This document shows positions 1 through 47,092 of a stretch of DNA of 47,092 nucleotides, one piece after another. The stretch is from a virus, in IMG/VR virus record IMGVR_UViG_3300035085_000013, positions 1 through 47,092 of that record; one strand, given 5' to 3'. Both the position numbers and the translations under genes were made by a program. Numbering within the stretch: the stretch's first letter is position 1; every line of letters begins with the position of its first letter. The notes under the pieces were generated by a model. The model was not told where the DNA came from. It ran no database searches and worked only from the letters and a program-made list of their open reading frames with translations.

Positions 1-127
1 GGTGAACTCCTCGAGAGATCCAACTCCCGGCGAAGGGGATGACGGCCATTTACTTCTTGCCTCCCTGGTACTTTGTGGATGGCGGCTCCTTGGCAGGCTC
101 CGAAGATTTGTTCAACTTTTGAACAAA
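1..127. repeat. Terminal overlap, left copy
   Basis: These 127 bases recur exactly at 46966-47092. The repeat stops abruptly inside coding sequence at both ends, and its odd length is typical of an assembler k-mer. I read it as the closing overlap of a circular or circularly permuted genome and not as a biological terminal repeat. It contains the end of the gene at 50-379 and the start of the gene at 46664-47014. Confidence 0.9.
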
Positions 128-379
128 ATCTGTGAAGCCCGCCTCCTCTTGGGCCGCCGGCGTTAGGCGTTGAATTTCCCCGATGAGCCAGCCAGGCCAC
201 TCCTCCTCGGGGATTGGCTTCTGGCCGCCGTCCGGGTAGACCAGGCCACGTTGCAGGAAGACTGGCGGCTCCCTTTCGTGCGAGATGCGCGTGTAGGGGG
301 TGGTTCGGACCAGAACCGGGACACCCGTCTCCGGGTGGGTGGAGAACTCATGGGGGTTCATCTGCAGGCTCATCACCAC
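50..379 (-). CDS. Hypothetical virion-module protein, 109 aa
   Basis: Small soluble protein with no recognised domain. It is rich in Pro and charged residues and ends in a lysine-rich tail (...TKYQGGKK). It lies in the head/tail operon, with its start overlapping the end of the gene at 373-735. The next gene downstream around the circle is at 46664-47014. Codons near its 3' end also form one copy of the 15-bp palindrome. A minor structural or head-completion role is inferred only from position. Confidence 0.75.
   Translation of the reverse strand: MVMSLQMNPHEFSTHPETGVPVLVRTTPYTRISHEREPPVFLQRGLVYPDGGQKPIPEEEWPGWLIGEIQRLTPAAQEEAGFTDFVQKLNKSSEPAKEPPSTKYQGGKK
110..124. promoter_or_regulatory. 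GTTCAA-N3-TTGAAC palindrome, copy 1
   Basis: GTTCAACTTTTGAAC, extended to TTTGTTCAA...TTGAACAAA. This is the only one of six copies inside a coding region (codons for VQKLN of the gene at 50-379). It is also present at 47075-47089 in the duplicated end. Confidence 0.6.
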
Positions 380-735
380 CCCCAGGCGATCGCGCGAATG
401 CTCGTGGCAGCCGGCGCGTGTGCCCCGGTCACCTCGATATTCGGCGCCGCAGCTGCGTTGGTGTTGTCACCTTGGTAGATCCGCAGCTTGTTATTGGCCT
501 CATCGTATTTGTACAGATAGCCGTTGGCCGATGCGTCATCTGTCATGTCGATGGTGTCCAGGAACCGCTGGAAGCCGAGACCTTTGAAGTCCGGCATCGG
601 GACACCTCCTGCCGGATAGGTCTTGGCTCCGTCGCCGAATGCCAGGGTCAGCGCGAGCCTGCGCTTCTTCAGACTCGGCTGGATACGGCGCTCGCGGACT
701 GTCACAGTCACATCGGCCGCGACGAGTGCAACCAT
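373..735 (-). CDS. Hypothetical structural protein, 120 aa
   Basis: Starts MVALVAADVTVTVRERRIQ. It looks like a small beta-rich protein, with repeated Val/Thr and Gly/Asn-rich turns and a C-terminal Ala-rich strand. It lies two genes downstream of the major capsid gene and immediately after the gene at 757-1179, so a decoration or head-vertex role is plausible. No catalytic motif is visible. The start follows a clear AGGAGG-type site. Confidence 0.75.
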   Translation of the reverse strand: MVALVAADVTVTVRERRIQPSLKKRRLALTLAFGDGAKTYPAGGVPMPDFKGLGFQRFLDTIDMTDDASANGYLYKYDEANNKLRIYQGDNTNAAAAPNIEVTGAHAPAATSIRAIAWGW

Positions 736-756
736 TTTCTACCTCCTTTCTAGCCC

Positions 757-1179
757 TTAGGTGGTCAGGGCCATGTTGCTATTGTTGGCAGGGGTCTCCC
801 AGCTGGGCTCGACGAAGATACCGTACGAGCCCGCGCCGGCGGCCGTGGCGTCGGTGACCTCGAAGACCAGCTCCTCACCGGGGCTGACCTTGCTCTGGAG
901 GCCATCCTTGTAGATGTTCTTGCCTGCCGCCGTGCTGGCCGGGATATTCAGCGGGCTCACGAGGTCGTTGACGCGCGCGGTATCGCTCCCCGCGGTCGGC
1001 CTCTTATCGAGGTTCAGCTGGGCGGCATCGGCCGCCTGGGTGGCGGTGGTCACCGTGAAGAAGTGCGCCCGAACGACATGCGGGATGTAGCCCGGAAGCC
1101 ACTTCGCCTTGTCGCCTGTGGAAGTGATGACGGCGGCATTCGTCAGCATCACTTCGTACTGGGTGTGCGTATACGCCAT
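757..1179 (-). CDS. Probable head decoration or minor capsid protein, 140 aa
   Basis: Directly downstream of the major capsid gene in the same operon. The sequence (MAYTHTQYEVMLTNAAVITS...) is beta-rich, with Ala/Thr-rich loops. Its base composition is strongly GC at third codon positions, as in the capsid gene, which suggests high expression. Position, size and composition fit a capsid-stabilising protein, but no family is recognised with certainty. Ribosome site CTAGGAGACAACAG precedes ATG. Confidence 0.7.
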   Translation of the reverse strand: MAYTHTQYEVMLTNAAVITSTGDKAKWLPGYIPHVVRAHFFTVTTATQAADAAQLNLDKRPTAGSDTARVNDLVSPLNIPASTAAGKNIYKDGLQSKVSPGEELVFEVTDATAAGAGSYGIFVEPSWETPANNSNMALTT

Positions 1180-1239
1180 CTGTTGTCTCCTAGGGGCTAC
1201 TTGTGATCTGTGATTTACGCCCCTGCTGGATGTTGCAGA

Positions 1240-2184
1240 TCAGGTGCTTGTGACGTGGACGATGCGCGCCTCGCCCTGGTTCGCCGTATCCCAGATGATA
1301 TCGAACGCCAGGATGCCGTACCATGCCACGGCCTTGTTCCGGCCGAAGTCGGTCGGGACGGCGGCCCGGAGTTCCGGCGTCATCACTTCGACCATGCCGG
1401 CAGGGTCTTCACCGAAGATGATCCCCTCGCCGAGGACCGAAGAGGTGCCTTTCTTAGCGAGCGCGCTGGCGTGGTTGGTCTCGACGAAGCGCACCGACTC
1501 CATGCGCCCCACCTCGCCGTTGTACTTCGCCTGGGGATCAGTGTACTTGTGCCACTCCTCCCAAGCGGGATCGCGCTTGATGCCCCTGAGCCCCAGCGTT
1601 CGGAAGATGCCGACGTAGTCGTCTCCGTCGTAGGGCTGCGTGGCGAGGGTGTCGTAGAGATAGTCGCGGATCTCTTCGACGTGGAACACGTTCATGTTCT
1701 CGGTCGCCGTCGTGCCCGGCGTGCCGTTGGTGGTGATCGTGGCACTCGACATGCCGGTTGGGACGTACTTGACCTTCGCCTTCTTGAACGCTGTCGCCGC
1801 GAGGGTGTCGAGGCTCAGCTTCATCTGATCGCGCAGACGCTTCTGCACGATGTTGGTCATGTTGAATTCGCTGAGGTCGTCAGCGAGGTTGGTGTACGGG
1901 ACAGACCGCCCGATCTCCTGGACCGTGATCGCCTTCGTGCTCAGCGTCAGCGTGTCTTCGGGGATCCGATAGCCTTCCAGCAGGACCGGGCTGGTGGGCT
2001 CGGTGAGGTTGGCGACGCGCGTCAAGGTGACGCTTTCGCCCTTCTTGCGCCCGAAGCCCTCCACGGGGCGCACGTAGTCCATGAAGACGCTCTTCTGCAG
2101 GGCGGCTTCATAGAGGCGCTGGCTCATCGCGTGGGACTTATAAGTCCCGCTCGGTGAGTCATAGTTCCAGGTGAACTGAGCCAA
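1240..2184 (-). CDS. Major capsid protein, N4-gp56-like
   Basis: 314 residues, matching the N4-gp56/HK97-like major capsid family in length and pattern: N-terminal YDSPSGTYKSHAMSQRLYEAA, then KKGESVTLTRVANL, LTLSTKAITVQEIGRSVPYT and a C-terminal AWYGILAFDIIWDT. It forms the shell. It lies just downstream of a disordered scaffold-like gene. The reading frame opens with TTG at 2184 behind a strong GGAGGAG site, and the first in-frame ATG would remove about 18 residues, so TTG is the likely start. Third positions are strongly G/C, as expected for the most abundant virion protein. Confidence 0.92.
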   Translation of the reverse strand: MAQFTWNYDSPSGTYKSHAMSQRLYEAALQKSVFMDYVRPVEGFGRKKGESVTLTRVANLTEPTSPVLLEGYRIPEDTLTLSTKAITVQEIGRSVPYTNLADDLSEFNMTNIVQKRLRDQMKLSLDTLAATAFKKAKVKYVPTGMSSATITTNGTPGTTATENMNVFHVEEIRDYLYDTLATQPYDGDDYVGIFRTLGLRGIKRDPAWEEWHKYTDPQAKYNGEVGRMESVRFVETNHASALAKKGTSSVLGEGIIFGEDPAGMVEVMTPELRAAVPTDFGRNKAVAWYGILAFDIIWDTANQGEARIVHVTST

Positions 2185-2199
2185 CTTTCTCCTCCTTCT

Positions 2200-3066
2200 T
2201 CAAGCCCGCCCTGTTGATCCATTGGTAGGCCGGCTGCGGGCAGCTTGCCGGCTTCGGATAATGCTACTCAGGGAGGAACCCCTGGTGGGCTCTTCCTGAG
2301 TGGAACTGGCGGGCCTGCGACCAGTGCGCGGCCCTCCTGTTCCTGCTTCCACAAGGGTGCGATCGCCCGACCGATCCTCGCGATTGGGCTTCGGCACGCC
2401 GAGCTTCTCGAGTTCCCCGCGCACTCGCTTGGCGAGCTCTGGGCGCGCCTCCCCGACCTTCAGATCGGCGATCTGGTTGAAGTCGCGCTGGAGGACCGTT
2501 GTCACAAGGAACTCCTTGCCCACGAGGTCCTTGTTTTCTTTGTAGAAGTCGGTCCACCAGGTCTTCATGTTCTCTTCCTGGCGGTACTGCTCCGTCAGCT
2601 GCTGCGAAATCTCCGCTGTGACGCCCTGCCTGATCTTGGCGATCGTGCCCTTGGGATCACGGAAGAGCTCCGTTTCCCAATTCGTCTCGTCGAGCCAGTT
2701 CTTCTTCTCCGCCGGCGTCTGGGGCTGCTGCGGCTGCTGGTCGGGCTGACGCGCCTGTGGACGAGGCTCTTCTCTGGGCGCTGGCTGCCGAAGGCCGTTG
2801 ATATAGTTGGTCAGCTCCTCCTGGCTCGAGAAGCTCTTGCCATCGTAGCTGAAGTTGAATTCCGGCGGCGCGTCTTCGCCAGGACCACCTCGCAGAACGG
2901 AGCGCTCTCTAACAGCACCGGGGTCCTGCGGCTCGTCCTGCCTAGCCGGCGGATCATCACCCTGCCGATCATTCGGCGGAGGATCATCCTGACCTTCCTC
3001 GGGAGGCGGATCGGCCTGCTGGGCGCGCCGCCGTCCATGCTCCTTAACCGCTGTTCTTCCTGCCAT
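2200..3066 (-). CDS. Scaffolding protein
   Basis: 288 residues of low complexity. The first 110 are Pro/Gln/Asp/Arg-rich and disordered, the middle (about 120-220) is charged and helical (WLDETNWETELFRDPKGTIAKI, ISQQLTEQYRQEE), and the tail is basic and Ser/Arg-rich. Position immediately upstream of the major capsid gene, length and composition are those of a phage head scaffold. The start overlaps the upstream gene by 23 nt. Confidence 0.8.
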   Translation of the reverse strand: MAGRTAVKEHGRRRAQQADPPPEEGQDDPPPNDRQGDDPPARQDEPQDPGAVRERSVLRGGPGEDAPPEFNFSYDGKSFSSQEELTNYINGLRQPAPREEPRPQARQPDQQPQQPQTPAEKKNWLDETNWETELFRDPKGTIAKIRQGVTAEISQQLTEQYRQEENMKTWWTDFYKENKDLVGKEFLVTTVLQRDFNQIADLKVGEARPELAKRVRGELEKLGVPKPNREDRSGDRTLVEAGTGGPRTGRRPASSTQEEPTRGSSLSSIIRSRQAARSRPTNGSTGRA

Positions 3067-3334
3067 CGCCCATCTCCTCTTCCTGTGCCCGGAAGCCCTT
3101 CGCTATATCGGTTTCCAAGGCGCTGATAAAGTCACTAAGGGAAAGAAGTCCACCTGCTATTGCGCGCAGGTCTTGGTCTGTTAAAGAGCCGCTTCTTTGA
3201 GCAGTTATCATTTTCTCCACTAATCTATCTTTTTGTCGAAGAATAACAACACGAGCGTATCCAAGGGCCATCTGGGCTTGACGCCCAGCCTGGATGAATT
3301 CAAGATTCTCGTCAGGTGTGCGTCTTCTAGCCAA
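3044..3334 (-). CDS. Hypothetical protein in head operon, 96 aa
   Basis: Mostly helical, charged protein (MARRRTPDENLEFIQAGRQ...) with no recognised domain. It is translationally coupled: its start overlaps the end of 3327-3572 and its end overlaps the scaffold start. It is probably a small assembly factor, judged only from its place between portal and scaffold. Confidence 0.7.
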   Translation of the reverse strand: MARRRTPDENLEFIQAGRQAQMALGYARVVILRQKDRLVEKMITAQRSGSLTDQDLRAIAGGLLSLSDFISALETDIAKGFRAQEEEMGDGRKNSG

Positions 3335-3572
3335 ATTCCTTCACACTCCCGTTGACTGTGACGCCCTTGGGCAGATAGAGCTTCTTCAGCGGGTCGCGGC
3401 GTTCTAGGAATTGGATATCCTTCGCTGCGATCGCCAGGAGCTCGATGCATCCATCCACTGCCTTTTTCAGGAACTCTGTTTGCTTCCTGAGATCGTGTTC
3501 GGGCAGCCTGGGAAGATTGGCATGGTACCAAACTGCCCATTCTGCTAGGCGTTCCTCGAGATCGGCACTCAT
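3327..3572 (-). CDS. Hypothetical protein in head operon, 81 aa
   Basis: Helical N-terminus (LEERLAEWAVWYHANLPRL) followed by a longer amphipathic helix. It overlaps its neighbours by 4-8 nt on each side, which supports co-translation with the portal and scaffold genes. Function unknown. Confidence 0.7.
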   Translation of the reverse strand: MSADLEERLAEWAVWYHANLPRLPEHDLRKQTEFLKKAVDGCIELLAIAAKDIQFLERRDPLKKLYLPKGVTVNGSVKEFG

Positions 3573-3775
3573 GATCTTTTCTTGTACCTCGCAGCCATTG
3601 CGCGTGTATGGTCGGGTTCATCGTCAGTCGGGGCGTTCAGCCCAGGGCTTTTCGTGTGCCCTTCCTGCATTCCAGTCTGATGTTCGCCCAGATAGTCATG
3701 GGTGCCGTCGGTGTTGCAGGCGGGGCCCTTCATGGGCGCGCCCTTGGGGCCTGGCTTCCTTCCGGCGTACTTCAT
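3569..3775 (-). CDS. Hypothetical protein after portal, 68 aa
   Basis: Small basic, Gly/Pro-rich, probably disordered protein (MKYAGRKPGPKGAPMKG...) ending AARYKKRS. Its ATG overlaps the portal stop (ATGA coupling). There is no domain to recognise. Confidence 0.65.
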   Translation of the reverse strand: MKYAGRKPGPKGAPMKGPACNTDGTHDYLGEHQTGMQEGHTKSPGLNAPTDDEPDHTRAMAARYKKRS

Positions 3776-5889
3776 AGCTGCATCCCTGTCATAGGATTGG
3801 CTTCTTGATTGATCTGGGCTGTCTGCTCCGGCGGACCACCCATCGGGCTGACCATCCCACCAGGGCCTCCGGTCCCCAGGCCAGTTCCACCTGTCCCATC
3901 CTGGGCCATCTCTCCGCCCTGCGCGCCATTCATCATCTGCGCGAAGAGCATAATCTGCTGCATCTCCTGTGGGAGTTCGCTCATCTGATTAGGTGTGCGC
4001 GCCCAATCATCGGGATTGATGTTGAGCTGCTTCATGGCCGTCTTCAGGACTTTCTGCGGACTATAATTCGTCATAAAGGCCTGCATCATGATCGGGTTGG
4101 ATGCAACAACCTGCATGAGGGCCATTGTCTTTTGGAAATCGCGCACCCGGCTCATCATTGAAGAGAGGCCGTTAACTTCAAAGGTGGCGATATTGGCGAA
4201 CATTGCGAAACGTTCGGCCTTTGAAAGGGACAAAAGGAATTGGGCCGGTGCAACACCTATGGTTTGGATGATCTCCTTGCGATCGAAGTCTTCGACGTGC
4301 TGCAAGATGGTGAGCCATGCCTTCTTCAAAACTGGCTCCATACCATCATTCTCAATATCTGCACTTATAGAATCGAGGGTGACAGCCTGGCTCTGATCCG
4401 CTGATGTAATCTCCGTTGCCTTAACCTGCCTCGGCGGAAGTGACCCCAGCTTAATGTCGTTTGTGAGGGCCGCCTGCGTAAACTCGCGCGCGACCATCTC
4501 GAATATGGCCATCGCATCCGTGGGGACTTCACCCTCTGTGCAGTTCTCGATGACCTTGGTGTTTGCCGGAAGATCGCTCTTAACAGCCAGCGTGATGCCC
4601 TGAGGTATGCCATCGGAGATCTGAGTTGGGTCCTCGAGCATGTCTGTGCGCAACTGCTTGATCCCCCAAACAGCTGCCATGCCGCCATCCAGCATGAGAT
4701 TGAACATCTCATTGAGCGCGATGTTAAGGTGACTGGCGCTATCATAGAGGGCCTTGTGCCACACACTATGTGGAACCCGGATCAGCGGGCATGTTACAAA
4801 GGGACTTTCTCCATGCCACCAGGGATTGGGCTCTGGCTTTCTGATGACATACTTGTCGTTGGCCACCGCCGCTACGCAGTTTTCGTGCACTGGATAGCCA
4901 TCTTGATCTAAAAGAGTGCCCCAGAACTCACGTATCACCAGAGTGCGTCGGTTGCGCGGCGGCTCAGAGCGGTCTTGACCTCTGGTGTTTTCCTTCCTCT
5001 TCTTGTCTTCCTCGTCCCTGAAATCTCCATCTATGGCTTCCACAACCGCCATGTCGTAGATGCCAGCTTCAGCCATCTCGAGGACCTGATGAAAGTCCCT
5101 CTCGACTTCGTGGATCTCGTACAAACCGCGCCCTGTTGGGTCGGGGAAATAGTCCTCAGGACGAACGATGTCTATGCACAAACGCCAAGTTGTTTTTTCG
5201 TTAATTCGAAGAGCAGGTTCTGCCTGGACGGTTTGTCCAGTTTCCAGGTTGACACCCGGCGGGGGTGTGTCTACTTCATATGAGCGTTGTTTGATGGGGC
5301 GGCCATGCACTTTGAAGATCATCAGGCTGTCGAGCAGCGCGCCCTTGGCTGCATCCGCCACGATTGTTTCAAATTTGACTGTTTTATTTACACCAGCTGG
5401 AATATTGTGAATATATAGCTTGAGCAGATCTCTCATCTGCTTATCAGTTAAAAAGGCAGGGAGATTATCGTTTAACTTTACTTCAAACCAATCCCCAAAC
5501 TGCACAAGAGAACGCTTCACGAATGCGCTGAATTGTTCTGCAGACACTGAGACCTTCGGCAAAAATTCAGCGCTCTGGCCTTCTTGCTTGTGCGAAAAAT
5601 CCTGCTCATCCATATAGGCAAGCTGGTTCAGTTCATTCTTCTTCATGCGCGACTTGCGCGCGTCGAATGCTTCCCTGCGGAATTCCCTGATCTGTTTGAG
5701 AACATCCGCATCTGATAGCGCGCTGCGTTCGGCAGAGTGCATATCTGTGTGAACCGCCAGATTGGTATGTCGGGCGAAGTCTGGCGGCACGTCGTCGGCT
5801 GAGGGCCCAGTCTGAAGAGCGCGGTCCCCTGTGGGACCCGGACCGTCAGTCAGGAGGCTCTTCTTTGCGGTGGTGGACCTTCTTGCCAT
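3772..5889 (-). CDS. Portal protein
   Basis: 705 residues, the length usual for podovirus (P22/N4-type) portals. It would form the dodecameric ring at the packaging vertex. Supporting features are a disordered N-terminus, a helical region around 60-130, the central LCIDIVRPEDYFPDPTGRG and VIREFWGTL, a long wing/stem, and a Gly/Met/Gln-rich C-terminal tail (QMMNGAQGGEMAQDG...). It lies between the large terminase and scaffold, as expected. No strong ribosome site precedes 5889, and the start overlaps the upstream gene by 44 nt, so translation may be coupled or begin slightly downstream. Confidence 0.9.
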   Translation of the reverse strand: MARRSTTAKKSLLTDGPGPTGDRALQTGPSADDVPPDFARHTNLAVHTDMHSAERSALSDADVLKQIREFRREAFDARKSRMKKNELNQLAYMDEQDFSHKQEGQSAEFLPKVSVSAEQFSAFVKRSLVQFGDWFEVKLNDNLPAFLTDKQMRDLLKLYIHNIPAGVNKTVKFETIVADAAKGALLDSLMIFKVHGRPIKQRSYEVDTPPPGVNLETGQTVQAEPALRINEKTTWRLCIDIVRPEDYFPDPTGRGLYEIHEVERDFHQVLEMAEAGIYDMAVVEAIDGDFRDEEDKKRKENTRGQDRSEPPRNRRTLVIREFWGTLLDQDGYPVHENCVAAVANDKYVIRKPEPNPWWHGESPFVTCPLIRVPHSVWHKALYDSASHLNIALNEMFNLMLDGGMAAVWGIKQLRTDMLEDPTQISDGIPQGITLAVKSDLPANTKVIENCTEGEVPTDAMAIFEMVAREFTQAALTNDIKLGSLPPRQVKATEITSADQSQAVTLDSISADIENDGMEPVLKKAWLTILQHVEDFDRKEIIQTIGVAPAQFLLSLSKAERFAMFANIATFEVNGLSSMMSRVRDFQKTMALMQVVASNPIMMQAFMTNYSPQKVLKTAMKQLNINPDDWARTPNQMSELPQEMQQIMLFAQMMNGAQGGEMAQDGTGGTGLGTGGPGGMVSPMGGPPEQTAQINQEANPMTGMQL

Positions 5890-6058
5890 ACGAAGGGATA
5901 CTCAGGTTGACTCTGTTATATGCACCAGGTGGGTTTGCGATACAATAGGTGCAAACTCCGATCTTGCTTTCATGACCAACAAGAGAATCTCCACACAGCC
6001 TACACACTACATGCCGTGTATAGGGCTCTGGGGGATTTGTTTCTCTATACCCACCCAT
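5846..6058 (-). CDS. Small zinc-ribbon protein between terL and portal
   Basis: 70 residues with one CxxC...CxxC zinc ribbon (CRLCGDSLVGHESKIGVCTYC, residues about 19-39). Zinc binding is inferred from the cysteine pattern. It is encoded between the large terminase and portal genes and its 3' end overlaps the portal start by 44 nt. Site AAGGGACC lies upstream of the ATG. Role unknown. Confidence 0.65.
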   Translation of the reverse strand: MGGYRETNPPEPYTRHVVCRLCGDSLVGHESKIGVCTYCIANPPGAYNRVNLSIPSYGKKVHHRKEEPPD

Positions 6059-6096
6059 ATCACACTAGGTCCCTTCGCGCAATAGCTTTGTGTAGG

Positions 6097-7698
6097 TTAG
6101 CGATGGCTACTGAAAGAATACCCTGGAGGGGGGAGTTTAACCCTCTGACGGGACTCCTTCGTCAGGGTGCGGACGGGTTCATCGAAGGCAATCCAATAGC
6201 CGACGGCATCACTATAGTGGGTGCGCTTGAAATAGGGGTTTTTTGGATCAGTCACCTTCTTGATCCCGCCTCGATTATCGCGCAGGACCTGCTCAAAATC
6301 CGCGATCAATTCGATGCACTCTGGATTGCATTCAAACCTATTCATGCCATCTTCATCTCGCATGACATGATTGACGGCGTTGATACGATCAGGGACTGGG
6401 GGGTTGCCCTCTGGGACTTTCATTCGGAATGGAACCTGATAGTGGCGCATTTCATTCAGGATGAGGGTGTAATTGCTCTTGTTTGATTGGGGATGTCTGT
6501 GGCGCCCAGTCGCGTCGCCATATATCCAGATTTCTGCAAAATGTTTCGGATGGACTTCATAAAAGAGCTGGCACATCTCAGGAATGCTGGCGCTCCCTTC
6601 TAAACCCAGCTCCCTATAGATGCGAAACATATTCTTGCCGTTGGCGAAGGTCTCGCGCTGACCCAACAAGCTAACCAGAGGCTCTACGTTAAAGTCCCAA
6701 ATCCACGCGAGAGGACGCCGGAGATTGATAAGTGGTTGAGGACGTACATTGAGCCGTCTGTCAAAAGAAGTATAGGCCCTAGCGCCGGATAACCCAGGGA
6801 GCCACTCTCCTCCCAGGCGGATACGCCCCTCCACTGATGTAGGAGGGAATTTGCTTTCGAGGATTGAAATCTCTTCCAATGGGATGTGCGGGTTGTCATA
6901 GATAGAGCTACCGAAGACACCGACATTCCTCAACTCCCCCCTCATGAATGGTTCAATTACTCTGGGAAAAACCCAGGTGATTCCTCCGACCTGACCGACA
7001 GGTGGAAGGAGCGTACAGGTGTTGAAGATCCGTAGTTTTCGAGCGCCCACTCGGATTGAGATCTCGTCGTAAATCTCCTTCGGGTGTTCCTCATCATTGT
7101 GAACCCAATCTTTCTCGGCTCCCTGGTATTTAGAGCGTCCAGAGTCAGCTGACTTGAAGCCGATAATAGAGCCATTTTTGAGTTTGAGGATTTGGTCAGC
7201 AACGCGCCACTCGTCGATCTCTCTTTCTGGAATAAAGGGTTCATGGGAAGCCCCTGGAGGCATAAATCCGTTATTAAAATACTTAGGCTGGATAGTGTCG
7301 CGCGATGTTGGAAAGTCAAGAGCGGAGACCCAACCAGATGTGGATCGATCCCTAACTGTGACATTCGATCCTTGCGCGCCGACAAAGCGTACATCATCGC
7401 CCTGGTCTCCAAAACGCGCAAGCATTGATCCAGCGTAGGCCCCTGCATCGCTCTTTCCTGAACGATTGGCAGCGATGAACCAATTTTCAGATGTGGGGCC
7501 ATTGAGCACCGCATTGACAAAAGGTCTCTGTTTGTCATGGAGCTGAAAATGCCGCAGAGGATCATCTGCCTGCCGCCGCTGGATTTCTGACAGCAAGGTG
7601 AGCACACGCTCCCTTTTGCGTCGCTGTTCAGTTAAAGAGCGTGTGTTCTCGGGATCATTCATAGGCGCGCAGCCTTTGGCTGAGAGAGGGGTTGACAC
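6097..7698 (-). CDS. terL: Terminase large subunit
   Basis: 533 residues: the ATP-driven DNA packaging motor with a headful or end-cutting nuclease. The ATPase domain has a Walker A at about 74-83 (FIAANRSGKSD) and a Walker B at about 198-204 (WVHNDEE). The RNase-H-like nuclease domain has acidic residues in WIWDFNVEP (D335), YGDATG (D395) and HYSDAVGYW (D497). The listed start is GTG at 7698; ATG at 7662 is an alternative, and neither has a strong ribosome site. It begins the minus-strand virion operon. A plus-strand promoter overlaps its first codons. Confidence 0.93.
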   Translation of the reverse strand: MSTPLSAKGCAPMNDPENTRSLTEQRRKRERVLTLLSEIQRRQADDPLRHFQLHDKQRPFVNAVLNGPTSENWFIAANRSGKSDAGAYAGSMLARFGDQGDDVRFVGAQGSNVTVRDRSTSGWVSALDFPTSRDTIQPKYFNNGFMPPGASHEPFIPEREIDEWRVADQILKLKNGSIIGFKSADSGRSKYQGAEKDWVHNDEEHPKEIYDEISIRVGARKLRIFNTCTLLPPVGQVGGITWVFPRVIEPFMRGELRNVGVFGSSIYDNPHIPLEEISILESKFPPTSVEGRIRLGGEWLPGLSGARAYTSFDRRLNVRPQPLINLRRPLAWIWDFNVEPLVSLLGQRETFANGKNMFRIYRELGLEGSASIPEMCQLFYEVHPKHFAEIWIYGDATGRHRHPQSNKSNYTLILNEMRHYQVPFRMKVPEGNPPVPDRINAVNHVMRDEDGMNRFECNPECIELIADFEQVLRDNRGGIKKVTDPKNPYFKRTHYSDAVGYWIAFDEPVRTLTKESRQRVKLPPPGYSFSSHR

Positions 7699-7720
7699 CC
7701 TGACCAGGTGGGCATATCAT
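7692..7720 (+). promoter_or_regulatory. Sigma70-type promoter for the gene at 7747
   Basis: TTGACA (7692-7697), 17-base spacer, TATCAT (7715-7720): one mismatch from consensus. The predicted start near 7727 leaves a 20-nt leader containing GGAGGTGA (7737-7744) before ATG 7747. The -35 element lies inside the opening codons of terL on the other strand. Confidence 0.75.
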
Positions 7721-7746
7721 GTCACTCTTGTCCAATGGAGGTGAAG

Positions 7747-8520
7747 ATGCAAGTCCAAATGTATCGCGATGGCGGGACTTTGAGGCTGTCCATCCCTACG
7801 GCCCAAGGCCCGATGGAGGCCGTATGCGACTACGGGCAGATCGCCGACAGCCAGAAGGGCAATCCAGTGACCCTGTCGATGCCCGATCCGCATCCCTCCG
7901 TCTCTTTCAGCCGGCCGGTGGGCGAGCGCCCGCTCTATGAACAGGAGCAGCTGGCTCGGGACCATCGCGCTGCGTCGGATAGGCAGTACATCGAGGAGAA
8001 CCAAGATCAGAAATTTCTCGAGCCTCCCAACACCGGGCCCGAGAGCAAGACCCAGCAGGATTCGATACGTGGTCCTGGTGCCACGGCGCAGATCGGGATG
8101 ACCGAGCGAGAACTGATCGGCAAGGAGCCCGAGCCCATCGACCCGACGCTCAATCCGACGCTGGAGGAGACCAGCGAGACCCGCCCGGCGGCTTCCCTGC
8201 CCGACAGCGATGCGCGGATCGAACGCGATCGCGGCACCAATCTCGAGCCAGGTGTCCAGGTGGGCGATCGCTCCAGCACACAGCGCACTGCCAGGGGCGC
8301 GACCGGCGAAGGGCAGAAGGCCAATCCCGCGCTGGACCAGGGGGAAGTCGATCAGGCCGAGAACACGAAGGCGCAGAGTCAGCGGGCTAATCTGAGCCAG
8401 AAGCCCAGCGCCCAGGCGGAGCGCGCGGTCCAGCAGCAGGCGGACATGGGGAAGAGCGGCGACAAGCCCGAATCTGCATCGCAGCAGCGCTATAGCGGCC
8501 GCACTCCCTCCAAGAAGTAG
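7747..8520 (+). CDS. Hydrophilic, mostly disordered protein, 257 aa
   Basis: The start was chosen at ATG 7747 because GGAGGTGAAG sits just before it; the frame is open from 7708. The N-terminal 60 residues may fold (MQVQMYRDGGTLRLSIPTAQ). The rest is Gln/Glu/Arg/Ser/Pro-rich without hydrophobic clusters and so probably disordered. It has its own strong promoter and a perfect intrinsic terminator, so it is a single-gene unit divergent from terL. No family recognised. Expression at a different time from the late genes is inferred. Confidence 0.75.
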   Translation: MQVQMYRDGGTLRLSIPTAQGPMEAVCDYGQIADSQKGNPVTLSMPDPHPSVSFSRPVGERPLYEQEQLARDHRAASDRQYIEENQDQKFLEPPNTGPESKTQQDSIRGPGATAQIGMTERELIGKEPEPIDPTLNPTLEETSETRPAASLPDSDARIERDRGTNLEPGVQVGDRSSTQRTARGATGEGQKANPALDQGEVDQAENTKAQSQRANLSQKPSAQAERAVQQQADMGKSGDKPESASQQRYSGRTPSKK

Positions 8521-8603
8521 CGCGCCGGCGATGCCTTTCCCGTATAGCCATCCGCCGTAGCTAACCGTCAGCGGGCGCGCATTACGCTCTCTCTTTTCCT
8601 TGA

Positions 8604-8644
8604 GAACCCCCTCTGAATACCGCAGGCGGAGGGGGTTCCTTTTT
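8604..8644 (+). terminator. Intrinsic terminator
   Basis: A 10-bp perfect stem GAACCCCCTC (8604-8613) / GAGGGGGTTC (8629-8638), followed by CTTTTT. It ends the transcript of the gene at 7747. On the minus strand there is no T-tract, so leftward transcripts could pass. Confidence 0.9.
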
Positions 8645-8934
8645 GCGCTTTTTACGACGATATACTATGAAGTTTGAATTTCCTACAAATTTGTGGGGGA
8701 TGATGGCGCCGCCACTATAGGGCAATCATACTGACCCACACCCCCTCTATGCAAGGGTCGTGCCAGTTACAAACAGGGGTCCAGCTGGGTGCCAAATGGC
8801 ACACGTTTTTTCTGCCGTTTGTTACCATTATTATGTTGTGGCGCGCACGGCGCTATGAGATAGTGTGTGTGTTGGAAGTGACTGCTTCTAACGCCCGCGG
8901 GGCTCCTCCCCGGGCACACAAACGGAGAAAGATT
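8645..8934 (+). other. Non-coding leader region with 5' stem-loop
   Basis: No convincing gene. Just upstream of the gene at 8935 is a GC stem-loop (8893-8915: GCC + CGGGG paired with CCCCG + GGC) followed by the start cassette GGAGAAAGATT (8924-8934). Promoter-like TTGTGG...ACTATA (about 8691-8719) and a leftward CTACAA/ATATAC pair (about 8660-8688) are weak. A promoter for the 8935 gene must lie here, but I cannot place it firmly. Confidence 0.45.
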
Positions 8935-9342
8935 ATGACGAAGATCACAACGCAGATCATGGGCGCGGACAAGAAGACCCCCGTGCGCACCCTCGAGGTC
9001 GAGTACAACTTCGGCGCGAACCTCGCGGACGCGGTGAAGCGCTTCGGGGAGGGGATCGTCTTCGAGCACTTCGTCGACAGCGCGACCATTGCTCTGCAGG
9101 CATTCTGCAGGGGGCGCATGAAGTTGGAGGGCGAGAAGCATCAGACCGACGCGGTGATCACGACGGCGGTCAAGGAGTGGAAGCCGAGCCAGCGCAAGCC
9201 GGCCGACCCGGCGAAGCGGGCGGAGACGGTCAAGCGCCTCACGGGGAACATGACCGAGGCCGAGCGCAAGGCTCTGATCGCCGAGCTGCAGAAGAGCCTG
9301 GTCGCGCAGGGCCCGACGCTCCGGAAGGGTGGCAGGGCCTAA
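8935..9342 (+). CDS. Conserved-type early protein, 135 aa (paralogue of 18456-18893)
   Basis: Starts MTKITTQIMGADKKTP after a stem-loop and the GGAGAAAGATT cassette. It resembles the protein at 18456-18893: both have NL-D-V-x2-FG about residue 30, an H...S...Q segment, a Trp-x-Pro...RKP stretch, then a helical M-x4-R+-L-AEL C-terminus and an Arg-rich end. It is strongly G/C at third positions, unlike most early neighbours, which suggests high expression. The basic tail could bind nucleic acid (inference). Function unknown. Confidence 0.8.
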   Translation: MTKITTQIMGADKKTPVRTLEVEYNFGANLADAVKRFGEGIVFEHFVDSATIALQAFCRGRMKLEGEKHQTDAVITTAVKEWKPSQRKPADPAKRAETVKRLTGNMTEAERKALIAELQKSLVAQGPTLRKGGRA

Positions 9343-9349
9343 CACGGGA

Positions 9350-9367
9350 GGGGGGCGAAAGCCCCCC
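9350..9367 (+). other. GC-rich RNA hairpin without T-tract
   Basis: GGGGGGC-GAAA-GCCCCCC: a 7-bp perfect stem with a GNRA-type tetraloop, placed right after the stop of the gene at 8935. No T-run follows, so it more likely stabilises or attenuates the message than ends it. A second GAAA hairpin, with a T-tract, follows at 9487. Confidence 0.6.
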
Positions 9368-9399
9368 ATCTCGCGCACCTCAGAACAAGGAGAAAGAGA

Positions 9400-9480
9400 A
9401 TGTTAGACGAACTCGAGGGCTTGGCCCTAGTGCTGGCGGTGATCGGTGCGGTGGTTTGGATCTTGGTCAATGCCATCTAG
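9400..9480 (+). CDS. 26-residue single-span membrane peptide
   Basis: ATG at 9400 behind AAGGAGAAAGAGA. The whole peptide is one helix: an acidic start (MLDELEG) then about 20 hydrophobic residues (LALVLAVIGAVVWILVNAI). It is bracketed by the hairpin at 9350 and the terminator at 9487, in a short two-gene unit with 8935-9342. It could modify the host membrane or serve as an early toxin or holin-like peptide; function is not known. Confidence 0.6.
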   Translation: MLDELEGLALVLAVIGAVVWILVNAI

Positions 9481-9486
9481 GGAGGC

Positions 9487-9510
9487 AGCCCCCGAAAGGG
9501 GGCTTTTCCT
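9487..9510 (+). terminator. Intrinsic terminator
   Basis: AGCCCCC-GAAA-GGGGGCT followed by TTTTCCTTT. It closes the 8935-9480 unit on the plus strand, seven bases after the stop codon of the membrane peptide. Confidence 0.9.
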
Positions 9511-9519
9511 TTATCTATT

Positions 9520-9534
9520 GTTCAAAATTTGAAC
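9520..9534. promoter_or_regulatory. GTTCAA-N3-TTGAAC palindrome, copy 2
   Basis: GTTCAAAATTTGAAC, a perfect palindrome apart from its centre, between the plus-strand terminator at 9487 and the end of the minus-strand gene at 9582. Confidence 0.7.
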
Positions 9535-9581
9535 AGGTTACTATATCGCGCGTTATAGACATTTGATGGTATATAGCGGAC

Positions 9582-9974
9582 TTATTCAGAGTCATTTGAT
9601 GGCATAGGTAGAGGCAACGCCTCCCTGTCTATTGTCCTAAGCTCCTCTAATAAACCCGGGTCTTGCCTGACCATCTCTTGCATCATTTGCAGGAGCTGGG
9701 CGTCACTGGCTTTGTGGATGTGACGATGGTCGTGCAGATGAAGGGTTTCTGTTTTTTCAGTATAACCACCTAATATAGCGAATATCTTCACCGCGTTGGC
9801 CCATTTCAATGGATCTTCACCAGCCCATTGCACCATGCGCTCAAGTGAGGGCCTAGCTTGCAACAAGGCACTAAGAGCATCAGCAAATGGGTCGCGAGAG
9901 TATTGCTCAATGGCAAGTCGCAACTCCTCGCGTGAGACTCTGTTTTGATCGCTAGGCCAACTGCGTTCCGCCAT
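9582..9974 (-). CDS. Probable terminase small subunit
   Basis: 130 residues. The middle is helical (FADALSALLQARPSLERMVQWAG, ANAVKIFAILGGYTEKTETLHLHDHRHI) and is followed by KASDAQLLQMMQEM. This resembles the C-terminal part of phage small terminases, where a beta/oligomer segment precedes an S/DDAEL helix. It would recognise phage DNA and hand it to TerL. It sits in a minus-strand island apart from terL, with plus-strand genes between. The recognition is by pattern only. Confidence 0.5.
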   Translation of the reverse strand: MAERSWPSDQNRVSREELRLAIEQYSRDPFADALSALLQARPSLERMVQWAGEDPLKWANAVKIFAILGGYTEKTETLHLHDHRHIHKASDAQLLQMMQEMVRQDPGLLEELRTIDREALPLPMPSNDSE

Positions 9975-9985
9975 GATAGGTTTTC

Positions 9986-10264
9986 CTAGGATTTCGACTT
10001 ATCCCAATTATTACTTTCAACTAAGCGAAGGTGGGATCGGACTATCCAGATGTCGATAGCTCGACGACTTGCGATATATTTGCCACCTGTTGTCCATGAT
10101 GCAGCAGGGAGGCCACCGTGCTTGATGGATTTGCGGACAGTTCCGATGGAGCAGCCGAGGTATGCGGCGATTTGTGCTAGGCCGCAGAAGATTTCTCTTT
10201 TTTTGACTTCTTCAGGGAGGCCAAGAGCTTCAATCTGAGGGATTGTCTTCTCTGCGCTTGGCAT
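9986..10264 (-). CDS. Winged-helix/excisionase-type DNA-binding protein
   Basis: 92 residues. Residues about 28-70 (GLAQIAAYLGCSIGTVRKSIKHGGLPAA...GGKYIASRRAIDIWI) fit the helix-turn-helix plus wing of MerR/Xis or small-terminase DNA-binding domains. It lies 11 nt upstream of the probable small terminase, so it could be that protein's DNA-binding partner, or a regulator of the nearby divergent promoter. No integrase is present, so a true excisionase role is unlikely. Confidence 0.65.
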   Translation of the reverse strand: MPSAEKTIPQIEALGLPEEVKKREIFCGLAQIAAYLGCSIGTVRKSIKHGGLPAASWTTGGKYIASRRAIDIWIVRSHLRLVESNNWDKSKS

Positions 10265-10391
10265 CTTCCTTTGTGATCCTACGAAGCTTTTCGAAACGTT
10301 GCCTTACGGCTGGGGACATCTTTTTGTCCATCATGTCCTTGATGGTGTATGGAAGGGGCGGGGGGATCGGAGAGAGGGGGTCATTTGACAT
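10230..10391 (-). CDS. Small hypothetical protein, 53 aa
   Basis: Reads MSNDPLSPIPPPLPYTIKDMMDKKM... and ends KRREDNPSD. Pro-rich start, then a charged helix. It overlaps the next gene start by 35 nt. The AACAG leader before ATG resembles that of some other genes here, but there is no strong ribosome site. It would be the first gene of the 10391-9582 minus-strand unit. Confidence 0.45.
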   Translation of the reverse strand: MSNDPLSPIPPPLPYTIKDMMDKKMSPAVRQRFEKLRRITKEDAKRREDNPSD

Positions 10392-10480
10392 CTGTTTAAT
10401 ATTGCACACTTATGGAGAGGCGTCAAGCATGAAACCTATGATGACCCTGTTAGGGGGTGTTATGTTCCATACATCGAATG

Positions 10481-10501
10481 CAATTGTTATTGATTGTACC
10501 A
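10481..10501 (-). promoter_or_regulatory. Promoter-like element, leftward copy
   Basis: On the minus strand this reads TGGTACAATCAATA then ACAATTG. It matches the copy at 10637-10657 in 19 of 21 bases, with a shared GGGTGTG 8 bases upstream. TACAAT preceded by TG-G looks like an extended -10 box, but no -35 is evident. It lies 90 bases upstream of the start at 10391. Confidence 0.55.
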
Positions 10502-10636
10502 CCCTGGAGCACACCCGCCCATGTTGCATCGCTATACAAAGACGCTTGGCTTTTATTACTGTTATTTTTTTTTTTACTATATATAAGAGATAGACCTGTT
10601 TGTCCCTGACAGAAGGGGATGGGTGTGTCATGGGAA

Positions 10637-10657
10637 TGGTACAATCAATATGAATTG
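10637..10657 (+). promoter_or_regulatory. Promoter-like element, rightward copy
   Basis: TGGTACAATCAATA then TGAATTG, with GGGTGTG 9 bases upstream. It faces away from its partner at 10481-10501 and lies 44 bases before the start at 10702. The extended -10 reading (TGGTACAAT) predicts rightward transcription into the large early gene cluster. Confidence 0.55.
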
Positions 10658-10701
10658 TGTACGATGTATGGGGCGCGTGTGCGCCTGTTGCGGAGGCATA
10701 G

Positions 10702-11034
10702 ATGGCCCGACGGATTATAGATAGACAGGAGACCTACATGAAATGGAGCAAGAGGATCGTGGATGACCTTGACTATTATTTCAAGGGGGTTAAAAACCAG
10801 GCGCTTGCGAATACACTCGCAATCAAGGTTGTCAACGTGCTGGTGACAAACAAGTTCCTGCCACGTGAAGTTATTGCAATGATGAGCTTTAGGGACAATA
10901 ATCAGCGAATGTCATTGAATGAGATGAGGGCTATATATCTGCAAATGCACCCCAAAGATGAGGAGGAAGAAGTGGATCTAGAGGGCGCGCCAGTGCCTGA
11001 TCTGTCACCAACAGCTGATGATCCGGAACACTGA
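10702..11034 (+). CDS. Hypothetical early protein, 110 aa
   Basis: First gene of the rightward cluster, after GCGGAGGCATAG. It is helical and basic at the N-terminus (MARRIIDRQETYMKWSKRIVDDL) with a strongly acidic C-terminus (EEEEVDLEG). No family recognised. Its position right behind the control region suggests immediate-early expression. Confidence 0.75.
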   Translation: MARRIIDRQETYMKWSKRIVDDLDYYFKGVKNQALANTLAIKVVNVLVTNKFLPREVIAMMSFRDNNQRMSLNEMRAIYLQMHPKDEEEEVDLEGAPVPDLSPTADDPEH

Positions 11035-11110
11035 TTGTAAACGCTGTTGCATAGTAAGGGAATGGGTGGTACATTTGTATGCTGATACATTGACTAAAAG
11101 GAGAAAACAG

Positions 11111-11389
11111 ATGGCAGAAGAGATCAAGGCCAATCCGGCGTTCGAGATCTTCCGCGCCGACGAGGTGGCGGAGTGCTGGGAGGGTGTGGGGCGAGAGCTC
11201 TATGGGAAGCTCTGGAAGATCGCTGTGATCCAGAAGCCTATTCCCAATATCGAAGATAGCGGTCCCTCAGATCATATTGGCTTCGAGTGCCTGGCGAAGC
11301 ACTGGGACATGTTGACCGCCGATGAGCAGCGCGCCCTCAATGTCCTGGCAGAAGCCAAACAAGCAGAGTGGAGGAATTGGCTGGCCTGA
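11111..11389 (+). CDS. Hypothetical early protein, 92 aa
   Basis: The start was chosen at ATG 11111 behind AAGGAGAAAACAG; the frame is open further upstream. Acidic, with several Trp residues (CWEGVGRELYGKLWKIAV, KHWDMLTADEQRAL). No recognised domain. The 76-base gap before it carries a weak resemblance (GGGTGGTACA at 11064) to the divergent promoter element. Confidence 0.7.
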   Translation: MAEEIKANPAFEIFRADEVAECWEGVGRELYGKLWKIAVIQKPIPNIEDSGPSDHIGFECLAKHWDMLTADEQRALNVLAEAKQAEWRNWLA

Positions 11390-11441
11390 CGCTGCTCGAA
11401 GGGCCGCGGGTTTAACCAGTTCAACGCAGGGGAGAATAACA

Positions 11442-11645
11442 ATGCCTGTCTATTACATGCTCTGCACCCTTGAAGAGGACGGCAAGTGGTCTCCGCAATG
11501 GGGAGACTATTCGTATGCCGCTGTGTTGGTGGAGAGGCAGGAGGCGTATCAGGCCTATGCCATGAAGGACAAGAAGATCGTCAAATGCGAGGGAGATACG
11601 CAAGCTGATGTTGACAGGGCAGTTGCGCGGTTGAACCAGGGGTGA
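11442..11645 (+). CDS. Hypothetical early protein, 67 aa
   Basis: Start behind GGGGAGAATAACA. Small alpha/beta protein (MPVYYMLCTLEEDGKWSPQWGDYS). The stop falls two bases before palindrome copy 3. Function unknown. Confidence 0.7.
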   Translation: MPVYYMLCTLEEDGKWSPQWGDYSYAAVLVERQEAYQAYAMKDKKIVKCEGDTQADVDRAVARLNQG

Positions 11646-11646
11646 T

Positions 11647-11661
11647 GTTCAATTTTTGAAC
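11647..11661. promoter_or_regulatory. GTTCAA-N3-TTGAAC palindrome, copy 3
   Basis: GTTCAATTTTTGAAC in the 49-base gap between the genes ending at 11645 and starting at 11695. Confidence 0.65.
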
Positions 11662-11694
11662 GCTTCTTACTGCAACACAAAGAGGAGAAAGAAA

Positions 11695-11922
11695 ATGAGC
11701 GCGGTTGATGATACGCTGGATAGTGTGATGAACCTGGGTGATGCCTATTTGGTGACAACGAAACCAGACCGATGGGGTCAGACTTATCCGAGAGTCATCT
11801 TTGCTATGTCGATTAGCACAGCGAGGCGCGCAGCGATGAAGATAGCCCTCGGTGGGGAGGTGGATCTCTGTGTGAAGCTGGAGAGCAAGAAGGCGATCGA
11901 CTATTTGTCCAAGCGTATCTGA
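11695..11922 (+). CDS. Hypothetical early protein, 75 aa
   Basis: ATG 11695 follows AGGAGAAAGAAA. Small mixed alpha/beta protein (MSAVDDTLDSVMNLGDAYLVTT...). It is the first gene after palindrome copy 3 and so may start a regulated subunit. No domain recognised. Confidence 0.7.
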   Translation: MSAVDDTLDSVMNLGDAYLVTTKPDRWGQTYPRVIFAMSISTARRAAMKIALGGEVDLCVKLESKKAIDYLSKRI

Positions 11923-11940
11923 AAAACAGGAGAAAGATCC

Positions 11941-12129
11941 ATGAACGGCATAGATAAGAATCAGATCAAGACCCTGCTCGATGACATCTTGTGTGAGTTT
12001 GAGAAGAAGATGGCCAATGCTAATGCGTTGAAGAGTGGGGATATGGACCCGCTGGATACGCTTAAGCGCGCTGCGTGTATCCAGCAGCTGGCGGACATAT
12101 ACACCCGCTGGATTGTGGACAATACCTGA
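11941..12129 (+). CDS. Hypothetical early protein, 62 aa
   Basis: Preceded by the exact cassette GGAGAAAGATC (11929-11939). Almost entirely helical (IKTLLDDILCEFEKKMANANAL...AACIQQLADIYTRWIV). Function unknown. Confidence 0.7.
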   Translation: MNGIDKNQIKTLLDDILCEFEKKMANANALKSGDMDPLDTLKRAACIQQLADIYTRWIVDNT

Positions 12130-12147
12130 CAAAAGGGAAAAAGATCT

Positions 12148-12351
12148 ATGTACGTCTCACCAAATTATCCCACAAAGAAGAAGCTCAAGGAAGCCCTTGC
12201 GGCGGGCAAGCCTGTTGTGGTGTACGCGCCTGGGCTCGGGAGCATTCCTAGGGATGGCACTGTGCATCTGGAAGGCCCGCACAGCCCGGCGCCCCATACC
12301 TGGTATGCCGAGGGCACGATGAAGGACGGCAAACTGGTCAGCGTCAGATAA
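12148..12351 (+). CDS. Hypothetical early protein, 67 aa
   Basis: Starts MYVSPNYPTKKKLKEALAAGKPVVVYAPG, with a variant cassette GGAAAAAGATC upstream. It resembles short beta/alpha phage proteins with a Lys-rich first helix followed by a strand, and a HPG-rich second half. No firm family. Confidence 0.7.
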   Translation: MYVSPNYPTKKKLKEALAAGKPVVVYAPGLGSIPRDGTVHLEGPHSPAPHTWYAEGTMKDGKLVSVR

Positions 12352-12364
12352 GGGGAGAAAGATC

Positions 12365-12793
12365 ATGAAGTTCAGGCTGATGGTTGAGGGGAAGGAGATC
12401 ATCGTCTCTGCTGTTTACCAGGTCTGCGGGACCTGCAACGGCAAGGGATCGCATTCACACAGGTTCGGCGCCATCACCGCGAGTGATCGCGAGGAGTGGG
12501 ATGAAGAGAGCTTCAGGGATTACATCGCCGGGCGCTATGATGAAGTGTGTGGGGAATGCAACGGTAAAAGGGTTATCGCTGTTCCTGACATGAACAGCCT
12601 GGATAAGCCCACTCGGAGGTTCCTCGAGCGCTGGCAAAAGGAAGAGGAGGAGTTCGAGGCCACTTCCTGGGCCGAGCGCAGGGCTGAAAACCCCAGAGAT
12701 TTCGAGGGCCAATACAGATATCGGAGCAAGTCCATCTGGGCGAGCGCCGAGTTCTCTGAGACGGGCCAGTTCGCCCCTGCTGAGGAGGAATAG
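12365..12793 (+). CDS. DnaJ-type zinc-finger protein, 142 aa
   Basis: Two CxxCxGxG-like half sites, CGTCNGKGSH (about residues 21-30) and CGECNGKR (about 61-68), make one DnaJ-cysteine-rich-type zinc site around an acidic insert. The C-terminal half is charged and helical. There is no J domain, so it is not a chaperone of the usual kind. The exact cassette GGAGAAAGATC lies directly before ATG. Confidence 0.75.
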   Translation: MKFRLMVEGKEIIVSAVYQVCGTCNGKGSHSHRFGAITASDREEWDEESFRDYIAGRYDEVCGECNGKRVIAVPDMNSLDKPTRRFLERWQKEEEEFEATSWAERRAENPRDFEGQYRYRSKSIWASAEFSETGQFAPAEEE

Positions 12794-12797
12794 AGAG

Positions 12798-13073
12798 ATG
12801 GCCAAAGCCAAGGCTGGGTTCGCTGCTGCTGTTGCTGCTGTTCGCACAAGGCCGACCAGCGGCAGGTATCGCAGAGCAGAGAGCACAGCCTTGGCGGGCT
12901 TTTCTTATAACAAGGGATTGAAGAAGCTCACGGTTACATTTGCGCGCACGGGGGCGCGATATAGATATTCTGATGTTCCACCTGATGTGTGGGAGGCCCT
13001 GAATTTGTCGGCCTCGCACGGGCAGTTCTTTAATCAGTTTATTCGGAACAACTATGATTTTGAGGAGGTCTGA
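12798..13073 (+). CDS. KTSC-domain protein
   Basis: 91 residues. The C-terminal 60 match the KTSC domain: ESTALAGFSYNKGLKKLTVTF...RYRYSDVPPDVWEAL...SHGQFFNQFIRNNY. KTSC is a small fold often found fused to lysyl-tRNA synthetase or in phage proteins; its molecular role is not established. The N-terminus is Ala/Arg-rich. Confidence 0.8.
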   Translation: MAKAKAGFAAAVAAVRTRPTSGRYRRAESTALAGFSYNKGLKKLTVTFARTGARYRYSDVPPDVWEALNLSASHGQFFNQFIRNNYDFEEV

Positions 13074-13074
13074 T

Positions 13075-13266
13075 ATGGCGTCTGCTGAATATTTGGCGAA
13101 GTTAGAAGCTGCTCTCACTAAGGATGATTGGGAGTACATCCATTATGCGGTGCAAACTCGCATCGCTAGGGCAATGCCCAAAAAGGGAGAGCCTGCGGGA
13201 TCACGTGAGTTTGAGGAACAAAGCGCGCGCATCATGGCCTATCTAATTGAAAAGGCATACGGCTGA
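13075..13266 (+). CDS. Hypothetical early protein, 63 aa
   Basis: Helical, starts MASAEYLAKLEAALTKDDWEYIHYAV. It begins one base after the KTSC stop, with GAGGTC as ribosome site inside that gene's end, so the two are translationally coupled. Confidence 0.7.
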   Translation: MASAEYLAKLEAALTKDDWEYIHYAVQTRIARAMPKKGEPAGSREFEEQSARIMAYLIEKAYG

Positions 13267-13283
13267 TAATGGGAGAAAGATCT

Positions 13284-13469
13284 ATGACCATCCAAGAGTT
13301 CATCACCAAATACGGAACCGACACGCCAGAGTTGTTCGTTACATTTCTGATCCTACGCGCACCAGAGTTTGAAGGTGATAAGAAGTTGGCTATAGTAATA
13401 GGGAGAATGATGGCTGACCTAACAAGTGCTCTACAAGCTGCAAAAGAGGAGAAAGATCATGGTGCATAG
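13284..13469 (+). CDS. Hypothetical early protein, 61 aa
   Basis: Start set by the exact cassette GGAGAAAGATC (13272-13282). Small helical protein (MTIQEFITKYGTDTPELFVTF...). It overlaps the next gene by 11 nt. Confidence 0.65.
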   Translation: MTIQEFITKYGTDTPELFVTFLILRAPEFEGDKKLAIVIGRMMADLTSALQAAKEEKDHGA

Positions 13470-13680
13470 ACAGTACTTTGTGATAGCCAGGCGGGACTAT
13501 GGCTATCTGGTGAATAACCCCCTCCATGCGGGATTGGCGCGCTGGGGCTTGGATATAGAAGAGAGCTATATCTTCTCAAGCAGGCAGCGCGCGGAGGCGG
13601 TCAAGGAGCTGTGGGCCGGGCAGCCTAGCGCGGAGATCAAAGTGATGGAGGTGAAGGTCACTGTTGAAGTAATCTCCTAG
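13459..13680 (+). CDS. Hypothetical early protein, 73 aa
   Basis: The exact cassette at 13448-13458 abuts ATG 13459. Alpha/beta protein (MVHRQYFVIARRDYGYLVNN...VMEVKVTVEVIS) with a likely two-strand, one-helix, two-strand fold. Function unknown. Confidence 0.7.
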   Translation: MVHRQYFVIARRDYGYLVNNPLHAGLARWGLDIEESYIFSSRQRAEAVKELWAGQPSAEIKVMEVKVTVEVIS

Positions 13681-13684
13681 CAAG

Positions 13685-13867
13685 ATGATCGACTTCGGGC
13701 CAGTTGTCCTGCGGAATATATTCCCAGTCGGGGACAACTGGCTCTTTGTTTATCAATTTAAGGTTGGAGGGCATTATGCAGTCATCAAGCATGTTCCAGA
13801 GAGGGACCTTACAGGTGGAACACAACAGAAGGATGATGGATCATGGCAGAACAAAAGCTGCCGATAG
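13685..13867 (+). CDS. Hypothetical early protein, 60 aa
   Basis: Starts MIDFGPVVLRNIFPVGDNWLFVYQFKVGG, a plausible beta-rich fold. There is no good ribosome site, but it lies 5 nt from the previous stop. Its second half overlaps two other possible frames (13776-14030 and 13843-14037), so its extent is uncertain. Confidence 0.45.
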   Translation: MIDFGPVVLRNIFPVGDNWLFVYQFKVGGHYAVIKHVPERDLTGGTQQKDDGSWQNKSCR

Positions 13868-14030
13868 GGGATGCGACGTTGCACCCTGCCCTGCTGTTCT
13901 CATATCGGGAACGAAAGGAAAGGTGTTCCGGGTGTCCAACGTGTGGTGGTTCCAGCAACTGGATGGTTCCATTCAGCGTGTGGGCATTGACGATTTTGTC
14001 ATTGGCGCTTGTCATATGGGGAGGCTTTGA
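13776..14030 (+). CDS. Possible small protein overlapping neighbours, up to 84 aa
   Basis: ATG 13776 follows TTGGAGGGCATT. The convincing part is the C-terminus (GKVFRVSNVWWFQQLDGSIQ, then RVGIDDFVIG). Its stop shares TGATG with the next gene, which favours this frame. A shorter start near 13830 is possible. Confidence 0.4.
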   Translation: MQSSSMFQRGTLQVEHNRRMMDHGRTKAADRGCDVAPCPAVLISGTKGKVFRVSNVWWFQQLDGSIQRVGIDDFVIGACHMGRL

Positions 14031-14037
14031 TGGCTAA
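13843..14037 (+). CDS. Possible single-span membrane protein, 64 aa (alternative frame)
   Basis: Contains CSGCPTCGG and then a hydrophobic helix (VWALTILSLALVIWGGF, about residues 46-62). Weak ribosome site. It competes with the frame at 13776-14030, and one or both may be real. Confidence 0.35.
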   Translation: MAEQKLPIGDATLHPALLFSYRERKERCSGCPTCGGSSNWMVPFSVWALTILSLALVIWGGFDG

Positions 14038-14155
14038 CAATAAGAGCTGGTGGCGGAAAAGGATGCTGCGCGGTTGTGCACAGAGGCGCGCAGAGCGCCG
14101 GCGGGTTCGCGCCAGGTGGGAACAGATCATGAGGAGGCAGGGATGGATGCGCTAG
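14030..14155 (+). CDS. Arginine-rich 41-residue peptide
   Basis: Reads MANNKSWWRKRMLRGCAQRR..., with about one third Arg/Lys. ATG 14030 overlaps the previous stop (TGATG), with GGAGG just upstream. It is likely a nucleic-acid-binding or disordered basic peptide. Confidence 0.5.
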   Translation: MANNKSWWRKRMLRGCAQRRAERRRVRARWEQIMRRQGWMR

Positions 14156-14379
14156 GTAAGTTTACCGAAGACGCATGGCAGATCATGCGTGATGGCATCT
14201 CCAAGGCATTCCGTGCAGGAAGGGCGCATGGGATAAACGAGGCTGCGGAGTTCCTCGTGACAAACATCAAACAGGGGGATTTCCACACCCTGGATATCGC
14301 GCGCAAGCTCTTGACGCTTGCCAAGCAGGTTGCGACAGATCAAGAGAAAAAGGAGAAAGATGATGGCAAAGAAGGTTGA
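14143..14379 (+). CDS. Hypothetical early protein, 78 aa
   Basis: ATG 14143 lies behind GAGGAGGCAGGG. Helical, charged (MDALGKFTEDAWQIMRDGISKAFRAG...). Overlaps both neighbours by about 15 nt. Function unknown. Confidence 0.65.
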   Translation: MDALGKFTEDAWQIMRDGISKAFRAGRAHGINEAAEFLVTNIKQGDFHTLDIARKLLTLAKQVATDQEKKEKDDGKEG

Positions 14380-14656
14380 GCGCTTCCAGGCGGAGGATGG
14401 TGCCCTCTTCAACACAGAAAAGGAGTGTGAAGAATACGAGTTGAACAGCGCATTCCTCATCAAGCTGCATCAGATTGTTTCTGAAATGCAGCTGGGTGTA
14501 GAAGGCAAGACCTTTGATGGTGGCCTTCTGCAGCGTGTCGTCAAAGCAATGTGCAATGGCATCATCAATAAACAGATGCCCTTGCGCGAGCTATTAGTCT
14601 GGTATCATAGCGAGCGAGAGGCGCTGTTGGATACCTTCAAAGGAGAAGGAGAATGA
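14363..14656 (+). CDS. Hypothetical early protein, 97 aa
   Basis: The cassette GGAGAAAGATG (14352-14362) ends exactly at ATG 14363, which decides between two adjacent ATGs. Starts MAKKVERFQAEDGALFNTEKECEEYE, a pattern common in small phage proteins (a strand pair then an acidic helix). Function unknown. Confidence 0.7.
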   Translation: MAKKVERFQAEDGALFNTEKECEEYELNSAFLIKLHQIVSEMQLGVEGKTFDGGLLQRVVKAMCNGIINKQMPLRELLVWYHSEREALLDTFKGEGE

Positions 14657-14949
14657 GCGAGCGCATCGGCCAAACAAAAGGAGAGTTTAGCGTCTGTATC
14701 TGGTACGACACCGGCCAGTATGAATACGTCAGACGTTGGGTGTCGGCAGAGGAGGCTGTGACGGCAGCTAAACATCACACAACATCTGTCGGCGCGCGCC
14801 TGGGTGTTGTCACCAAGGTCATAGTGACAGACGGTCTAGACTTGACTAATTTCGAGTGGGATTACAAGAAAGGGATTGTATTCCCCACACCTGAGATGCT
14901 ACAGCAGGCGAGGGATGCTTTGAAGGGGAAGCCGGCCAATGACTGCTGA
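14653..14949 (+). CDS. Hypothetical early protein, 98 aa
   Basis: ATGA-coupled to the previous gene. Beta-alpha-beta pattern (GEFSVCIWYDTGQYEYVRRWVSAEEAVTAAKHH...GVVTKVIVTD), typical of small conserved phage proteins that may bind a protein partner. Function unknown. Confidence 0.7.
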   Translation: MSERIGQTKGEFSVCIWYDTGQYEYVRRWVSAEEAVTAAKHHTTSVGARLGVVTKVIVTDGLDLTNFEWDYKKGIVFPTPEMLQQARDALKGKPANDC

Positions 14950-15175
14950 TGATAAAGGCCAGGTTGCTATTCCTTGCGCGGAGGAATGGAACCTCCTCAA
15001 TGCAGCCATCAGGCTGGCGCGCGCTATTAAGCGCTTTGAATGGGCAGGTAAGAGAACATCAGCAGATGAAGTCATGAGGTCCTTGCAAGGCAAAGTAATA
15101 GACGCTGAGCAGAATCTCTTAAAGATGTATAATCTATATGAAAAGATGAAAAGGAGGAGGAAAGCAAATGTCTGA
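14939..15175 (+). CDS. Hypothetical early protein, 78 aa
   Basis: Two predicted helices and a basic C-terminus (MKRRRKANV). Overlaps the previous gene by 11 nt. Function unknown. Confidence 0.65.
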   Translation: MTADDKGQVAIPCAEEWNLLNAAIRLARAIKRFEWAGKRTSADEVMRSLQGKVIDAEQNLLKMYNLYEKMKRRRKANV

Positions 15176-15392
15176 TAATGGAACCAAGATGAACCAGTAC
15201 GCCTGGATGGCATACGACGTTGGGAATTGTGATCTGTTCCCAGACACCCAGGTGATCGAGGCTCGAGATATCAAGCACGCCCTACAGAGGATAGCCGCCG
15301 CGCTACCTGATGAAGAGCCGGATCATCTGTATGTAGCTTTGATGCACGAGAAGGGCAATGGGCTTCCAAGATGGAGAAAGAAGAATGTCTAG
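15168..15392 (+). CDS. Hypothetical early protein, 74 aa
   Basis: Starts MSDNGTKMNQYAWMAYDVGNCDLF behind AGGAGGAAAGCAA. Alpha/beta. Ends WRKKNV, overlapping the next start by 8 nt. Function unknown. Confidence 0.65.
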   Translation: MSDNGTKMNQYAWMAYDVGNCDLFPDTQVIEARDIKHALQRIAAALPDEEPDHLYVALMHEKGNGLPRWRKKNV

Positions 15393-15441
15393 CTTCATGG
15401 GTGAGAAGAAAAAGAGGATAAAGAACAATCCCTTGGAGTGA
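15385..15441 (+). CDS. Possible 18-residue peptide
   Basis: MSSFMGEKKKRIKNNPLE, with a start and a stop coupled to both neighbours (GGAGAAAGAAG before ATG; TGATG after). It may be a genuine mini-gene or just a coupling bridge. Confidence 0.35.
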   Translation: MSSFMGEKKKRIKNNPLE

Positions 15442-15617
15442 TGAAGATGCCGAGCAGGAGCAAAAAGCAACACGACCTAATGCAGGCGGTGGCACACAGC
15501 GTTGAGTTCAGTAAAAAGGCTGGTGTGCCACAATCTGTAGCGCGCGAGTTCACTCAAGCAGATAAGAAAGAGGGGAAGTATGGAAAGCCAAAGAAGTCCC
15601 GGAAAGGTGCATCTTGA
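15441..15617 (+). CDS. Conserved small phage protein (SKKQH type), 58 aa
   Basis: MKMPSRSKKQHDLMQAVAHS then KKAGVPQSVAREFTQADKKEGK: this matches a widespread small phage protein of pattern SKKQHNLM...PQSVGKEF...ADK. Its biochemical role is not known to me. The tail is very basic. It starts within the previous stop (TGATG). Confidence 0.7.
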   Translation: MKMPSRSKKQHDLMQAVAHSVEFSKKAGVPQSVAREFTQADKKEGKYGKPKKSRKGAS

Positions 15618-15780
15618 AAAGGGCTCTAAGCTCTTCCAAGGATCACTGCATAGCGCGTGTGGGAGATATCTAGCTGATGCGCGCAATCTAATCCTCACAC
15701 ACGACGTCAAATCCATAAACTGTCACACCTGCCTAAAGGTGATTGAAAGTGAAAAGAGGAAAGCGAAGCCTCGTAAGTAG
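15580..15780 (+). CDS. Hypothetical Cys-containing protein, 66 aa
   Basis: ATG 15580 follows GAGGGGAAGT. Contains C...INCHTCLKVIE, possibly a partial zinc site (three Cys, two His), as in small phage zinc-finger proteins with HXC...CxxC. Basic C-terminus (KRKAKPRK). Overlaps both neighbours. Confidence 0.6.
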   Translation: MESQRSPGKVHLEKGSKLFQGSLHSACGRYLADARNLILTHDVKSINCHTCLKVIESEKRKAKPRK

Positions 15781-16009
15781 CGTCATCCTTCTGGCTGAAC
15801 AGAAGCGGATGATTGAACCTCTCGAGCGTCTGACACCTGCTGAGGCCAAGTGGCTTCATAGGAACCGGACGCTTGATTTTGTTCATACTCTTATCATTGC
15901 CAAAAACGAGGTGCAACTGAATCCCTTGACGGGGGATCGCAGGATTGCATGGAATGAAGCTGTGAGAGAATGGAGAGCGAGTGATGGATATCCCTTCAAG
16001 GAGAAATGA
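15743..16009 (+). CDS. Hypothetical early protein, up to 88 aa
   Basis: The frame opens with TTG 15743; GTG 15749 or ATG 15809 are alternatives. The folded part appears to be LERLTPAEAKWLHRNRTLDF...LTGDRRIAWNEAVREWR. Start uncertain, function unknown. Confidence 0.6.
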   Translation: MKVKRGKRSLVSSVILLAEQKRMIEPLERLTPAEAKWLHRNRTLDFVHTLIIAKNEVQLNPLTGDRRIAWNEAVREWRASDGYPFKEK

Positions 16010-16010
16010 G

Positions 16011-16277
16011 ATGCAGGGCTCCCCCGAAGAGATCGCGGCACAACTGCTGCGCACGACATATCTCGATGTGCAAACGCTCGCCACCGCCATCCGTGAGGCG
16101 GAAGCGAGGGGACGAGAGGAGGCGGCCAAGGCGGTTTGCCCGTGGTGCAAGAAAGGCTGGCCATTGCAGCTCGATTATCACGTCGAGCCGCTCAGCACCC
16201 CTTTGATGACGCAAATGACGGTCGGATGCAAAGCAACGGCGATCCGCTCGCTGAATGCCCCCACCAAGGGGACCTGA
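16011..16277 (+). CDS. CPWC-containing early protein, 88 aa
   Basis: AAGGAGAAATGAG decides ATG 16011. A helical first half ending AAKAVCPWCKKGWPLQ may give half a zinc site with His and Cys further on (YHVE...GCKAT). More G/C-rich at third positions than its neighbours. Confidence 0.65.
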   Translation: MQGSPEEIAAQLLRTTYLDVQTLATAIREAEARGREEAAKAVCPWCKKGWPLQLDYHVEPLSTPLMTQMTVGCKATAIRSLNAPTKGT

Positions 16278-16280
16278 TCC

Positions 16281-16523
16281 ATGATGGCTGAGAAGCTGGG
16301 CTTCCTTTCGTGGATCAGACGACTGCTCGCCGAGCGTCGCGCGGCACGGGCGGCCTATCAGAAGCATAAGGCTTACTTCGACGACATCGCCAATGCGTGT
16401 CGCGAGTGCCGGAGCTTCGCCTACTGCCGCGCCGAGGGTTGCTGGCGCGCGGGGCGCTCACCCGAGCCGAGCGAGAAGGCCCGTATAGGATACGCTCGCA
16501 GGGCGCCCAAGGAGAGCGCATGA
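16281..16523 (+). CDS. Small Arg/Cys-rich protein, 80 aa
   Basis: N-terminal amphipathic basic helix (LSWIRRLLAERRAARAAYQKH), then CRECRSF...YCRAEGC, four to five Cys consistent with a small zinc site. GC-rich, like the preceding gene. Function unknown. Confidence 0.6.
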   Translation: MMAEKLGFLSWIRRLLAERRAARAAYQKHKAYFDDIANACRECRSFAYCRAEGCWRAGRSPEPSEKARIGYARRAPKESA

Positions 16524-16541
16524 CGACGCGCGAGGCTTCAT

Positions 16542-16910
16542 ATGCCTGATTTCTATTCCAAAGTTGTTGGGATGAGCTTCTATAAGAATGCCGAGAACAT
16601 TCTGCGCGCCCTTCAACATGGGGAACCGTTGGAATTAGTGCGCGAGCCTAATAATCCATACCATAGGTGGGCTGTGGCAGTCTTTGATCTGCCCAATAAG
16701 TTGGGCCATCTCCCGTGGATGGATGCTGAAGTGATTGGTCCTTTGATGGATCTTGGTGTGACCATGCAGTGTGTTGTATGGCGCAAGCCTCCGCATCTGC
16801 GGATCAGATGGAACAAACAGGAGGCTATCAAAGTGCAGAAGCAGCTGCGCGCGCTCAAACAGGGTGCGCCCAAACCGAAACTTCCAGAGGACGAGGAGGT
16901 GCCCTTTTGA
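16542..16910 (+). CDS. Stand-alone HIRAN-domain protein
   Basis: 122 residues. The first 80 match the HIRAN domain: VVGMSFYKNAENILRALQHG, LELVREPNNPYHRWAVAVF, KLGHLPWMDAEVIGPLMDLG. In HLTF/Rad5 helicases HIRAN binds 3' ends of single-stranded DNA. Alone in a phage early cluster it may recognise replication or repair ends (inference). The C-terminus is basic, then acidic. The tiny membrane gene at 16907 overlaps its stop. Confidence 0.85.
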   Translation: MPDFYSKVVGMSFYKNAENILRALQHGEPLELVREPNNPYHRWAVAVFDLPNKLGHLPWMDAEVIGPLMDLGVTMQCVVWRKPPHLRIRWNKQEAIKVQKQLRALKQGAPKPKLPEDEEVPF

Positions 16911-16993
16911 CAAAGTTCAACTGGTTTCTCGCAGGGATAGCTATAGGCTTGGGAATTGCCGTCTATCTCAACCACTACATAGGAGTTTGGTGA
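16907..16993 (+). CDS. 28-residue membrane peptide with TTG start
   Basis: TTG at 16907 overlaps the HIRAN stop (TTGA), with GAGGAGG 9 bases upstream. Reads MTKFNWFLAGIAIGLGIAVY then LNHYIGVW: one Gly-zipper-like transmembrane helix. The stop overlaps the next ATG (TGATG). Coupling on both sides supports translation. Function unknown. Confidence 0.55.
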   Translation: MTKFNWFLAGIAIGLGIAVYLNHYIGVW

Positions 16994-17331
16994 TGCCTAT
17001 GACCCATATCCCCCTTTCTGAACTCCTCAAAGAGGATCCGAAAATAGTGGATGTTTTGTATATGCTTGACTCTGCTTGTAAGGGTAAGCATATCAGAAAC
17101 GGTCCCAATCTATGGGCTATGGATAATCTTTCTGGGAATGTCGTTCTCTCAATTGATTTAGCGAAGGAAATCGCCAAAGTAGCGATCGCCTACAGGCAGT
17201 TCTTCCGTGTCATGCAGATACGTGATGCCAGACTGGATTTCGATTACAGAGAATGGGTTCGTTTATACCATGAAACGTTCCAACGCTGCAAGGCATTGGA
17301 CAAAGTGGAGAAGAAAGATGAGAGAAGCTGA
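16993..17331 (+). CDS. Hypothetical early protein, 112 aa
   Basis: ATG 16993 shares TGATG with the membrane peptide. Mostly helical (LSELLKEDPKIVDVLYMLDSAC..., KEIAKVAIAYRQFFRVMQI). No recognised domain. Confidence 0.65.
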   Translation: MPMTHIPLSELLKEDPKIVDVLYMLDSACKGKHIRNGPNLWAMDNLSGNVVLSIDLAKEIAKVAIAYRQFFRVMQIRDARLDFDYREWVRLYHETFQRCKALDKVEKKDERS

Positions 17332-17476
17332 AATCATCGAGCTGGCTATTCGCAGGGTTGGGATGAGACTCGAGCAGAGCAGGAGAATGGATCTTGCCGA
17401 AATCGGCAAGCATTTGAAAGAGATCGCAGACGAGATCGCAGATCTCTGTCGCATTCACAAGGAGCAAAAGAAATGA
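17318..17476 (+). CDS. Hypothetical helical protein, 52 aa
   Basis: ATG 17318 follows GGAGAAGAAAG. Nearly all helix with a heptad-like pattern (IIELAIRRVGMRLEQSRRMD...IGKHLKEIADEIADL), perhaps a small coiled coil. Confidence 0.6.
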   Translation: MREAEIIELAIRRVGMRLEQSRRMDLAEIGKHLKEIADEIADLCRIHKEQKK

Positions 17477-17697
17477 TCTGCATTGTGGAAACGAACCTCG
17501 AGCGTCAAGCCCCTCCAGTGCCCTCAGTGGTTAGGGTGATTGGACCCTTTTCCAGTTTGGAGGATGCGATCCTTCATCTATTCGGGAACTCTATCCTCGC
17601 GCAGGATTGCAACTGTTTGAATATCCCCTATCAGATCAATCAGACCTGGTATGAATTCAAGGAGATGGAGCATCCATTTACTGAAAAGCCAGCATAG
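17473..17697 (+). CDS. Hypothetical early protein, 74 aa
   Basis: ATGA-coupled to the previous gene. Beta-alpha pattern (VVRVIGPFSSLEDAILHLFGN...) with aromatic C-terminal half. Last gene of the compact small-gene cluster before palindrome copy 4. Confidence 0.65.
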   Translation: MICIVETNLERQAPPVPSVVRVIGPFSSLEDAILHLFGNSILAQDCNCLNIPYQINQTWYEFKEMEHPFTEKPA

Positions 17698-17704
17698 TGG
17701 CATT

Positions 17705-17719
17705 GTTCAAATTTTGAAC
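17705..17719. promoter_or_regulatory. GTTCAA-N3-TTGAAC palindrome, copy 4
   Basis: GTTCAAATTTTGAAC, 21 bases before the ATG of the HTH gene at 17741 and just ahead of its AGGAGG. This position would suit autoregulation by that protein. Confidence 0.7.
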
Positions 17720-17740
17720 ATATCTAGGAGGTGTTCAGAG

Positions 17741-18349
17741 ATGCCAACAGTTCTGAACGCGCTAACAGTCAGCCAGATAAAGCGCCGCATATGGGACGGC
17801 GAGAGTCAACACTATGTGGCTGCTGACATAGGCGTGACCCAGCCCACCATCTCTCGTATAGTCAACGGAGAACAATGGTTTGAAGTGAAATGGCCTGATG
17901 GATCTATGGGTGGTCTGTCAACGGACAGAAGACTCGAGCTCCAGCGGGAAAAACTGAATAAGCAAAAACACAGAACAGTTCCCACAGAGGAAGTGGAGGA
18001 CGTGGAAGAGCTGGGAGAGAACATCATAGATCTGGCCAAACGCCGGGTCTCGCGCGTGACAGAAGAAGAGGAAGAGCGCCATATGCGGGAGGCGCTGGCA
18101 GACTTCGGAAAAACAAACGAAGAATTCAGGACGGCAGCAATCAATCTTCAGGATCTTCCTGTGATGTGGGATCTATTCAAGCAGGCTCACCCTGGTGTGC
18201 CGTTGATAGATGCCGCCGACAAGAGCCCGGATCAGACACAGAAGTCGGTTGTCATGTATGTCTTAGGCAACCTCACGCCGGATATGTGGGATAGTGACAC
18301 CGCATATCGTCTGGTTCGAGAAGCCCTAGAGCTGATAAAGAAAGGATAG
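17741..18349 (+). CDS. HTH regulator candidate, 202 aa
   Basis: ATG 17741 lies behind AGGAGGTGTTCAGAG. Residues about 9-42 (TVSQIKRRIWDGESQHYVAADIGVTQPTISRIVNG) form a homeodomain-like/sigma70-region-4-like helix-turn-helix with the recognition helix TQPTISRI. The middle is acidic and probably a linker. The C-terminal 100 residues are a separate helical domain without known family. Palindrome copy 4 lies just upstream. It is the best candidate for the factor that binds the six palindromes, but that is inference. Confidence 0.75.
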   Translation: MPTVLNALTVSQIKRRIWDGESQHYVAADIGVTQPTISRIVNGEQWFEVKWPDGSMGGLSTDRRLELQREKLNKQKHRTVPTEEVEDVEELGENIIDLAKRRVSRVTEEEEERHMREALADFGKTNEEFRTAAINLQDLPVMWDLFKQAHPGVPLIDAADKSPDQTQKSVVMYVLGNLTPDMWDSDTAYRLVREALELIKKG

Positions 18350-18378
18350 GTAGCGTCACAAAAATCCATCCAAAGGGG

Positions 18379-18407
18379 TTGACGCCCCCTCATGTAAATG
18401 CCATATT
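18379..18407 (+). promoter_or_regulatory. Sigma70-like promoter before 18456
   Basis: TTGACG (18379-18384), 17-base spacer, CATATT (18402-18407). Weaker than the other two promoters called here, but placed in the only gap before a gene that looks highly expressed. Confidence 0.5.
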
Positions 18408-18455
18408 ACAACTCCGCCCGAATGAACAGGCGGCCCATAGGAGAAAGATCGAAAC

Positions 18456-18893
18456 ATGAAAGAGATGGAAATCACCGCCAAGATCGGCACCGACGGCAAG
18501 CCTGCTTCGGTCAAGCGCGAGCTCGGCGAGAACCTCGATGAGCTGGTCAGCCAGTTCGGCCACGACGTGATCTATGCGCACGCCAAGAGCTCGATCGTCG
18601 TCGCCGCGCAGGGCAAGATCAGGACCCTGATCGACCCCGAGCGTGAAGGTGGCCCGCTGGAGGGTGATGCTCTCCAGGAGGAGATGAACAAGTGGACGCC
18701 GGGCATTAGGAAGCCGGGTAAGTCCGCGGCCGAGAAGGTCAAGGAGCACTTCGGCAAGATGGACCCGGAACTCCGGCGGCAGCTTCTCGCGGAGCTGGCA
18801 AGCGAGGGCGGGGAGGCGGACGAGGCCGAGAATGCCGTCGAGGAGGAGCAGGAGCAGGCTCCGCAGCCGGCGCGTGGTGGGCGTCGCCGCTAG
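18456..18893 (+). CDS. Conserved-type early protein, 145 aa (paralogue of 8935-9342)
   Basis: MKEMEITAKIGTDGKP start, ENLDELVSQFGHDVIYAHAKSS, a WTPGIRKPGKSA segment, MDPELRRQLLAELAS, an acidic stretch and an Arg-rich end (ARGGRRR). The same order of motifs occurs in the gene at 8935, so the two are probably duplicates or members of one family. Both have G/C-rich third positions and a hairpin straight after the stop. Cassette GGAGAAAGATC lies at 18440-18450. Function unknown; a nucleic-acid-associated abundant protein is a guess. Confidence 0.8.
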   Translation: MKEMEITAKIGTDGKPASVKRELGENLDELVSQFGHDVIYAHAKSSIVVAAQGKIRTLIDPEREGGPLEGDALQEEMNKWTPGIRKPGKSAAEKVKEHFGKMDPELRRQLLAELASEGGEADEAENAVEEEQEQAPQPARGGRRR

Positions 18894-18894
18894 C

Positions 18895-18957
18895 AGCAGG
18901 TGACTGGCTCTGGGGGGTGGCAACTATCCGTCATCCCCCAGTGTCCAGTCACTTGCT
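18895..18957 (+). other. Long rod-like inverted repeat / RNA hairpin
   Basis: Outer stem 18895-18907 with 18945-18957 (12 of 13 Watson-Crick, one G-U). Then a small internal loop, then inner stem 18911-18921 with 18930-18940 (11 pairs, two G-U), and an 8-base loop. It starts two bases after the stop at 18893. No T-tract follows. It could be a message stabiliser or a factor-dependent terminator isolating the downstream promoter. Confidence 0.75.
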
Positions 18958-18974
18958 ACTCTGCGACAAGGGCC

Positions 18975-19003
18975 TTGACAACTATAAACCAGATCATTAT
19001 GAT
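18975..19003 (+). promoter_or_regulatory. Strong sigma70-type promoter
   Basis: TTGACA (18975-18980), 17-base spacer, TATGAT (18998-19003). It would transcribe 19044 onwards, that is the exonuclease, GH16, nuclease and perhaps the whole replication block. It lies 18 bases after the long hairpin. Confidence 0.8.
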
Positions 19004-19043
19004 TGGTTAACTGCCTAGCTGCATAAAAAACGGAGAAAGATAA

Positions 19044-19376
19044 ATGCCGAACGGTGGAAGGCCGAAGGTCTTCATTGCCAATCGCGGTTCTCACGACTAC
19101 CGCCCGGCTGAAAAATTCGGCGATCTTGTTTTCGTCACAGACGGTGAAATAAATAAGTTTGCCATCGGAGAGCTGTTCCGCCGCGCCCAAGAGGTGATGA
19201 AACACAGCACGGAGGAGGACTTCTTCCTCCCCACAAGCCTCCCCATTTTGTCAGGTATTTGCAGCGCCCTCCTTGCTTATAAGCACGGGAGGGTTCGTTA
19301 TCTCTTATTTAAGTACAGCCACGGAAAGAAGGCTGGCGAGTATATCGAGAGGACCATCTATCTGGGGGACCAATGA
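19044..19376 (+). CDS. Hypothetical early protein, 110 aa
   Basis: First gene after the strong promoter, with cassette GGAGAAAGATA. Begins MPNGGRPKVFIANRGSHDYRPAEKFGDLVFVTDGEINKF, a pattern shared by small phage proteins of unknown role. Mixed alpha/beta, with a C-terminal strand pair. Confidence 0.75.
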   Translation: MPNGGRPKVFIANRGSHDYRPAEKFGDLVFVTDGEINKFAIGELFRRAQEVMKHSTEEDFFLPTSLPILSGICSALLAYKHGRVRYLLFKYSHGKKAGEYIERTIYLGDQ

Positions 19377-19597
19377 CTTCTGCTGAAAGAGAGCTGCTTG
19401 TCTGCGCGCTCGCGCTGCACAAGATATGGCGAAATCAGGAGGGCTTTGAAGTAGCAAAGCCTATCATCGAAAACTTCAAGCGAGCGGCTACGCTCGTAGA
19501 GAATGAAAACGAGGAGGTTGCACAGAACAAGCTCCCCGAGGCATGGAGTGGCGAGGACCCAGCCAAGGCGATGCGGCGTATCGAGCAAGGTGAGTGA
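19373..19597 (+). CDS. Hypothetical early protein, 74 aa
   Basis: ATGA-coupled to the previous gene and TGATG-coupled to the exonuclease. Helical (MTSAERELLVCALALHKIWR...). Function unknown. Confidence 0.65.
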   Translation: MTSAERELLVCALALHKIWRNQEGFEVAKPIIENFKRAATLVENENEEVAQNKLPEAWSGEDPAKAMRRIEQGE

Positions 19598-20196
19598 TGC
19601 TACTATTTTTCGATACTGAGACAACTGGCTTCTATGATTTTCAGGCCACTGCTGATGATCCAAAACAGCCCCATTTAGTCCAGCTCGCAGCCATGCTGAC
19701 GGAGGATGATGGTAAGGAGATCAATAGTATATCTTGTATCGTTGCCCCAAATGAGTTTGAAATCCCTACTGGGGCTTCTGACGTACATGGCATCACCACC
19801 GAGAGAGCACGCGAAGTTGGCGTCAATATTCGCCCTGTTTTGTCTATTTTTGGCTATATGGCTTCTGTTTCAGATCGGCTGGTTGCGCATAACGTGGATT
19901 TTGATGCCGCTATTTTGAAAACGGAGTTTATGCGGCAGAATAGCAAGTTTTCAATGGATCTCTGCGCTCCATTTTTCTGCACAATGAAAGCCAGCACGAA
20001 TATTTGCAAGATCTCATTTGACAAACCTCGGGCTTCTCTTTATGCAGGTATGCAGCAATACAAGTGGCCAAAGCTGCAGGAGGCATACAAATTTTTCTTT
20101 AATGAAGAATTCGAGGGGGCGCATGATGCCCTGGCCGATGTGCGCGCCTGTAAGCGCATATACTTCCACCTACTGGAAAAGGGACTTGTGATATGA
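19597..20196 (+). CDS. DnaQ-type 3'-5' exonuclease
   Basis: 199 residues, DEDDh family. Motifs are LFFDTETTG (ExoI), VAHNVDFDAAIL (ExoII) and GAHDALADVRAC (ExoIII, His-x4-Asp). It would remove nucleotides from 3' DNA ends, in proofreading, repair or host DNA breakdown. It is separate from the exonuclease domain in the polymerase at 26578, so the phage has two proofreading-type nucleases. The ATG at 19597 was chosen over a GTG one codon earlier because it overlaps the preceding stop. Confidence 0.9.
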   Translation: MLLFFDTETTGFYDFQATADDPKQPHLVQLAAMLTEDDGKEINSISCIVAPNEFEIPTGASDVHGITTERAREVGVNIRPVLSIFGYMASVSDRLVAHNVDFDAAILKTEFMRQNSKFSMDLCAPFFCTMKASTNICKISFDKPRASLYAGMQQYKWPKLQEAYKFFFNEEFEGAHDALADVRACKRIYFHLLEKGLVI

Positions 20197-20342
20197 ACAT
20201 CATCATCCTTGTCATCTTGATCCTCCTCCTGCTTGGTGGGCTCCCGACCTGGGGATATCACCACTATGGATGGGGTCCCAGCGGTGGGGTGGGGCTCATT
20301 CTGGTGGTGGTTATCATCCTTCTCCTGATGGGGAGGCTCTGA
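20193..20342 (+). CDS. DUF3309-type small membrane protein
   Basis: 49 residues: a hydrophobic helix MNIIILVILILLLLGGLPTW, a polar turn GYHHYGWGPSGG, and a second hydrophobic helix ending LLLMGRL. This is the exact architecture of DUF3309, a ~50-residue membrane protein otherwise common in proteobacterial chromosomes. ATGA overlap with the exonuclease and TGATG overlap with the GH16-like gene show co-translation. It was probably captured from a host. Function not known. Confidence 0.85.
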   Translation: MNIIILVILILLLLGGLPTWGYHHYGWGPSGGVGLILVVVIILLLMGRL

Positions 20343-21190
20343 TGCCCATATACCCTGTCAAGTTCGCCGTGAATGCGGATGGCTCCCTGACGGGATCGGT
20401 CGAGATCGAGGATCAGGTCCCCGTTCCGCCAGTGCCGAGCCTGCCCATCCCAATCGCCGGCAGTGGGATGAAGCTGGCGAAGGATTGGAGCTTCGGCACC
20501 GACAAGGGGACGATCAAGACCAGGGAACAGCTTCTCAAGGAGTTCTTCGATCACCTCTGGTGGTATGGGTCCACGATCCCGCAGAACCTCGAGCTGACAG
20601 CGGACAGCCTGATCTTATGGCTGACCAAGCAGAGCGGCATCACGCACGCTTCGACGATCGCCAGCAAGTGGACGGAGACGACGGGGACTGTGTTCATTGA
20701 AGTCCTGGCGCGCTGCGAAGCCGCGCAAGGAAGCTGGCCTGGGATTTGGCTCTACCCGAATATGCCGGATATCCAGAGCGGCTCCAACGGAGGGGAGGCG
20801 CAAACCAACGAAATCGACATAATGGAGAAGTTCGACAACGGAGGGCAGGCGCCAAATGGTGGATCTGATCCCTTCTATGGACCCAATCGCGCGAAGGCGA
20901 CGGTCCTCTGGGGAAATCACCAGACGCGCTGGCAGCAGGTAGTTCCGGTTGATACAACCCAGTGGCATAAATATGCCGTCTTAAAGAAGGGCAACTCTCT
21001 GGAATTCTTCTACGATGACAAGTCGATCGGGAAGACGGGAATGAGCTGGACCGATGCGCCCCCGATGCTCGTTCTCGATCACTGGTGTCTCGCCAAAGAC
21101 GACCAAGGCGGTGGAGCGATTGGCGGCCCAGGCCTTGCGGATGGCAAGCGCGTGGCGTTTGAAGTCGCCTATGCCAGGGCCTATCAGTGA
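20342..21190 (+). CDS. GH16-like concanavalin-fold protein
   Basis: 282 residues from ATG 20342. The GH16 signature ExDxxE is present as NEIDIMEKF (E157, D159, E162), preceded by SWPGIWLYP (132-139) and followed by a WHKYAVLKKGNSLEFFYDD strand set and a C-terminal VAFEVAYARAYQ. GH16 enzymes cut beta-glucans and related polysaccharides. No signal peptide. In phages this would suit a capsule or exopolysaccharide depolymerase, but it is in the early block and not with tail genes. G/C-rich third positions set it apart from neighbours. Confidence 0.75.
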   Translation: MPIYPVKFAVNADGSLTGSVEIEDQVPVPPVPSLPIPIAGSGMKLAKDWSFGTDKGTIKTREQLLKEFFDHLWWYGSTIPQNLELTADSLILWLTKQSGITHASTIASKWTETTGTVFIEVLARCEAAQGSWPGIWLYPNMPDIQSGSNGGEAQTNEIDIMEKFDNGGQAPNGGSDPFYGPNRAKATVLWGNHQTRWQQVVPVDTTQWHKYAVLKKGNSLEFFYDDKSIGKTGMSWTDAPPMLVLDHWCLAKDDQGGGAIGGPGLADGKRVAFEVAYARAYQ

Positions 21191-21381
21191 CCGAGGGGCG
21201 CTTCGATAGCGTCCTTTTGCCTGGGCGTGTTATCAGACAAACAGACAAGGCCTATTTGGTCGATTTCGATGCAGATAAGCCAATCTGGCTTCCTAAGAGT
21301 CAGGTGGAATTCTATCAAGATAAGGGAGAATTCAGTATCCCGAGATGGCTCGCGGAGAAGCATGATCTCCCTTTGAAATAG
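21187..21381 (+). CDS. Hypothetical small beta-rich protein, 64 aa
   Basis: GTG start at 21187 overlaps the GH16-like stop by 4 nt. The sequence VLLPGRVIRQTDKAYLVDFDADKPIWLPKSQVEF is an OB/SH3-like strand pattern seen in small phage proteins next to recombination genes. Function unknown. Confidence 0.7.
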   Translation: MTEGRFDSVLLPGRVIRQTDKAYLVDFDADKPIWLPKSQVEFYQDKGEFSIPRWLAEKHDLPLK

Positions 21382-21390
21382 GAGAAACAG

Positions 21391-21615
21391 ATGCCAGATC
21401 GTTTCGAGAAGATTACAGATGTTCTCGAGTTCCTCAAACAGCAATCAGGGAGAAAAAAGATTGACCCAGCTGAACAGCTGATCTTGGATACCATAGTAGA
21501 GGAGTATGTCCTAGTGACCGACTCCCTTCTGAGGATCGCTGATGCGCTGGAGCAGATTGCTCATACTCACGAAGTTCAAATGAGCAATATAGAGATAAAT
21601 ACTCGACACAAATAG
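21391..21615 (+). CDS. Hypothetical helical protein, 74 aa
   Basis: Behind AGGAGAAACAG. Helical (ITDVLEFLKQQSGRKK..., LILDTIVEEYVLVTDSLLRIADALEQI) with heptad-like leucines. Function unknown. Confidence 0.65.
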   Translation: MPDRFEKITDVLEFLKQQSGRKKIDPAEQLILDTIVEEYVLVTDSLLRIADALEQIAHTHEVQMSNIEINTRHK

Positions 21616-21626
21616 GAGAAAGATCA

Positions 21627-22694
21627 ATGACAGCCGCAGTTAACAAAGATACCATGACCTTGACGCGCGAGGCCATGCTCGCGTTCACCCGCTACTGGGA
21701 GGCAAATGCAACCAACGCAGAATTGATGGAGGTCGAAAGTGGCGGAAAGCCTGAATTCAGAAACGCTCAGACAGCTACAGAGATGGTGTTTAATTACATC
21801 GAGGAGAGAAGACACACGCTTTGCCGTTCGGACTTTGAGTTACTCGATATTGAAAGACCATTTGCAGTTCCCCTGGATCCAGAAAACCCCAGCCTCATCT
21901 ATATTGGAAGATGGGATAAGATATTCAGATATCAAGGTCGAATCTATATTGGTGAGCACAAGACCACTTCTCTTTACAAGAGGGAAGGGCCATTTCAGAA
22001 TTCGTTCGTAGATTCTTTCAGCCCGAATAGCCAGATTGATGGCTATCTTTATGCGGGAATGATGGAGTATGGAAAGTCCCTCAAGGCCGTATGGATTGAT
22101 GCGGCTCTGGTTCACCGCGACGTCCACGACGGCTTTCGCTTCATTCCGGTCGAACGGCAATTTGCCCAAATCGAGACATGGCTATGGGAGACTACTTATT
22201 GGATTAACCAGATCGAGGCAAATAAATCAGTCTATGCAACCCTGGCTAATATCCCTGCTTCAGAAAGAGGAAAGCTCGAGTACCTGCCAGCTTTCGCAAA
22301 AAATACCGTATCCTGCACTCAGTATGGCGGGTGCCCTTATCTTGATTTGTGTAAGATGTGGGCAAACCCAGACCGTCATCCGACGCCTTTGGGTTTCGTC
22401 GAGGAGAAATGGGCGCCCGTTGATGAATTGAAGATAGCCAAAAGCAAGCCGGCTATGATTGGGCATAACAAGGGACCGGCGCTTGATCTGAGGGAGGAAA
22501 ATGATAGGCTTTATGACAACACTCGCACGTCGGAGTTTAGGACCTGCCCGAGGAAGTTCTATTATCGCCATATCAGAGATTGGCGCCCTGGAGAGGATCG
22601 CCGCCCACTACTGTTTGGTGGCGCCTGGCACGCTGCGATGGATGTTGTTTGGGAAATCCTCTGCGATCGGAAGAATAGGAGTATTTCCAAATGA
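21627..22694 (+). CDS. PD-(D/E)XK nuclease with permuted domain order
   Basis: 355 residues, RecB/AddB-type exonuclease fold. The active site is GRWDKIF (D97) and GEHKTT (E110-x-K112), then SQIDGYLY (Q136) and the Fe-S-type cysteines C230, C236 and C242. In this family a CPRKFYY cysteine and a GxxxH motif normally come first. Here CPRKFYYRH (C307) and LLFGGAWHAAMD come last, after a mid-protein MIGHNKGPALD that looks like an original N-terminus. The whole therefore reads as a circular permutation. Cassette GGAGAAAGATC precedes ATG. The end is ATGA-coupled to the dCMP deaminase. Confidence 0.85.
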   Translation: MTAAVNKDTMTLTREAMLAFTRYWEANATNAELMEVESGGKPEFRNAQTATEMVFNYIEERRHTLCRSDFELLDIERPFAVPLDPENPSLIYIGRWDKIFRYQGRIYIGEHKTTSLYKREGPFQNSFVDSFSPNSQIDGYLYAGMMEYGKSLKAVWIDAALVHRDVHDGFRFIPVERQFAQIETWLWETTYWINQIEANKSVYATLANIPASERGKLEYLPAFAKNTVSCTQYGGCPYLDLCKMWANPDRHPTPLGFVEEKWAPVDELKIAKSKPAMIGHNKGPALDLREENDRLYDNTRTSEFRTCPRKFYYRHIRDWRPGEDRRPLLFGGAWHAAMDVVWEILCDRKNRSISK

Positions 22695-23140
22695 CAGAGG
22701 AGCAAGCTCGCAACCGCGAATATAAATGGCATAACCGCTTCATCAACTTGGCCGAACACATAGCCAGTTGGTCTAAAGATCCATCCACAAAAACAGGGGC
22801 GGTGATTGTTGACTCTGATAATAGGGTCGTCTCGATGGGATACAATGGCTTTTCAAAGGGCGTCAGAGATACGCTAGAGCGCCTTACTGATCGAGAGATT
22901 AAGTATAAGATTATTGTTCACTGTGAACGCAACGCCATAATGTTTGCGCGTCAGTCACTTGTGGGATGCAGGCTATATACATGGCCCTTCATGTCCTGCG
23001 CCGCTTGTGCAGCAATGGTCATCCAGACAGGCATCACTCAGGTGATTGCGCCTAAAAGTGACAATCCACGCTGGATTGATGATTTCATTCTGGCACAGGA
23101 AATCTTCACGGAGGCGGGTATCGAAGTCCTTCTTCTTTGA
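22691..23140 (+). CDS. dCMP deaminase family protein
   Basis: 149 residues. KDPSTKTGAVIV (29-40), zinc ligands H77 and C103/C106 (VHCERNAI; MSCAACA) and catalytic E79. It converts dCMP to dUMP in nucleotide synthesis. The usual PCxxC is SCAAC, which keeps both cysteines. No thymidylate synthase or dUTPase is visible, so host enzymes would use the dUMP. The nearby polymerase carries a uracil-glycosylase-like domain, an interesting pairing. Confidence 0.9.
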   Translation: MTEEQARNREYKWHNRFINLAEHIASWSKDPSTKTGAVIVDSDNRVVSMGYNGFSKGVRDTLERLTDREIKYKIIVHCERNAIMFARQSLVGCRLYTWPFMSCAACAAMVIQTGITQVIAPKSDNPRWIDDFILAQEIFTEAGIEVLLL

Positions 23141-23158
23141 TCTATTTGGAGCAAACAG

Positions 23159-24016
23159 ATGCCTAACACCAAAGACCTGAACGAAGACACTCAGCTTCGG
23201 TTCCTCCTTTGTGGGTATCCAGGCAGCGGGAAGACAACACAGGCGCTGACCCTCCCAGGGAGGAAGTTCGCCTACGTGTTTGATCCTAACGCTCTTCAAT
23301 CGCTGCGCGGAGCTGATATTGACTATGAGATCTTTTTGCCCGACATTGCAGATATTGATATGTCGGCAAAGACGTTGAAGGCCAATATCGGGGATAAGCC
23401 AACAAGAAAAAAAGAACCCCTGACTTATGTAAACTGGGAGAAGGATTTCGACGATCGGTATGAGAGTGGTTTCTTTGATGATTACGACTGGATCATATTT
23501 GACAGTTTTACGAATTTTCTCGATATTATCATGGATCGCATTCTATATCTTAACGGTCGCTTGGGCAAGCAGCCTGAGCAGGCGGACTGGGCAGCGCAGG
23601 TCAACACCTGTTCTAATGTATGGCGCGCACTTGCTGCTTTGGATATCGGTATACTTGCAACTGCTCATCTTGATCTTAAGCAGAATGATGTGAGCAAGAG
23701 GATTTTCCATCACATCTACATAACAGGCAAGCTCCGTATTCGCATCCCTCAATTGTTCAACAATGTCTGGGTCTGCCACGGCGACTCTGATGATAAGGGA
23801 AGATTTTGGCAATTTCAAACGGCACCTGATAAAGAGTATCCGGTGGTCAGGAGCCAGTGGAACACAAAGGTTTTTGAAGGCGCAACTATTGAGGACTTCA
23901 ACAGGCCCGAGGACTTCGGTCTAGGTGCTCTGATGAAGCGGTTCGGCTACTCCGGATTGTCGAGCCGTAGAACGGTGGGCGATCTTCGCCCTGTTGCAAC
24001 AGCTAAGAGGAAATGA
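23159..24016 (+). CDS. RecA-like phage ATPase (Sak4/AAA_24 type)
   Basis: 285 residues. Walker A GYPGSGKTT (19-27) and Walker B DWIIFDS (110-116), later ALAALDIGILATAHLD. This fits the AAA_24/Sak4 family, single-strand annealing or recombination ATPases that work with a phage ssDNA-binding protein. Here the DUF669-like gene follows within 5 nt. The C-terminal tail is basic. Confidence 0.85.
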   Translation: MPNTKDLNEDTQLRFLLCGYPGSGKTTQALTLPGRKFAYVFDPNALQSLRGADIDYEIFLPDIADIDMSAKTLKANIGDKPTRKKEPLTYVNWEKDFDDRYESGFFDDYDWIIFDSFTNFLDIIMDRILYLNGRLGKQPEQADWAAQVNTCSNVWRALAALDIGILATAHLDLKQNDVSKRIFHHIYITGKLRIRIPQLFNNVWVCHGDSDDKGRFWQFQTAPDKEYPVVRSQWNTKVFEGATIEDFNRPEDFGLGALMKRFGYSGLSSRRTVGDLRPVATAKRK

Positions 24017-24020
24017 ACAG

Positions 24021-24506
24021 ATGCCTTTCATCGAACAGGCAGTCGCAGACGCGACAGAAGACGAACTCGTACCCGAGGGCGAGTACGATCTACGGATCGT
24101 GCATCACGAGACCAAGGAGAACAAGGCCGGGACGGGGGAGCTGATCCAGGTCCAAATCGAGATCACCAATCCCCCCGATGGGATCAAGTCGCCGGCGCCA
24201 ATCTTCCACTATCTGAGCCTTGCCGGCCCGAACGACGAGCCGAAGAGCAAGAGCTTCAAGCTCAGGATGCAACGGCGCTTCCTCGAGTGCTTCAGCATCC
24301 CGTTCGAGGGCAACGGGTTCAATGACGACGACTTCGACGGCGCCACCGGGCGGTGTCTGGTGACACAGCAGGAGATCATTCGCAACGAGCAGCCGACGGG
24401 CGAGTACAATCATGCCCTCAGGCTGCCGAAGTTCCGCAACGAGCCCAACGACGGCGCTGGGGACGAGCCGGTTCAGCAGACGCGTACCGGACGTCGCCGG
24501 CGCTGA
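24021..24506 (+). CDS. DUF669-like single-stranded DNA-binding protein
   Basis: 161 residues from ATG 24021. LVPEGEYDLRIVHHETKENKAGTGELIQVQIEI is the typical DUF669 opening, then FHYLSL, FKLRMQRRFLECF and GRCLVTQQEI. The tail is Arg-rich (RTGRRRR). Such proteins coat ssDNA during phage recombination and pair with Sak4-type ATPases, which is the gene upstream. Its strong G/C third-position bias suggests high expression, as expected for a stoichiometric DNA binder. Confidence 0.82.
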   Translation: MPFIEQAVADATEDELVPEGEYDLRIVHHETKENKAGTGELIQVQIEITNPPDGIKSPAPIFHYLSLAGPNDEPKSKSFKLRMQRRFLECFSIPFEGNGFNDDDFDGATGRCLVTQQEIIRNEQPTGEYNHALRLPKFRNEPNDGAGDEPVQQTRTGRRRR

Positions 24507-24567
24507 CCTTCTGACCAACCCGACCTGGGCATGTCGTTAAAAGGCCCATTTTCTCATATAGATAGCT

Positions 24568-24582
24568 GTTCAAAATTTGAAC
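24568..24582. promoter_or_regulatory. GTTCAA-N3-TTGAAC palindrome, copy 5
   Basis: GTTCAAAATTTGAAC, identical to copies 2 and 6, in the 98-base gap before the gene at 24605. A TATAGAT -10-like stretch lies just upstream (about 24557-24563), so the site could block or overlap a promoter for the replication operon. Confidence 0.7.
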
Positions 24583-24604
24583 ATTTCTAACAAGGAGCCG
24601 AAGG

Positions 24605-24823
24605 GTGGCGAAAGTGGAAGATCTCCGGAAAAGCATTCTGGACATGACCCCCGATGAGCTTCGGGAGAAGATTAGGTTTATCCGAGAAGATCGAAGAATA
24701 TCAAAGGTGGCCGATAAGGCCCCTGCGAAGAAGCGAGAGGCGCGCGCGAAAGACGTCTCTGCAATGATAAAGAACATGACACGCGAACAGAAGCTGGCTC
24801 TCCTAAAGGAGTTGAAGGGATGA
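24605..24823 (+). CDS. Hypothetical helical protein, 72 aa, GTG start
   Basis: GTG 24605 follows AAGGAGCCGAAGG. Two charged helices (VEDLRKSILDMTPDELREKIRFIREDR, SAMIKNMTREQKLALLKELKG) joined by an Ala/Lys-rich linker. The repeated MTxxEL/MTREQ pattern suggests two similar helix units. Function unknown. Confidence 0.75.
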   Translation: MAKVEDLRKSILDMTPDELREKIRFIREDRRISKVADKAPAKKREARAKDVSAMIKNMTREQKLALLKELKG

Positions 24824-25077
24824 TCTATGGACGTTACGGCCTGAACAAATTGGCCCAAGAGCTCGAGCAGGACAAGGGGGAATTCCTCGCATTCCTGCAT
24901 AGTGAACAAGAGAAGCCCATCGGCACAAAGGAGGACGACAGTGGCAACTCTGTTCCTGTTTACAGCAAAACAGAGATCGAGCGCCGCAACGACGGCACCA
25001 CTGTGGCCGGGCTCTATCAAGAAATAATCAGCGGCATTCGGCGCCTTCAGGCTATCGCAGCAAATAGGGGGATTTGA
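24820..25077 (+). CDS. Hypothetical protein, 85 aa
   Basis: ATGA-coupled to the previous gene. Helical start (LNKLAQELEQDKGEFLAFLHSEQ) and end. No domain recognised. Located in the replication operon ahead of the methyltransferase. Confidence 0.7.
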   Translation: MIYGRYGLNKLAQELEQDKGEFLAFLHSEQEKPIGTKEDDSGNSVPVYSKTEIERRNDGTTVAGLYQEIISGIRRLQAIAANRGI

Positions 25078-25080
25078 ACA

Positions 25081-26382
25081 ATGAAGGTGGTTGAATACCC
25101 CATCGAGAAGATCACCATAGAGGGTCGCTTTCGGGAGGAAATGGGGAATATCGATGAACTCGTTCAAAGCTTCCAAGAAAAGGGTATTCTTCAGCCCATC
25201 ACAATCTCCAAACGTGGCCGGTTGCTCGCGGGTGGTCGGAGAGTTGCAGCGGCTCAGAAGGCCGGCCTTGCCACCATACCTGCGGTCATACGTCAAGGGG
25301 ATGAAATTGATGAGCTGGAGATTGAACTATTCGAGAATATCCACCGCAAGGATTTTACGTGGCCCGAGCGCGCCGCGCTTGAGAAAAAGATCTTCGACCT
25401 GAAAACAAAACAAGATCCTGGTTGGACCCAACGGGAACAAGCCCAACTCCTGGATGTTTCTGTTGGCGCTGTCAACAGACGCATTCAGCTGGCGGAGTAT
25501 CTCTCCGTGATCCCCGAACTAGCGGATTGCAGGACAGAGGATGACGCCTGGAAAACTGTGAAAAAGATCGAGGAGTCGTATGTCGTCGAAGCTCTGACCA
25601 AGCAGGCAGAGGCGAGGAATAGAGGAGAGGAAGAGCCAAAGGTAGCCAAATGGGCGGAAAACCACTATAAGGTAGGTGATGCCCTTGAGGGACTGTCTAA
25701 GCTCAATAAAGGCGTCTTTCATTTCGCAGAAGTTGATCCCCCATATGGGATTGATCTTCGCGGAAGGAAGAGCCGAGCCAAAACTGTGGGGGTGACAGAT
25801 CAGTATAACGAAGTCGAGGGGGCGGATTATGGCGAATTCTTGCGCGCCGCCGCGCAGCCGACATATGATGCTCTCTACGACAACGCATTCTGCGTTTGGT
25901 GGTTTGGCCAGGAGTGGTATGCCACAGTATTGGCTGTGTTGATCGATGTAGGCTTTAAAGTCAATCCGATCCCGGCCATCTGGTATAAGGGCAATGCAGG
26001 TCAGACGGCCAGCCCAGATACCATGCTCGGCTCCTCCTACGAAACCTTCTTCGTCGCGCGTAAAGGCCAACCGAAGTTAGCTAGGGCCGGGCGATCGAAT
26101 GTCTTTCATTACAGCCCCGTTCCTCCAAAACAGAAGATCCATCCCACCGAGAAGCCGATGGATTTGATGGTTGATTTGTTGGATACCTTCTTGTTCCCTG
26201 GCTCTAAGGTTCTGTGTCCCTTCCTTGGGAGTGGGGTGACGCTCCGCGCAGCCTATCGTAGTAATCACCTGGGCCTGGGTTGGGATAAGTCGCTCGAATA
26301 CAAGAAGCGCTTCCTGACAGCTGTGAAGCAGGATGAGCTCTTGGGCGTCAAACCCAAGGTAGAGAAGGCGGTGGGAGAATGA
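25081..26382 (+). CDS. ParB-domain / DNA methyltransferase fusion
   Basis: 433 residues. N-terminal ParB/Srx-like domain (residues about 1-95, GRLLAGGRRVAAAQKAG), a Spo0J-type helix-turn-helix (WTQREQAQLLDVSVGAVNRRI), then an amino-methyltransferase: DPPYG (219-223, catalytic), HPTEKP (354-359) and the SAM-binding PFLGSGVTLRA (380-390). The order (catalytic motif before SAM motif) is that of beta-type N6-adenine/N4-cytosine enzymes. It would modify phage DNA, perhaps against host restriction. Such fusions are known in phages. No restriction partner is present. Confidence 0.9.
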   Translation: MKVVEYPIEKITIEGRFREEMGNIDELVQSFQEKGILQPITISKRGRLLAGGRRVAAAQKAGLATIPAVIRQGDEIDELEIELFENIHRKDFTWPERAALEKKIFDLKTKQDPGWTQREQAQLLDVSVGAVNRRIQLAEYLSVIPELADCRTEDDAWKTVKKIEESYVVEALTKQAEARNRGEEEPKVAKWAENHYKVGDALEGLSKLNKGVFHFAEVDPPYGIDLRGRKSRAKTVGVTDQYNEVEGADYGEFLRAAAQPTYDALYDNAFCVWWFGQEWYATVLAVLIDVGFKVNPIPAIWYKGNAGQTASPDTMLGSSYETFFVARKGQPKLARAGRSNVFHYSPVPPKQKIHPTEKPMDLMVDLLDTFLFPGSKVLCPFLGSGVTLRAAYRSNHLGLGWDKSLEYKKRFLTAVKQDELLGVKPKVEKAVGE

Positions 26383-26585
26383 AAGTCTATAGGCACTTCA
26401 AAAATGGAAAGCTCTATACCATTGAAGGGAGGTGCATTCGCGAAAGCGATATGGAGCCTATGGTTCTATATTGCGATAGTACAAGGCATCCGATATGGGT
26501 TAGGCCGGAAAGAGAATTCTTTTCAGATGTCGAAGTAGCTGGAATACAGATGCCTCGTTTCCAAGAGGTAAATAAGAATGGCTAA
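26379..26585 (+). CDS. DUF1653 protein
   Basis: 68 residues: YRHFKNGKLYTIEGRCIRES, MEPMVLYCDSTRHPIWVRP, FFSDVEV...MPRF. It matches DUF1653, a small beta-barrel-like family of unknown function found in bacteria and phages. ATGA-coupled to the methyltransferase and overlapping the polymerase start by 8 nt. Confidence 0.85.
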   Translation: MKVYRHFKNGKLYTIEGRCIRESDMEPMVLYCDSTRHPIWVRPEREFFSDVEVAGIQMPRFQEVNKNG

Positions 26586-28209
26586 CAGCCCTTGGGAAGA
26601 AGGCACCCCCAACAGGAAAATCTGCATCCTAGCAGAAGCGCCCGCACGCAACGAAATCCGTATGAACCAGCCGCTGGTTGGCCTCAGCGGGATGTTGTTC
26701 AATGACTGCTTGCACGCCGCTAACATTGTGCGCGCGGAATGCTATATATTGAACGTCTTCCCTTATGAGGTCTTCAAAGACAAAACAGACAGCAAGATAT
26801 TTAATAGAGAAGGTGATATGCTATGGAGCAGCAGAACAGGATTTACCGCGTTTGGATTAGAAGAGGCAAAGCCAACACTGAAGAGGTTAGAAAAGAGCCA
26901 GGCCAACGTAATTGTCCCGCTTGGCGGCGTCGCGCTGTCTTTGTTATTTGGAGATTCCCGAATAATGAAGTGGCGTGGTTCCATACTGGAGAGCAAGCGC
27001 CTTCCGGGGAGGAAGTTAGTTCCTACGTTGCACCCAGCTTTTTCTTTACGCGGAAACTACACAGCAAGATATACCATACAAGCGGACCTCAAGAGGGTAA
27101 GGGAAGAAAGCAGCACAAGGCAAATCCTATTGCCAAAGCGAGAACTGATAATTGATCCACAGTTTAATGAAGTAATCGCCTTTTTGAATGATATGACGCG
27201 CGCGAGGCGCGTAGCCACTGATATTGAAATCCTCAATCATCAAATAAGCTGCCTTTCATTTGCACCTCGAGCTGATCTCTCGATGTGCATTCCGATGCTT
27301 GACGAAGGCAACAGACATCGCTGGACAGAAGAGCAGGAGGCACAGATCTGGCTTTTGATTGCAAAGGTGATGGGCGATGAGAAGATCGAAAAGATTAACC
27401 AGAATATCTTATTCGATGTGGCTTTTGAGTTTGAGCAGAATAGCGTTTTTACGCGTGGCACCACACACTGTACTATGTGTCTTCAGCATATTCTTTATCC
27501 AGATTTTCCCAAGGGGCTCGACTACATTTGCTCAATCAGAACTCGAGAGCCTTATTATAAGGACGACGGAAAGATATGGCAGAAGCCTTGGATTGACCTT
27601 GACAGATTTTGGACCTATAACGCGAAAGATAGTGCGGTGGCCCTCGAGGCGTTTGACGACGCATACACTGAAATCGAAGGTTATGAGTGGACATACGAGA
27701 GGACTCTGGCACTTTTCAGACCCCTGATGTTTATGATGATTAAGGGGATTAAAGTCGATCGGGTTCGATTAAAAAAGACTAATGAAGAGATAAAGAAGAA
27801 GATCGCCGAAACTGAGAAAACCCTGCGCGAGACTGCGGAATGGGACTTCAATCCAGGCAGCCCTAAACAGTGCCAGGAGTACTTCTATGTTACAAAAGGT
27901 ATTAAGCCGTATGTCTCTTCCAAAACGGGGTCTATCACCTGTGACGACAAGGCTATGGCTCGTATCTACAAAAGATATCAGCTACCTGAGGCTAAACTTG
28001 TCCAGGAGATCAGATCGTTACGGAAATTACATTCCTCCTATCTCGAAGTCGGGATCGACTCCGACGATCGGATCAGGTGCTCTTATAATCCCCGTGGGAC
28101 CTCGACGGGCAGGCTTTCCAGTTCGGAAACTGTTCGTGGCACGGGGATGAACCTCCAAAGTCTCCACGCAGAATTCAAAGACTTCTTGGTGGCGGATGAC
28201 GATGACTAG
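26578..28209 (+). CDS. DNA polymerase I-type, N-terminal part: UDG-like + 3'-5' exonuclease + thumb
   Basis: 543 residues. (1) Uracil-DNA-glycosylase-like domain, 1-180: ILAEAPARNE, LNVFPY, LVPTLHPAFSLR. (2) DEDDy exonuclease, about 205-365: TDIEI (D215/E217), NQNILFD (N276/D280), YNAKD (Y347/D351). (3) Family-A thumb and start of palm: FNPGSPKQ (424-431), LRKLHSSYL and TSTGRLSS (508-515). It stops at LVADDDD, just before motif A. All nucleotidyl-transfer residues are in the separate gene at 28762. The UDG part keeps the usual motifs but lacks the family-4 Fe-S cysteine pattern. Confidence 0.93.
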   Translation: MANSPWEEGTPNRKICILAEAPARNEIRMNQPLVGLSGMLFNDCLHAANIVRAECYILNVFPYEVFKDKTDSKIFNREGDMLWSSRTGFTAFGLEEAKPTLKRLEKSQANVIVPLGGVALSLLFGDSRIMKWRGSILESKRLPGRKLVPTLHPAFSLRGNYTARYTIQADLKRVREESSTRQILLPKRELIIDPQFNEVIAFLNDMTRARRVATDIEILNHQISCLSFAPRADLSMCIPMLDEGNRHRWTEEQEAQIWLLIAKVMGDEKIEKINQNILFDVAFEFEQNSVFTRGTTHCTMCLQHILYPDFPKGLDYICSIRTREPYYKDDGKIWQKPWIDLDRFWTYNAKDSAVALEAFDDAYTEIEGYEWTYERTLALFRPLMFMMIKGIKVDRVRLKKTNEEIKKKIAETEKTLRETAEWDFNPGSPKQCQEYFYVTKGIKPYVSSKTGSITCDDKAMARIYKRYQLPEAKLVQEIRSLRKLHSSYLEVGIDSDDRIRCSYNPRGTSTGRLSSSETVRGTGMNLQSLHAEFKDFLVADDDD

Positions 28210-28582
28210 TTGGACCCGGAAGCGTTTTGAATGGGTTCCTAATTCAGTCCCAACTAGGTGCACTCCATTAGTGCGATTGATTTATGCTTTGATGATGAAA
28301 CGCTTTGTGACATATGGAGAGCTTTGCGAAGAGTCAGGTGTGGGAATGGAAACAGTTGCTAGGCGCTGGCGCACACGCGGCGCTGCATCTGTCCCAAATC
28401 TCGAGGCCGTGTTGAACACGCTGGGATATAAGCTCGCAGCGGTTCCTATGAAAGAGCCTCTTGATGAACTAGGAAGGGTCAAACGCATCTGCCATGAGCC
28501 GCTTCCTCTGAAGGGGAAAGGAAGAGGAAACTGGCGATCATCGAAGAAGTATCAGCAACTCCAGGAGACGACAAATGGCTAA
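28196..28582 (+). CDS. HTH protein encoded inside the split polymerase, 128 aa
   Basis: ATG at 28196 (or 28202) lies within the last codons of the polymerase N-part. Residues about 28-75 (RLIYALMMKRFVTYGELCEESGVGMETVARRWRTRGAASVPNLEAVLNTLGY) look like an XRE-type helix-turn-helix; the tail is basic. It may regulate the replication operon. Its 3' end overlaps the next gene by 8 nt, so this is a chain of coupled genes and not a passively inserted block. Confidence 0.75.
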   Translation: MTMTSWTRKRFEWVPNSVPTRCTPLVRLIYALMMKRFVTYGELCEESGVGMETVARRWRTRGAASVPNLEAVLNTLGYKLAAVPMKEPLDELGRVKRICHEPLPLKGKGRGNWRSSKKYQQLQETTNG

Positions 28583-28769
28583 GGATATCGTGCGCGTGCT
28601 GCGTGTATTGGAGTATGTTGGTCCACGGAGATGGGTGGCAGAAACTCTGGCTAGAAATAGTGTAAAGGGGACAAAGATCATCTCAGAAGATTGCTTTATC
28701 TCTGAAGCCGTCATCGGAGATTATCCGGAAATCCTGAAGGTCAAGGAAGAGGAGCCAAAGAGTGACTGA
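28575..28769 (+). CDS. Small protein between polymerase halves, 64 aa
   Basis: Starts MAKDIVRVLRVLEYVGPRRWVAETLARN then GDYPEIL. This resembles a small phage protein with the VRVLRV-EYxGPREWVE...L...V-G pattern, often near polymerase genes; role unknown. AGGAG precedes ATG. It overlaps the GTG of the polymerase C-part by 8 nt. Confidence 0.75.
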   Translation: MAKDIVRVLRVLEYVGPRRWVAETLARNSVKGTKIISEDCFISEAVIGDYPEILKVKEEEPKSD

Positions 28770-29664
28770 GAAGGTCCTCCTAGAGCTCGACAAGGCCGGC
28801 GCGGAGTGGTTCATCGTCGGTTATATGGCAGGCGATGAAAGGATGATAGATGTTCACAGAACTGGAAAGAGCCCACATGTTGAAACTGGCAAATTACTTA
28901 CAGGCGCTAGCGAAGAGCTTATCCTCAGAGAACACAAACTCTTGGGAGCTATTACAGACCCTGTTATTATTGAGGAGGTGCGAAGAGAGCATCTGCCGGA
29001 ATTCTACAGTGATAATCTCCTCTTCAGACCTCGCATCTTTACAATCAGGCAATGCGCCAAAAAGTCCAACCACGGGCTAAACTACATTATGGGCGCCCGG
29101 CGCTTTTCCGAAGAGACCGAGATGGAGGAAAGAGACTGTAAAAAGATCATTGAACTATACACCAGAAAGGCGTATCCTAATATACCTTTGTGGTGGGAAT
29201 CTGTTAAACGCGAGTTGAAGAATAACAACCGAACGCTGGTTAATTGCTTCGGAAGAAAAAGACGTTTCATGGAGGCCTGGGGGGACGAACTCTTCAAACA
29301 GGCCGTAGCATTTCTTCCACAATCCACTAACGTGGATGCAGTCAATGAGGGAATGATTGCAACTTATAATGATGAATGGCTTATGTCATTTATGGATCTT
29401 CTCGCGCAGACGCACGACTCTATTACTCTCCAAGCGGATATTCGGGACTGGAAAAAGGTGGCGCGTGGTTGCGTTAAAATCGCTGAATACCTCTCGCCAG
29501 AAATGGAATATGGAGGCCGCAAATTCAAACTTGGCACCGAACTCAAGATGGGGTTGTCATGGGGATCTATGGAAGAAGTCAAAATCTCAAATGACATTGA
29601 TAAGTTTGCAAAAGACCTTCGATCCACCTACGAAGGCTTGAGAAATGGCAAAAAGGCGGCTTAA
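28762..29664 (+). CDS. DNA polymerase I-type, C-terminal catalytic part
   Basis: 300 residues from GTG 28762 behind GAGGAGCCAAAGA. It holds motif A (LLELDKAGAEW, D10), the O-helix motif B (R96-x3-K100...HGLNYIMG, with His at the usual Phe762 position and Tyr108), NCFGRKRRF, QSTNVDAVNEGMI and motif C (QTHDSI, D219). It has no exonuclease or thumb of its own, so it must act with the 26578-28209 product. It is in the same frame as that gene, but stop codons lie between them. It overlaps the ATPase gene by 20 nt. Confidence 0.93.
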   Translation: MTEKVLLELDKAGAEWFIVGYMAGDERMIDVHRTGKSPHVETGKLLTGASEELILREHKLLGAITDPVIIEEVRREHLPEFYSDNLLFRPRIFTIRQCAKKSNHGLNYIMGARRFSEETEMEERDCKKIIELYTRKAYPNIPLWWESVKRELKNNNRTLVNCFGRKRRFMEAWGDELFKQAVAFLPQSTNVDAVNEGMIATYNDEWLMSFMDLLAQTHDSITLQADIRDWKKVARGCVKIAEYLSPEMEYGGRKFKLGTELKMGLSWGSMEEVKISNDIDKFAKDLRSTYEGLRNGKKAA

Positions 29665-30874
29665 TGACTGGCTCACCCGATATCTTGAGTACACTGCCTC
29701 CTCCGAGAGTCCAGTGTCATTTCATCTCTGGGGTGGAGTGTCTTGCATCGCAGCAGCTTTGCAGAGAAAAGTGTATATTAGATGGGGACATTCCACAATC
29801 TATCCAAATAACTATATTATCTTGGTTGGACCGTCAGGACGCTCTCGCAAGGGAGAGGCAATTGGTATCGCTAGAGGATTGGCTGAGAATCTTAAACTGC
29901 CGCTTATAGGCGAAGATAATAGCATGGAGTCCATCATCCTTGAGATGAAAAATAGCGTCACTACTTTCAAGGACAAGGGCAATGGCAACCTCACCCTTCA
30001 ATGCGCAGTATCTTCTTTTGTTGAAGAACTCTCCGTGTTCACAGGTGAACAAAATAAGGTGTTCTTATCTTATCTTACCAACTGGTACGATAGCCGTGAT
30101 AGATGGAAGCGATCAACTAAGCATATGGGAATTGACGAGATTATGGGAATGTGCTTTAACCTTTTGGCAGCTACGGCACCCGATTGGGTGCCCTATATCC
30201 TCCCACGAGAGGCCATTGGAGGGGGTTTTACGTCGCGCTGTATCTTTATTGTTGAAGCCGGCAAAAGTAAAGTTGTGGCTGACCCTAACTCAATTAAGCA
30301 ACCCGAGCAACTGCGCAAAGATCTTGCCTTCGATCTCGAGGTTATCCATACGCTATCAGGAGAGATGAAATTTGAAGATAAAGCTAAGAAGGCCTATATT
30401 GAATGGTATGAAGATCAGGAGAAGAAGATCGAGGAAGGCAATCCACCTATTTCAGACCCGCTCTTTCAAGGCTATCTGGCGCGCCGGCCAATGCACCTCT
30501 TCAAAACCATGATGGTTATGAGCGCCTCAAGAGGTGGGGATATGCTTCTAACATTAAAGGATTTCAGGCGCGCGCTGTCCATGCTGGAGATTGCAGAAAA
30601 GAAGATGCCGAGAGTGTTCTCTGGGATAGGCAGCGCAAGGTATGCAGCCGAGACAGAGATGATTTTGCAATACATCGCAGCCAAGCGATCTGTTACAAAA
30701 TCAGAGCTCTTGACGACCTTCTATAAGCAGGTTGACGATTATAGCCTGGATATCGTGATGAAGGTCTTGAATGGGATGAAGATCGTGCAGACGATCATTC
30801 AGCCGGGAAAAGATGTAAAGTATGTGTATATGAAGAAGGAGACGGACCCCGACGTAGGGTCCGCCATCCACTGA
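29645..30874 (+). CDS. Helicase/primase-like ATPase (DUF3987 type)
   Basis: 409 residues. LWGGVSCIAAALQRKVYIRWG, YPNNYIILVGPSGRSRKGEAIGIA (degenerate P-loop GPSGRSRKG at about 62-70, with Lys but Gly instead of Thr/Ser), ...SSFVEELSVF (Walker B-like), and an arginine-finger candidate FTSRCIFIVE. The pattern is that of phage DUF3987-type proteins in replication operons. With no DnaB-like gene elsewhere it is the best helicase candidate. It is the last gene of the rightward block. Confidence 0.7.
   Translation: MAKRRLNDWLTRYLEYTASSESPVSFHLWGGVSCIAAALQRKVYIRWGHSTIYPNNYIILVGPSGRSRKGEAIGIARGLAENLKLPLIGEDNSMESIILEMKNSVTTFKDKGNGNLTLQCAVSSFVEELSVFTGEQNKVFLSYLTNWYDSRDRWKRSTKHMGIDEIMGMCFNLLAATAPDWVPYILPREAIGGGFTSRCIFIVEAGKSKVVADPNSIKQPEQLRKDLAFDLEVIHTLSGEMKFEDKAKKAYIEWYEDQEKKIEEGNPPISDPLFQGYLARRPMHLFKTMMVMSASRGGDMLLTLKDFRRALSMLEIAEKKMPRVFSGIGSARYAAETEMILQYIAAKRSVTKSELLTTFYKQVDDYSLDIVMKVLNGMKIVQTIIQPGKDVKYVYMKKETDPDVGSAIH
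30843..30863. other. Hairpin at the convergent gene end
   Basis: CGGACCC-7 nt-GGGTCCG, a 7-bp perfect stem inside the last codons of the ATPase gene, where the rightward and leftward blocks meet. There is no T-tract on either strand. It may act as a weak bidirectional terminator. Confidence 0.4.
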
Positions 30875-31162
30875 CTAGGCCGTCTCGGGCCCCAGCTCGC
30901 GCTGGTTCTGGATGCGGTTGATCGCCTCCTGGAAGGCTGACTCCGCCTTGTTGCGCGCGCCGATCGCTTCCGACATTTCCTGGTCGGAGAGATCACGCTG
31001 CTCGGTATGCGCGCGCTCCAAAACGGAGAAGATCCGCATTGAAGCGGAAGTCGCCTCGCCGATCACTGTGAGGAGACCAGTGAGGGCCTGCAAGGCCAGC
31101 AAAGTATCCATCTCCTCCTGGGACGGCTTTTCCTTCGGATCGCTGTTCTGCTTTTCCGCCAT
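30875..31162 (-). CDS. Hypothetical protein at end of lysis cassette, 95 aa
   Basis: ATG 31162 follows GAGGAGAAGGTGA, which lies inside the overlapping gene at 30993-31724. Acidic N-terminus, then helical segments (TLLALQALTGLLTVIG; KAESAFQEAINRIQNQ). One segment is hydrophobic enough to touch a membrane. Function unknown; a lysis accessory role is possible from position. Confidence 0.65.
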   Translation of the reverse strand: MAEKQNSDPKEKPSQEEMDTLLALQALTGLLTVIGEATSASMRIFSVLERAHTEQRDLSDQEMSEAIGARNKAESAFQEAINRIQNQRELGPETA

Positions 31163-31724
31163 TCACCTTCTCCTCGATTGAAAGCAGCAGCCGGGTCAAG
31201 GCAGCGTTTGCCAGCGCGAGTGTGTCGGCTGGATTGCCAGACGAGACCGCCACCTCGGCTGCGTTGATAGCGGTGCTGGCTTGGTTCTTGTAGCTCTCGA
31301 TCTCCTTGACGGTGTCGCCCTTGATAGCTCCGGTGTTGATCAGATGGACGATCGTGTTCAGCGCGCCAGCGTAGGAGTATTCGAGGACGAGGAGCTGCTT
31401 TTTAGGCGTGTCTGCTGGGGCATCCTGCGCGCTCGGCAACCCGAGAGAGGAGCAGGCCGGTAGTTGGAGGAGTACCAGTAGTCCCACGATTGCCGCCGTG
31501 GGAAAGTTACCTTGAAAGCCTTTCGGCGGCGTGATGTAGCCACCTAGGAAGCCAAACAAGACACTGACGATTGTCGTCAGCGCACCAATCTCCTCTGGGT
31601 CGAGGATAATCCCTCTTCGGCGCATGATCCCGAGCGCGAGTGTTGTAACGGCGCCTCCGATCACTCCTCCAGCTGCGCCCCAGACTACCTTCGGAGTAGG
31701 CTGGTTTGTAGGCGTCTCGTTCAT
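30993..31724 (-). CDS. Holin-like/lipoprotein-like membrane protein, 243 aa
   Basis: Two N-terminal transmembrane stretches (VVWGAAGGVIGGAVTTLALGIM; LTTIVSVLFGFLGGY) are followed by a third that looks like an internal lipoprotein signal (AAIVGLLVLLQLPAC-SSLG). After it comes a helical domain with INTGAIKGDTVKEIESYKNQASTAINAAE, a pattern seen in small phage lipoproteins of lysis regions. It looks like a holin-like protein fused to such a lipoprotein. The last 57 residues are read in the other frame of 30875-31162 and may be translation overrun. ATGA-coupled to the lysozyme-like gene. Confidence 0.6.
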   Translation of the reverse strand: MNETPTNQPTPKVVWGAAGGVIGGAVTTLALGIMRRRGIILDPEEIGALTTIVSVLFGFLGGYITPPKGFQGNFPTAAIVGLLVLLQLPACSSLGLPSAQDAPADTPKKQLLVLEYSYAGALNTIVHLINTGAIKGDTVKEIESYKNQASTAINAAEVAVSSGNPADTLALANAALTRLLLSIEEKVNGGKAEQRSEGKAVPGGDGYFAGLAGPHWSPHSDRRGDFRFNADLLRFGARAYRAA

Positions 31725-32227
31725 ATTGGGTTTCTCCTGTTTGAGGCCATCACTACCGATACCGCCCGGGCGAATTGCCCAGTTGATACGGTTCCTTTAC
31801 CCAGTTTTGTATTATAATGAGTCTTCCAATAATCAGCTAAGCCAATCAGATCACTCGAATCTGGCAATGGATCTTTAACGCGATAATAGTGAACACGGCA
31901 CATAGCTGTTGCTAATGAGAGATTTGTCGGAAGCTGACACCAGGCGTTGGTGTTAGGATATGAGGCTTTCAGCCATTTGATTTTGTTTCCTAGGGTTTTG
32001 TGGAACGCCAGGAAATTGTCCCAAATATCTTGATATGTCGGCTCCTCCATTTGGTAAATACCAGCGGCAGGGCCAATCTTGGTGCTTCCGATCTGGTTTA
32101 TATATGTTAGATTTGTTTCAACGAGGCCAGTTCCGAGGACGAGTGAGCGCGCGCTTAGGCTATCCAGCTCAATCCACTTCAAGGTGGGGATGATGCAAAA
32201 CTCTAGGAATTGTTCAGGATCTATCAT
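31721..32227 (-). CDS. Lysozyme/transglycosylase-like endolysin candidate
   Basis: 168 residues. GLVETNLTYINQIGSTKIGPAAGIYQMEEPTYQDIW has a Glu followed by a GxxGxYQxE stretch as in lysozyme-like muramidases; ATAMCRVHYYRV and LADYWKTHYNTKLGKG follow, seen in phage lytic proteins of this kind. It would cut peptidoglycan at lysis. Neighbours are membrane proteins, which fits a lysis cassette. No signal peptide, so it would need a holin. Confidence 0.65.
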   Translation of the reverse strand: MIDPEQFLEFCIIPTLKWIELDSLSARSLVLGTGLVETNLTYINQIGSTKIGPAAGIYQMEEPTYQDIWDNFLAFHKTLGNKIKWLKASYPNTNAWCQLPTNLSLATAMCRVHYYRVKDPLPDSSDLIGLADYWKTHYNTKLGKGTVSTGQFARAVSVVMASNRRNPI

Positions 32228-32514
32228 TTCTTCCTCGCTAGTTCATAGACCCTGTTCCAGAGAAGATCAAGCTGTGCGCGGATATTCTTGTCTTCTTCGT
32301 GAATACCTTTAAATTCCCAAGATATCTGATTTTTTATATCCCTTACATCATCGCGCACAGATAACGCAGTCATAGCGAGCCATGACACAAGGGCGATTAT
32401 CAGTGGCACTCCGATTAAAGAAACTATTCTATGAAATAATCTAAAATATTTCCCATCTGCAATTTTGTCAGTGGGCCTGTCAGGGAAGTATTTTTTTACT
32501 TCAAAGGGTGACAT
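32224..32514 (-). CDS. Single-span membrane protein with coiled coil (spanin/holin-like), 96 aa
   Basis: Cytoplasmic start of about 30 residues, one transmembrane helix (LIGVPLIIALVSWLAMTALSV, about 33-53), then a coiled-coil-like stretch (VRDDVRDIKNQISWEFKGIHEEDKNIRAQLDLLW). The topology fits an inner-membrane spanin or pinholin. AGAGGATGA precedes ATG. First gene of the lysis cassette, right after palindrome copy 6. Confidence 0.6.
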   Translation of the reverse strand: MSPFEVKKYFPDRPTDKIADGKYFRLFHRIVSLIGVPLIIALVSWLAMTALSVRDDVRDIKNQISWEFKGIHEEDKNIRAQLDLLWNRVYELARKK

Positions 32515-32526
32515 TCATCCTCTTTT

Positions 32527-32541
32527 GTTCAAAATTTGAAC
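32527..32541. promoter_or_regulatory. GTTCAA-N3-TTGAAC palindrome, copy 6
   Basis: GTTCAAAATTTGAAC with flanks TTTT/AAAT (TTTGTTCAA...TTGAACAAA). It lies in the 30-base gap between the internal virion protein gene and the lysis cassette, 12 bases upstream of the first lysis gene, where it could delay lysis expression. Confidence 0.7.
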
Positions 32542-32544
32542 AAA

Positions 32545-35073
32545 TCACTGGCTGTTCGATCCCTCTGGAGGTGGCGTATCCTTGCTCAAATCGCGCAAGG
32601 CTGTGCTGCTTGCCCCCGCCAAAAGACGAATTCCCTTCGGTGTCGGTCCCTCCTCTGCGGCTTCCATAAACAAGCGGCTGGATACTGGCTCACTGAGGAT
32701 TTTAGCGAACCTCTGATTGTTGGCTAGTTGGGCCATACCCAAAAGCCAGCGTTCGGGATGCAGCATGAATTTGACAGGACTTGTAATTCCTGCGGTGAGG
32801 TTGGATGTTTGAATCTGACCGCCTTCCTTCGTTTTAGCAATCATCAAAGCATATTTGCCGAAATTCTCAAGAGACTGCATATCTTCTGGGCGCATAATAG
32901 GCGCAAGGCGCCGCCGGCTTTCTTCTGACAAAAGATCATCAATTGCACCAACTAATTTTTTCCCATCCAGCGTGCGCACACCACCTGACTCTGATGTAAC
33001 AGTTGCTTGATCGAGCAATCGCTGATATATACCCGCGCGCAGTGAGCCTGCAACAGAAGAGTCGGCTCCTCTGATCTTACTCACCATCTGCGAGATTTCG
33101 GCCCCCGTAGCCGCGTGCCCGGTCCCTCCCATTTCGGGCTTAGTGCCCATGATGATATCAAGAGATGATTGAACGCTATCGTTTTGGGCCTGTAACGTCC
33201 TCTGGATTTTCTGATCTTTCCAAGCGTTCCATGACCTGCCATATGACTTCCAGGCTTCTTGCTCCTCATCACTCATGAAGCTACGCAGGACACTCTGGTC
33301 GTTACTGAAACGCTTCAGAGTGGTTTCGATCTGATCGGGCTGATTTATCAGCTTTGTCCTAAAGCCGTTGGCGATTTGGGCAAACTCGTTCGGGCGAGCA
33401 TTCTTATATGCCTCCACCACTGACAAATTACCAGGCCTCAGAATGTCGCCCTTGCCTGCGCCAGCTCCTTCAAACAAAGCGAGCTTCTCGGCGTGCTGCT
33501 TCGTTAAATCATTGTATTGGTCGAGCAAAGCCTGCGTCCTGGGTGTATGCCCGGCAGGGGTTTGAAGAACATCGTCGACCTTGCTCAACAGATCTGTGGC
33601 CATTGCCTTCTCTTCGGCAGAGCCAGTCCTGGATACCTTCTCGAGCTGATCCCTTAACGCAGTGATTTGTCTGAAAGAACTCTGGCCATCTGTTGTTCTG
33701 ACTTCGTAATTCATCTGCTCTATTTTGTCGCCAATCTTCTTTAAAGCAGGTGTAGGCTCAAGGACCTTGACCTTTCCAGCCTCATCGCGCGCGGTCGCAC
33801 TCACGCCTTGTTTCAGGTCTTCCCAGGCGTTCTTCAGAGGCATAACATTGAAGCGCGCATCATCCTGGATGAAGGCGTTTTCCATGCTATTGCCTAACTG
33901 AGTCCTTTGGGCGTCTATGGTCTGTTTGTATTTGTCCAGACCTTGTTTATATGCCTCTTTCGTCTGACTGCCTTCTACGCGTGCGAAGTCCCCACCAGGC
34001 ACACTCTCCATCAACTGTTCCTGGAGACCGGCTTCCTGAAGCTCCATTAATCTCCGAAGGTTGTCAGGGTGTGTACCCTCGAAGCCATCACGCTCGACTT
34101 TCTTCTCTAAGGCCTGTTTCAATCCCTGCTTCTGTGTCTCCACAGTATCACGCACAACAGGGCTTGTACCTGCAACCTGCTTGAATTTCGCCTGCGCGAT
34201 CGGATCACCAGTCACTTGACCTGCTGTCGGCAGGGGAAGGCCCTCCTCCTCTGCAGCGGTAACAAATCCCTTGCCATACTCCTTGTTTCTGACAAGATCA
34301 CTCAACCTAAGATCGGCTATCTTCCTGGCATATCGCCCAACAGCTGGAAGGGCTGCAACACCTCCCTGGACACCGCCAGCTATGCCCCCTTCAACACCTG
34401 CTTCAACAGCAGCGTGGCCAATGCCTTCATCCTGCGCGTAGCCGCGCAACTTCTCAATGCCATAATTCAGTAAGGAGCCCAGGAAGGTTGCACCACCAAC
34501 AGCTGCTCCTTGAGCCAGCGCGGATGCGCCACCTGTGGCTATGCCAGCAGCTGCACCTGCAGCCACTTGAGGAGTTGCAATTTTACCAGCAGCTGTGCCG
34601 AACGAAGGACTGTATTCTTTCCAAGGCTCCTGTTGGGATTTCCTATAAAGAAAAGCCTGATCTCCAAATTCATTCTTCGTGGGGACAATATCCCCCTCTG
34701 GATACTTCTCATTAAACTTTTGATGAATATCCTTTGTGTTTCTGGAACGAGCTATATCAAATTCAGTCCCAAAATCTATTGCATCTTGGGATGGATCAAA
34801 GTTCCCTCCAAGACCTGAGTCTTTGATTTGCTTGTCGTAATGGGCAACGCGCGCCTGTTCATTTCGTTCTTGAGCTTGCTTCCCTCCTTCCATCCTTTCT
34901 CGCAGGGCAGTAGGTCCAGACACGATACCCGCGCTAGCGCCACTTCCCTTATAAGTAGGAGTAAAATCAGGTTCAGGGGCTTTCTTATCTCGCTCAATGG
35001 CAGGGTCCCAACGAGAGACTTTATCCTGATCTACAGGATCATCCCATCTGTCAACAAGGGAACTTGGCATCAT
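32545..35073 (-). CDS. Large internal virion (ejection) protein, 842 aa
   Basis: Mostly helical, with a long Gly/Ala-rich hydrophobic stretch at about 160-250 (ATPQVAAGAAAGIATGGASA, AVEAGVEGGIAGGVQGGVAA) able to enter membranes. Residues 270-800 are charged helices with coiled-coil potential. Size, position after another internal protein and composition match podovirus ejection proteins that form a DNA channel through the envelope. No enzymatic motif seen. ATGA-type coupling with the gene upstream. Confidence 0.75.
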   Translation of the reverse strand: MMPSSLVDRWDDPVDQDKVSRWDPAIERDKKAPEPDFTPTYKGSGASAGIVSGPTALRERMEGGKQAQERNEQARVAHYDKQIKDSGLGGNFDPSQDAIDFGTEFDIARSRNTKDIHQKFNEKYPEGDIVPTKNEFGDQAFLYRKSQQEPWKEYSPSFGTAAGKIATPQVAAGAAAGIATGGASALAQGAAVGGATFLGSLLNYGIEKLRGYAQDEGIGHAAVEAGVEGGIAGGVQGGVAALPAVGRYARKIADLRLSDLVRNKEYGKGFVTAAEEEGLPLPTAGQVTGDPIAQAKFKQVAGTSPVVRDTVETQKQGLKQALEKKVERDGFEGTHPDNLRRLMELQEAGLQEQLMESVPGGDFARVEGSQTKEAYKQGLDKYKQTIDAQRTQLGNSMENAFIQDDARFNVMPLKNAWEDLKQGVSATARDEAGKVKVLEPTPALKKIGDKIEQMNYEVRTTDGQSSFRQITALRDQLEKVSRTGSAEEKAMATDLLSKVDDVLQTPAGHTPRTQALLDQYNDLTKQHAEKLALFEGAGAGKGDILRPGNLSVVEAYKNARPNEFAQIANGFRTKLINQPDQIETTLKRFSNDQSVLRSFMSDEEQEAWKSYGRSWNAWKDQKIQRTLQAQNDSVQSSLDIIMGTKPEMGGTGHAATGAEISQMVSKIRGADSSVAGSLRAGIYQRLLDQATVTSESGGVRTLDGKKLVGAIDDLLSEESRRRLAPIMRPEDMQSLENFGKYALMIAKTKEGGQIQTSNLTAGITSPVKFMLHPERWLLGMAQLANNQRFAKILSEPVSSRLFMEAAEEGPTPKGIRLLAGASSTALRDLSKDTPPPEGSNSQ

Positions 35074-37436
35074 TGTGACTGCTCGAGTTCTGCCTGGCGC
35101 TTCTTAGCAAGTTCACGCTGCAATGGAGTTAGCTTATCACGGTTCTGATAAAGAAGTTCCATCTGACCAGGCGTTGCCTGGCTGATTGGGAAATCCCAGG
35201 CTTTGATTACCTTAGAGTCAGGAGCATCCGCGACGGCTTCATGCAGTCTATCAATGAATTGTTTCGGGATTGCTCCCTCAGACTCGATCTGAGCGCGCGC
35301 CTGATGAAACGTCATCCCCTTATAAGGCCCAGATGTTGCTGTCTTACTCAGATTACCACTCCCCCCATCCCAGGTTTCCGCCAAGTTGGCGACCTGATTA
35401 GTGTTCTTGATTTTATATTCTTTTAGGTCCTGCATCCACTGGATGCCCTTGGGAGTGGTCAGAAGCGATCCAGCATTGTTTGTGGCAAAAGCCAGCTCGC
35501 GATCGCTGCTCGCGCCCTTCAATCCCTCTGGGCCTGCTAACTGAGTGATGACCGACTTGCCCAGCTCGCTTCGTAGCACCTCGCCCTGGGCGGGATTATA
35601 GAGGCCACTTATCTTGGCTGGGTTCCATCCCAGAGCCTCTGCAACACGACTCAGGCCAAGCTGAATGTTCCCTAATGGGCCAGTGGGGGTGATCTTGCTG
35701 AGTTCCTGAATGACTGCGCTATGACCTAGCTGCTCGTTGGCGGCTGTACGAGATGCGCGCAGATCAGTTAGGGTCTTGACGTCATTCTCTGCCATTAGGC
35801 GCGAGCGCGTGCGTTCGGTTGTTAGAGAGCTAACCGGCCGAATAGCGCCTGTTGTCTTGTTCTTATAATAGGCTTCAGTCGGATCGAGGTTGGCGCCCTT
35901 GGCATTTTCTGTCTGGCGCTCAGCATCGGTCAGGAGTTCTTCCTTATCCTTTCCAACCTCTGCAACCTTTATAGCGCCACTAGCTGTTCTTGTGACGATC
36001 TTGCCTGGGTCAACATTCTCTTCTACTCTTTCAGTAGGCGTGAGAGGGGTCTCCTTCTCCTGCCCCTGCATCGGGAACTCAACCTTCCCTGTGATCAGGT
36101 TATAAGAGACAACATCACCCACCTTATTGGAGCCGAACTTGGCGCTCGAGCCAGGCGGGAGGGTGATAATAGCGTTGCCCTCTAAATTCTTTATATCGCT
36201 GCGCAGCTTCTCCGCGCGCGCAAGCATCGCCGAGCGATCCTGGACTTTTGTGTTCGGATCGGCTGCGGCCTTCTCGAGCCTATCAACCGCGCTCTGGAGG
36301 TTGTCGGCGGCTGTCTTGTTCCGAATGGCCGATCTGGTCATTGCGTTCGCAGGCAATTCAATATCAGTTCCATCAGGAGCAGGAACTTTGATCGTCCCGC
36401 CTGATACTGCGGCAGGACCTGGCGGCTGAGCCGGCGCGGGTCCGCCTGTTGCAGTTGCCTGTTGACCCAGCTTGGCTTCGATCTCCCCTTTCACCTGCCC
36501 AGCTGTTTTACCAACCAGATCTGGATTGGCCTGCATCACTTCCGGCGTAACGAGCTTTTCAATTGGAGTACTGGGGTCTGCGGCTGCTATCTTCGCGCCC
36601 CCTGTGCCTCCAAAGCGCCACTGCATTGCACCCTCAGCAGCTGTGGCTGGCCGCCCGTGCTGCTGGGTGAAGATCTTATGATCTTCCGCCGTTTTCAGAC
36701 GCAAGATAGCGGCATCATTGCCCCTATCTACTCCATAGCGGTTGGCAAAATCATCTCTTGTCTGATCGGTGATCTGGTATTGACCAGTTGCAGTGCTTAG
36801 GGGATTGCGCGCAGCGGCGTTTCCGCCACTTTCCAGCATCGCAATCTGTTCTGGCCTGATAGCAGCTCCGGGGGTCGCACCCTGTTGAACAGGCAAGACA
36901 GGTGGCGGAGCCCCCGGAGCACTTACCGGAGCACTGGTGATGGGCGCACCTGCTCCGGCCACGGCATCACCTGGACTGACGGGGGGCGCTCCAGGTGTGC
37001 CAGCCTCGACACCAGCAACGCGCTGGCTGGATTGTCTCATGGCTTGATCTTGCAGATATTTGGCAAGATCAAGATTGGGCATCTTCATTATGTCTTTGAG
37101 CGACATGCTATTTGGGTCGATACCAGCCTGATATGCCAAGCTGGTGACAGCGCGCAGACGCTCTTCATTCAACGCATTAAGGAATTGATGCTTGGACTTG
37201 ATTTCATCTTCTGTGAGGCCAAGCCTCTTACCAAGATCGGTTATGAGTATTTTGCCCATTTCAGGGTCGTTGGCGTATTCCTTTGAGATATCCCCAAATG
37301 TCTTGAACTCCTGCATCTTCTGGTCGCGGTCGCGCAGCTGTTGAAGCTGTTGAGAGTTCGCGATCCCCATACCTGCTTGAAAGCCACTCATTGCGCTTTG
37401 GAAAGCGGCTCCAAATGTACCGGCAGGATCAACCAT
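35070..37436 (-). CDS. Internal virion protein with lysozyme-like domain, 788 aa
   Basis: Start chosen at ATG 37436, behind GAGGAGTCACAAG; the frame opens 5 codons earlier. N-terminal helical region, a Pro/Ala linker (about 145-190), then a lysozyme-like transglycosylase domain at about 195-295 (QIAMLESGGNAAARNPLSTATGQYQIT..., catalytic Glu in LESGG, and AMQWRFGGTGG), then long helical and linker regions. It would open peptidoglycan locally during DNA entry. It overlaps the PP-loop enzyme gene end by 8 nt. Confidence 0.82.
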   Translation of the reverse strand: MVDPAGTFGAAFQSAMSGFQAGMGIANSQQLQQLRDRDQKMQEFKTFGDISKEYANDPEMGKILITDLGKRLGLTEDEIKSKHQFLNALNEERLRAVTSLAYQAGIDPNSMSLKDIMKMPNLDLAKYLQDQAMRQSSQRVAGVEAGTPGAPPVSPGDAVAGAGAPITSAPVSAPGAPPPVLPVQQGATPGAAIRPEQIAMLESGGNAAARNPLSTATGQYQITDQTRDDFANRYGVDRGNDAAILRLKTAEDHKIFTQQHGRPATAAEGAMQWRFGGTGGAKIAAADPSTPIEKLVTPEVMQANPDLVGKTAGQVKGEIEAKLGQQATATGGPAPAQPPGPAAVSGGTIKVPAPDGTDIELPANAMTRSAIRNKTAADNLQSAVDRLEKAAADPNTKVQDRSAMLARAEKLRSDIKNLEGNAIITLPPGSSAKFGSNKVGDVVSYNLITGKVEFPMQGQEKETPLTPTERVEENVDPGKIVTRTASGAIKVAEVGKDKEELLTDAERQTENAKGANLDPTEAYYKNKTTGAIRPVSSLTTERTRSRLMAENDVKTLTDLRASRTAANEQLGHSAVIQELSKITPTGPLGNIQLGLSRVAEALGWNPAKISGLYNPAQGEVLRSELGKSVITQLAGPEGLKGASSDRELAFATNNAGSLLTTPKGIQWMQDLKEYKIKNTNQVANLAETWDGGSGNLSKTATSGPYKGMTFHQARAQIESEGAIPKQFIDRLHEAVADAPDSKVIKAWDFPISQATPGQMELLYQNRDKLTPLQRELAKKRQAELEQSQ

Positions 37437-38178
37437 CTTGTGACTCCTCAAACGCGCTACTTACGGCAACCATCTCGTCAACAATGGCCTTTTCCACGGC
37501 TTCTAGCCTTTTCCTTAAAATAGGCCACTTTTCTGGATGCTTTTCTTTTATATACTGAATGCGCTCCTTCCCACAGTGCTTTAAATGCCCAGTGCATATC
37601 CAGCAATCTAGGCTATCTGCAAACTCTTCATAATGAGGAGGTAGCTTGACGCCGATCAAATCGAGATAATGAAAGACCTGATCGTGCGACCAGTTCCACA
37701 ATGGAGACCTATATTCAACACCGTCCTCAATATGACCATCAGGGACACCAACGCGCGCATCTGCCTTCTTACTTCCCCTAAACACAAGATCAATGTTGTT
37801 TTCTTTCATATACTTTTTCATTGGCGTCCAGAGCATTGCGGCGCAACACTCTCCATATGACTGAATTAGCTGACCATTATGCGGTCCGTGAAGGGCATAT
37901 CTGAAAAAGGGCGTTGACTCGAATGGGACGATATCAGCTGGATATCCAGCATATTCTGTATACATAAACACATCTATTTCGGGGCGAATGATCTCCAGAT
38001 TAGCTCCTAGCTTCTGGCAAGTCCTCTCAATGAAATCCTCTACCTCTGGAAGGATCGCGCCTGTGTTGACATTGACGACTGTCAAGCTTTTCAGGTAAGG
38101 GCGCATATGATAGAGAAGCGCTGTGCTATCCTTGCCACCGCTAAACTGAAGGATTGCTTTTCTACCTGGTGCGATCAT
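37429..38178 (-). CDS. PP-loop PAPS/APS reductase-like Fe-S enzyme
   Basis: 249 residues. PP-loop ILQFSGGKDSTALL (9-22). Paired cysteines C111-C112 and C192-x2-C195 give CC-x79-CxxC, the [4Fe-4S] pattern of assimilatory APS reductases; C202 is extra. RSPLWNWSHDQVFHYL is the family's typical SPLxxWTxxDVWxYL. The family reduces adenylyl sulfate; DndC, in DNA phosphorothioation, is a relative. The catalytic C-terminal ECGIH-type cysteine of true reductases is not evident. The gene lies among virion genes, and its role there is unknown. Confidence 0.82.
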   Translation of the reverse strand: MIAPGRKAILQFSGGKDSTALLYHMRPYLKSLTVVNVNTGAILPEVEDFIERTCQKLGANLEIIRPEIDVFMYTEYAGYPADIVPFESTPFFRYALHGPHNGQLIQSYGECCAAMLWTPMKKYMKENNIDLVFRGSKKADARVGVPDGHIEDGVEYRSPLWNWSHDQVFHYLDLIGVKLPPHYEEFADSLDCWICTGHLKHCGKERIQYIKEKHPEKWPILRKRLEAVEKAIVDEMVAVSSAFEESQDG

Positions 38179-38927
38179 CAGATGAATGCCGCCGCAGACA
38201 TGGCTGCAATACCCGCGCCGCCACCAATCAGGGAATTCATTCCAGCCTGGCTATTGGCTGCGCTACTCATCATAGCCTGGAGGGTGGCCATTCGATCACT
38301 TTGCATTGGGCGCGCAGCTGCACCGAAGGCACTTGCGTTTTGACCAAACAGTTGACCCATTGTGCCCATCTGACCACCAGGGATCAGGGCTCTGTTCAAT
38401 AGAGTATTCTGAGCATCTAGGCTAGTCCCCATGCGCGCCTGGCTCAATTGCTCCGCAAGGGTCAAATCGCCTCTTCCTGCTGCAGAAAGCAGTTCGCTCT
38501 TCCTCTGAGAAAAGTCCGCGAGCGCGCGACTACCAGGCGTGGATGTTTCATACCCTGTGCCGAGCTGCGCGCTCAAGCGATTGCGAAGGCTTGTCTCTTC
38601 CTCCCCAAGGCTCCGTGTCAGATATGGATCAACAGGGAGCTGGCCACTCAAGGCCGCGTTGCTGCGTTGCAGCAGCTGCGTCTCGATGCTGTTCCTCAGG
38701 GTGGCATTCGGATCTGGGATTTCATCAAAGCCGGTGATGTTCCCAGCAGCATCCATCTTCGGAGTGATGCCGGCTTGCTTGTAGATGTATGGCGCCAGCA
38801 GCTGCTGTGTCTGCATCTGCTGCTTAAGCAGAGCATTCTGTTGGTCGAGGCTCTCTGCCTGCTTCCTCTGTAGGGCTTTTTCCTCATCAGAGGGAGGAGG
38901 AGGAGCTGAGGGTCCGCTGCTACCCAT
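38178..38927 (-). CDS. Virion-associated helical protein, 249 aa
   Basis: Start at ATG 38927, overlapping the upstream TAA. Opens MGSSGPSAPPPPSDEEKALQ, then a Gln-rich coiled coil (RKQAESLDQQNALLKQQMQTQQLL), and ends in a Gly/Ala/Met-rich hydrophobic stretch (MNSLIGGGAGIAAMSAAAF). This layout is common in podovirus internal or DNA-transfer proteins. It is located between an acetyltransferase-like gene and the PP-loop enzyme. Confidence 0.7.
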   Translation of the reverse strand: MGSSGPSAPPPPSDEEKALQRKQAESLDQQNALLKQQMQTQQLLAPYIYKQAGITPKMDAAGNITGFDEIPDPNATLRNSIETQLLQRSNAALSGQLPVDPYLTRSLGEEETSLRNRLSAQLGTGYETSTPGSRALADFSQRKSELLSAAGRGDLTLAEQLSQARMGTSLDAQNTLLNRALIPGGQMGTMGQLFGQNASAFGAAARPMQSDRMATLQAMMSSAANSQAGMNSLIGGGAGIAAMSAAAFI

Positions 38928-39331
38928 TAGGCAATCCTCCTTACAAACCAAGCCACCTTGCTGTCCTTGGTATAGGGATCAAGACCAATCACCTGCTTTA
39001 TTCTAGCGATGTAATGGGGTAAGTCAAGAGGAACAGAGAAGTAGTAGGATACTATCCCACGGTCTGCCAGAAAACGATCCATTATGTCTATCAATTTCAC
39101 GAGGAGAAAAACTGGCCTCTTTATGGCTGGGTCAACTGCTATTTCATTGATGACGATGGCTTTTGTCTTCTTCGCATTACGAAGCGCGATAAAGCCCACC
39201 AGCTTATCACCACGATAAGCGCAAATGGTCGGGAACGAAAGAGGCGAGCCCGCGACTCGGCCGAGGAGATCCAGGAGGTCATGACACTCCTTGTATTCTT
39301 TGGAAGTTGAAGCGATACGAAAGTCTGTCAT
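38927..39331 (-). CDS. GNAT-like acetyltransferase
   Basis: 134 residues: ICAYRGDKLVGFIALRNAKKTKAIVINEIAVDPAIKRPVFLLVKLIDIM has the GNAT strand-loop-helix order, with an acetyl-CoA loop that is less canonical than Q/RxxGxG/A. Substrate unknown. ATGA-coupled to the tail-fibre-like gene upstream. Such genes occur in the tail regions of podoviruses. Confidence 0.65.
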   Translation of the reverse strand: MTDFRIASTSKEYKECHDLLDLLGRVAGSPLSFPTICAYRGDKLVGFIALRNAKKTKAIVINEIAVDPAIKRPVFLLVKLIDIMDRFLADRGIVSYYFSVPLDLPHYIARIKQVIGLDPYTKDSKVAWFVRRIA

Positions 39332-40041
39332 TTGATTAACTTCATTTGAAACCAGGCCCCTGTGTTTCCTCCGATCAGATTAACGCCTGCCCCAGTGTCC
39401 TGAAATGGCCGCATCTCAAAGAAATCCCCAGCGACTACATCGAGCATAGGGGTTTGGACTTGAATTCTTGTGTTGATTGTCCCTGAGAAGGAAGTACTAT
39501 CTACTCTTGCATAACCAGCGTATGCGCCACTTCCGTTTTTGGTGATATCAACTGCCCTCACGGTTCCACCCGCAGCAGCTGCCATCTCCATTCTGCCAAG
39601 TAGTTCGACTTTTGTATAAGGGGATGGAACTGTCAATCTGCTTGTATTTACAGATGTTGAATGTATTGCATCTGTGTCATACACCTCAGAGTCCCATGTT
39701 GGATTGTTGAAGGCGCCTGAGGTGATGTTTTGATTTGCTGCATTGAAAACAAGGCAGCCACGGCCAGGAGTGGGAACATCATACCAGTTTGTTCTGCCGA
39801 TCGCCCTTGCGAGGGCAAACCGCAGGCGTTCTAACTCGCCAGCCAATGAAGTCGGAAGGCTTTCGCTTCCCACACCTCCTGGATCGACTTGCAGCTGCAT
39901 CTGCGCGACGTTATCAGAATAGGCACCTGTTCCCTGGGGATTCTGATTTGTGACATGGTTCTGATGATCGGCGTTATAGATCGCCGCCGTCAGCACGGTG
40001 CCAGTTCCGCGCGTGGTGATGACATAGGTGCCAGTTGACAT
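39328..40041 (-). CDS. Tail-fibre/receptor-binding-like protein with jelly-roll C-terminus
   Basis: 237 residues. N-terminus TRGTGTVLTAAIYNADHQNHVTNQNP is the usual phage pattern (GTVLTAxxYNxDHxNH). The C-terminal about 120 residues (TWDSEVYDTDAIHS, RLTVPSPYTKVELLGRMEM, TPMLDVVAGDFFEMRPFQ) look C1q/TNF-like jelly-roll. A host-binding or baseplate appendage role is likely. Confidence 0.7.
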   Translation of the reverse strand: MSTGTYVITTRGTGTVLTAAIYNADHQNHVTNQNPQGTGAYSDNVAQMQLQVDPGGVGSESLPTSLAGELERLRFALARAIGRTNWYDVPTPGRGCLVFNAANQNITSGAFNNPTWDSEVYDTDAIHSTSVNTSRLTVPSPYTKVELLGRMEMAAAAGGTVRAVDITKNGSGAYAGYARVDSTSFSGTINTRIQVQTPMLDVVAGDFFEMRPFQDTGAGVNLIGGNTGAWFQMKLIK

Positions 40042-40430
40042 TACTTTGGCTTCCTATTGGCTGATTTCTCGAGGAACTCGGAAAGACGCGCAGCGGTGGC
40101 TGGCTGCTGAACTGCATCAACTAAATCACCTTCGGCCTGCCATTGAACCAGGTCGAGAATGTAGTAATCCAATGCGAAATCTGAATCACCAACAAGCCTG
40201 GGTGCGCACTCTCTGCAGCACGCTGTTACATGCTTGTTTCCATCATCCATGTCCAATTCGACCTGTGTAAAAAGAGCCAGCTGTTGGCCAGCGCGGATTA
40301 TCTGTTTCCCGCATTTACAGAAAACACTATCCTTCCCCTTATAATAATCTTCCTTCAGCTTATCAGAGCCCGTACGACGCCCGCGCAGCTGAATGAGCAT
40401 AGGCTTGATCTTTTCCTTCCAAGCGCCCAT
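40041..40430 (-). CDS. Zinc-site protein in tail operon, 129 aa
   Basis: FCKCGKQI (about residues 37-44) and CCRECAPRL (about 70-78) form a probable zinc site. A C-terminal helical half follows. It overlaps both neighbours by one or a few bases. Function unknown. Confidence 0.65.
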   Translation of the reverse strand: MGAWKEKIKPMLIQLRGRRTGSDKLKEDYYKGKDSVFCKCGKQIIRAGQQLALFTQVELDMDDGNKHVTACCRECAPRLVGDSDFALDYYILDLVQWQAEGDLVDAVQQPATAARLSEFLEKSANRKPK

Positions 40431-42025
40431 TATCCCTTCATCCTTTCATTACCAACTGTGTAGTGGAGAAGGAATTTACTTATGCTGAAATCCTCACCTG
40501 CATTGGCGTTATATCCTTCCAATGATATCCGTCTGCCTGATCCCGTAAGACGTTTTCTTTTATTGAGAATTTGATCTGCACCAAGGGTATCGGTATCCAA
40601 GGTAAAAGAGCCCAATGTAGCCCCAGATATTCCTGTCTGGAATTGGATGGTTTGACTGAACACACCATCCCAGTATACGTCAACATTGAGGGTCCAATTA
40701 CCAAGCGGTTCAACAACAAGCTCGAGGAAGTGTCCATTCTTTGTTTTGCTGGCAAGGCTGGGATCGATATAGCTGAGGTCATAATGAGGTGTCTTGAAAC
40801 GAGCCTCATATCCAGCATTACTGTTTCCCCCATCCTGCTTTGTTGCATTGTCCCCTATGCGGACCTTTCCATCACTTCCGCCATAGACAGGACGCTGGAT
40901 ATCATTGCTATCGCGCCGAAGCCAGATACTGTTGACGCCTGTACTGACCCAATCAGAATACCTCCATTTTATCTTCGGAGGGCTGTTGAGATCAAGTACA
41001 AGCCGCCGATTGTTGGTTGTGCTTGCGGCTATGTCGGGTAAAGCAAAGTGGACTTCGCGTTTAGCTGAATAGACAATCCCCTGACCAAATGAAAGACGAG
41101 ATAGATTGAAATTGGTCCTTATGAAAGGGTTCATCAGGGCTTGGTCGCTGGTCGACTTGAAGCCGAAATCCCCGTATTCCAACACAGCAGAGATCTGATG
41201 AACGTTCCCTGTTTTATCAATAAAGATAATATCGTCATCCAGCGGGAGGATCAAACCCTGTGCAACACCGCCCACCGCGCGCGTGATCGGCTGCACTGAC
41301 CAATTCGCATCACTGGGGTCCGTGGTATCCACGTCATAGATGCCCACAGGTGTCTTGAAAACAATCAGATGGCCCTTATAAGAAAAGGCCGCGACAATCG
41401 CATCTCCTTCGCCTGGATAGACTGCAATCGTGCCCGCGCCGCCTGCACCACCAGTGAGAAAATCCTCATGACTTGTTTTTGTGCTATAATAGAGGCGATG
41501 CCCAAGGACTCCCCACATTCTATTTACGTGCTGCACAACAATAGATGGGAAAGAAGCAGCCCAGTCAGCGGGCGGGCTGGCGACATTCGCTACAGCTGCG
41601 CCATCAGCTGAAAGGACCTTCATCTGGTTACTACCAGTTGTTATGAAGAGTTTCCTATTATTGGCGAGGACTTCTTTTCCGCCTTCGGCGAACATAACAG
41701 GTGCTGTTGGTGCAACAAGACCGCTAACCAAAGTAACTGGAAAAGTTCCGAGGCCACTGTCTTTATATATCTTACCATCGCCACATACTATAATCTGACG
41801 CTGCGTGCCAGGAACCGGCCACCAATCGAACCCGCCCAGGATAGATGCTCCCCCGGGCGCGGTGCCATATAAGGATGCTCCGCCTTCTTTCTGAAGCGTG
41901 CCATTCTCGTATGTCACATTCTTAGCGATCAAAAGTTCAGTAGGCTTCACCTGGCTCATGTTGTGTGTGCCAGTTAGGCCATCCCAACCCACCGGGAGTT
42001 CGGCTATTTCACCTGTGTATCCCAT
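40430..42025 (-). CDS. Tail nozzle / stabilisation protein (P22 gp10-like)
   Basis: 531 residues, beta-propeller-like with repeated strands: GGFDWWPVPGTQRQIIVCGDG, NRKLFITTGSNQMKVL, VNRMWGVLGHRLYYSTKTSHEDFL, ILPLDDDIIFIDKTGNVHQIS, KREVHFALPD, SIWLRRDSNDIQRPVYGGSDGKVRIGD. It has the size and context of podovirus tail-nozzle proteins that follow the head-tail adaptor. Assignment rests on this pattern, not on a catalytic signature. Confidence 0.72.
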   Translation of the reverse strand: MGYTGEIAELPVGWDGLTGTHNMSQVKPTELLIAKNVTYENGTLQKEGGASLYGTAPGGASILGGFDWWPVPGTQRQIIVCGDGKIYKDSGLGTFPVTLVSGLVAPTAPVMFAEGGKEVLANNRKLFITTGSNQMKVLSADGAAVANVASPPADWAASFPSIVVQHVNRMWGVLGHRLYYSTKTSHEDFLTGGAGGAGTIAVYPGEGDAIVAAFSYKGHLIVFKTPVGIYDVDTTDPSDANWSVQPITRAVGGVAQGLILPLDDDIIFIDKTGNVHQISAVLEYGDFGFKSTSDQALMNPFIRTNFNLSRLSFGQGIVYSAKREVHFALPDIAASTTNNRRLVLDLNSPPKIKWRYSDWVSTGVNSIWLRRDSNDIQRPVYGGSDGKVRIGDNATKQDGGNSNAGYEARFKTPHYDLSYIDPSLASKTKNGHFLELVVEPLGNWTLNVDVYWDGVFSQTIQFQTGISGATLGSFTLDTDTLGADQILNKRKRLTGSGRRISLEGYNANAGEDFSISKFLLHYTVGNERMKG

Positions 42026-42987
42026 CAGCGGAAGAAGTAAAAGCCAGAGGTTGAACGGGGAACTCTACCGAAACGCTTTACTTGATCTTGGCGAGGCTCT
42101 ATTTGGCCAAATCTCCTCCCTTGGCCTTCTTGATTTCTGCGATTGTTCTTAGCCATACCTAAGAGGCCACCTGAGACCATTTGGGCATAGACGTCCTTTT
42201 TGGCATCTTCTTTGTCGAGCAGGATAAAGGTTGTAACATAATCAGAGAGGACGCGACGATATTCTTTTGGGATCAATGGCTCGTTTGTATCATACGCTAG
42301 GTCGGGTGGACGTATCTTGTAATCGTATTCCACCCTCAGAAGATCAGCAGAGGTGTCGCCGGGATAATGGCTGAAACGAACGCGCTGCTCGCCCACCATT
42401 GCATAGAGTTCGGGCGTTCCCCTGCCGACTGTATTCAAAGGAAACCGACGGCTCAGCTCGCCAAGATCAACTCCGTTGATCTCGGTCCCGCTGCGTTGGA
42501 CGCGCATAGGTCCTAAGACCTTCTCGACGTCGGAGGCGAGTTGATACTCGAGAGGCGCAATCCTGGCTGTTGCGGCCGCGTTTGTGCTGCCAGTGTAGGG
42601 GCTATCAAGCGTCACTGCAGCTGTTCCAGAGGTATGGGCACTGATGATGTAGTAGTCGCCCCCATCTCCAGGGATGTTGAAGAATTGACCAACCAAAGAA
42701 GGTGAAACGGTTGCAGATAGTGTGACAGCCTGGCTGTTTAACGTCACAGCAGCTGTTGGGGCAGTCGCTGGCTGGAGAGTCAAGATCCCAGGTGTGGCCT
42801 TCCTAAGCCAATACCAATCTTCATTCAGGTCTGGACTCAGCTCAGCGCCGCCAGAGCAAATAGCCCTATAGCCCCTATTAAGATAAATGAGAGCTTGTGC
42901 AAAAAAGTCACTGTTGCTGTTCTGCGGCTCACCCGCGTTGAACAAGGCATTATTAACAATATCCTGATTGGTGGTCAGATTAGCCAC
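42025..42987 (-). CDS. Head-tail adaptor (podovirus gp4/gp11-like)
   Basis: 320 residues. The N-terminal helical part TTNQDIVNNALFNAGEPQNSNSDFFAQALIYLNRGYRAIC is typical of adaptor proteins binding the portal. The middle is beta-rich (ITSAHTSGTAAVTLDSPYTGS-type) and the C-terminal helix QGRRFGQIEPRQDQVKRFGR is basic. It overlaps its neighbours by one base on each side. It would join portal and nozzle. Confidence 0.72.
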   Translation of the reverse strand: MANLTTNQDIVNNALFNAGEPQNSNSDFFAQALIYLNRGYRAICSGGAELSPDLNEDWYWLRKATPGILTLQPATAPTAAVTLNSQAVTLSATVSPSLVGQFFNIPGDGGDYYIISAHTSGTAAVTLDSPYTGSTNAAATARIAPLEYQLASDVEKVLGPMRVQRSGTEINGVDLGELSRRFPLNTVGRGTPELYAMVGEQRVRFSHYPGDTSADLLRVEYDYKIRPPDLAYDTNEPLIPKEYRRVLSDYVTTFILLDKEDAKKDVYAQMVSGGLLGMAKNNRRNQEGQGRRFGQIEPRQDQVKRFGRVPRSTSGFYFFR

Positions 42988-43529
42988 TAATGCCTCCGCC
43001 TCATTCGGATGATATACTCATCAAAGCCTGTCACAGGCGGGATTACTACATCAGGGACTTCTGCAGGCCACCAGAAAAAGGCCGGAGGAAGGATTTGGTT
43101 CTTATCTCTTGTAGAGGGCATATCTGTATATGAAGCAGCCCAGGGTATGGAAACAGCAGGAATAAATGCGATGGATCTATATACATCTGGAAGGTTCTGG
43201 TTTTCATTCCTCCTGATGGGAGTGTCAGTATAGGCTGCTGCCCAGGGGAGCTGGGTTATGTCTCTTGCTGGCCATTCAAAAGCATCTTGTGATATTTGGT
43301 TCTTCCCACGACGAGGAGGAAGATCGCAAAGGACATATGGTGAACGAATAACTGTTGATATAGGAGGAGGGCTATAGAAATAAAAGTCTGACTCCGGAAG
43401 AACCTGGTTCTTACCACGCGGCCGGGGGTTTTCATTCGTTATTCCAAGCCACCCTATGGATGGGGCAACAGGGAATGGAAGCGGGAGCGCCGGGGGTTCA
43501 ATCCGGGATTGGTATATCCACCTAGCCAT
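42987..43529 (-). CDS. Structural protein with four internal repeats, 180 aa
   Basis: ATG 43529 follows GAGTGAGG within the upstream gene. It contains four imperfect repeats of about 32 residues, each with an aromatic/proline stretch leading to R-x-(K/E)NQ: PRPRGKNQVLP, PPRRGKNQISQ, PIRRNENQNLP and PSTRDKNQILP; repeats 3 and 4 also share PWAA-YTD. It ends with IIRMRRRH. Probably an extended, proline-rich linker or fibre protein. No known family. Confidence 0.7.
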   Translation of the reverse strand: MARWIYQSRIEPPALPLPFPVAPSIGWLGITNENPRPRGKNQVLPESDFYFYSPPPISTVIRSPYVLCDLPPRRGKNQISQDAFEWPARDITQLPWAAAYTDTPIRRNENQNLPDVYRSIAFIPAVSIPWAASYTDMPSTRDKNQILPPAFFWWPAEVPDVVIPPVTGFDEYIIRMRRRH

Positions 43530-43803
43530 GCAGGGCCTCACTCAGGAAGCGCTGTCTTTCTATGGCTAGGTTTATCCTCTTCTCCTCCTCTTCCAACCAC
43601 TTTTGCGACGGCGTACAGCCTGCTCGTGTGTTACAGGCGGGCCGATCACAGACGAAGCCCATGCAAAGCTTGCATGTTGCAAAAGGTGGTTCTTTGGGTT
43701 TTAGGTGATTGTGCCTCATGCAGTGCGCGCACTGATACGTGTCCACTTCACGGACGACCTTGCCATCCATGGTGATTGTCACGTATCCGTGCGCGGCGAT
43801 CAT
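43522..43803 (-). CDS. Zinc-finger protein in tail operon, 93 aa
   Basis: CAHCMRHN...CKLCMGFVC...C...GCTP: three cysteine pairs suggest one or two zinc sites (YQCAHC, TCKLC, VCDRPAC). It ends with an acidic-basic helix (KWLEEEEKRINLAIERQR). Small zinc proteins of this layout, ending CTPxxKxLEEEE, are common between phage structural genes. ATGA-coupled upstream. Confidence 0.72.
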   Translation of the reverse strand: MIAAHGYVTITMDGKVVREVDTYQCAHCMRHNHLKPKEPPFATCKLCMGFVCDRPACNTRAGCTPSQKWLEEEEKRINLAIERQRFLSEALHG

Positions 43804-44099
43804 GAGATGGTGATCGAAAGCTCCTGCGCGGCCTCTTCGCCGTCATTGAGTTCCATCGAGAGATGGACCTGATTGTCTTCGCTGCGATAGTCGGCGACCC
43901 GCTGGTCGACTTCTCGCATGAAGAAGTGACGATGCTCGGGCTTGTCGCGCTTCGTCACCTCACCGGCGCGTTCGCCCTTCACGTCTTCCTGGACGATGGT
44001 TGTGTGAACCATCGGCTGCGCGCCGCTCTCGTGCTCTTCACACTCCACCGACTTGCGATAGGTGTGCACGCGCTCCAAGGTCATTACGATCTTCGCCAT
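43800..44099 (-). CDS. Hypothetical structural-module protein, 99 aa
   Basis: MAKIVMTLERVHTYRKSVECEE...; charged, alternating strands, acidic C-terminus ending AQELSITIS. G/C-rich third positions suggest good expression. Function unknown. Confidence 0.65.
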   Translation of the reverse strand: MAKIVMTLERVHTYRKSVECEEHESGAQPMVHTTIVQEDVKGERAGEVTKRDKPEHRHFFMREVDQRVADYRSEDNQVHLSMELNDGEEAAQELSITIS

Positions 44100-44109
44100 T
44101 CTTGATCTC

Positions 44110-44604
44110 CTATTCGGTCACCTGCAGAGAGCCACCCGCCGAGCCGGTGTAGCTTGAGCCAGTTGTGGCGAGGGCTCTTACTGCGAAGCCATTGTTGGCT
44201 GTTGCGGGGTAGATCAGCTCCTTTCCGTCCTTCGCGGACCAGCGATAGGAAGCTCGCTGATTGAGGAAGAAGTTGACCAGGTTGAGGCCGGAACCGGCCG
44301 CTGCGATGGTGGGCTCCACCGTTGCGTTGGATGCGGCCTGGCCGTTGAACGCAGCGTCGGCGGGGTCATCCGGGCTGATCGTGACCGAAGTGGCGGTGCC
44401 CAGCGTGGTGGAGCGAGACACGTCCCACTGGATGGGCGTGTCCGTCGCGGACGGCGCACCACCTTGGCCGACGTTCAGGTCGAAGACCTTTCCGCGCTTG
44501 ACCTGGATGCCAGATGCAGCAGCAGCCGCAGCTGCGATGATCCCTGCGGTCTTGAAGGATGTCGTCAGAGTGTTTTGCGAAAACGTTAGGCCATAGTCGG
44601 GCAT
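44110..44604 (-). CDS. Beta-rich structural protein, 164 aa
   Basis: Starts MPDYGLTFSQNTLTTSFKTA; Ala/Gly/Ser/Thr-rich, no Cys. Likely an all-beta virion protein, possibly a capsid decoration or tail protein, with strong G/C third-position bias similar to the major capsid gene. No domain recognised. Confidence 0.65.
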   Translation of the reverse strand: MPDYGLTFSQNTLTTSFKTAGIIAAAAAAASGIQVKRGKVFDLNVGQGGAPSATDTPIQWDVSRSTTLGTATSVTISPDDPADAAFNGQAASNATVEPTIAAAGSGLNLVNFFLNQRASYRWSAKDGKELIYPATANNGFAVRALATTGSSYTGSAGGSLQVTE

Positions 44605-44616
44605 CTAGCGGCTCCT

Positions 44617-45408
44617 TCAGTAAGGGATATGTTCAACCTTTGCGCGTGGTGGCATCTCGAAGTTGGACATAGAGAACCAGGGAGGCGGAGTTCCACCAGC
44701 CGGCGCAGTCCTGAAACGTCGATTGACGTTAGCTGGCGGATACATAACACCTGCATGGTCTGCGACCGTAGCACCAGTCACTGTCCCACCACGACCACCC
44801 TTCAAATCAATCTCTGTGGTAAATCGACCAACCAATGGGGCATAGTAAACAAGGGATGCCGGTCTGATTAACAGCGGTGAAACTCTGCTCATATACGCGC
44901 TGATCTCTGCTACATCTAGAACAGCATTCCAGACTGCGCATTCACAGACGTTGTGACCAACATTATCAGCAAAGGTGCCATCATCGTTGGCATATGCACC
45001 TATTAAAATGCTGTCCAAACTACCGGGTGTAATCGCTGAGCCGGTTGCGCCAGATGTATTGTTGCCTGTCGTGCCATTCAGATAGACGTCACAGCGGGTT
45101 GTACTTGAAAATGTAGCAACGAGTCCATTCCAATCCGTTGTAATTGCAGACGCGACAGTTGTTCCACTATTATTAGATCCACCCCCTAAATCTTCCTGAC
45201 CAGCAACAGCGTTTCCACCTGTATCATCTAATTCAACATTCATCATCGAAACGAAGCCACCAGAGGGGCTACTGATAATCCCGATGCCTCCATGCCAAGC
45301 GGTTGTGTTGTCAGGCTTAATACGACAAGCCAATGTCACCGGGACAGCTGTTACCGGTGTGGTAGATGTCCTAACACGATGAGTTGCGCCATTGAACCTT
45401 CTGGACAT
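44617..45408 (-). CDS. LamG/concanavalin-like virion protein, 263 aa
   Basis: VTLACRIKPDNTT, GGIGIISSPSGGFVSMMNVE, DWNGLVATFSSTTRCDVYLNG, LDSILIGAYANDDGTFADNVGHNVCECAVWNAVLDVAEI: the order of strands is that of LamG-type sugar-binding domains, with the typical VWN-x-xLxxxEI closing motif. The C-terminus is a separate short Pro-rich module. It is a likely carbohydrate-binding appendage or capsid fibre. Confidence 0.75.
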   Translation of the reverse strand: MSRRFNGATHRVRTSTTPVTAVPVTLACRIKPDNTTAWHGGIGIISSPSGGFVSMMNVELDDTGGNAVAGQEDLGGGSNNSGTTVASAITTDWNGLVATFSSTTRCDVYLNGTTGNNTSGATGSAITPGSLDSILIGAYANDDGTFADNVGHNVCECAVWNAVLDVAEISAYMSRVSPLLIRPASLVYYAPLVGRFTTEIDLKGGRGGTVTGATVADHAGVMYPPANVNRRFRTAPAGGTPPPWFSMSNFEMPPRAKVEHIPY

Positions 45409-45411
45409 TTA

Positions 45412-45918
45412 TTATGTCTCTTTGATTTCTACAGCATAAAGCTCTGCATCGCCGGTCATGTCGTCAGTTCCGGATGTTCCATCTCCATCACGCGTTACTT
45501 TTAAACGGAACATCTCACCAACTGCAACACTGTCCATCTGCGCGCCGTTGGTATGGGCTATTGTGGTGTAGGTGAGGGCGCCACTCGTACCACGTGGATT
45601 AGCGCCGGTTGTGTTTGCAGTCGCGAAGCTATCTGCATCGAGATCGGTGCCATTGTCTTCGCAACGTTCAATCGCGGTCGTCCAGCGGCATAGATGCGCC
45701 GTATTCGTGTCAGATGTTGCTGCCCAAATCAGTGTGATGGTGATGCCGCCGCCTGCGTAGTTGCGAGGTAGGACGCTAGTCCAGAGGGCGTTTTCATCAA
45801 CAGAGGCATCGAAGTCAAGACATGGATGGCCATTACGAAGATCGAGAGTTGCATAGCTTGCAGATGGCGCCTCGTTGCCGAGTGGTGTGAAGATGCAAAG
45901 AGTATCGCCAGATGCCAT
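45412..45918 (-). CDS. Beta-sandwich structural protein, 168 aa
   Basis: MASGDTLCIFTPLGNEAPSASYATLDLRNGHPCLDFDA..., GGGITITLIWAATSDT, MFRLKVTRDGDGTSGTDDMTGDAELYAVEIKET. This jelly-roll type (with R-DGDGTSGTD-M-GDA-L) is widespread as a phage capsid-fibre or decoration protein. It lies next to the LamG-like gene and may form the same appendage. Confidence 0.7.
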   Translation of the reverse strand: MASGDTLCIFTPLGNEAPSASYATLDLRNGHPCLDFDASVDENALWTSVLPRNYAGGGITITLIWAATSDTNTAHLCRWTTAIERCEDNGTDLDADSFATANTTGANPRGTSGALTYTTIAHTNGAQMDSVAVGEMFRLKVTRDGDGTSGTDDMTGDAELYAVEIKET

Positions 45919-45921
45919 AAC

Positions 45922-46179
45922 TTATGATCCTTTTTCGTATCGACGAAGTGCTACATATGACATAGCCAATGCTTTTTCAGCAGTTGTCGCGTTGCCGCGA
46001 ACTGGTAGAGGAATAGCTGTATTGATTGCAACTTTGTTTGTTTCTAGATAATCATCCATCGCGTTAATGAGCGTGCGCATTTCTGGCTTACTAAGAATAG
46101 TTGTTGCCCTATTTCGGCTGAGTTCACGCTGTATCTCAGCAGAAAGGTCAGCTCGTTCTGTATCAGGGAGAACGGCCAT
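45922..46179 (-). CDS. Conserved-type small structural-module protein, 85 aa
   Basis: MAVLPDTERADLSAEIQRELSRNRATTILSKPEMRTLINAMDDYLETNKVAINTAIPLP: a pattern repeatedly seen in phage virion operons (LPDTER...L-K-ELR-AI-A-D-W-E). Helical. Its precise role is not known to me. Stop-start overlap with the coiled-coil gene. Confidence 0.7.
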   Translation of the reverse strand: MAVLPDTERADLSAEIQRELSRNRATTILSKPEMRTLINAMDDYLETNKVAINTAIPLPVRGNATTAEKALAMSYVALRRYEKGS

Positions 46180-46664
46180 TATCCCAGGCTCCTCATCTTC
46201 TGCTTGAAGGAGGCGAGCTCTTCCTTGATCGTCTTCAGAGCCGCCTCGGCTTCTTCGATCTGCTTGTTCAGGTCATTGACCTTCCCGTTCTTCTCCTGGA
46301 TCATCTGGTCGTAGTGTTTTACAGCGCTGTCGTAGTTGGCCTGGAGCGTCGCTCCCCGCTTGGACCAGGTCTCCTCGAGCTCGGCGCTCTTGGCTTGCCA
46401 AGTTTCCTGCAGCTCGCTGAGTTCCTTCTTTCGGCGCTCGCGCTCCTTGTCGAGTTCCTCCTCCAGGGATTTGAGTTCCGCTCGGCGCTTCTCGATATCC
46501 TTGTTGGTTCGATCCAGGCTCGCCTGGCTCTCCTTGGCCTTGCCCTCCGATGCCTGAGCGGTGGAGATGACTTCATCCAGGCGCTGGAAGGCGCGCAAGG
46601 CCGAGACCATCGGCAGGAGCTCGTTGGCTGCCTCCTGGGTGGTCATCTTCCGCTCCTCGGGCAT
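46179..46664 (-). CDS. Coiled-coil protein, 161 aa
   Basis: Residues about 40-155 form one long coiled coil (ASLDRTNKDIEKRRAELKSLEEELDKERERRKKELSELQETWQ...). It is likely a rod-like oligomer in the virion or an assembly chaperone. G/C-rich third positions suggest high output. One-base overlaps with neighbours. Its position between capsid-decoration-like genes gives no specific function. Confidence 0.72.
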   Translation of the reverse strand: MPEERKMTTQEAANELLPMVSALRAFQRLDEVISTAQASEGKAKESQASLDRTNKDIEKRRAELKSLEEELDKERERRKKELSELQETWQAKSAELEETWSKRGATLQANYDSAVKHYDQMIQEKNGKVNDLNKQIEEAEAALKTIKEELASFKQKMRSLG

Positions 46665-47014
46665 CAGATAGATCCTCCACGCTCGATCAGGGTGATGATC
46701 ATGCCGCTGGATGCGCCCCCAGAGGTGTTTGGGCGAATAAACTTGGGGTTCTGGAGGATCTGCTTTGGACCCCCAGCGGCGGTGAACGAAAGTGCTGCAC
46801 CTCCGGGATCTGTCAAGGTTGTGTAGGTTGTCCCATCGTTGCTGCCTTCGAGGACAGTCGTGCCGGCACCGAAAGTCCCGCTGACCTGCACACTCTTGTC
46901 AGGCAACGAAGGGGCGGATTGCGGGAGGCCCGTGTCGCCCGTCGCCAGGCCGGACCACACCGTCTGGTGAACTCCTCGAGAGATCCAACTCCCGGCGAAG
47001 GGGATGACGGCCAT
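46664..47014 (-). CDS. Beta-rich structural protein, 116 aa (crosses the assembly junction)
   Basis: MAVIPFAGSWISRGVHQTVWSGLATGDTG, SVQVSGTFGAGTTVLEGSNDGTTYTTLTDPGG...ALSFTA: the V-GTFGAG-T--LEGSNDGTT-TTL pattern is an Ig-like or jelly-roll fold frequent in phage capsid decoration proteins. Its start (47012-47014) lies in the duplicated 127 bases, corresponding to positions 47-49; the gene is complete. It follows the gene at 50-379 in the operon. Confidence 0.75.
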   Translation of the reverse strand: MAVIPFAGSWISRGVHQTVWSGLATGDTGLPQSAPSLPDKSVQVSGTFGAGTTVLEGSNDGTTYTTLTDPGGAALSFTAAGGPKQILQNPKFIRPNTSGGASSGMIITLIERGGSI

Positions 47015-47092
47015 TTACTTCTTGCCTCCCTGGTACTTTGTGGATGGCGGCTCCTTGGCAGGCTCCGAAGATTTGTTCAACTTTTGAACAAA
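46966..47092. repeat. Terminal overlap, right copy
   Basis: Identical to bases 1-127. Removing one copy gives a 46,965-bp circle. Confidence 0.9.

Follow-up and report, generated by a model that had tools for sequence, protein, structure and literature searches.

In AddB and Cas4, four cysteines form a cluster referred to as a "staple", and AddB- and Cas4-type exonucleases have a known or proposed function in the resection of DNA ends, as described in the consulted parts of two papers (PMC3466216, PMC4176176). Circularly permuted forms of other DNA enzymes, such as methyltransferases and type I S subunits, are well known (PMC7824862, PMC3874165, in part), and natural permutations have been described for phage and bacterial DNA methyltransferases (PMC7824862, PMC3320104, in part). 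A permuted nuclease of the RecB/AddB/Cas4 type was not found in the literature searched, the coverage of which was partial, so that reports outside it are possible.

The window analyzed here is an IMG/VR virus record of 47,092 bases from an uncultivated phage. It contains an ORF of 355 amino acids with an ATG start, read in one continuous frame, which we conclude is a true and probably functional circular permutation of a nuclease. The original prediction had placed this ORF at exactly the coordinates confirmed here, and had interpreted it as a PD-(D/E)XK nuclease in permuted order. The ORF, its leader and its parts are as follows.

21627..22694, plus strand: ORF of the permuted PD-(D/E)XK nuclease, 355 aa, in the order C-part, linker, N-part
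21614..21624, plus strand: AGGAGAAAGAT, the leader of this gene, which recurs in the phage
21627..22445, plus strand: former C-terminal part (C-part), residues 1–273, family model 61–322
within 21627..22445, plus strand: C-part residues D97, E110-x-K112, Q136, C230, C236, C242 and W262
22446..22493, plus strand: linker, residues 274–289, connecting the native C- and N-termini; includes MIGHNKGPALD; low pLDDT, predicted to be flexible
22494..22667, plus strand: former N-terminal part (N-part), residues 290–347, family model 3–60
within 22494..22667, plus strand: N-part residues D297-N298, C307 and G331..W334-H335..W342
22668..22694, plus strand: tail of eight residues and stop codon; AGGAG at 22677–22681 serves the next gene

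Comparison with ordinary relatives confirmed that each half has a homologue and that the order of the halves is reversed. In a BLASTP alignment with P0007, the nuclease encoded by contig IMGVR_UViG_3300027828_000093, window residues 6–272 matched residues 70–325 (40% identity, 191 bits) and residues 285–352 matched residues 4–72 (48% identity, 75 bits). A profile HMM of length 329, built from 49 ordinary-order relatives with the window protein excluded, gave the same result: residues 6–273 matched model positions 61–322 (320.5 bits) and residues 290–347 matched positions 3–60 (84.0 bits). The two blocks meet at model position 60/61 in inverted order, with neither a gap nor an overlap. An inverted two-block match of this kind is far beyond chance. 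Both parts are homologous to one ordinary protein, are swapped and tile it within a single open frame. Thus, the permutation was borne out by both comparisons, including the alignment of each half to unpermuted homologues that had been suggested as a check.

The chain is broken after the G-x-x-W-H-x-x-M-D-x-x-W helix, in the loop that leads to the following helix and that differs in length among the relatives. At the joint, the native C-terminal tail W262-A-P264-VDELKIAKSKPA continues into MIGHNKGPALDLREEN, which is followed by the native D-N-T-R start. The Pfam model PF12705 matched the protein with 34.5 bits (cut-off 22) in two stretches, of which the best covers residues 299–343 and model positions 5–50, such that the start of the model lies at the end of the protein. 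The match to the exonuclease family phrog_1218 (E 1.6e-13) was divided in the same manner. The linear order of motifs in the PF12705 family, with the N-part before the C-part, is not present in the window protein. Since the order is inverted, we consider the protein a permuted homologue rather than an ordinary PF12705-type member. The original prediction had also considered a second intact nuclease of which the last residues might be a dead fragment, but the PF12705 search of the window returned this gene alone.

The order of the two halves was examined in relatives, as had been proposed. Using tblastn, the ordinary order was observed at 84 of 88 loci in one set and at 83 of 87 in a second, with one half undetected at the remaining four loci of each. 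Among 167 loci, 155 showed both halves in one ORF in the ordinary order, ten had one half undetected (E 0.1), two contained an internal stop or were located at an edge, and none was permuted; all of these locus counts include different stretches of the same contig. Matching of 81 non-redundant relatives to the family HMM resulted in 75 single-domain matches and six multi-domain matches in the ordinary order, with no inverted case, and the N-part was upstream of the C-part in all ten whole records. Thus, every relative that could be read has the ordinary order. No close relative was found: the best matches are about 54% identical in the C-part and 63% in the N-part, in searches that may not include records very near the window.

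We also searched for other permutants with a DNA pattern for the permuted junction, which recovers the window itself and covers linkers of approximately 26–36 residues and relatives with the W-H and D-N motifs. The pattern matched eight stretches in the viral collection, none of which was a permuted relative. Two of these, L178 and L183, are ordinary-order relatives in which the C-part follows the matched N-part and the upstream match had arisen by chance, and in the other six a nuclease half was absent at E 0.01. The bacterial and archaeal genomes yielded two loci, neither of them permuted, and the plasmids yielded zero matches. The searches, which may not cover records close to the window, did not reveal a near-identical second assembly. 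The permuted order is so far known from one contig.

One ordinary-order relative (L076:1052-2794, IMGVR_UViG_3300033482_000074) is interrupted by an intein that carries an HNH endonuclease (PF14890, E 1.3e-14; PF13392, E 2e-7). As read from the translation, the intein is located at the first member of the C-terminal triad of cluster cysteines, so that a staple would be possible only after splicing.

Structure prediction was based on an alignment in which 49 rows covered the C-part and 12 the N-part; the window protein was included in 20 copies, which were needed for the aligner to place the rows correctly. Among five models, the best had a pLDDT of 84.9 and a pTM of 0.83. The former N-part was mostly predicted with a mean pLDDT per ten residues of 80–96 (residues 291–350), with only 12 alignment rows, whereas the joint (residues 272–284) was below 50 and is modelled as a flexible tether. 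These values argue against a C-terminal segment of 80 residues that is unpacked from the core, the outcome that had been named as contradicting a permuted fold. A prediction from the single sequence was useless (pLDDT 32.5).

P0007 had zero sequence matches to solved structures at E 1. An aligner that keeps the chain order placed model residues 4..245 on residues 75..272 of MaACE1, a member of the Cas4 family (Z 8.8, rmsd 3.9, 189 aligned), and residues 2..251 on residues 843..1139 of AddB (Z 8.5, rmsd 4.8, 204 aligned). The matches to AdnA, MaACE1 and AddB all covered about residues 2–251, with Z values of 8.0–9.3. No match was obtained for residues 285–355; a swapped N-part is out of reach for an aligner of this type, and the missing match speaks neither for nor against the permutation. 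A structural match over about residues 2–251 is what the model of a permutant should give.

In a library of viral structures, the top match was A0A6J5NSY1 (343 aa), far ahead of the following matches by E-value, with 398 alignment columns and a TM score of 0.58–0.59. Since the alignment to a target in the ordinary order should stop near model residue 275, this protein is perhaps permuted as well. We consider it only a lead to what may be a second permuted nuclease. It is doubtful, in our judgement, that phages possess a separate class of permuted iron-staple nucleases, maintained by selection and represented here by the window protein, in which opening of the chain at the W-H helix would make two new ends available for a partner, such as Sak4, and turn the staple into a compact local cluster.

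All residues named in the original prediction were recovered at the expected positions by inspection of the codons (D97, E110, K112, Q136, C230, C236, C242, C307 and H335). D97, K112 and Q136 were identical in 49 of 49 aligned relatives, and E110 corresponded to E in 46 and to D in three. The cysteines C230, C236 and C242 were conserved in 49 of 49 relatives and C307 in 48 of 48, which gives the four conserved cysteines of an iron staple, one in the N-part and three in the C-part. It is plausible that an Fe-S cluster is rebuilt from these cysteines in permuted order; nuclease activity and Fe-S binding are what we infer for the protein. With every element of its active site and probable iron-sulphur clamp still in place, the gene looks like a natural permutation of a working enzyme.

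It is unlikely that the permutation did occur but that the gene has since lost its function and is dead or dying. The absence of a near relative with the same order leaves long maintenance unproven, and the C-part has a long branch (0.65), albeit one that does not exceed all the others. However, the reading frame is open over 355 amino acids, signals for translation are present and the predicted fold is confident. Near-invariant columns (at least 95% conserved) are kept at 29 of 30 positions in the C-part and at 11 of 11 in the N-part, which is comparable to intact relatives and inside their range; a proline that is nearly invariant in the family is replaced by alanine (A47) in the window protein. 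Decay has at least spared every motif of the permuted nuclease.

The gene is part of a module for which the relatives display a conserved row: gene A, gene B, the nuclease, sometimes a dCMP deaminase, Sak4 and DUF669. The neighbours in the window, and examples of the leader, are as follows.

18456..18893, plus strand: upstream gene A of the conserved module
19044..19376, plus strand: upstream gene B (Pam3_gp32-like, PF23992), which adjoins the nuclease on its 5' side in some relatives, e.g. L012
22691..23140, plus strand: dCMP deaminase (PF00383), directly downstream, likewise in L090 and L092
23159..24016, plus strand: Sak4-like ssDNA annealing ATPase (phrog_124, PF13479), a conserved partner
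23994..24506, plus strand: DUF669 / single-strand-binding-like protein, a conserved partner
11928, 12353, 13447, 14351, 18439 and 21614, plus strand: examples of the leader RGGAGAAAGAT

The order of nuclease, deaminase and Sak4 is the same in the window as in L090 and L092. Five ORFs are located between gene B and the nuclease in the window, and these two genes overlap in L012. The leader RGGAGAAAGAT was found 19 times in the window with at most one mismatch, as compared to 2.5 expected matches, and the leaders checked before 18456, 19044 and 21627 were each located just upstream of a start codon. Thus, the permuted gene starts with the standard ribosome-binding leader of the phage at the usual spacing. 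Its stop codon overlaps the start codon of the dCMP deaminase (ATGA), and the AGGAG of the deaminase is located inside the tail of the nuclease ORF. No Rfam family was identified in the window.

Other features of the region were observed. A weak match to a GH16-like protein (PF00722, E 9.7e-4, below the cut-off) is located at 20270–21190, inside the replication region. Two separate ORFs, 26578–28209 and 28762–29664, together encode the family A DNA polymerase, and the first of them is fused to a uracil-DNA-glycosylase-like domain (PF03167); a small gene without a Pfam match (28196–28582) is located between them. In L005, the match to the first polymerase ORF is likewise spread over two ORFs, and the gene after the nuclease (L005:3612-3920) is acyl carrier protein-like as judged by eye from the translation.

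An assembly artefact would require that the real gene is ordinary and that three misjoins have occurred, before the C-part, between the parts and after the N-part, which we regard as very unlikely. The order is seen in a single IMG/VR contig, and the junction pattern revealed no second contig with this junction in the viral collection. Against an artefact, the first join carries the standard leader at its usual spacing, the middle join is in frame and free of stops, and the last is embedded in the overlap with the next gene and its AGGAG. The third-position GC contents of the two parts are similar (0.53 and 0.59). The longest exact repeats at the joins in the window are 14, 12 and 11 bases, the 14-mer being the common leader, so that repeats of a length that could confuse an assembler are not apparent.

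MIGHNKGPALD was suggested in the original prediction to resemble an original protein start. It is indeed located between the two blocks, where the N-termini of relatives begin, and may once have been a protein start; its methionine (Met277), however, is not preceded by a ribosome-binding sequence. This position is also what would favour an enzyme in two pieces, with the N-part made additionally from Met277 and complementing the C-part in trans. We consider this highly improbable, since the ribosome-binding sequence is lacking, the frame is continuous and the halves were recognized in separate ORFs at none of the 167 loci (ten with one half undetected, two with a stop or an edge). A chance fusion of parts from two different nucleases is hardly credible: the trees of the two halves differ, but the pieces are exactly complementary (model 61–322 and 3–60) and both are near L142, L090, L144, L140, L141, L151, L095 and L094 in trees of low support. 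Taken together, the lack of a second copy, the native signals, the short repeats, the kept columns and the shared nearest relatives make both a misassembly and a two-gene fusion unlikely.

We consider it likely that the protein is a natural circular permutant of a phage iron-staple nuclease of the RecB/AddB/Cas4 type. Ordinary members of the family begin with a cysteine and the G-x-x-W-H helix, continue with D, E-x-K and Q, and end with three cysteines, the four cysteines pinning both chain ends together through the metal cluster. Because the ends adjoin, a short flexible tether (about residues 265–293) can join them and the chain can open elsewhere, in this case in the variable-length loop that follows the W-H helix. 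The product would fold to the same enzyme, with a cluster from C230, C236, C242 and C307, now close in sequence, and may act as a single-stranded DNA exonuclease that trims DNA ends in the Sak4/DUF669 recombination module. Trimming of DNA ends for Sak4-type annealing is the role that the neighbourhood and the family make most probable.

As for the origin, a tandem duplication whose outer halves were later lost seems most likely. The simplest route would be a duplication in place, after which the leading N-part and the trailing C-part disappeared, since the slot before the deaminase and Sak4 is kept and the native ends are joined in frame. Neither a duplicated intermediate nor a relative with separate halves was recognized among the 167 loci, and HMMs specific for each half detected nothing else above noise in the six frames of the window. 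A candidate remnant of the N-part just after gene B (19377–19451) was attributed to chance (E 1.8; 18 aligned residues). Direct repeats near the permuted gene are short ones alone, and a 14-mer before both gene A and the permuted gene, considered as a trace of recombination, is the common leader of the phage.

In the current view, the iron staple keeps the two chain ends of these nucleases together, and a natural permutant offers a test of whether the cluster is still required when a covalent link already connects them. The permutant further indicates a natural position at which the enzyme could be split for engineering, and shows internal rearrangement of a phage recombination gene with every motif retained. 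Annotation with ordinary profiles can halve such proteins: phrog_1218 and PF12705 (PDDEXK_1; RecB, AddB, Cas4-like) match the window protein, but in two stretches. Permuted DNA methyltransferases have another fold and recur in several clades, whereas the permuted nuclease is a single case so far. The phage nucleases of the W-H subfamily (L142, L090, L144, L141 and P0007/L005) are 40–49% identical to the window protein in the C-part and 48–59% in the N-part, and share with it the active-site residues, the cysteines and the operon with Sak4 and DUF669. In all those that could be read, the N-part precedes the C-part, whereas this order is reversed in the window protein. AddB, Cas4 and Dna2 share with it the N-part cysteine, the three C-part cysteines and the D, E-x-K and Q residues; their staple cysteines are located at opposite ends of the domain, whereas those of the window protein lie within 78 residues, three followed by one.

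Follow-up and report, generated by a model that had tools for sequence, protein, structure and literature searches.

A family-A DNA polymerase encoded by two genes

The sequence analysed here is a single IMG/VR record of 47,092 bases, which we call the window. Within it, a family-A DNA polymerase is encoded in two parts, chain 1 (polN) and chain 2 (polC), with two small genes in the gap between them (Table 1). The split, its coordinates, the reading frames and the chain ends, first described in a reading of the letters alone (the sequence-only reading), were all confirmed. Chain 1 carries an N-terminal uracil-DNA glycosylase (UDG) domain (PF03167, residues 8–160, 3e-14 in Pfam), which that reading had missed while correctly placing the exonuclease and thumb on the same chain. 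Its 3'-5' exonuclease motifs read DIE, FD and YNAKD, its thumb is accompanied by TSTGRLSS...NLQSL, and it ends in ...FLVADDDD and a stop codon, at the beta-turn preceding motif A. Chain 2, read from its GTG as MTEKVLLELDKAGAEW, begins on the motif-A strand and contains motif A (LELDKAGAEW), motif B (RQCAKKSNHGLNY) and motif C (THDS). In motif B a His occupies the F762 position, and motif C is HDS; a search of open-licence papers gave nothing relevant on His762.

Table 1 Features of the split polymerase locus
Feature	Position	Strand	Description
Upstream neighbour	25081..26382	+	ParB-like/DNA methylase fusion; order identical in split and intact relatives
Chain 1 (polN)	26578..28209	+	543 aa; UDG, exonuclease, thumb, TGRLSS...NLQ region
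Gap gene 1	28196..28582	+	128-aa ORF; start 28196 or 28202; weakly HTH-like at residues 32–86
AGGAG ribosome-binding site, 64-aa gene	28563..28567	+	7 nt before ATG 28575 (from the sequence)
Gap gene 2	28575..28769	+	64-aa protein; PHROG 16463, function unknown
AGGAG ribosome-binding site, chain 2	28750..28754	+	7 nt before GTG 28762; within the end of the 64-aa gene
Chain 2 (polC)	28762..29664	+	300 aa; GTG start at 28762; palm and fingers
Downstream neighbour	29645..30874	+	DUF3987 primase/helicase-like (PHROG 14296); overlaps the end of chain 2

That the joined halves would make a normal family-A polymerase was borne out by complementary profile matches. Chain 1 covers positions 3–125 of the Pfam DNA_pol_A profile (3.6e-16) and chain 2 positions 207–380 (1.2e-14). 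With PHROG 17 (DNA polymerase; 8.2e-42 and 1.6e-23 for the two chains), the chain 1 match stops at profile position 985 and that of chain 2 starts at 1006, so that the joint lacks no substantial sequence. With two complementary above-cut-off matches, conserved residues and a predicted structure that matches Pol I large fragments, the protein is a family-A DNA polymerase (PF00476), and its N-terminal UDG domain and intact exonuclease residues mark it as a UDG-exonuclease-PolA fusion of the PHROG 17 type. An intact polymerase elsewhere, which the sequence-only reading had named as evidence that would count against it, did not turn up: the record, which may be incomplete, contains no further polymerase of family A, B or C. 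Promoters and terminators in the region showed no excess over shuffled sequence.

The four genes overlap in series, by 8–14 nt between chain 1 and the 128-aa ORF and by 8 nt at each of the two later junctions, as had been proposed; the accompanying claim that each has its own ribosome site was correct for the 64-aa gene and chain 2, but among the genes downstream of chain 1 the 128-aa ORF has no clear site in the sequence ahead of it. These overlaps and ribosome sites suggest that chain 2 is translationally coupled, probably by re-initiation from the overlapping upstream genes. The 128-aa ORF has no Pfam match and reaches PHROG regulator and HTH families only at E = 0.06–0.1, weak support for its earlier label as HTH-type; over residues 15–80 it shares about 41% identity with small proteins of Rhizobium phages. 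Relatives of the 64-aa protein occur in Pseudomonas PaMx41/PaP2-type phages, among small genes and outside the polymerase. Neither gap gene has an endonuclease match in Pfam or PHROG.

Family-A polymerases are split at three sites

Searches with both chains and their alignments gathered more than 50 related loci, including the phage relatives with the same split that the sequence-only reading had proposed to look for; the search of viral contigs with the single chain 2 protein gave no confirmed match, and the alignment search succeeded. Since the searches were seeded by pattern, locus counts are not frequencies. UDG, exonuclease, thumb and palm segments were mapped to open frames, and all chains were then aligned. 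Three main states emerged: intact, split just before motif A (the A-site, as in the window) and split within the exonuclease domain, after Exo II but before Exo III, with YxxxD on the second chain (the J-site). A third and rarer split (N) lies in the loop after NLQN(I/L)P, in locus L020 and in the cultured Vibrio phage VS-ABTNL-3, whose polymerase goes unmentioned in the open-licence paper on that phage.

A maximum-likelihood tree of 64 rows and 650 columns, built without the junction columns, placed the window among 30 A-site-split UDG-PolA loci that form one clade (UFBoot/SH-aLRT 97/94). Close to it stands another clade, of 14 J-site-split loci (98 SH-aLRT in a quick tree). Outside the split clades lie the intact locus L048 and Desulfofustis phage LS06-2018-MD01. 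The latter and Microcystis phage Mel-JY34 (both PHROG 17) share the window's domain order and neighbourhood (ParB/methylase, polymerase, DUF3987 primase) but encode the polymerase as a single intact chain of about 810–830 aa. The tree requires at least six state changes, three for A, two for J and one for N, the second J split being that of Caulobacter phage Kuura. A single origin of all pre-motif-A splits was rejected (AU test, p = 2.4e-5), and intact HMO-2011 and many intact UDG-PolA sequences are placed between the two A-split lineages. L017 and Kuura form long branches and are less certain; the independence of the UDG-PolA and MEP401 (see below) splits does not depend on them. We therefore infer at least six fissions at three loops, as read from these alignments and the tree.

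Both chains are conserved and complementary

The predicted structure of the intact homologue L048 (mean pLDDT 91.5) superimposes, in its exonuclease and polymerase parts, on the Klenow fragment (Z 33.0, rmsd 3.8, 559 residues). L048 reads FADEG-YILAELDKK at the junction, and the split chains are together residue-complete against it. This model places the A-site cut within ADEG, a four-residue beta-turn that links strand LF to the motif-A strand YILAELDK, and the J-site at about residues 350–370, a region of lowered pLDDT. Chain 2 predicted alone (mean pLDDT 93.9) forms Pol I fingers and palm and matches Pol I large fragments; its strand E4–10, at the chain start, is the motif-A strand. Given this cut position, the polymerase active site must combine the two chains if the enzyme works: it would be built across their interface, with the thumb and the TGR/NLQN segment contributed by chain 1 and motifs A, B and C by chain 2.

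Among close A-site pairs, dN/dS was 0.07–0.12 for chain 1 and 0.06–0.22 for chain 2, with synonymous sites partly saturated, which indicates purifying selection on both. The 52 split rows retain their catalytic residues almost without exception (Exo I–III, motif A, the R and K of motif B, and the H and D of motif C); apparent losses of the motif-A Asp in L171 and L080 were dismissed as one-base frame slips near motif A, the Asp codon being present in the other frame. Evolutionary distances of chain 1 and chain 2 correlated at r = 0.91, versus 0.75 and 0.73 with the DUF3987 gene (17 loci; raw correlations).

These data bear on whether the break is an assembly error, a recent frameshift or a pseudogene in a phage that relies on another polymerase. 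A metagenomic contig of unknown completeness, and relatives with frame slips beside motif A, would fit such a reading. The exact break nevertheless recurs in 30 distinct loci from many metagenomes, which excludes an assembly error; both chains are under strong purifying selection, catalytic residues persist in the split rows, and the record offers no substitute polymerase. We give this explanation almost no credence. The earlier proposal of necessary assembly from separate chains is, in turn, well supported as a deduction: both chains are conserved, selected and complete, there is no sign of an intron, and some splits in a parallel lineage (see below) have no DNA between the two chains. Judged from these sequences, the two chains would physically assemble into an active enzyme.

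Unrelated genes occupy the gap

Across the split loci, gap ORFs fell into 36 clusters in the A-site UDG clade and 13 at the J-site, none of them shared, some short singleton clusters possibly being spurious. A-site gaps in this clade range from none to 2.7 kb, and that of L034 holds just a tiny 15-codon ORF. Larger cargo includes GH25 lysozymes (L031, L036 and L049), M15 peptidases (L043, L047, L060 and L067, two of them slightly below the cut-off), ThyX (L065) and a subtilase (L068), alongside a recurrent 70-aa family at the A-site and small proteins that read as MazG-like without a Pfam match. Close kin of the window, L023 and L026, carry HNH-like zinc-finger proteins (PHROG 826, 7e-9 and 6e-11), and the J-site locus L042 has a helicase and a dATP/dGTP pyrophosphohydrolase. 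Searches for defence-system genes in the gaps gave no convincing PADLOC match. Gap content is thus interchangeable, with unrelated genes coming and going.

This turnover speaks against a regulatory cassette, in which the HTH-like and 64-aa proteins control assembly or expression of the polymerase and the split serves that purpose. An HTH_3 protein in the L036 gap and a weak winged-HTH-like protein in that of L027 lend the idea something. However, the window's two genes are singletons with no counterpart in any other gap, the 36 A-site clusters are unrelated, L034 makes do with its tiny ORF, and lysins, ThyX or a subtilase take the same place elsewhere. A gap regulator as a conserved feature was rejected by the cargo clustering, and the sequence-only reading's suggestion that a putative regulator belongs to the system found no support, the content varying from member to member. 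We consider the cassette improbable.

A parallel lineage and the intron question

The same cut has been published. MEP401 and MEP402, Methylophilales (OM43) phages of the Zobellviridae, have a split PolA reported in 2023 with the suggestion of a possible intron (PMC10580990): gp13 ends ...IKTLFLSRYGE, gp15 starts MILNADAKALEW, and gp14 (77 aa, unknown) lies between (PMC10580990). The view that the window shows no described system was accordingly only partly right, cut and small gene having been described there as a suspected intron. As in the window, the PolA of MEP401/MEP402 is cut with a small gene inside, and it is split in most of the group; the cut in the window falls in the same alignment column, after the NLQN...FL strand and before the motif-A strand. 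The MEP401 type (lineage 2) differs in lacking the UDG domain, in having other replication neighbours and in occupying a separate branch of the PolA tree, and common descent of the two splits was rejected by the same AU test.

Lineage 2 also includes Alcaligenes phage QDWS535 and two phage genomes from spring water, all with the same cut; in one of the latter (MW202796) seven genes lie between the halves, a cytosine methyltransferase among them. Among 80 viral contigs related to MEP401 chain 2, both halves were present in 76, and all 76 were split. Their gaps run from a 17-nt overlap to 635 nt, many being no more than a stop-start overlap of the TAATG type or some tens of bases, with spacings as different as overlaps of 1 and 17 and gaps of 26, 29, 48, 52, 90 and 125 nt. 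Cargo in lineage 2 includes an R67-type DHFR (MW202697) and an Endo-VII-type endonuclease (L171, PHROG 3322, 8e-29).

A self-splicing group I or II intron that carries genes and leaves a full-length polymerase on removal was raised by the MEP401 authors (PMC10580990), and group I introns are indeed present close to this position in phage PolA genes: I-HmuI in SPO1, I-BasI in Bastille and I-PfoP3I in Pf-WMP3 (PMC3428280). There, too, DNA is inserted at a functionally critical part of PolA, with the difference that it is spliced. The annotated SPO1 intron starts directly after TGRLSSNEP, about 40 residues upstream of motif A, and was set aside as an equivalent site because the position differs. 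Rfam found no group I or II intron structure at gathering score in the window or nine relatives; the window's gap had no relevant match at E up to 5, and six further loci had none at E up to 0.5. Against splicing, too, chain 2 opens with a start codon, frequently preceded by a ribosome site (in 21 of 34 A-site loci by a simple scan), chain 1 in most loci has its own stop with few extra residues, and the gap shrinks to nothing in the A-site clade and to overlapping stop and start codons in lineage 2. In lineage 2 loci with zero intervening bases an intron is ruled out; for the window we regard one as very improbable.

Translational bypass and split inteins are known in phages, T4 gene 60 being translated with a bypass and phage MIJ3 having a split intein, and a full-length enzyme could be restored by such bypass, by frameshifting or by protein trans-splicing. 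Frame relation and distance between the chains vary among relatives, and gaps hold whole unrelated genes; differing frame relations between lineage 2 loci likewise argue against frameshifting. Nor is there an intein fragment or other extra domain at the facing chain ends, as in a split-intein 'fractured gene': both chains stay in polymerase sequence until a few residues from the break. Restoration by any of these routes is extremely unlikely.

Discussion

The UDG-exonuclease-family-A polymerase of the window is very probably two chains that assemble without splicing, from a break that is inherited clade-wide and permissive for unrelated genes. Our best reading is therefore genes in pieces, a two-chain form whose split was already published for MEP401; other reports of split PolA may exist outside the open-licence papers searched. 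Precedents come from T4-like phages, in which Aeh1 split NrdA is fully functional and the gp43A and gp43B of Aeromonas phage 25 co-purify with polymerase activity (PMC2988022). Aeh1 nrdA and gp43A/43B likewise place a foreign gene between separately translated chains of an essential enzyme. Reassembly into active enzyme was shown there, whereas for the window polymerase selection, co-variation and completeness point to it. In the T4-like phages the split enzymes are a ribonucleotide reductase and a polymerase of family B, interrupted by a recognizable homing endonuclease gene or untranslated sequence; ours belongs to family A, carries a UDG domain, is cut at a different place, and combines inheritance across a whole clade with varied cargo. 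Its gap has no endonuclease match, unlike genes in pieces of the Aeh1 nrdA type; HNH-like (L023 and L026) and Endo-VII-like (L171) proteins occur in the gaps of other loci.

We propose that in the clade ancestor the coding sequence was broken at the beta-turn codons between the two strands preceding motif A, and that chain 2 then acquired its own start codon and ribosome site. The first insert is likely to have been a free-standing, homing-type endonuclease gene, an origin favoured by the endonuclease-like genes in the gaps of the nearest kin and of lineage 2 and by the T4-like precedents; the alternative is illegitimate insertion. As the window has no endonuclease gene, this origin of the break is a deduction from those relatives. 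The break would then have passed to the whole clade as a permissive site with turnover of unrelated genes. In principle, chain 1 could also function by itself, as a UDG/exonuclease.

A broader reading, which we put forward tentatively and hold somewhat short of even, is that phage family-A polymerases have been split independently on at least six occasions, at three surface loops (in the exonuclease domain, the NLQN loop and the turn before motif A), giving clade-wide obligate two-chain replicative polymerases and making the split loci a standing harbour for lysins, nucleotide-metabolism genes and endonucleases. Such a harbour is proposed because recombination would not easily remove genes flanked by two essential half-genes.

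For the marine OM43 phages, these results remove the intron explanation, at least for relatives without intervening DNA. Replicative polymerases are usually seen as single, precisely assembled chains. If the two-chain reading is true, an active site can form from two separately translated pieces even when the cut adjoins a catalytic aspartate, and these phages would offer natural designs for split polymerases. It would also show a core replication gene turning into an insertion site, even for endolysins.

Polymerase motifs and neighbouring genes

Motif B of the polymerase (KKSNHGLNY) carries His where E. coli has F762; this His is shared by most of the UDG-PolA (uracil-DNA glycosylase, exonuclease and polymerase) family, split and intact members alike. 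Motif C reads HDS, not HDE. The PolA classes in the virioplankton PolA study are Phe, Tyr and Leu (PMC6302109). The fused methylase gene upstream of the polymerase was kept in the related loci checked, and the portal and adaptor homologues suggest a podovirus-like virion.

Features of the window beyond the polymerase split
Feature	Position	Remark
SU10-type portal and adaptor homologues (PF23899, PF24175)	3772-5889 and 42025-42987	
ParB N-terminal domain fused to N6/N4 DNA methylase	25081-26382	directly upstream of polymerase
Motif B region	29038-29090	His at F762-equivalent position, as in most of the UDG-PolA family

Cargo and frame slips at other split loci

Genes of varied predicted function lie between polymerase halves elsewhere. 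Spring-water phage genome MW202697 (L080) holds an R67-type dihydrofolate reductase gene there (2282-2488; PF06442, 2.7e-22), and the halves in MW202796 (L083, 924-6393) are parted by ~3.6 kb and seven annotated genes, one encoding a cytosine-specific methyltransferase. A 530-aa subtilase-family protease occupies the gap of phage contig L068 (5400-6992). The exonuclease-domain split of locus L042 contains two genes (3184-4856), one for a RecD/UvrD-like helicase of 381 aa, the other dATP/dGTP pyrophosphohydrolase-like.

Two metagenomic contigs of the MEP401-related lineage show one-base frame slips just 3' of the motif-A Asp codon (L171, ~3010-3050; L080, ~2500-2520), reflecting either sequencing error or recent damage.

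In Vibrio phage vB_VspS_VS-ABTNL-3 (L084, 1906-5040), a 184-aa gene splits UDG-PolA in the NLQN loop; this cultured phage offers a handy laboratory model.
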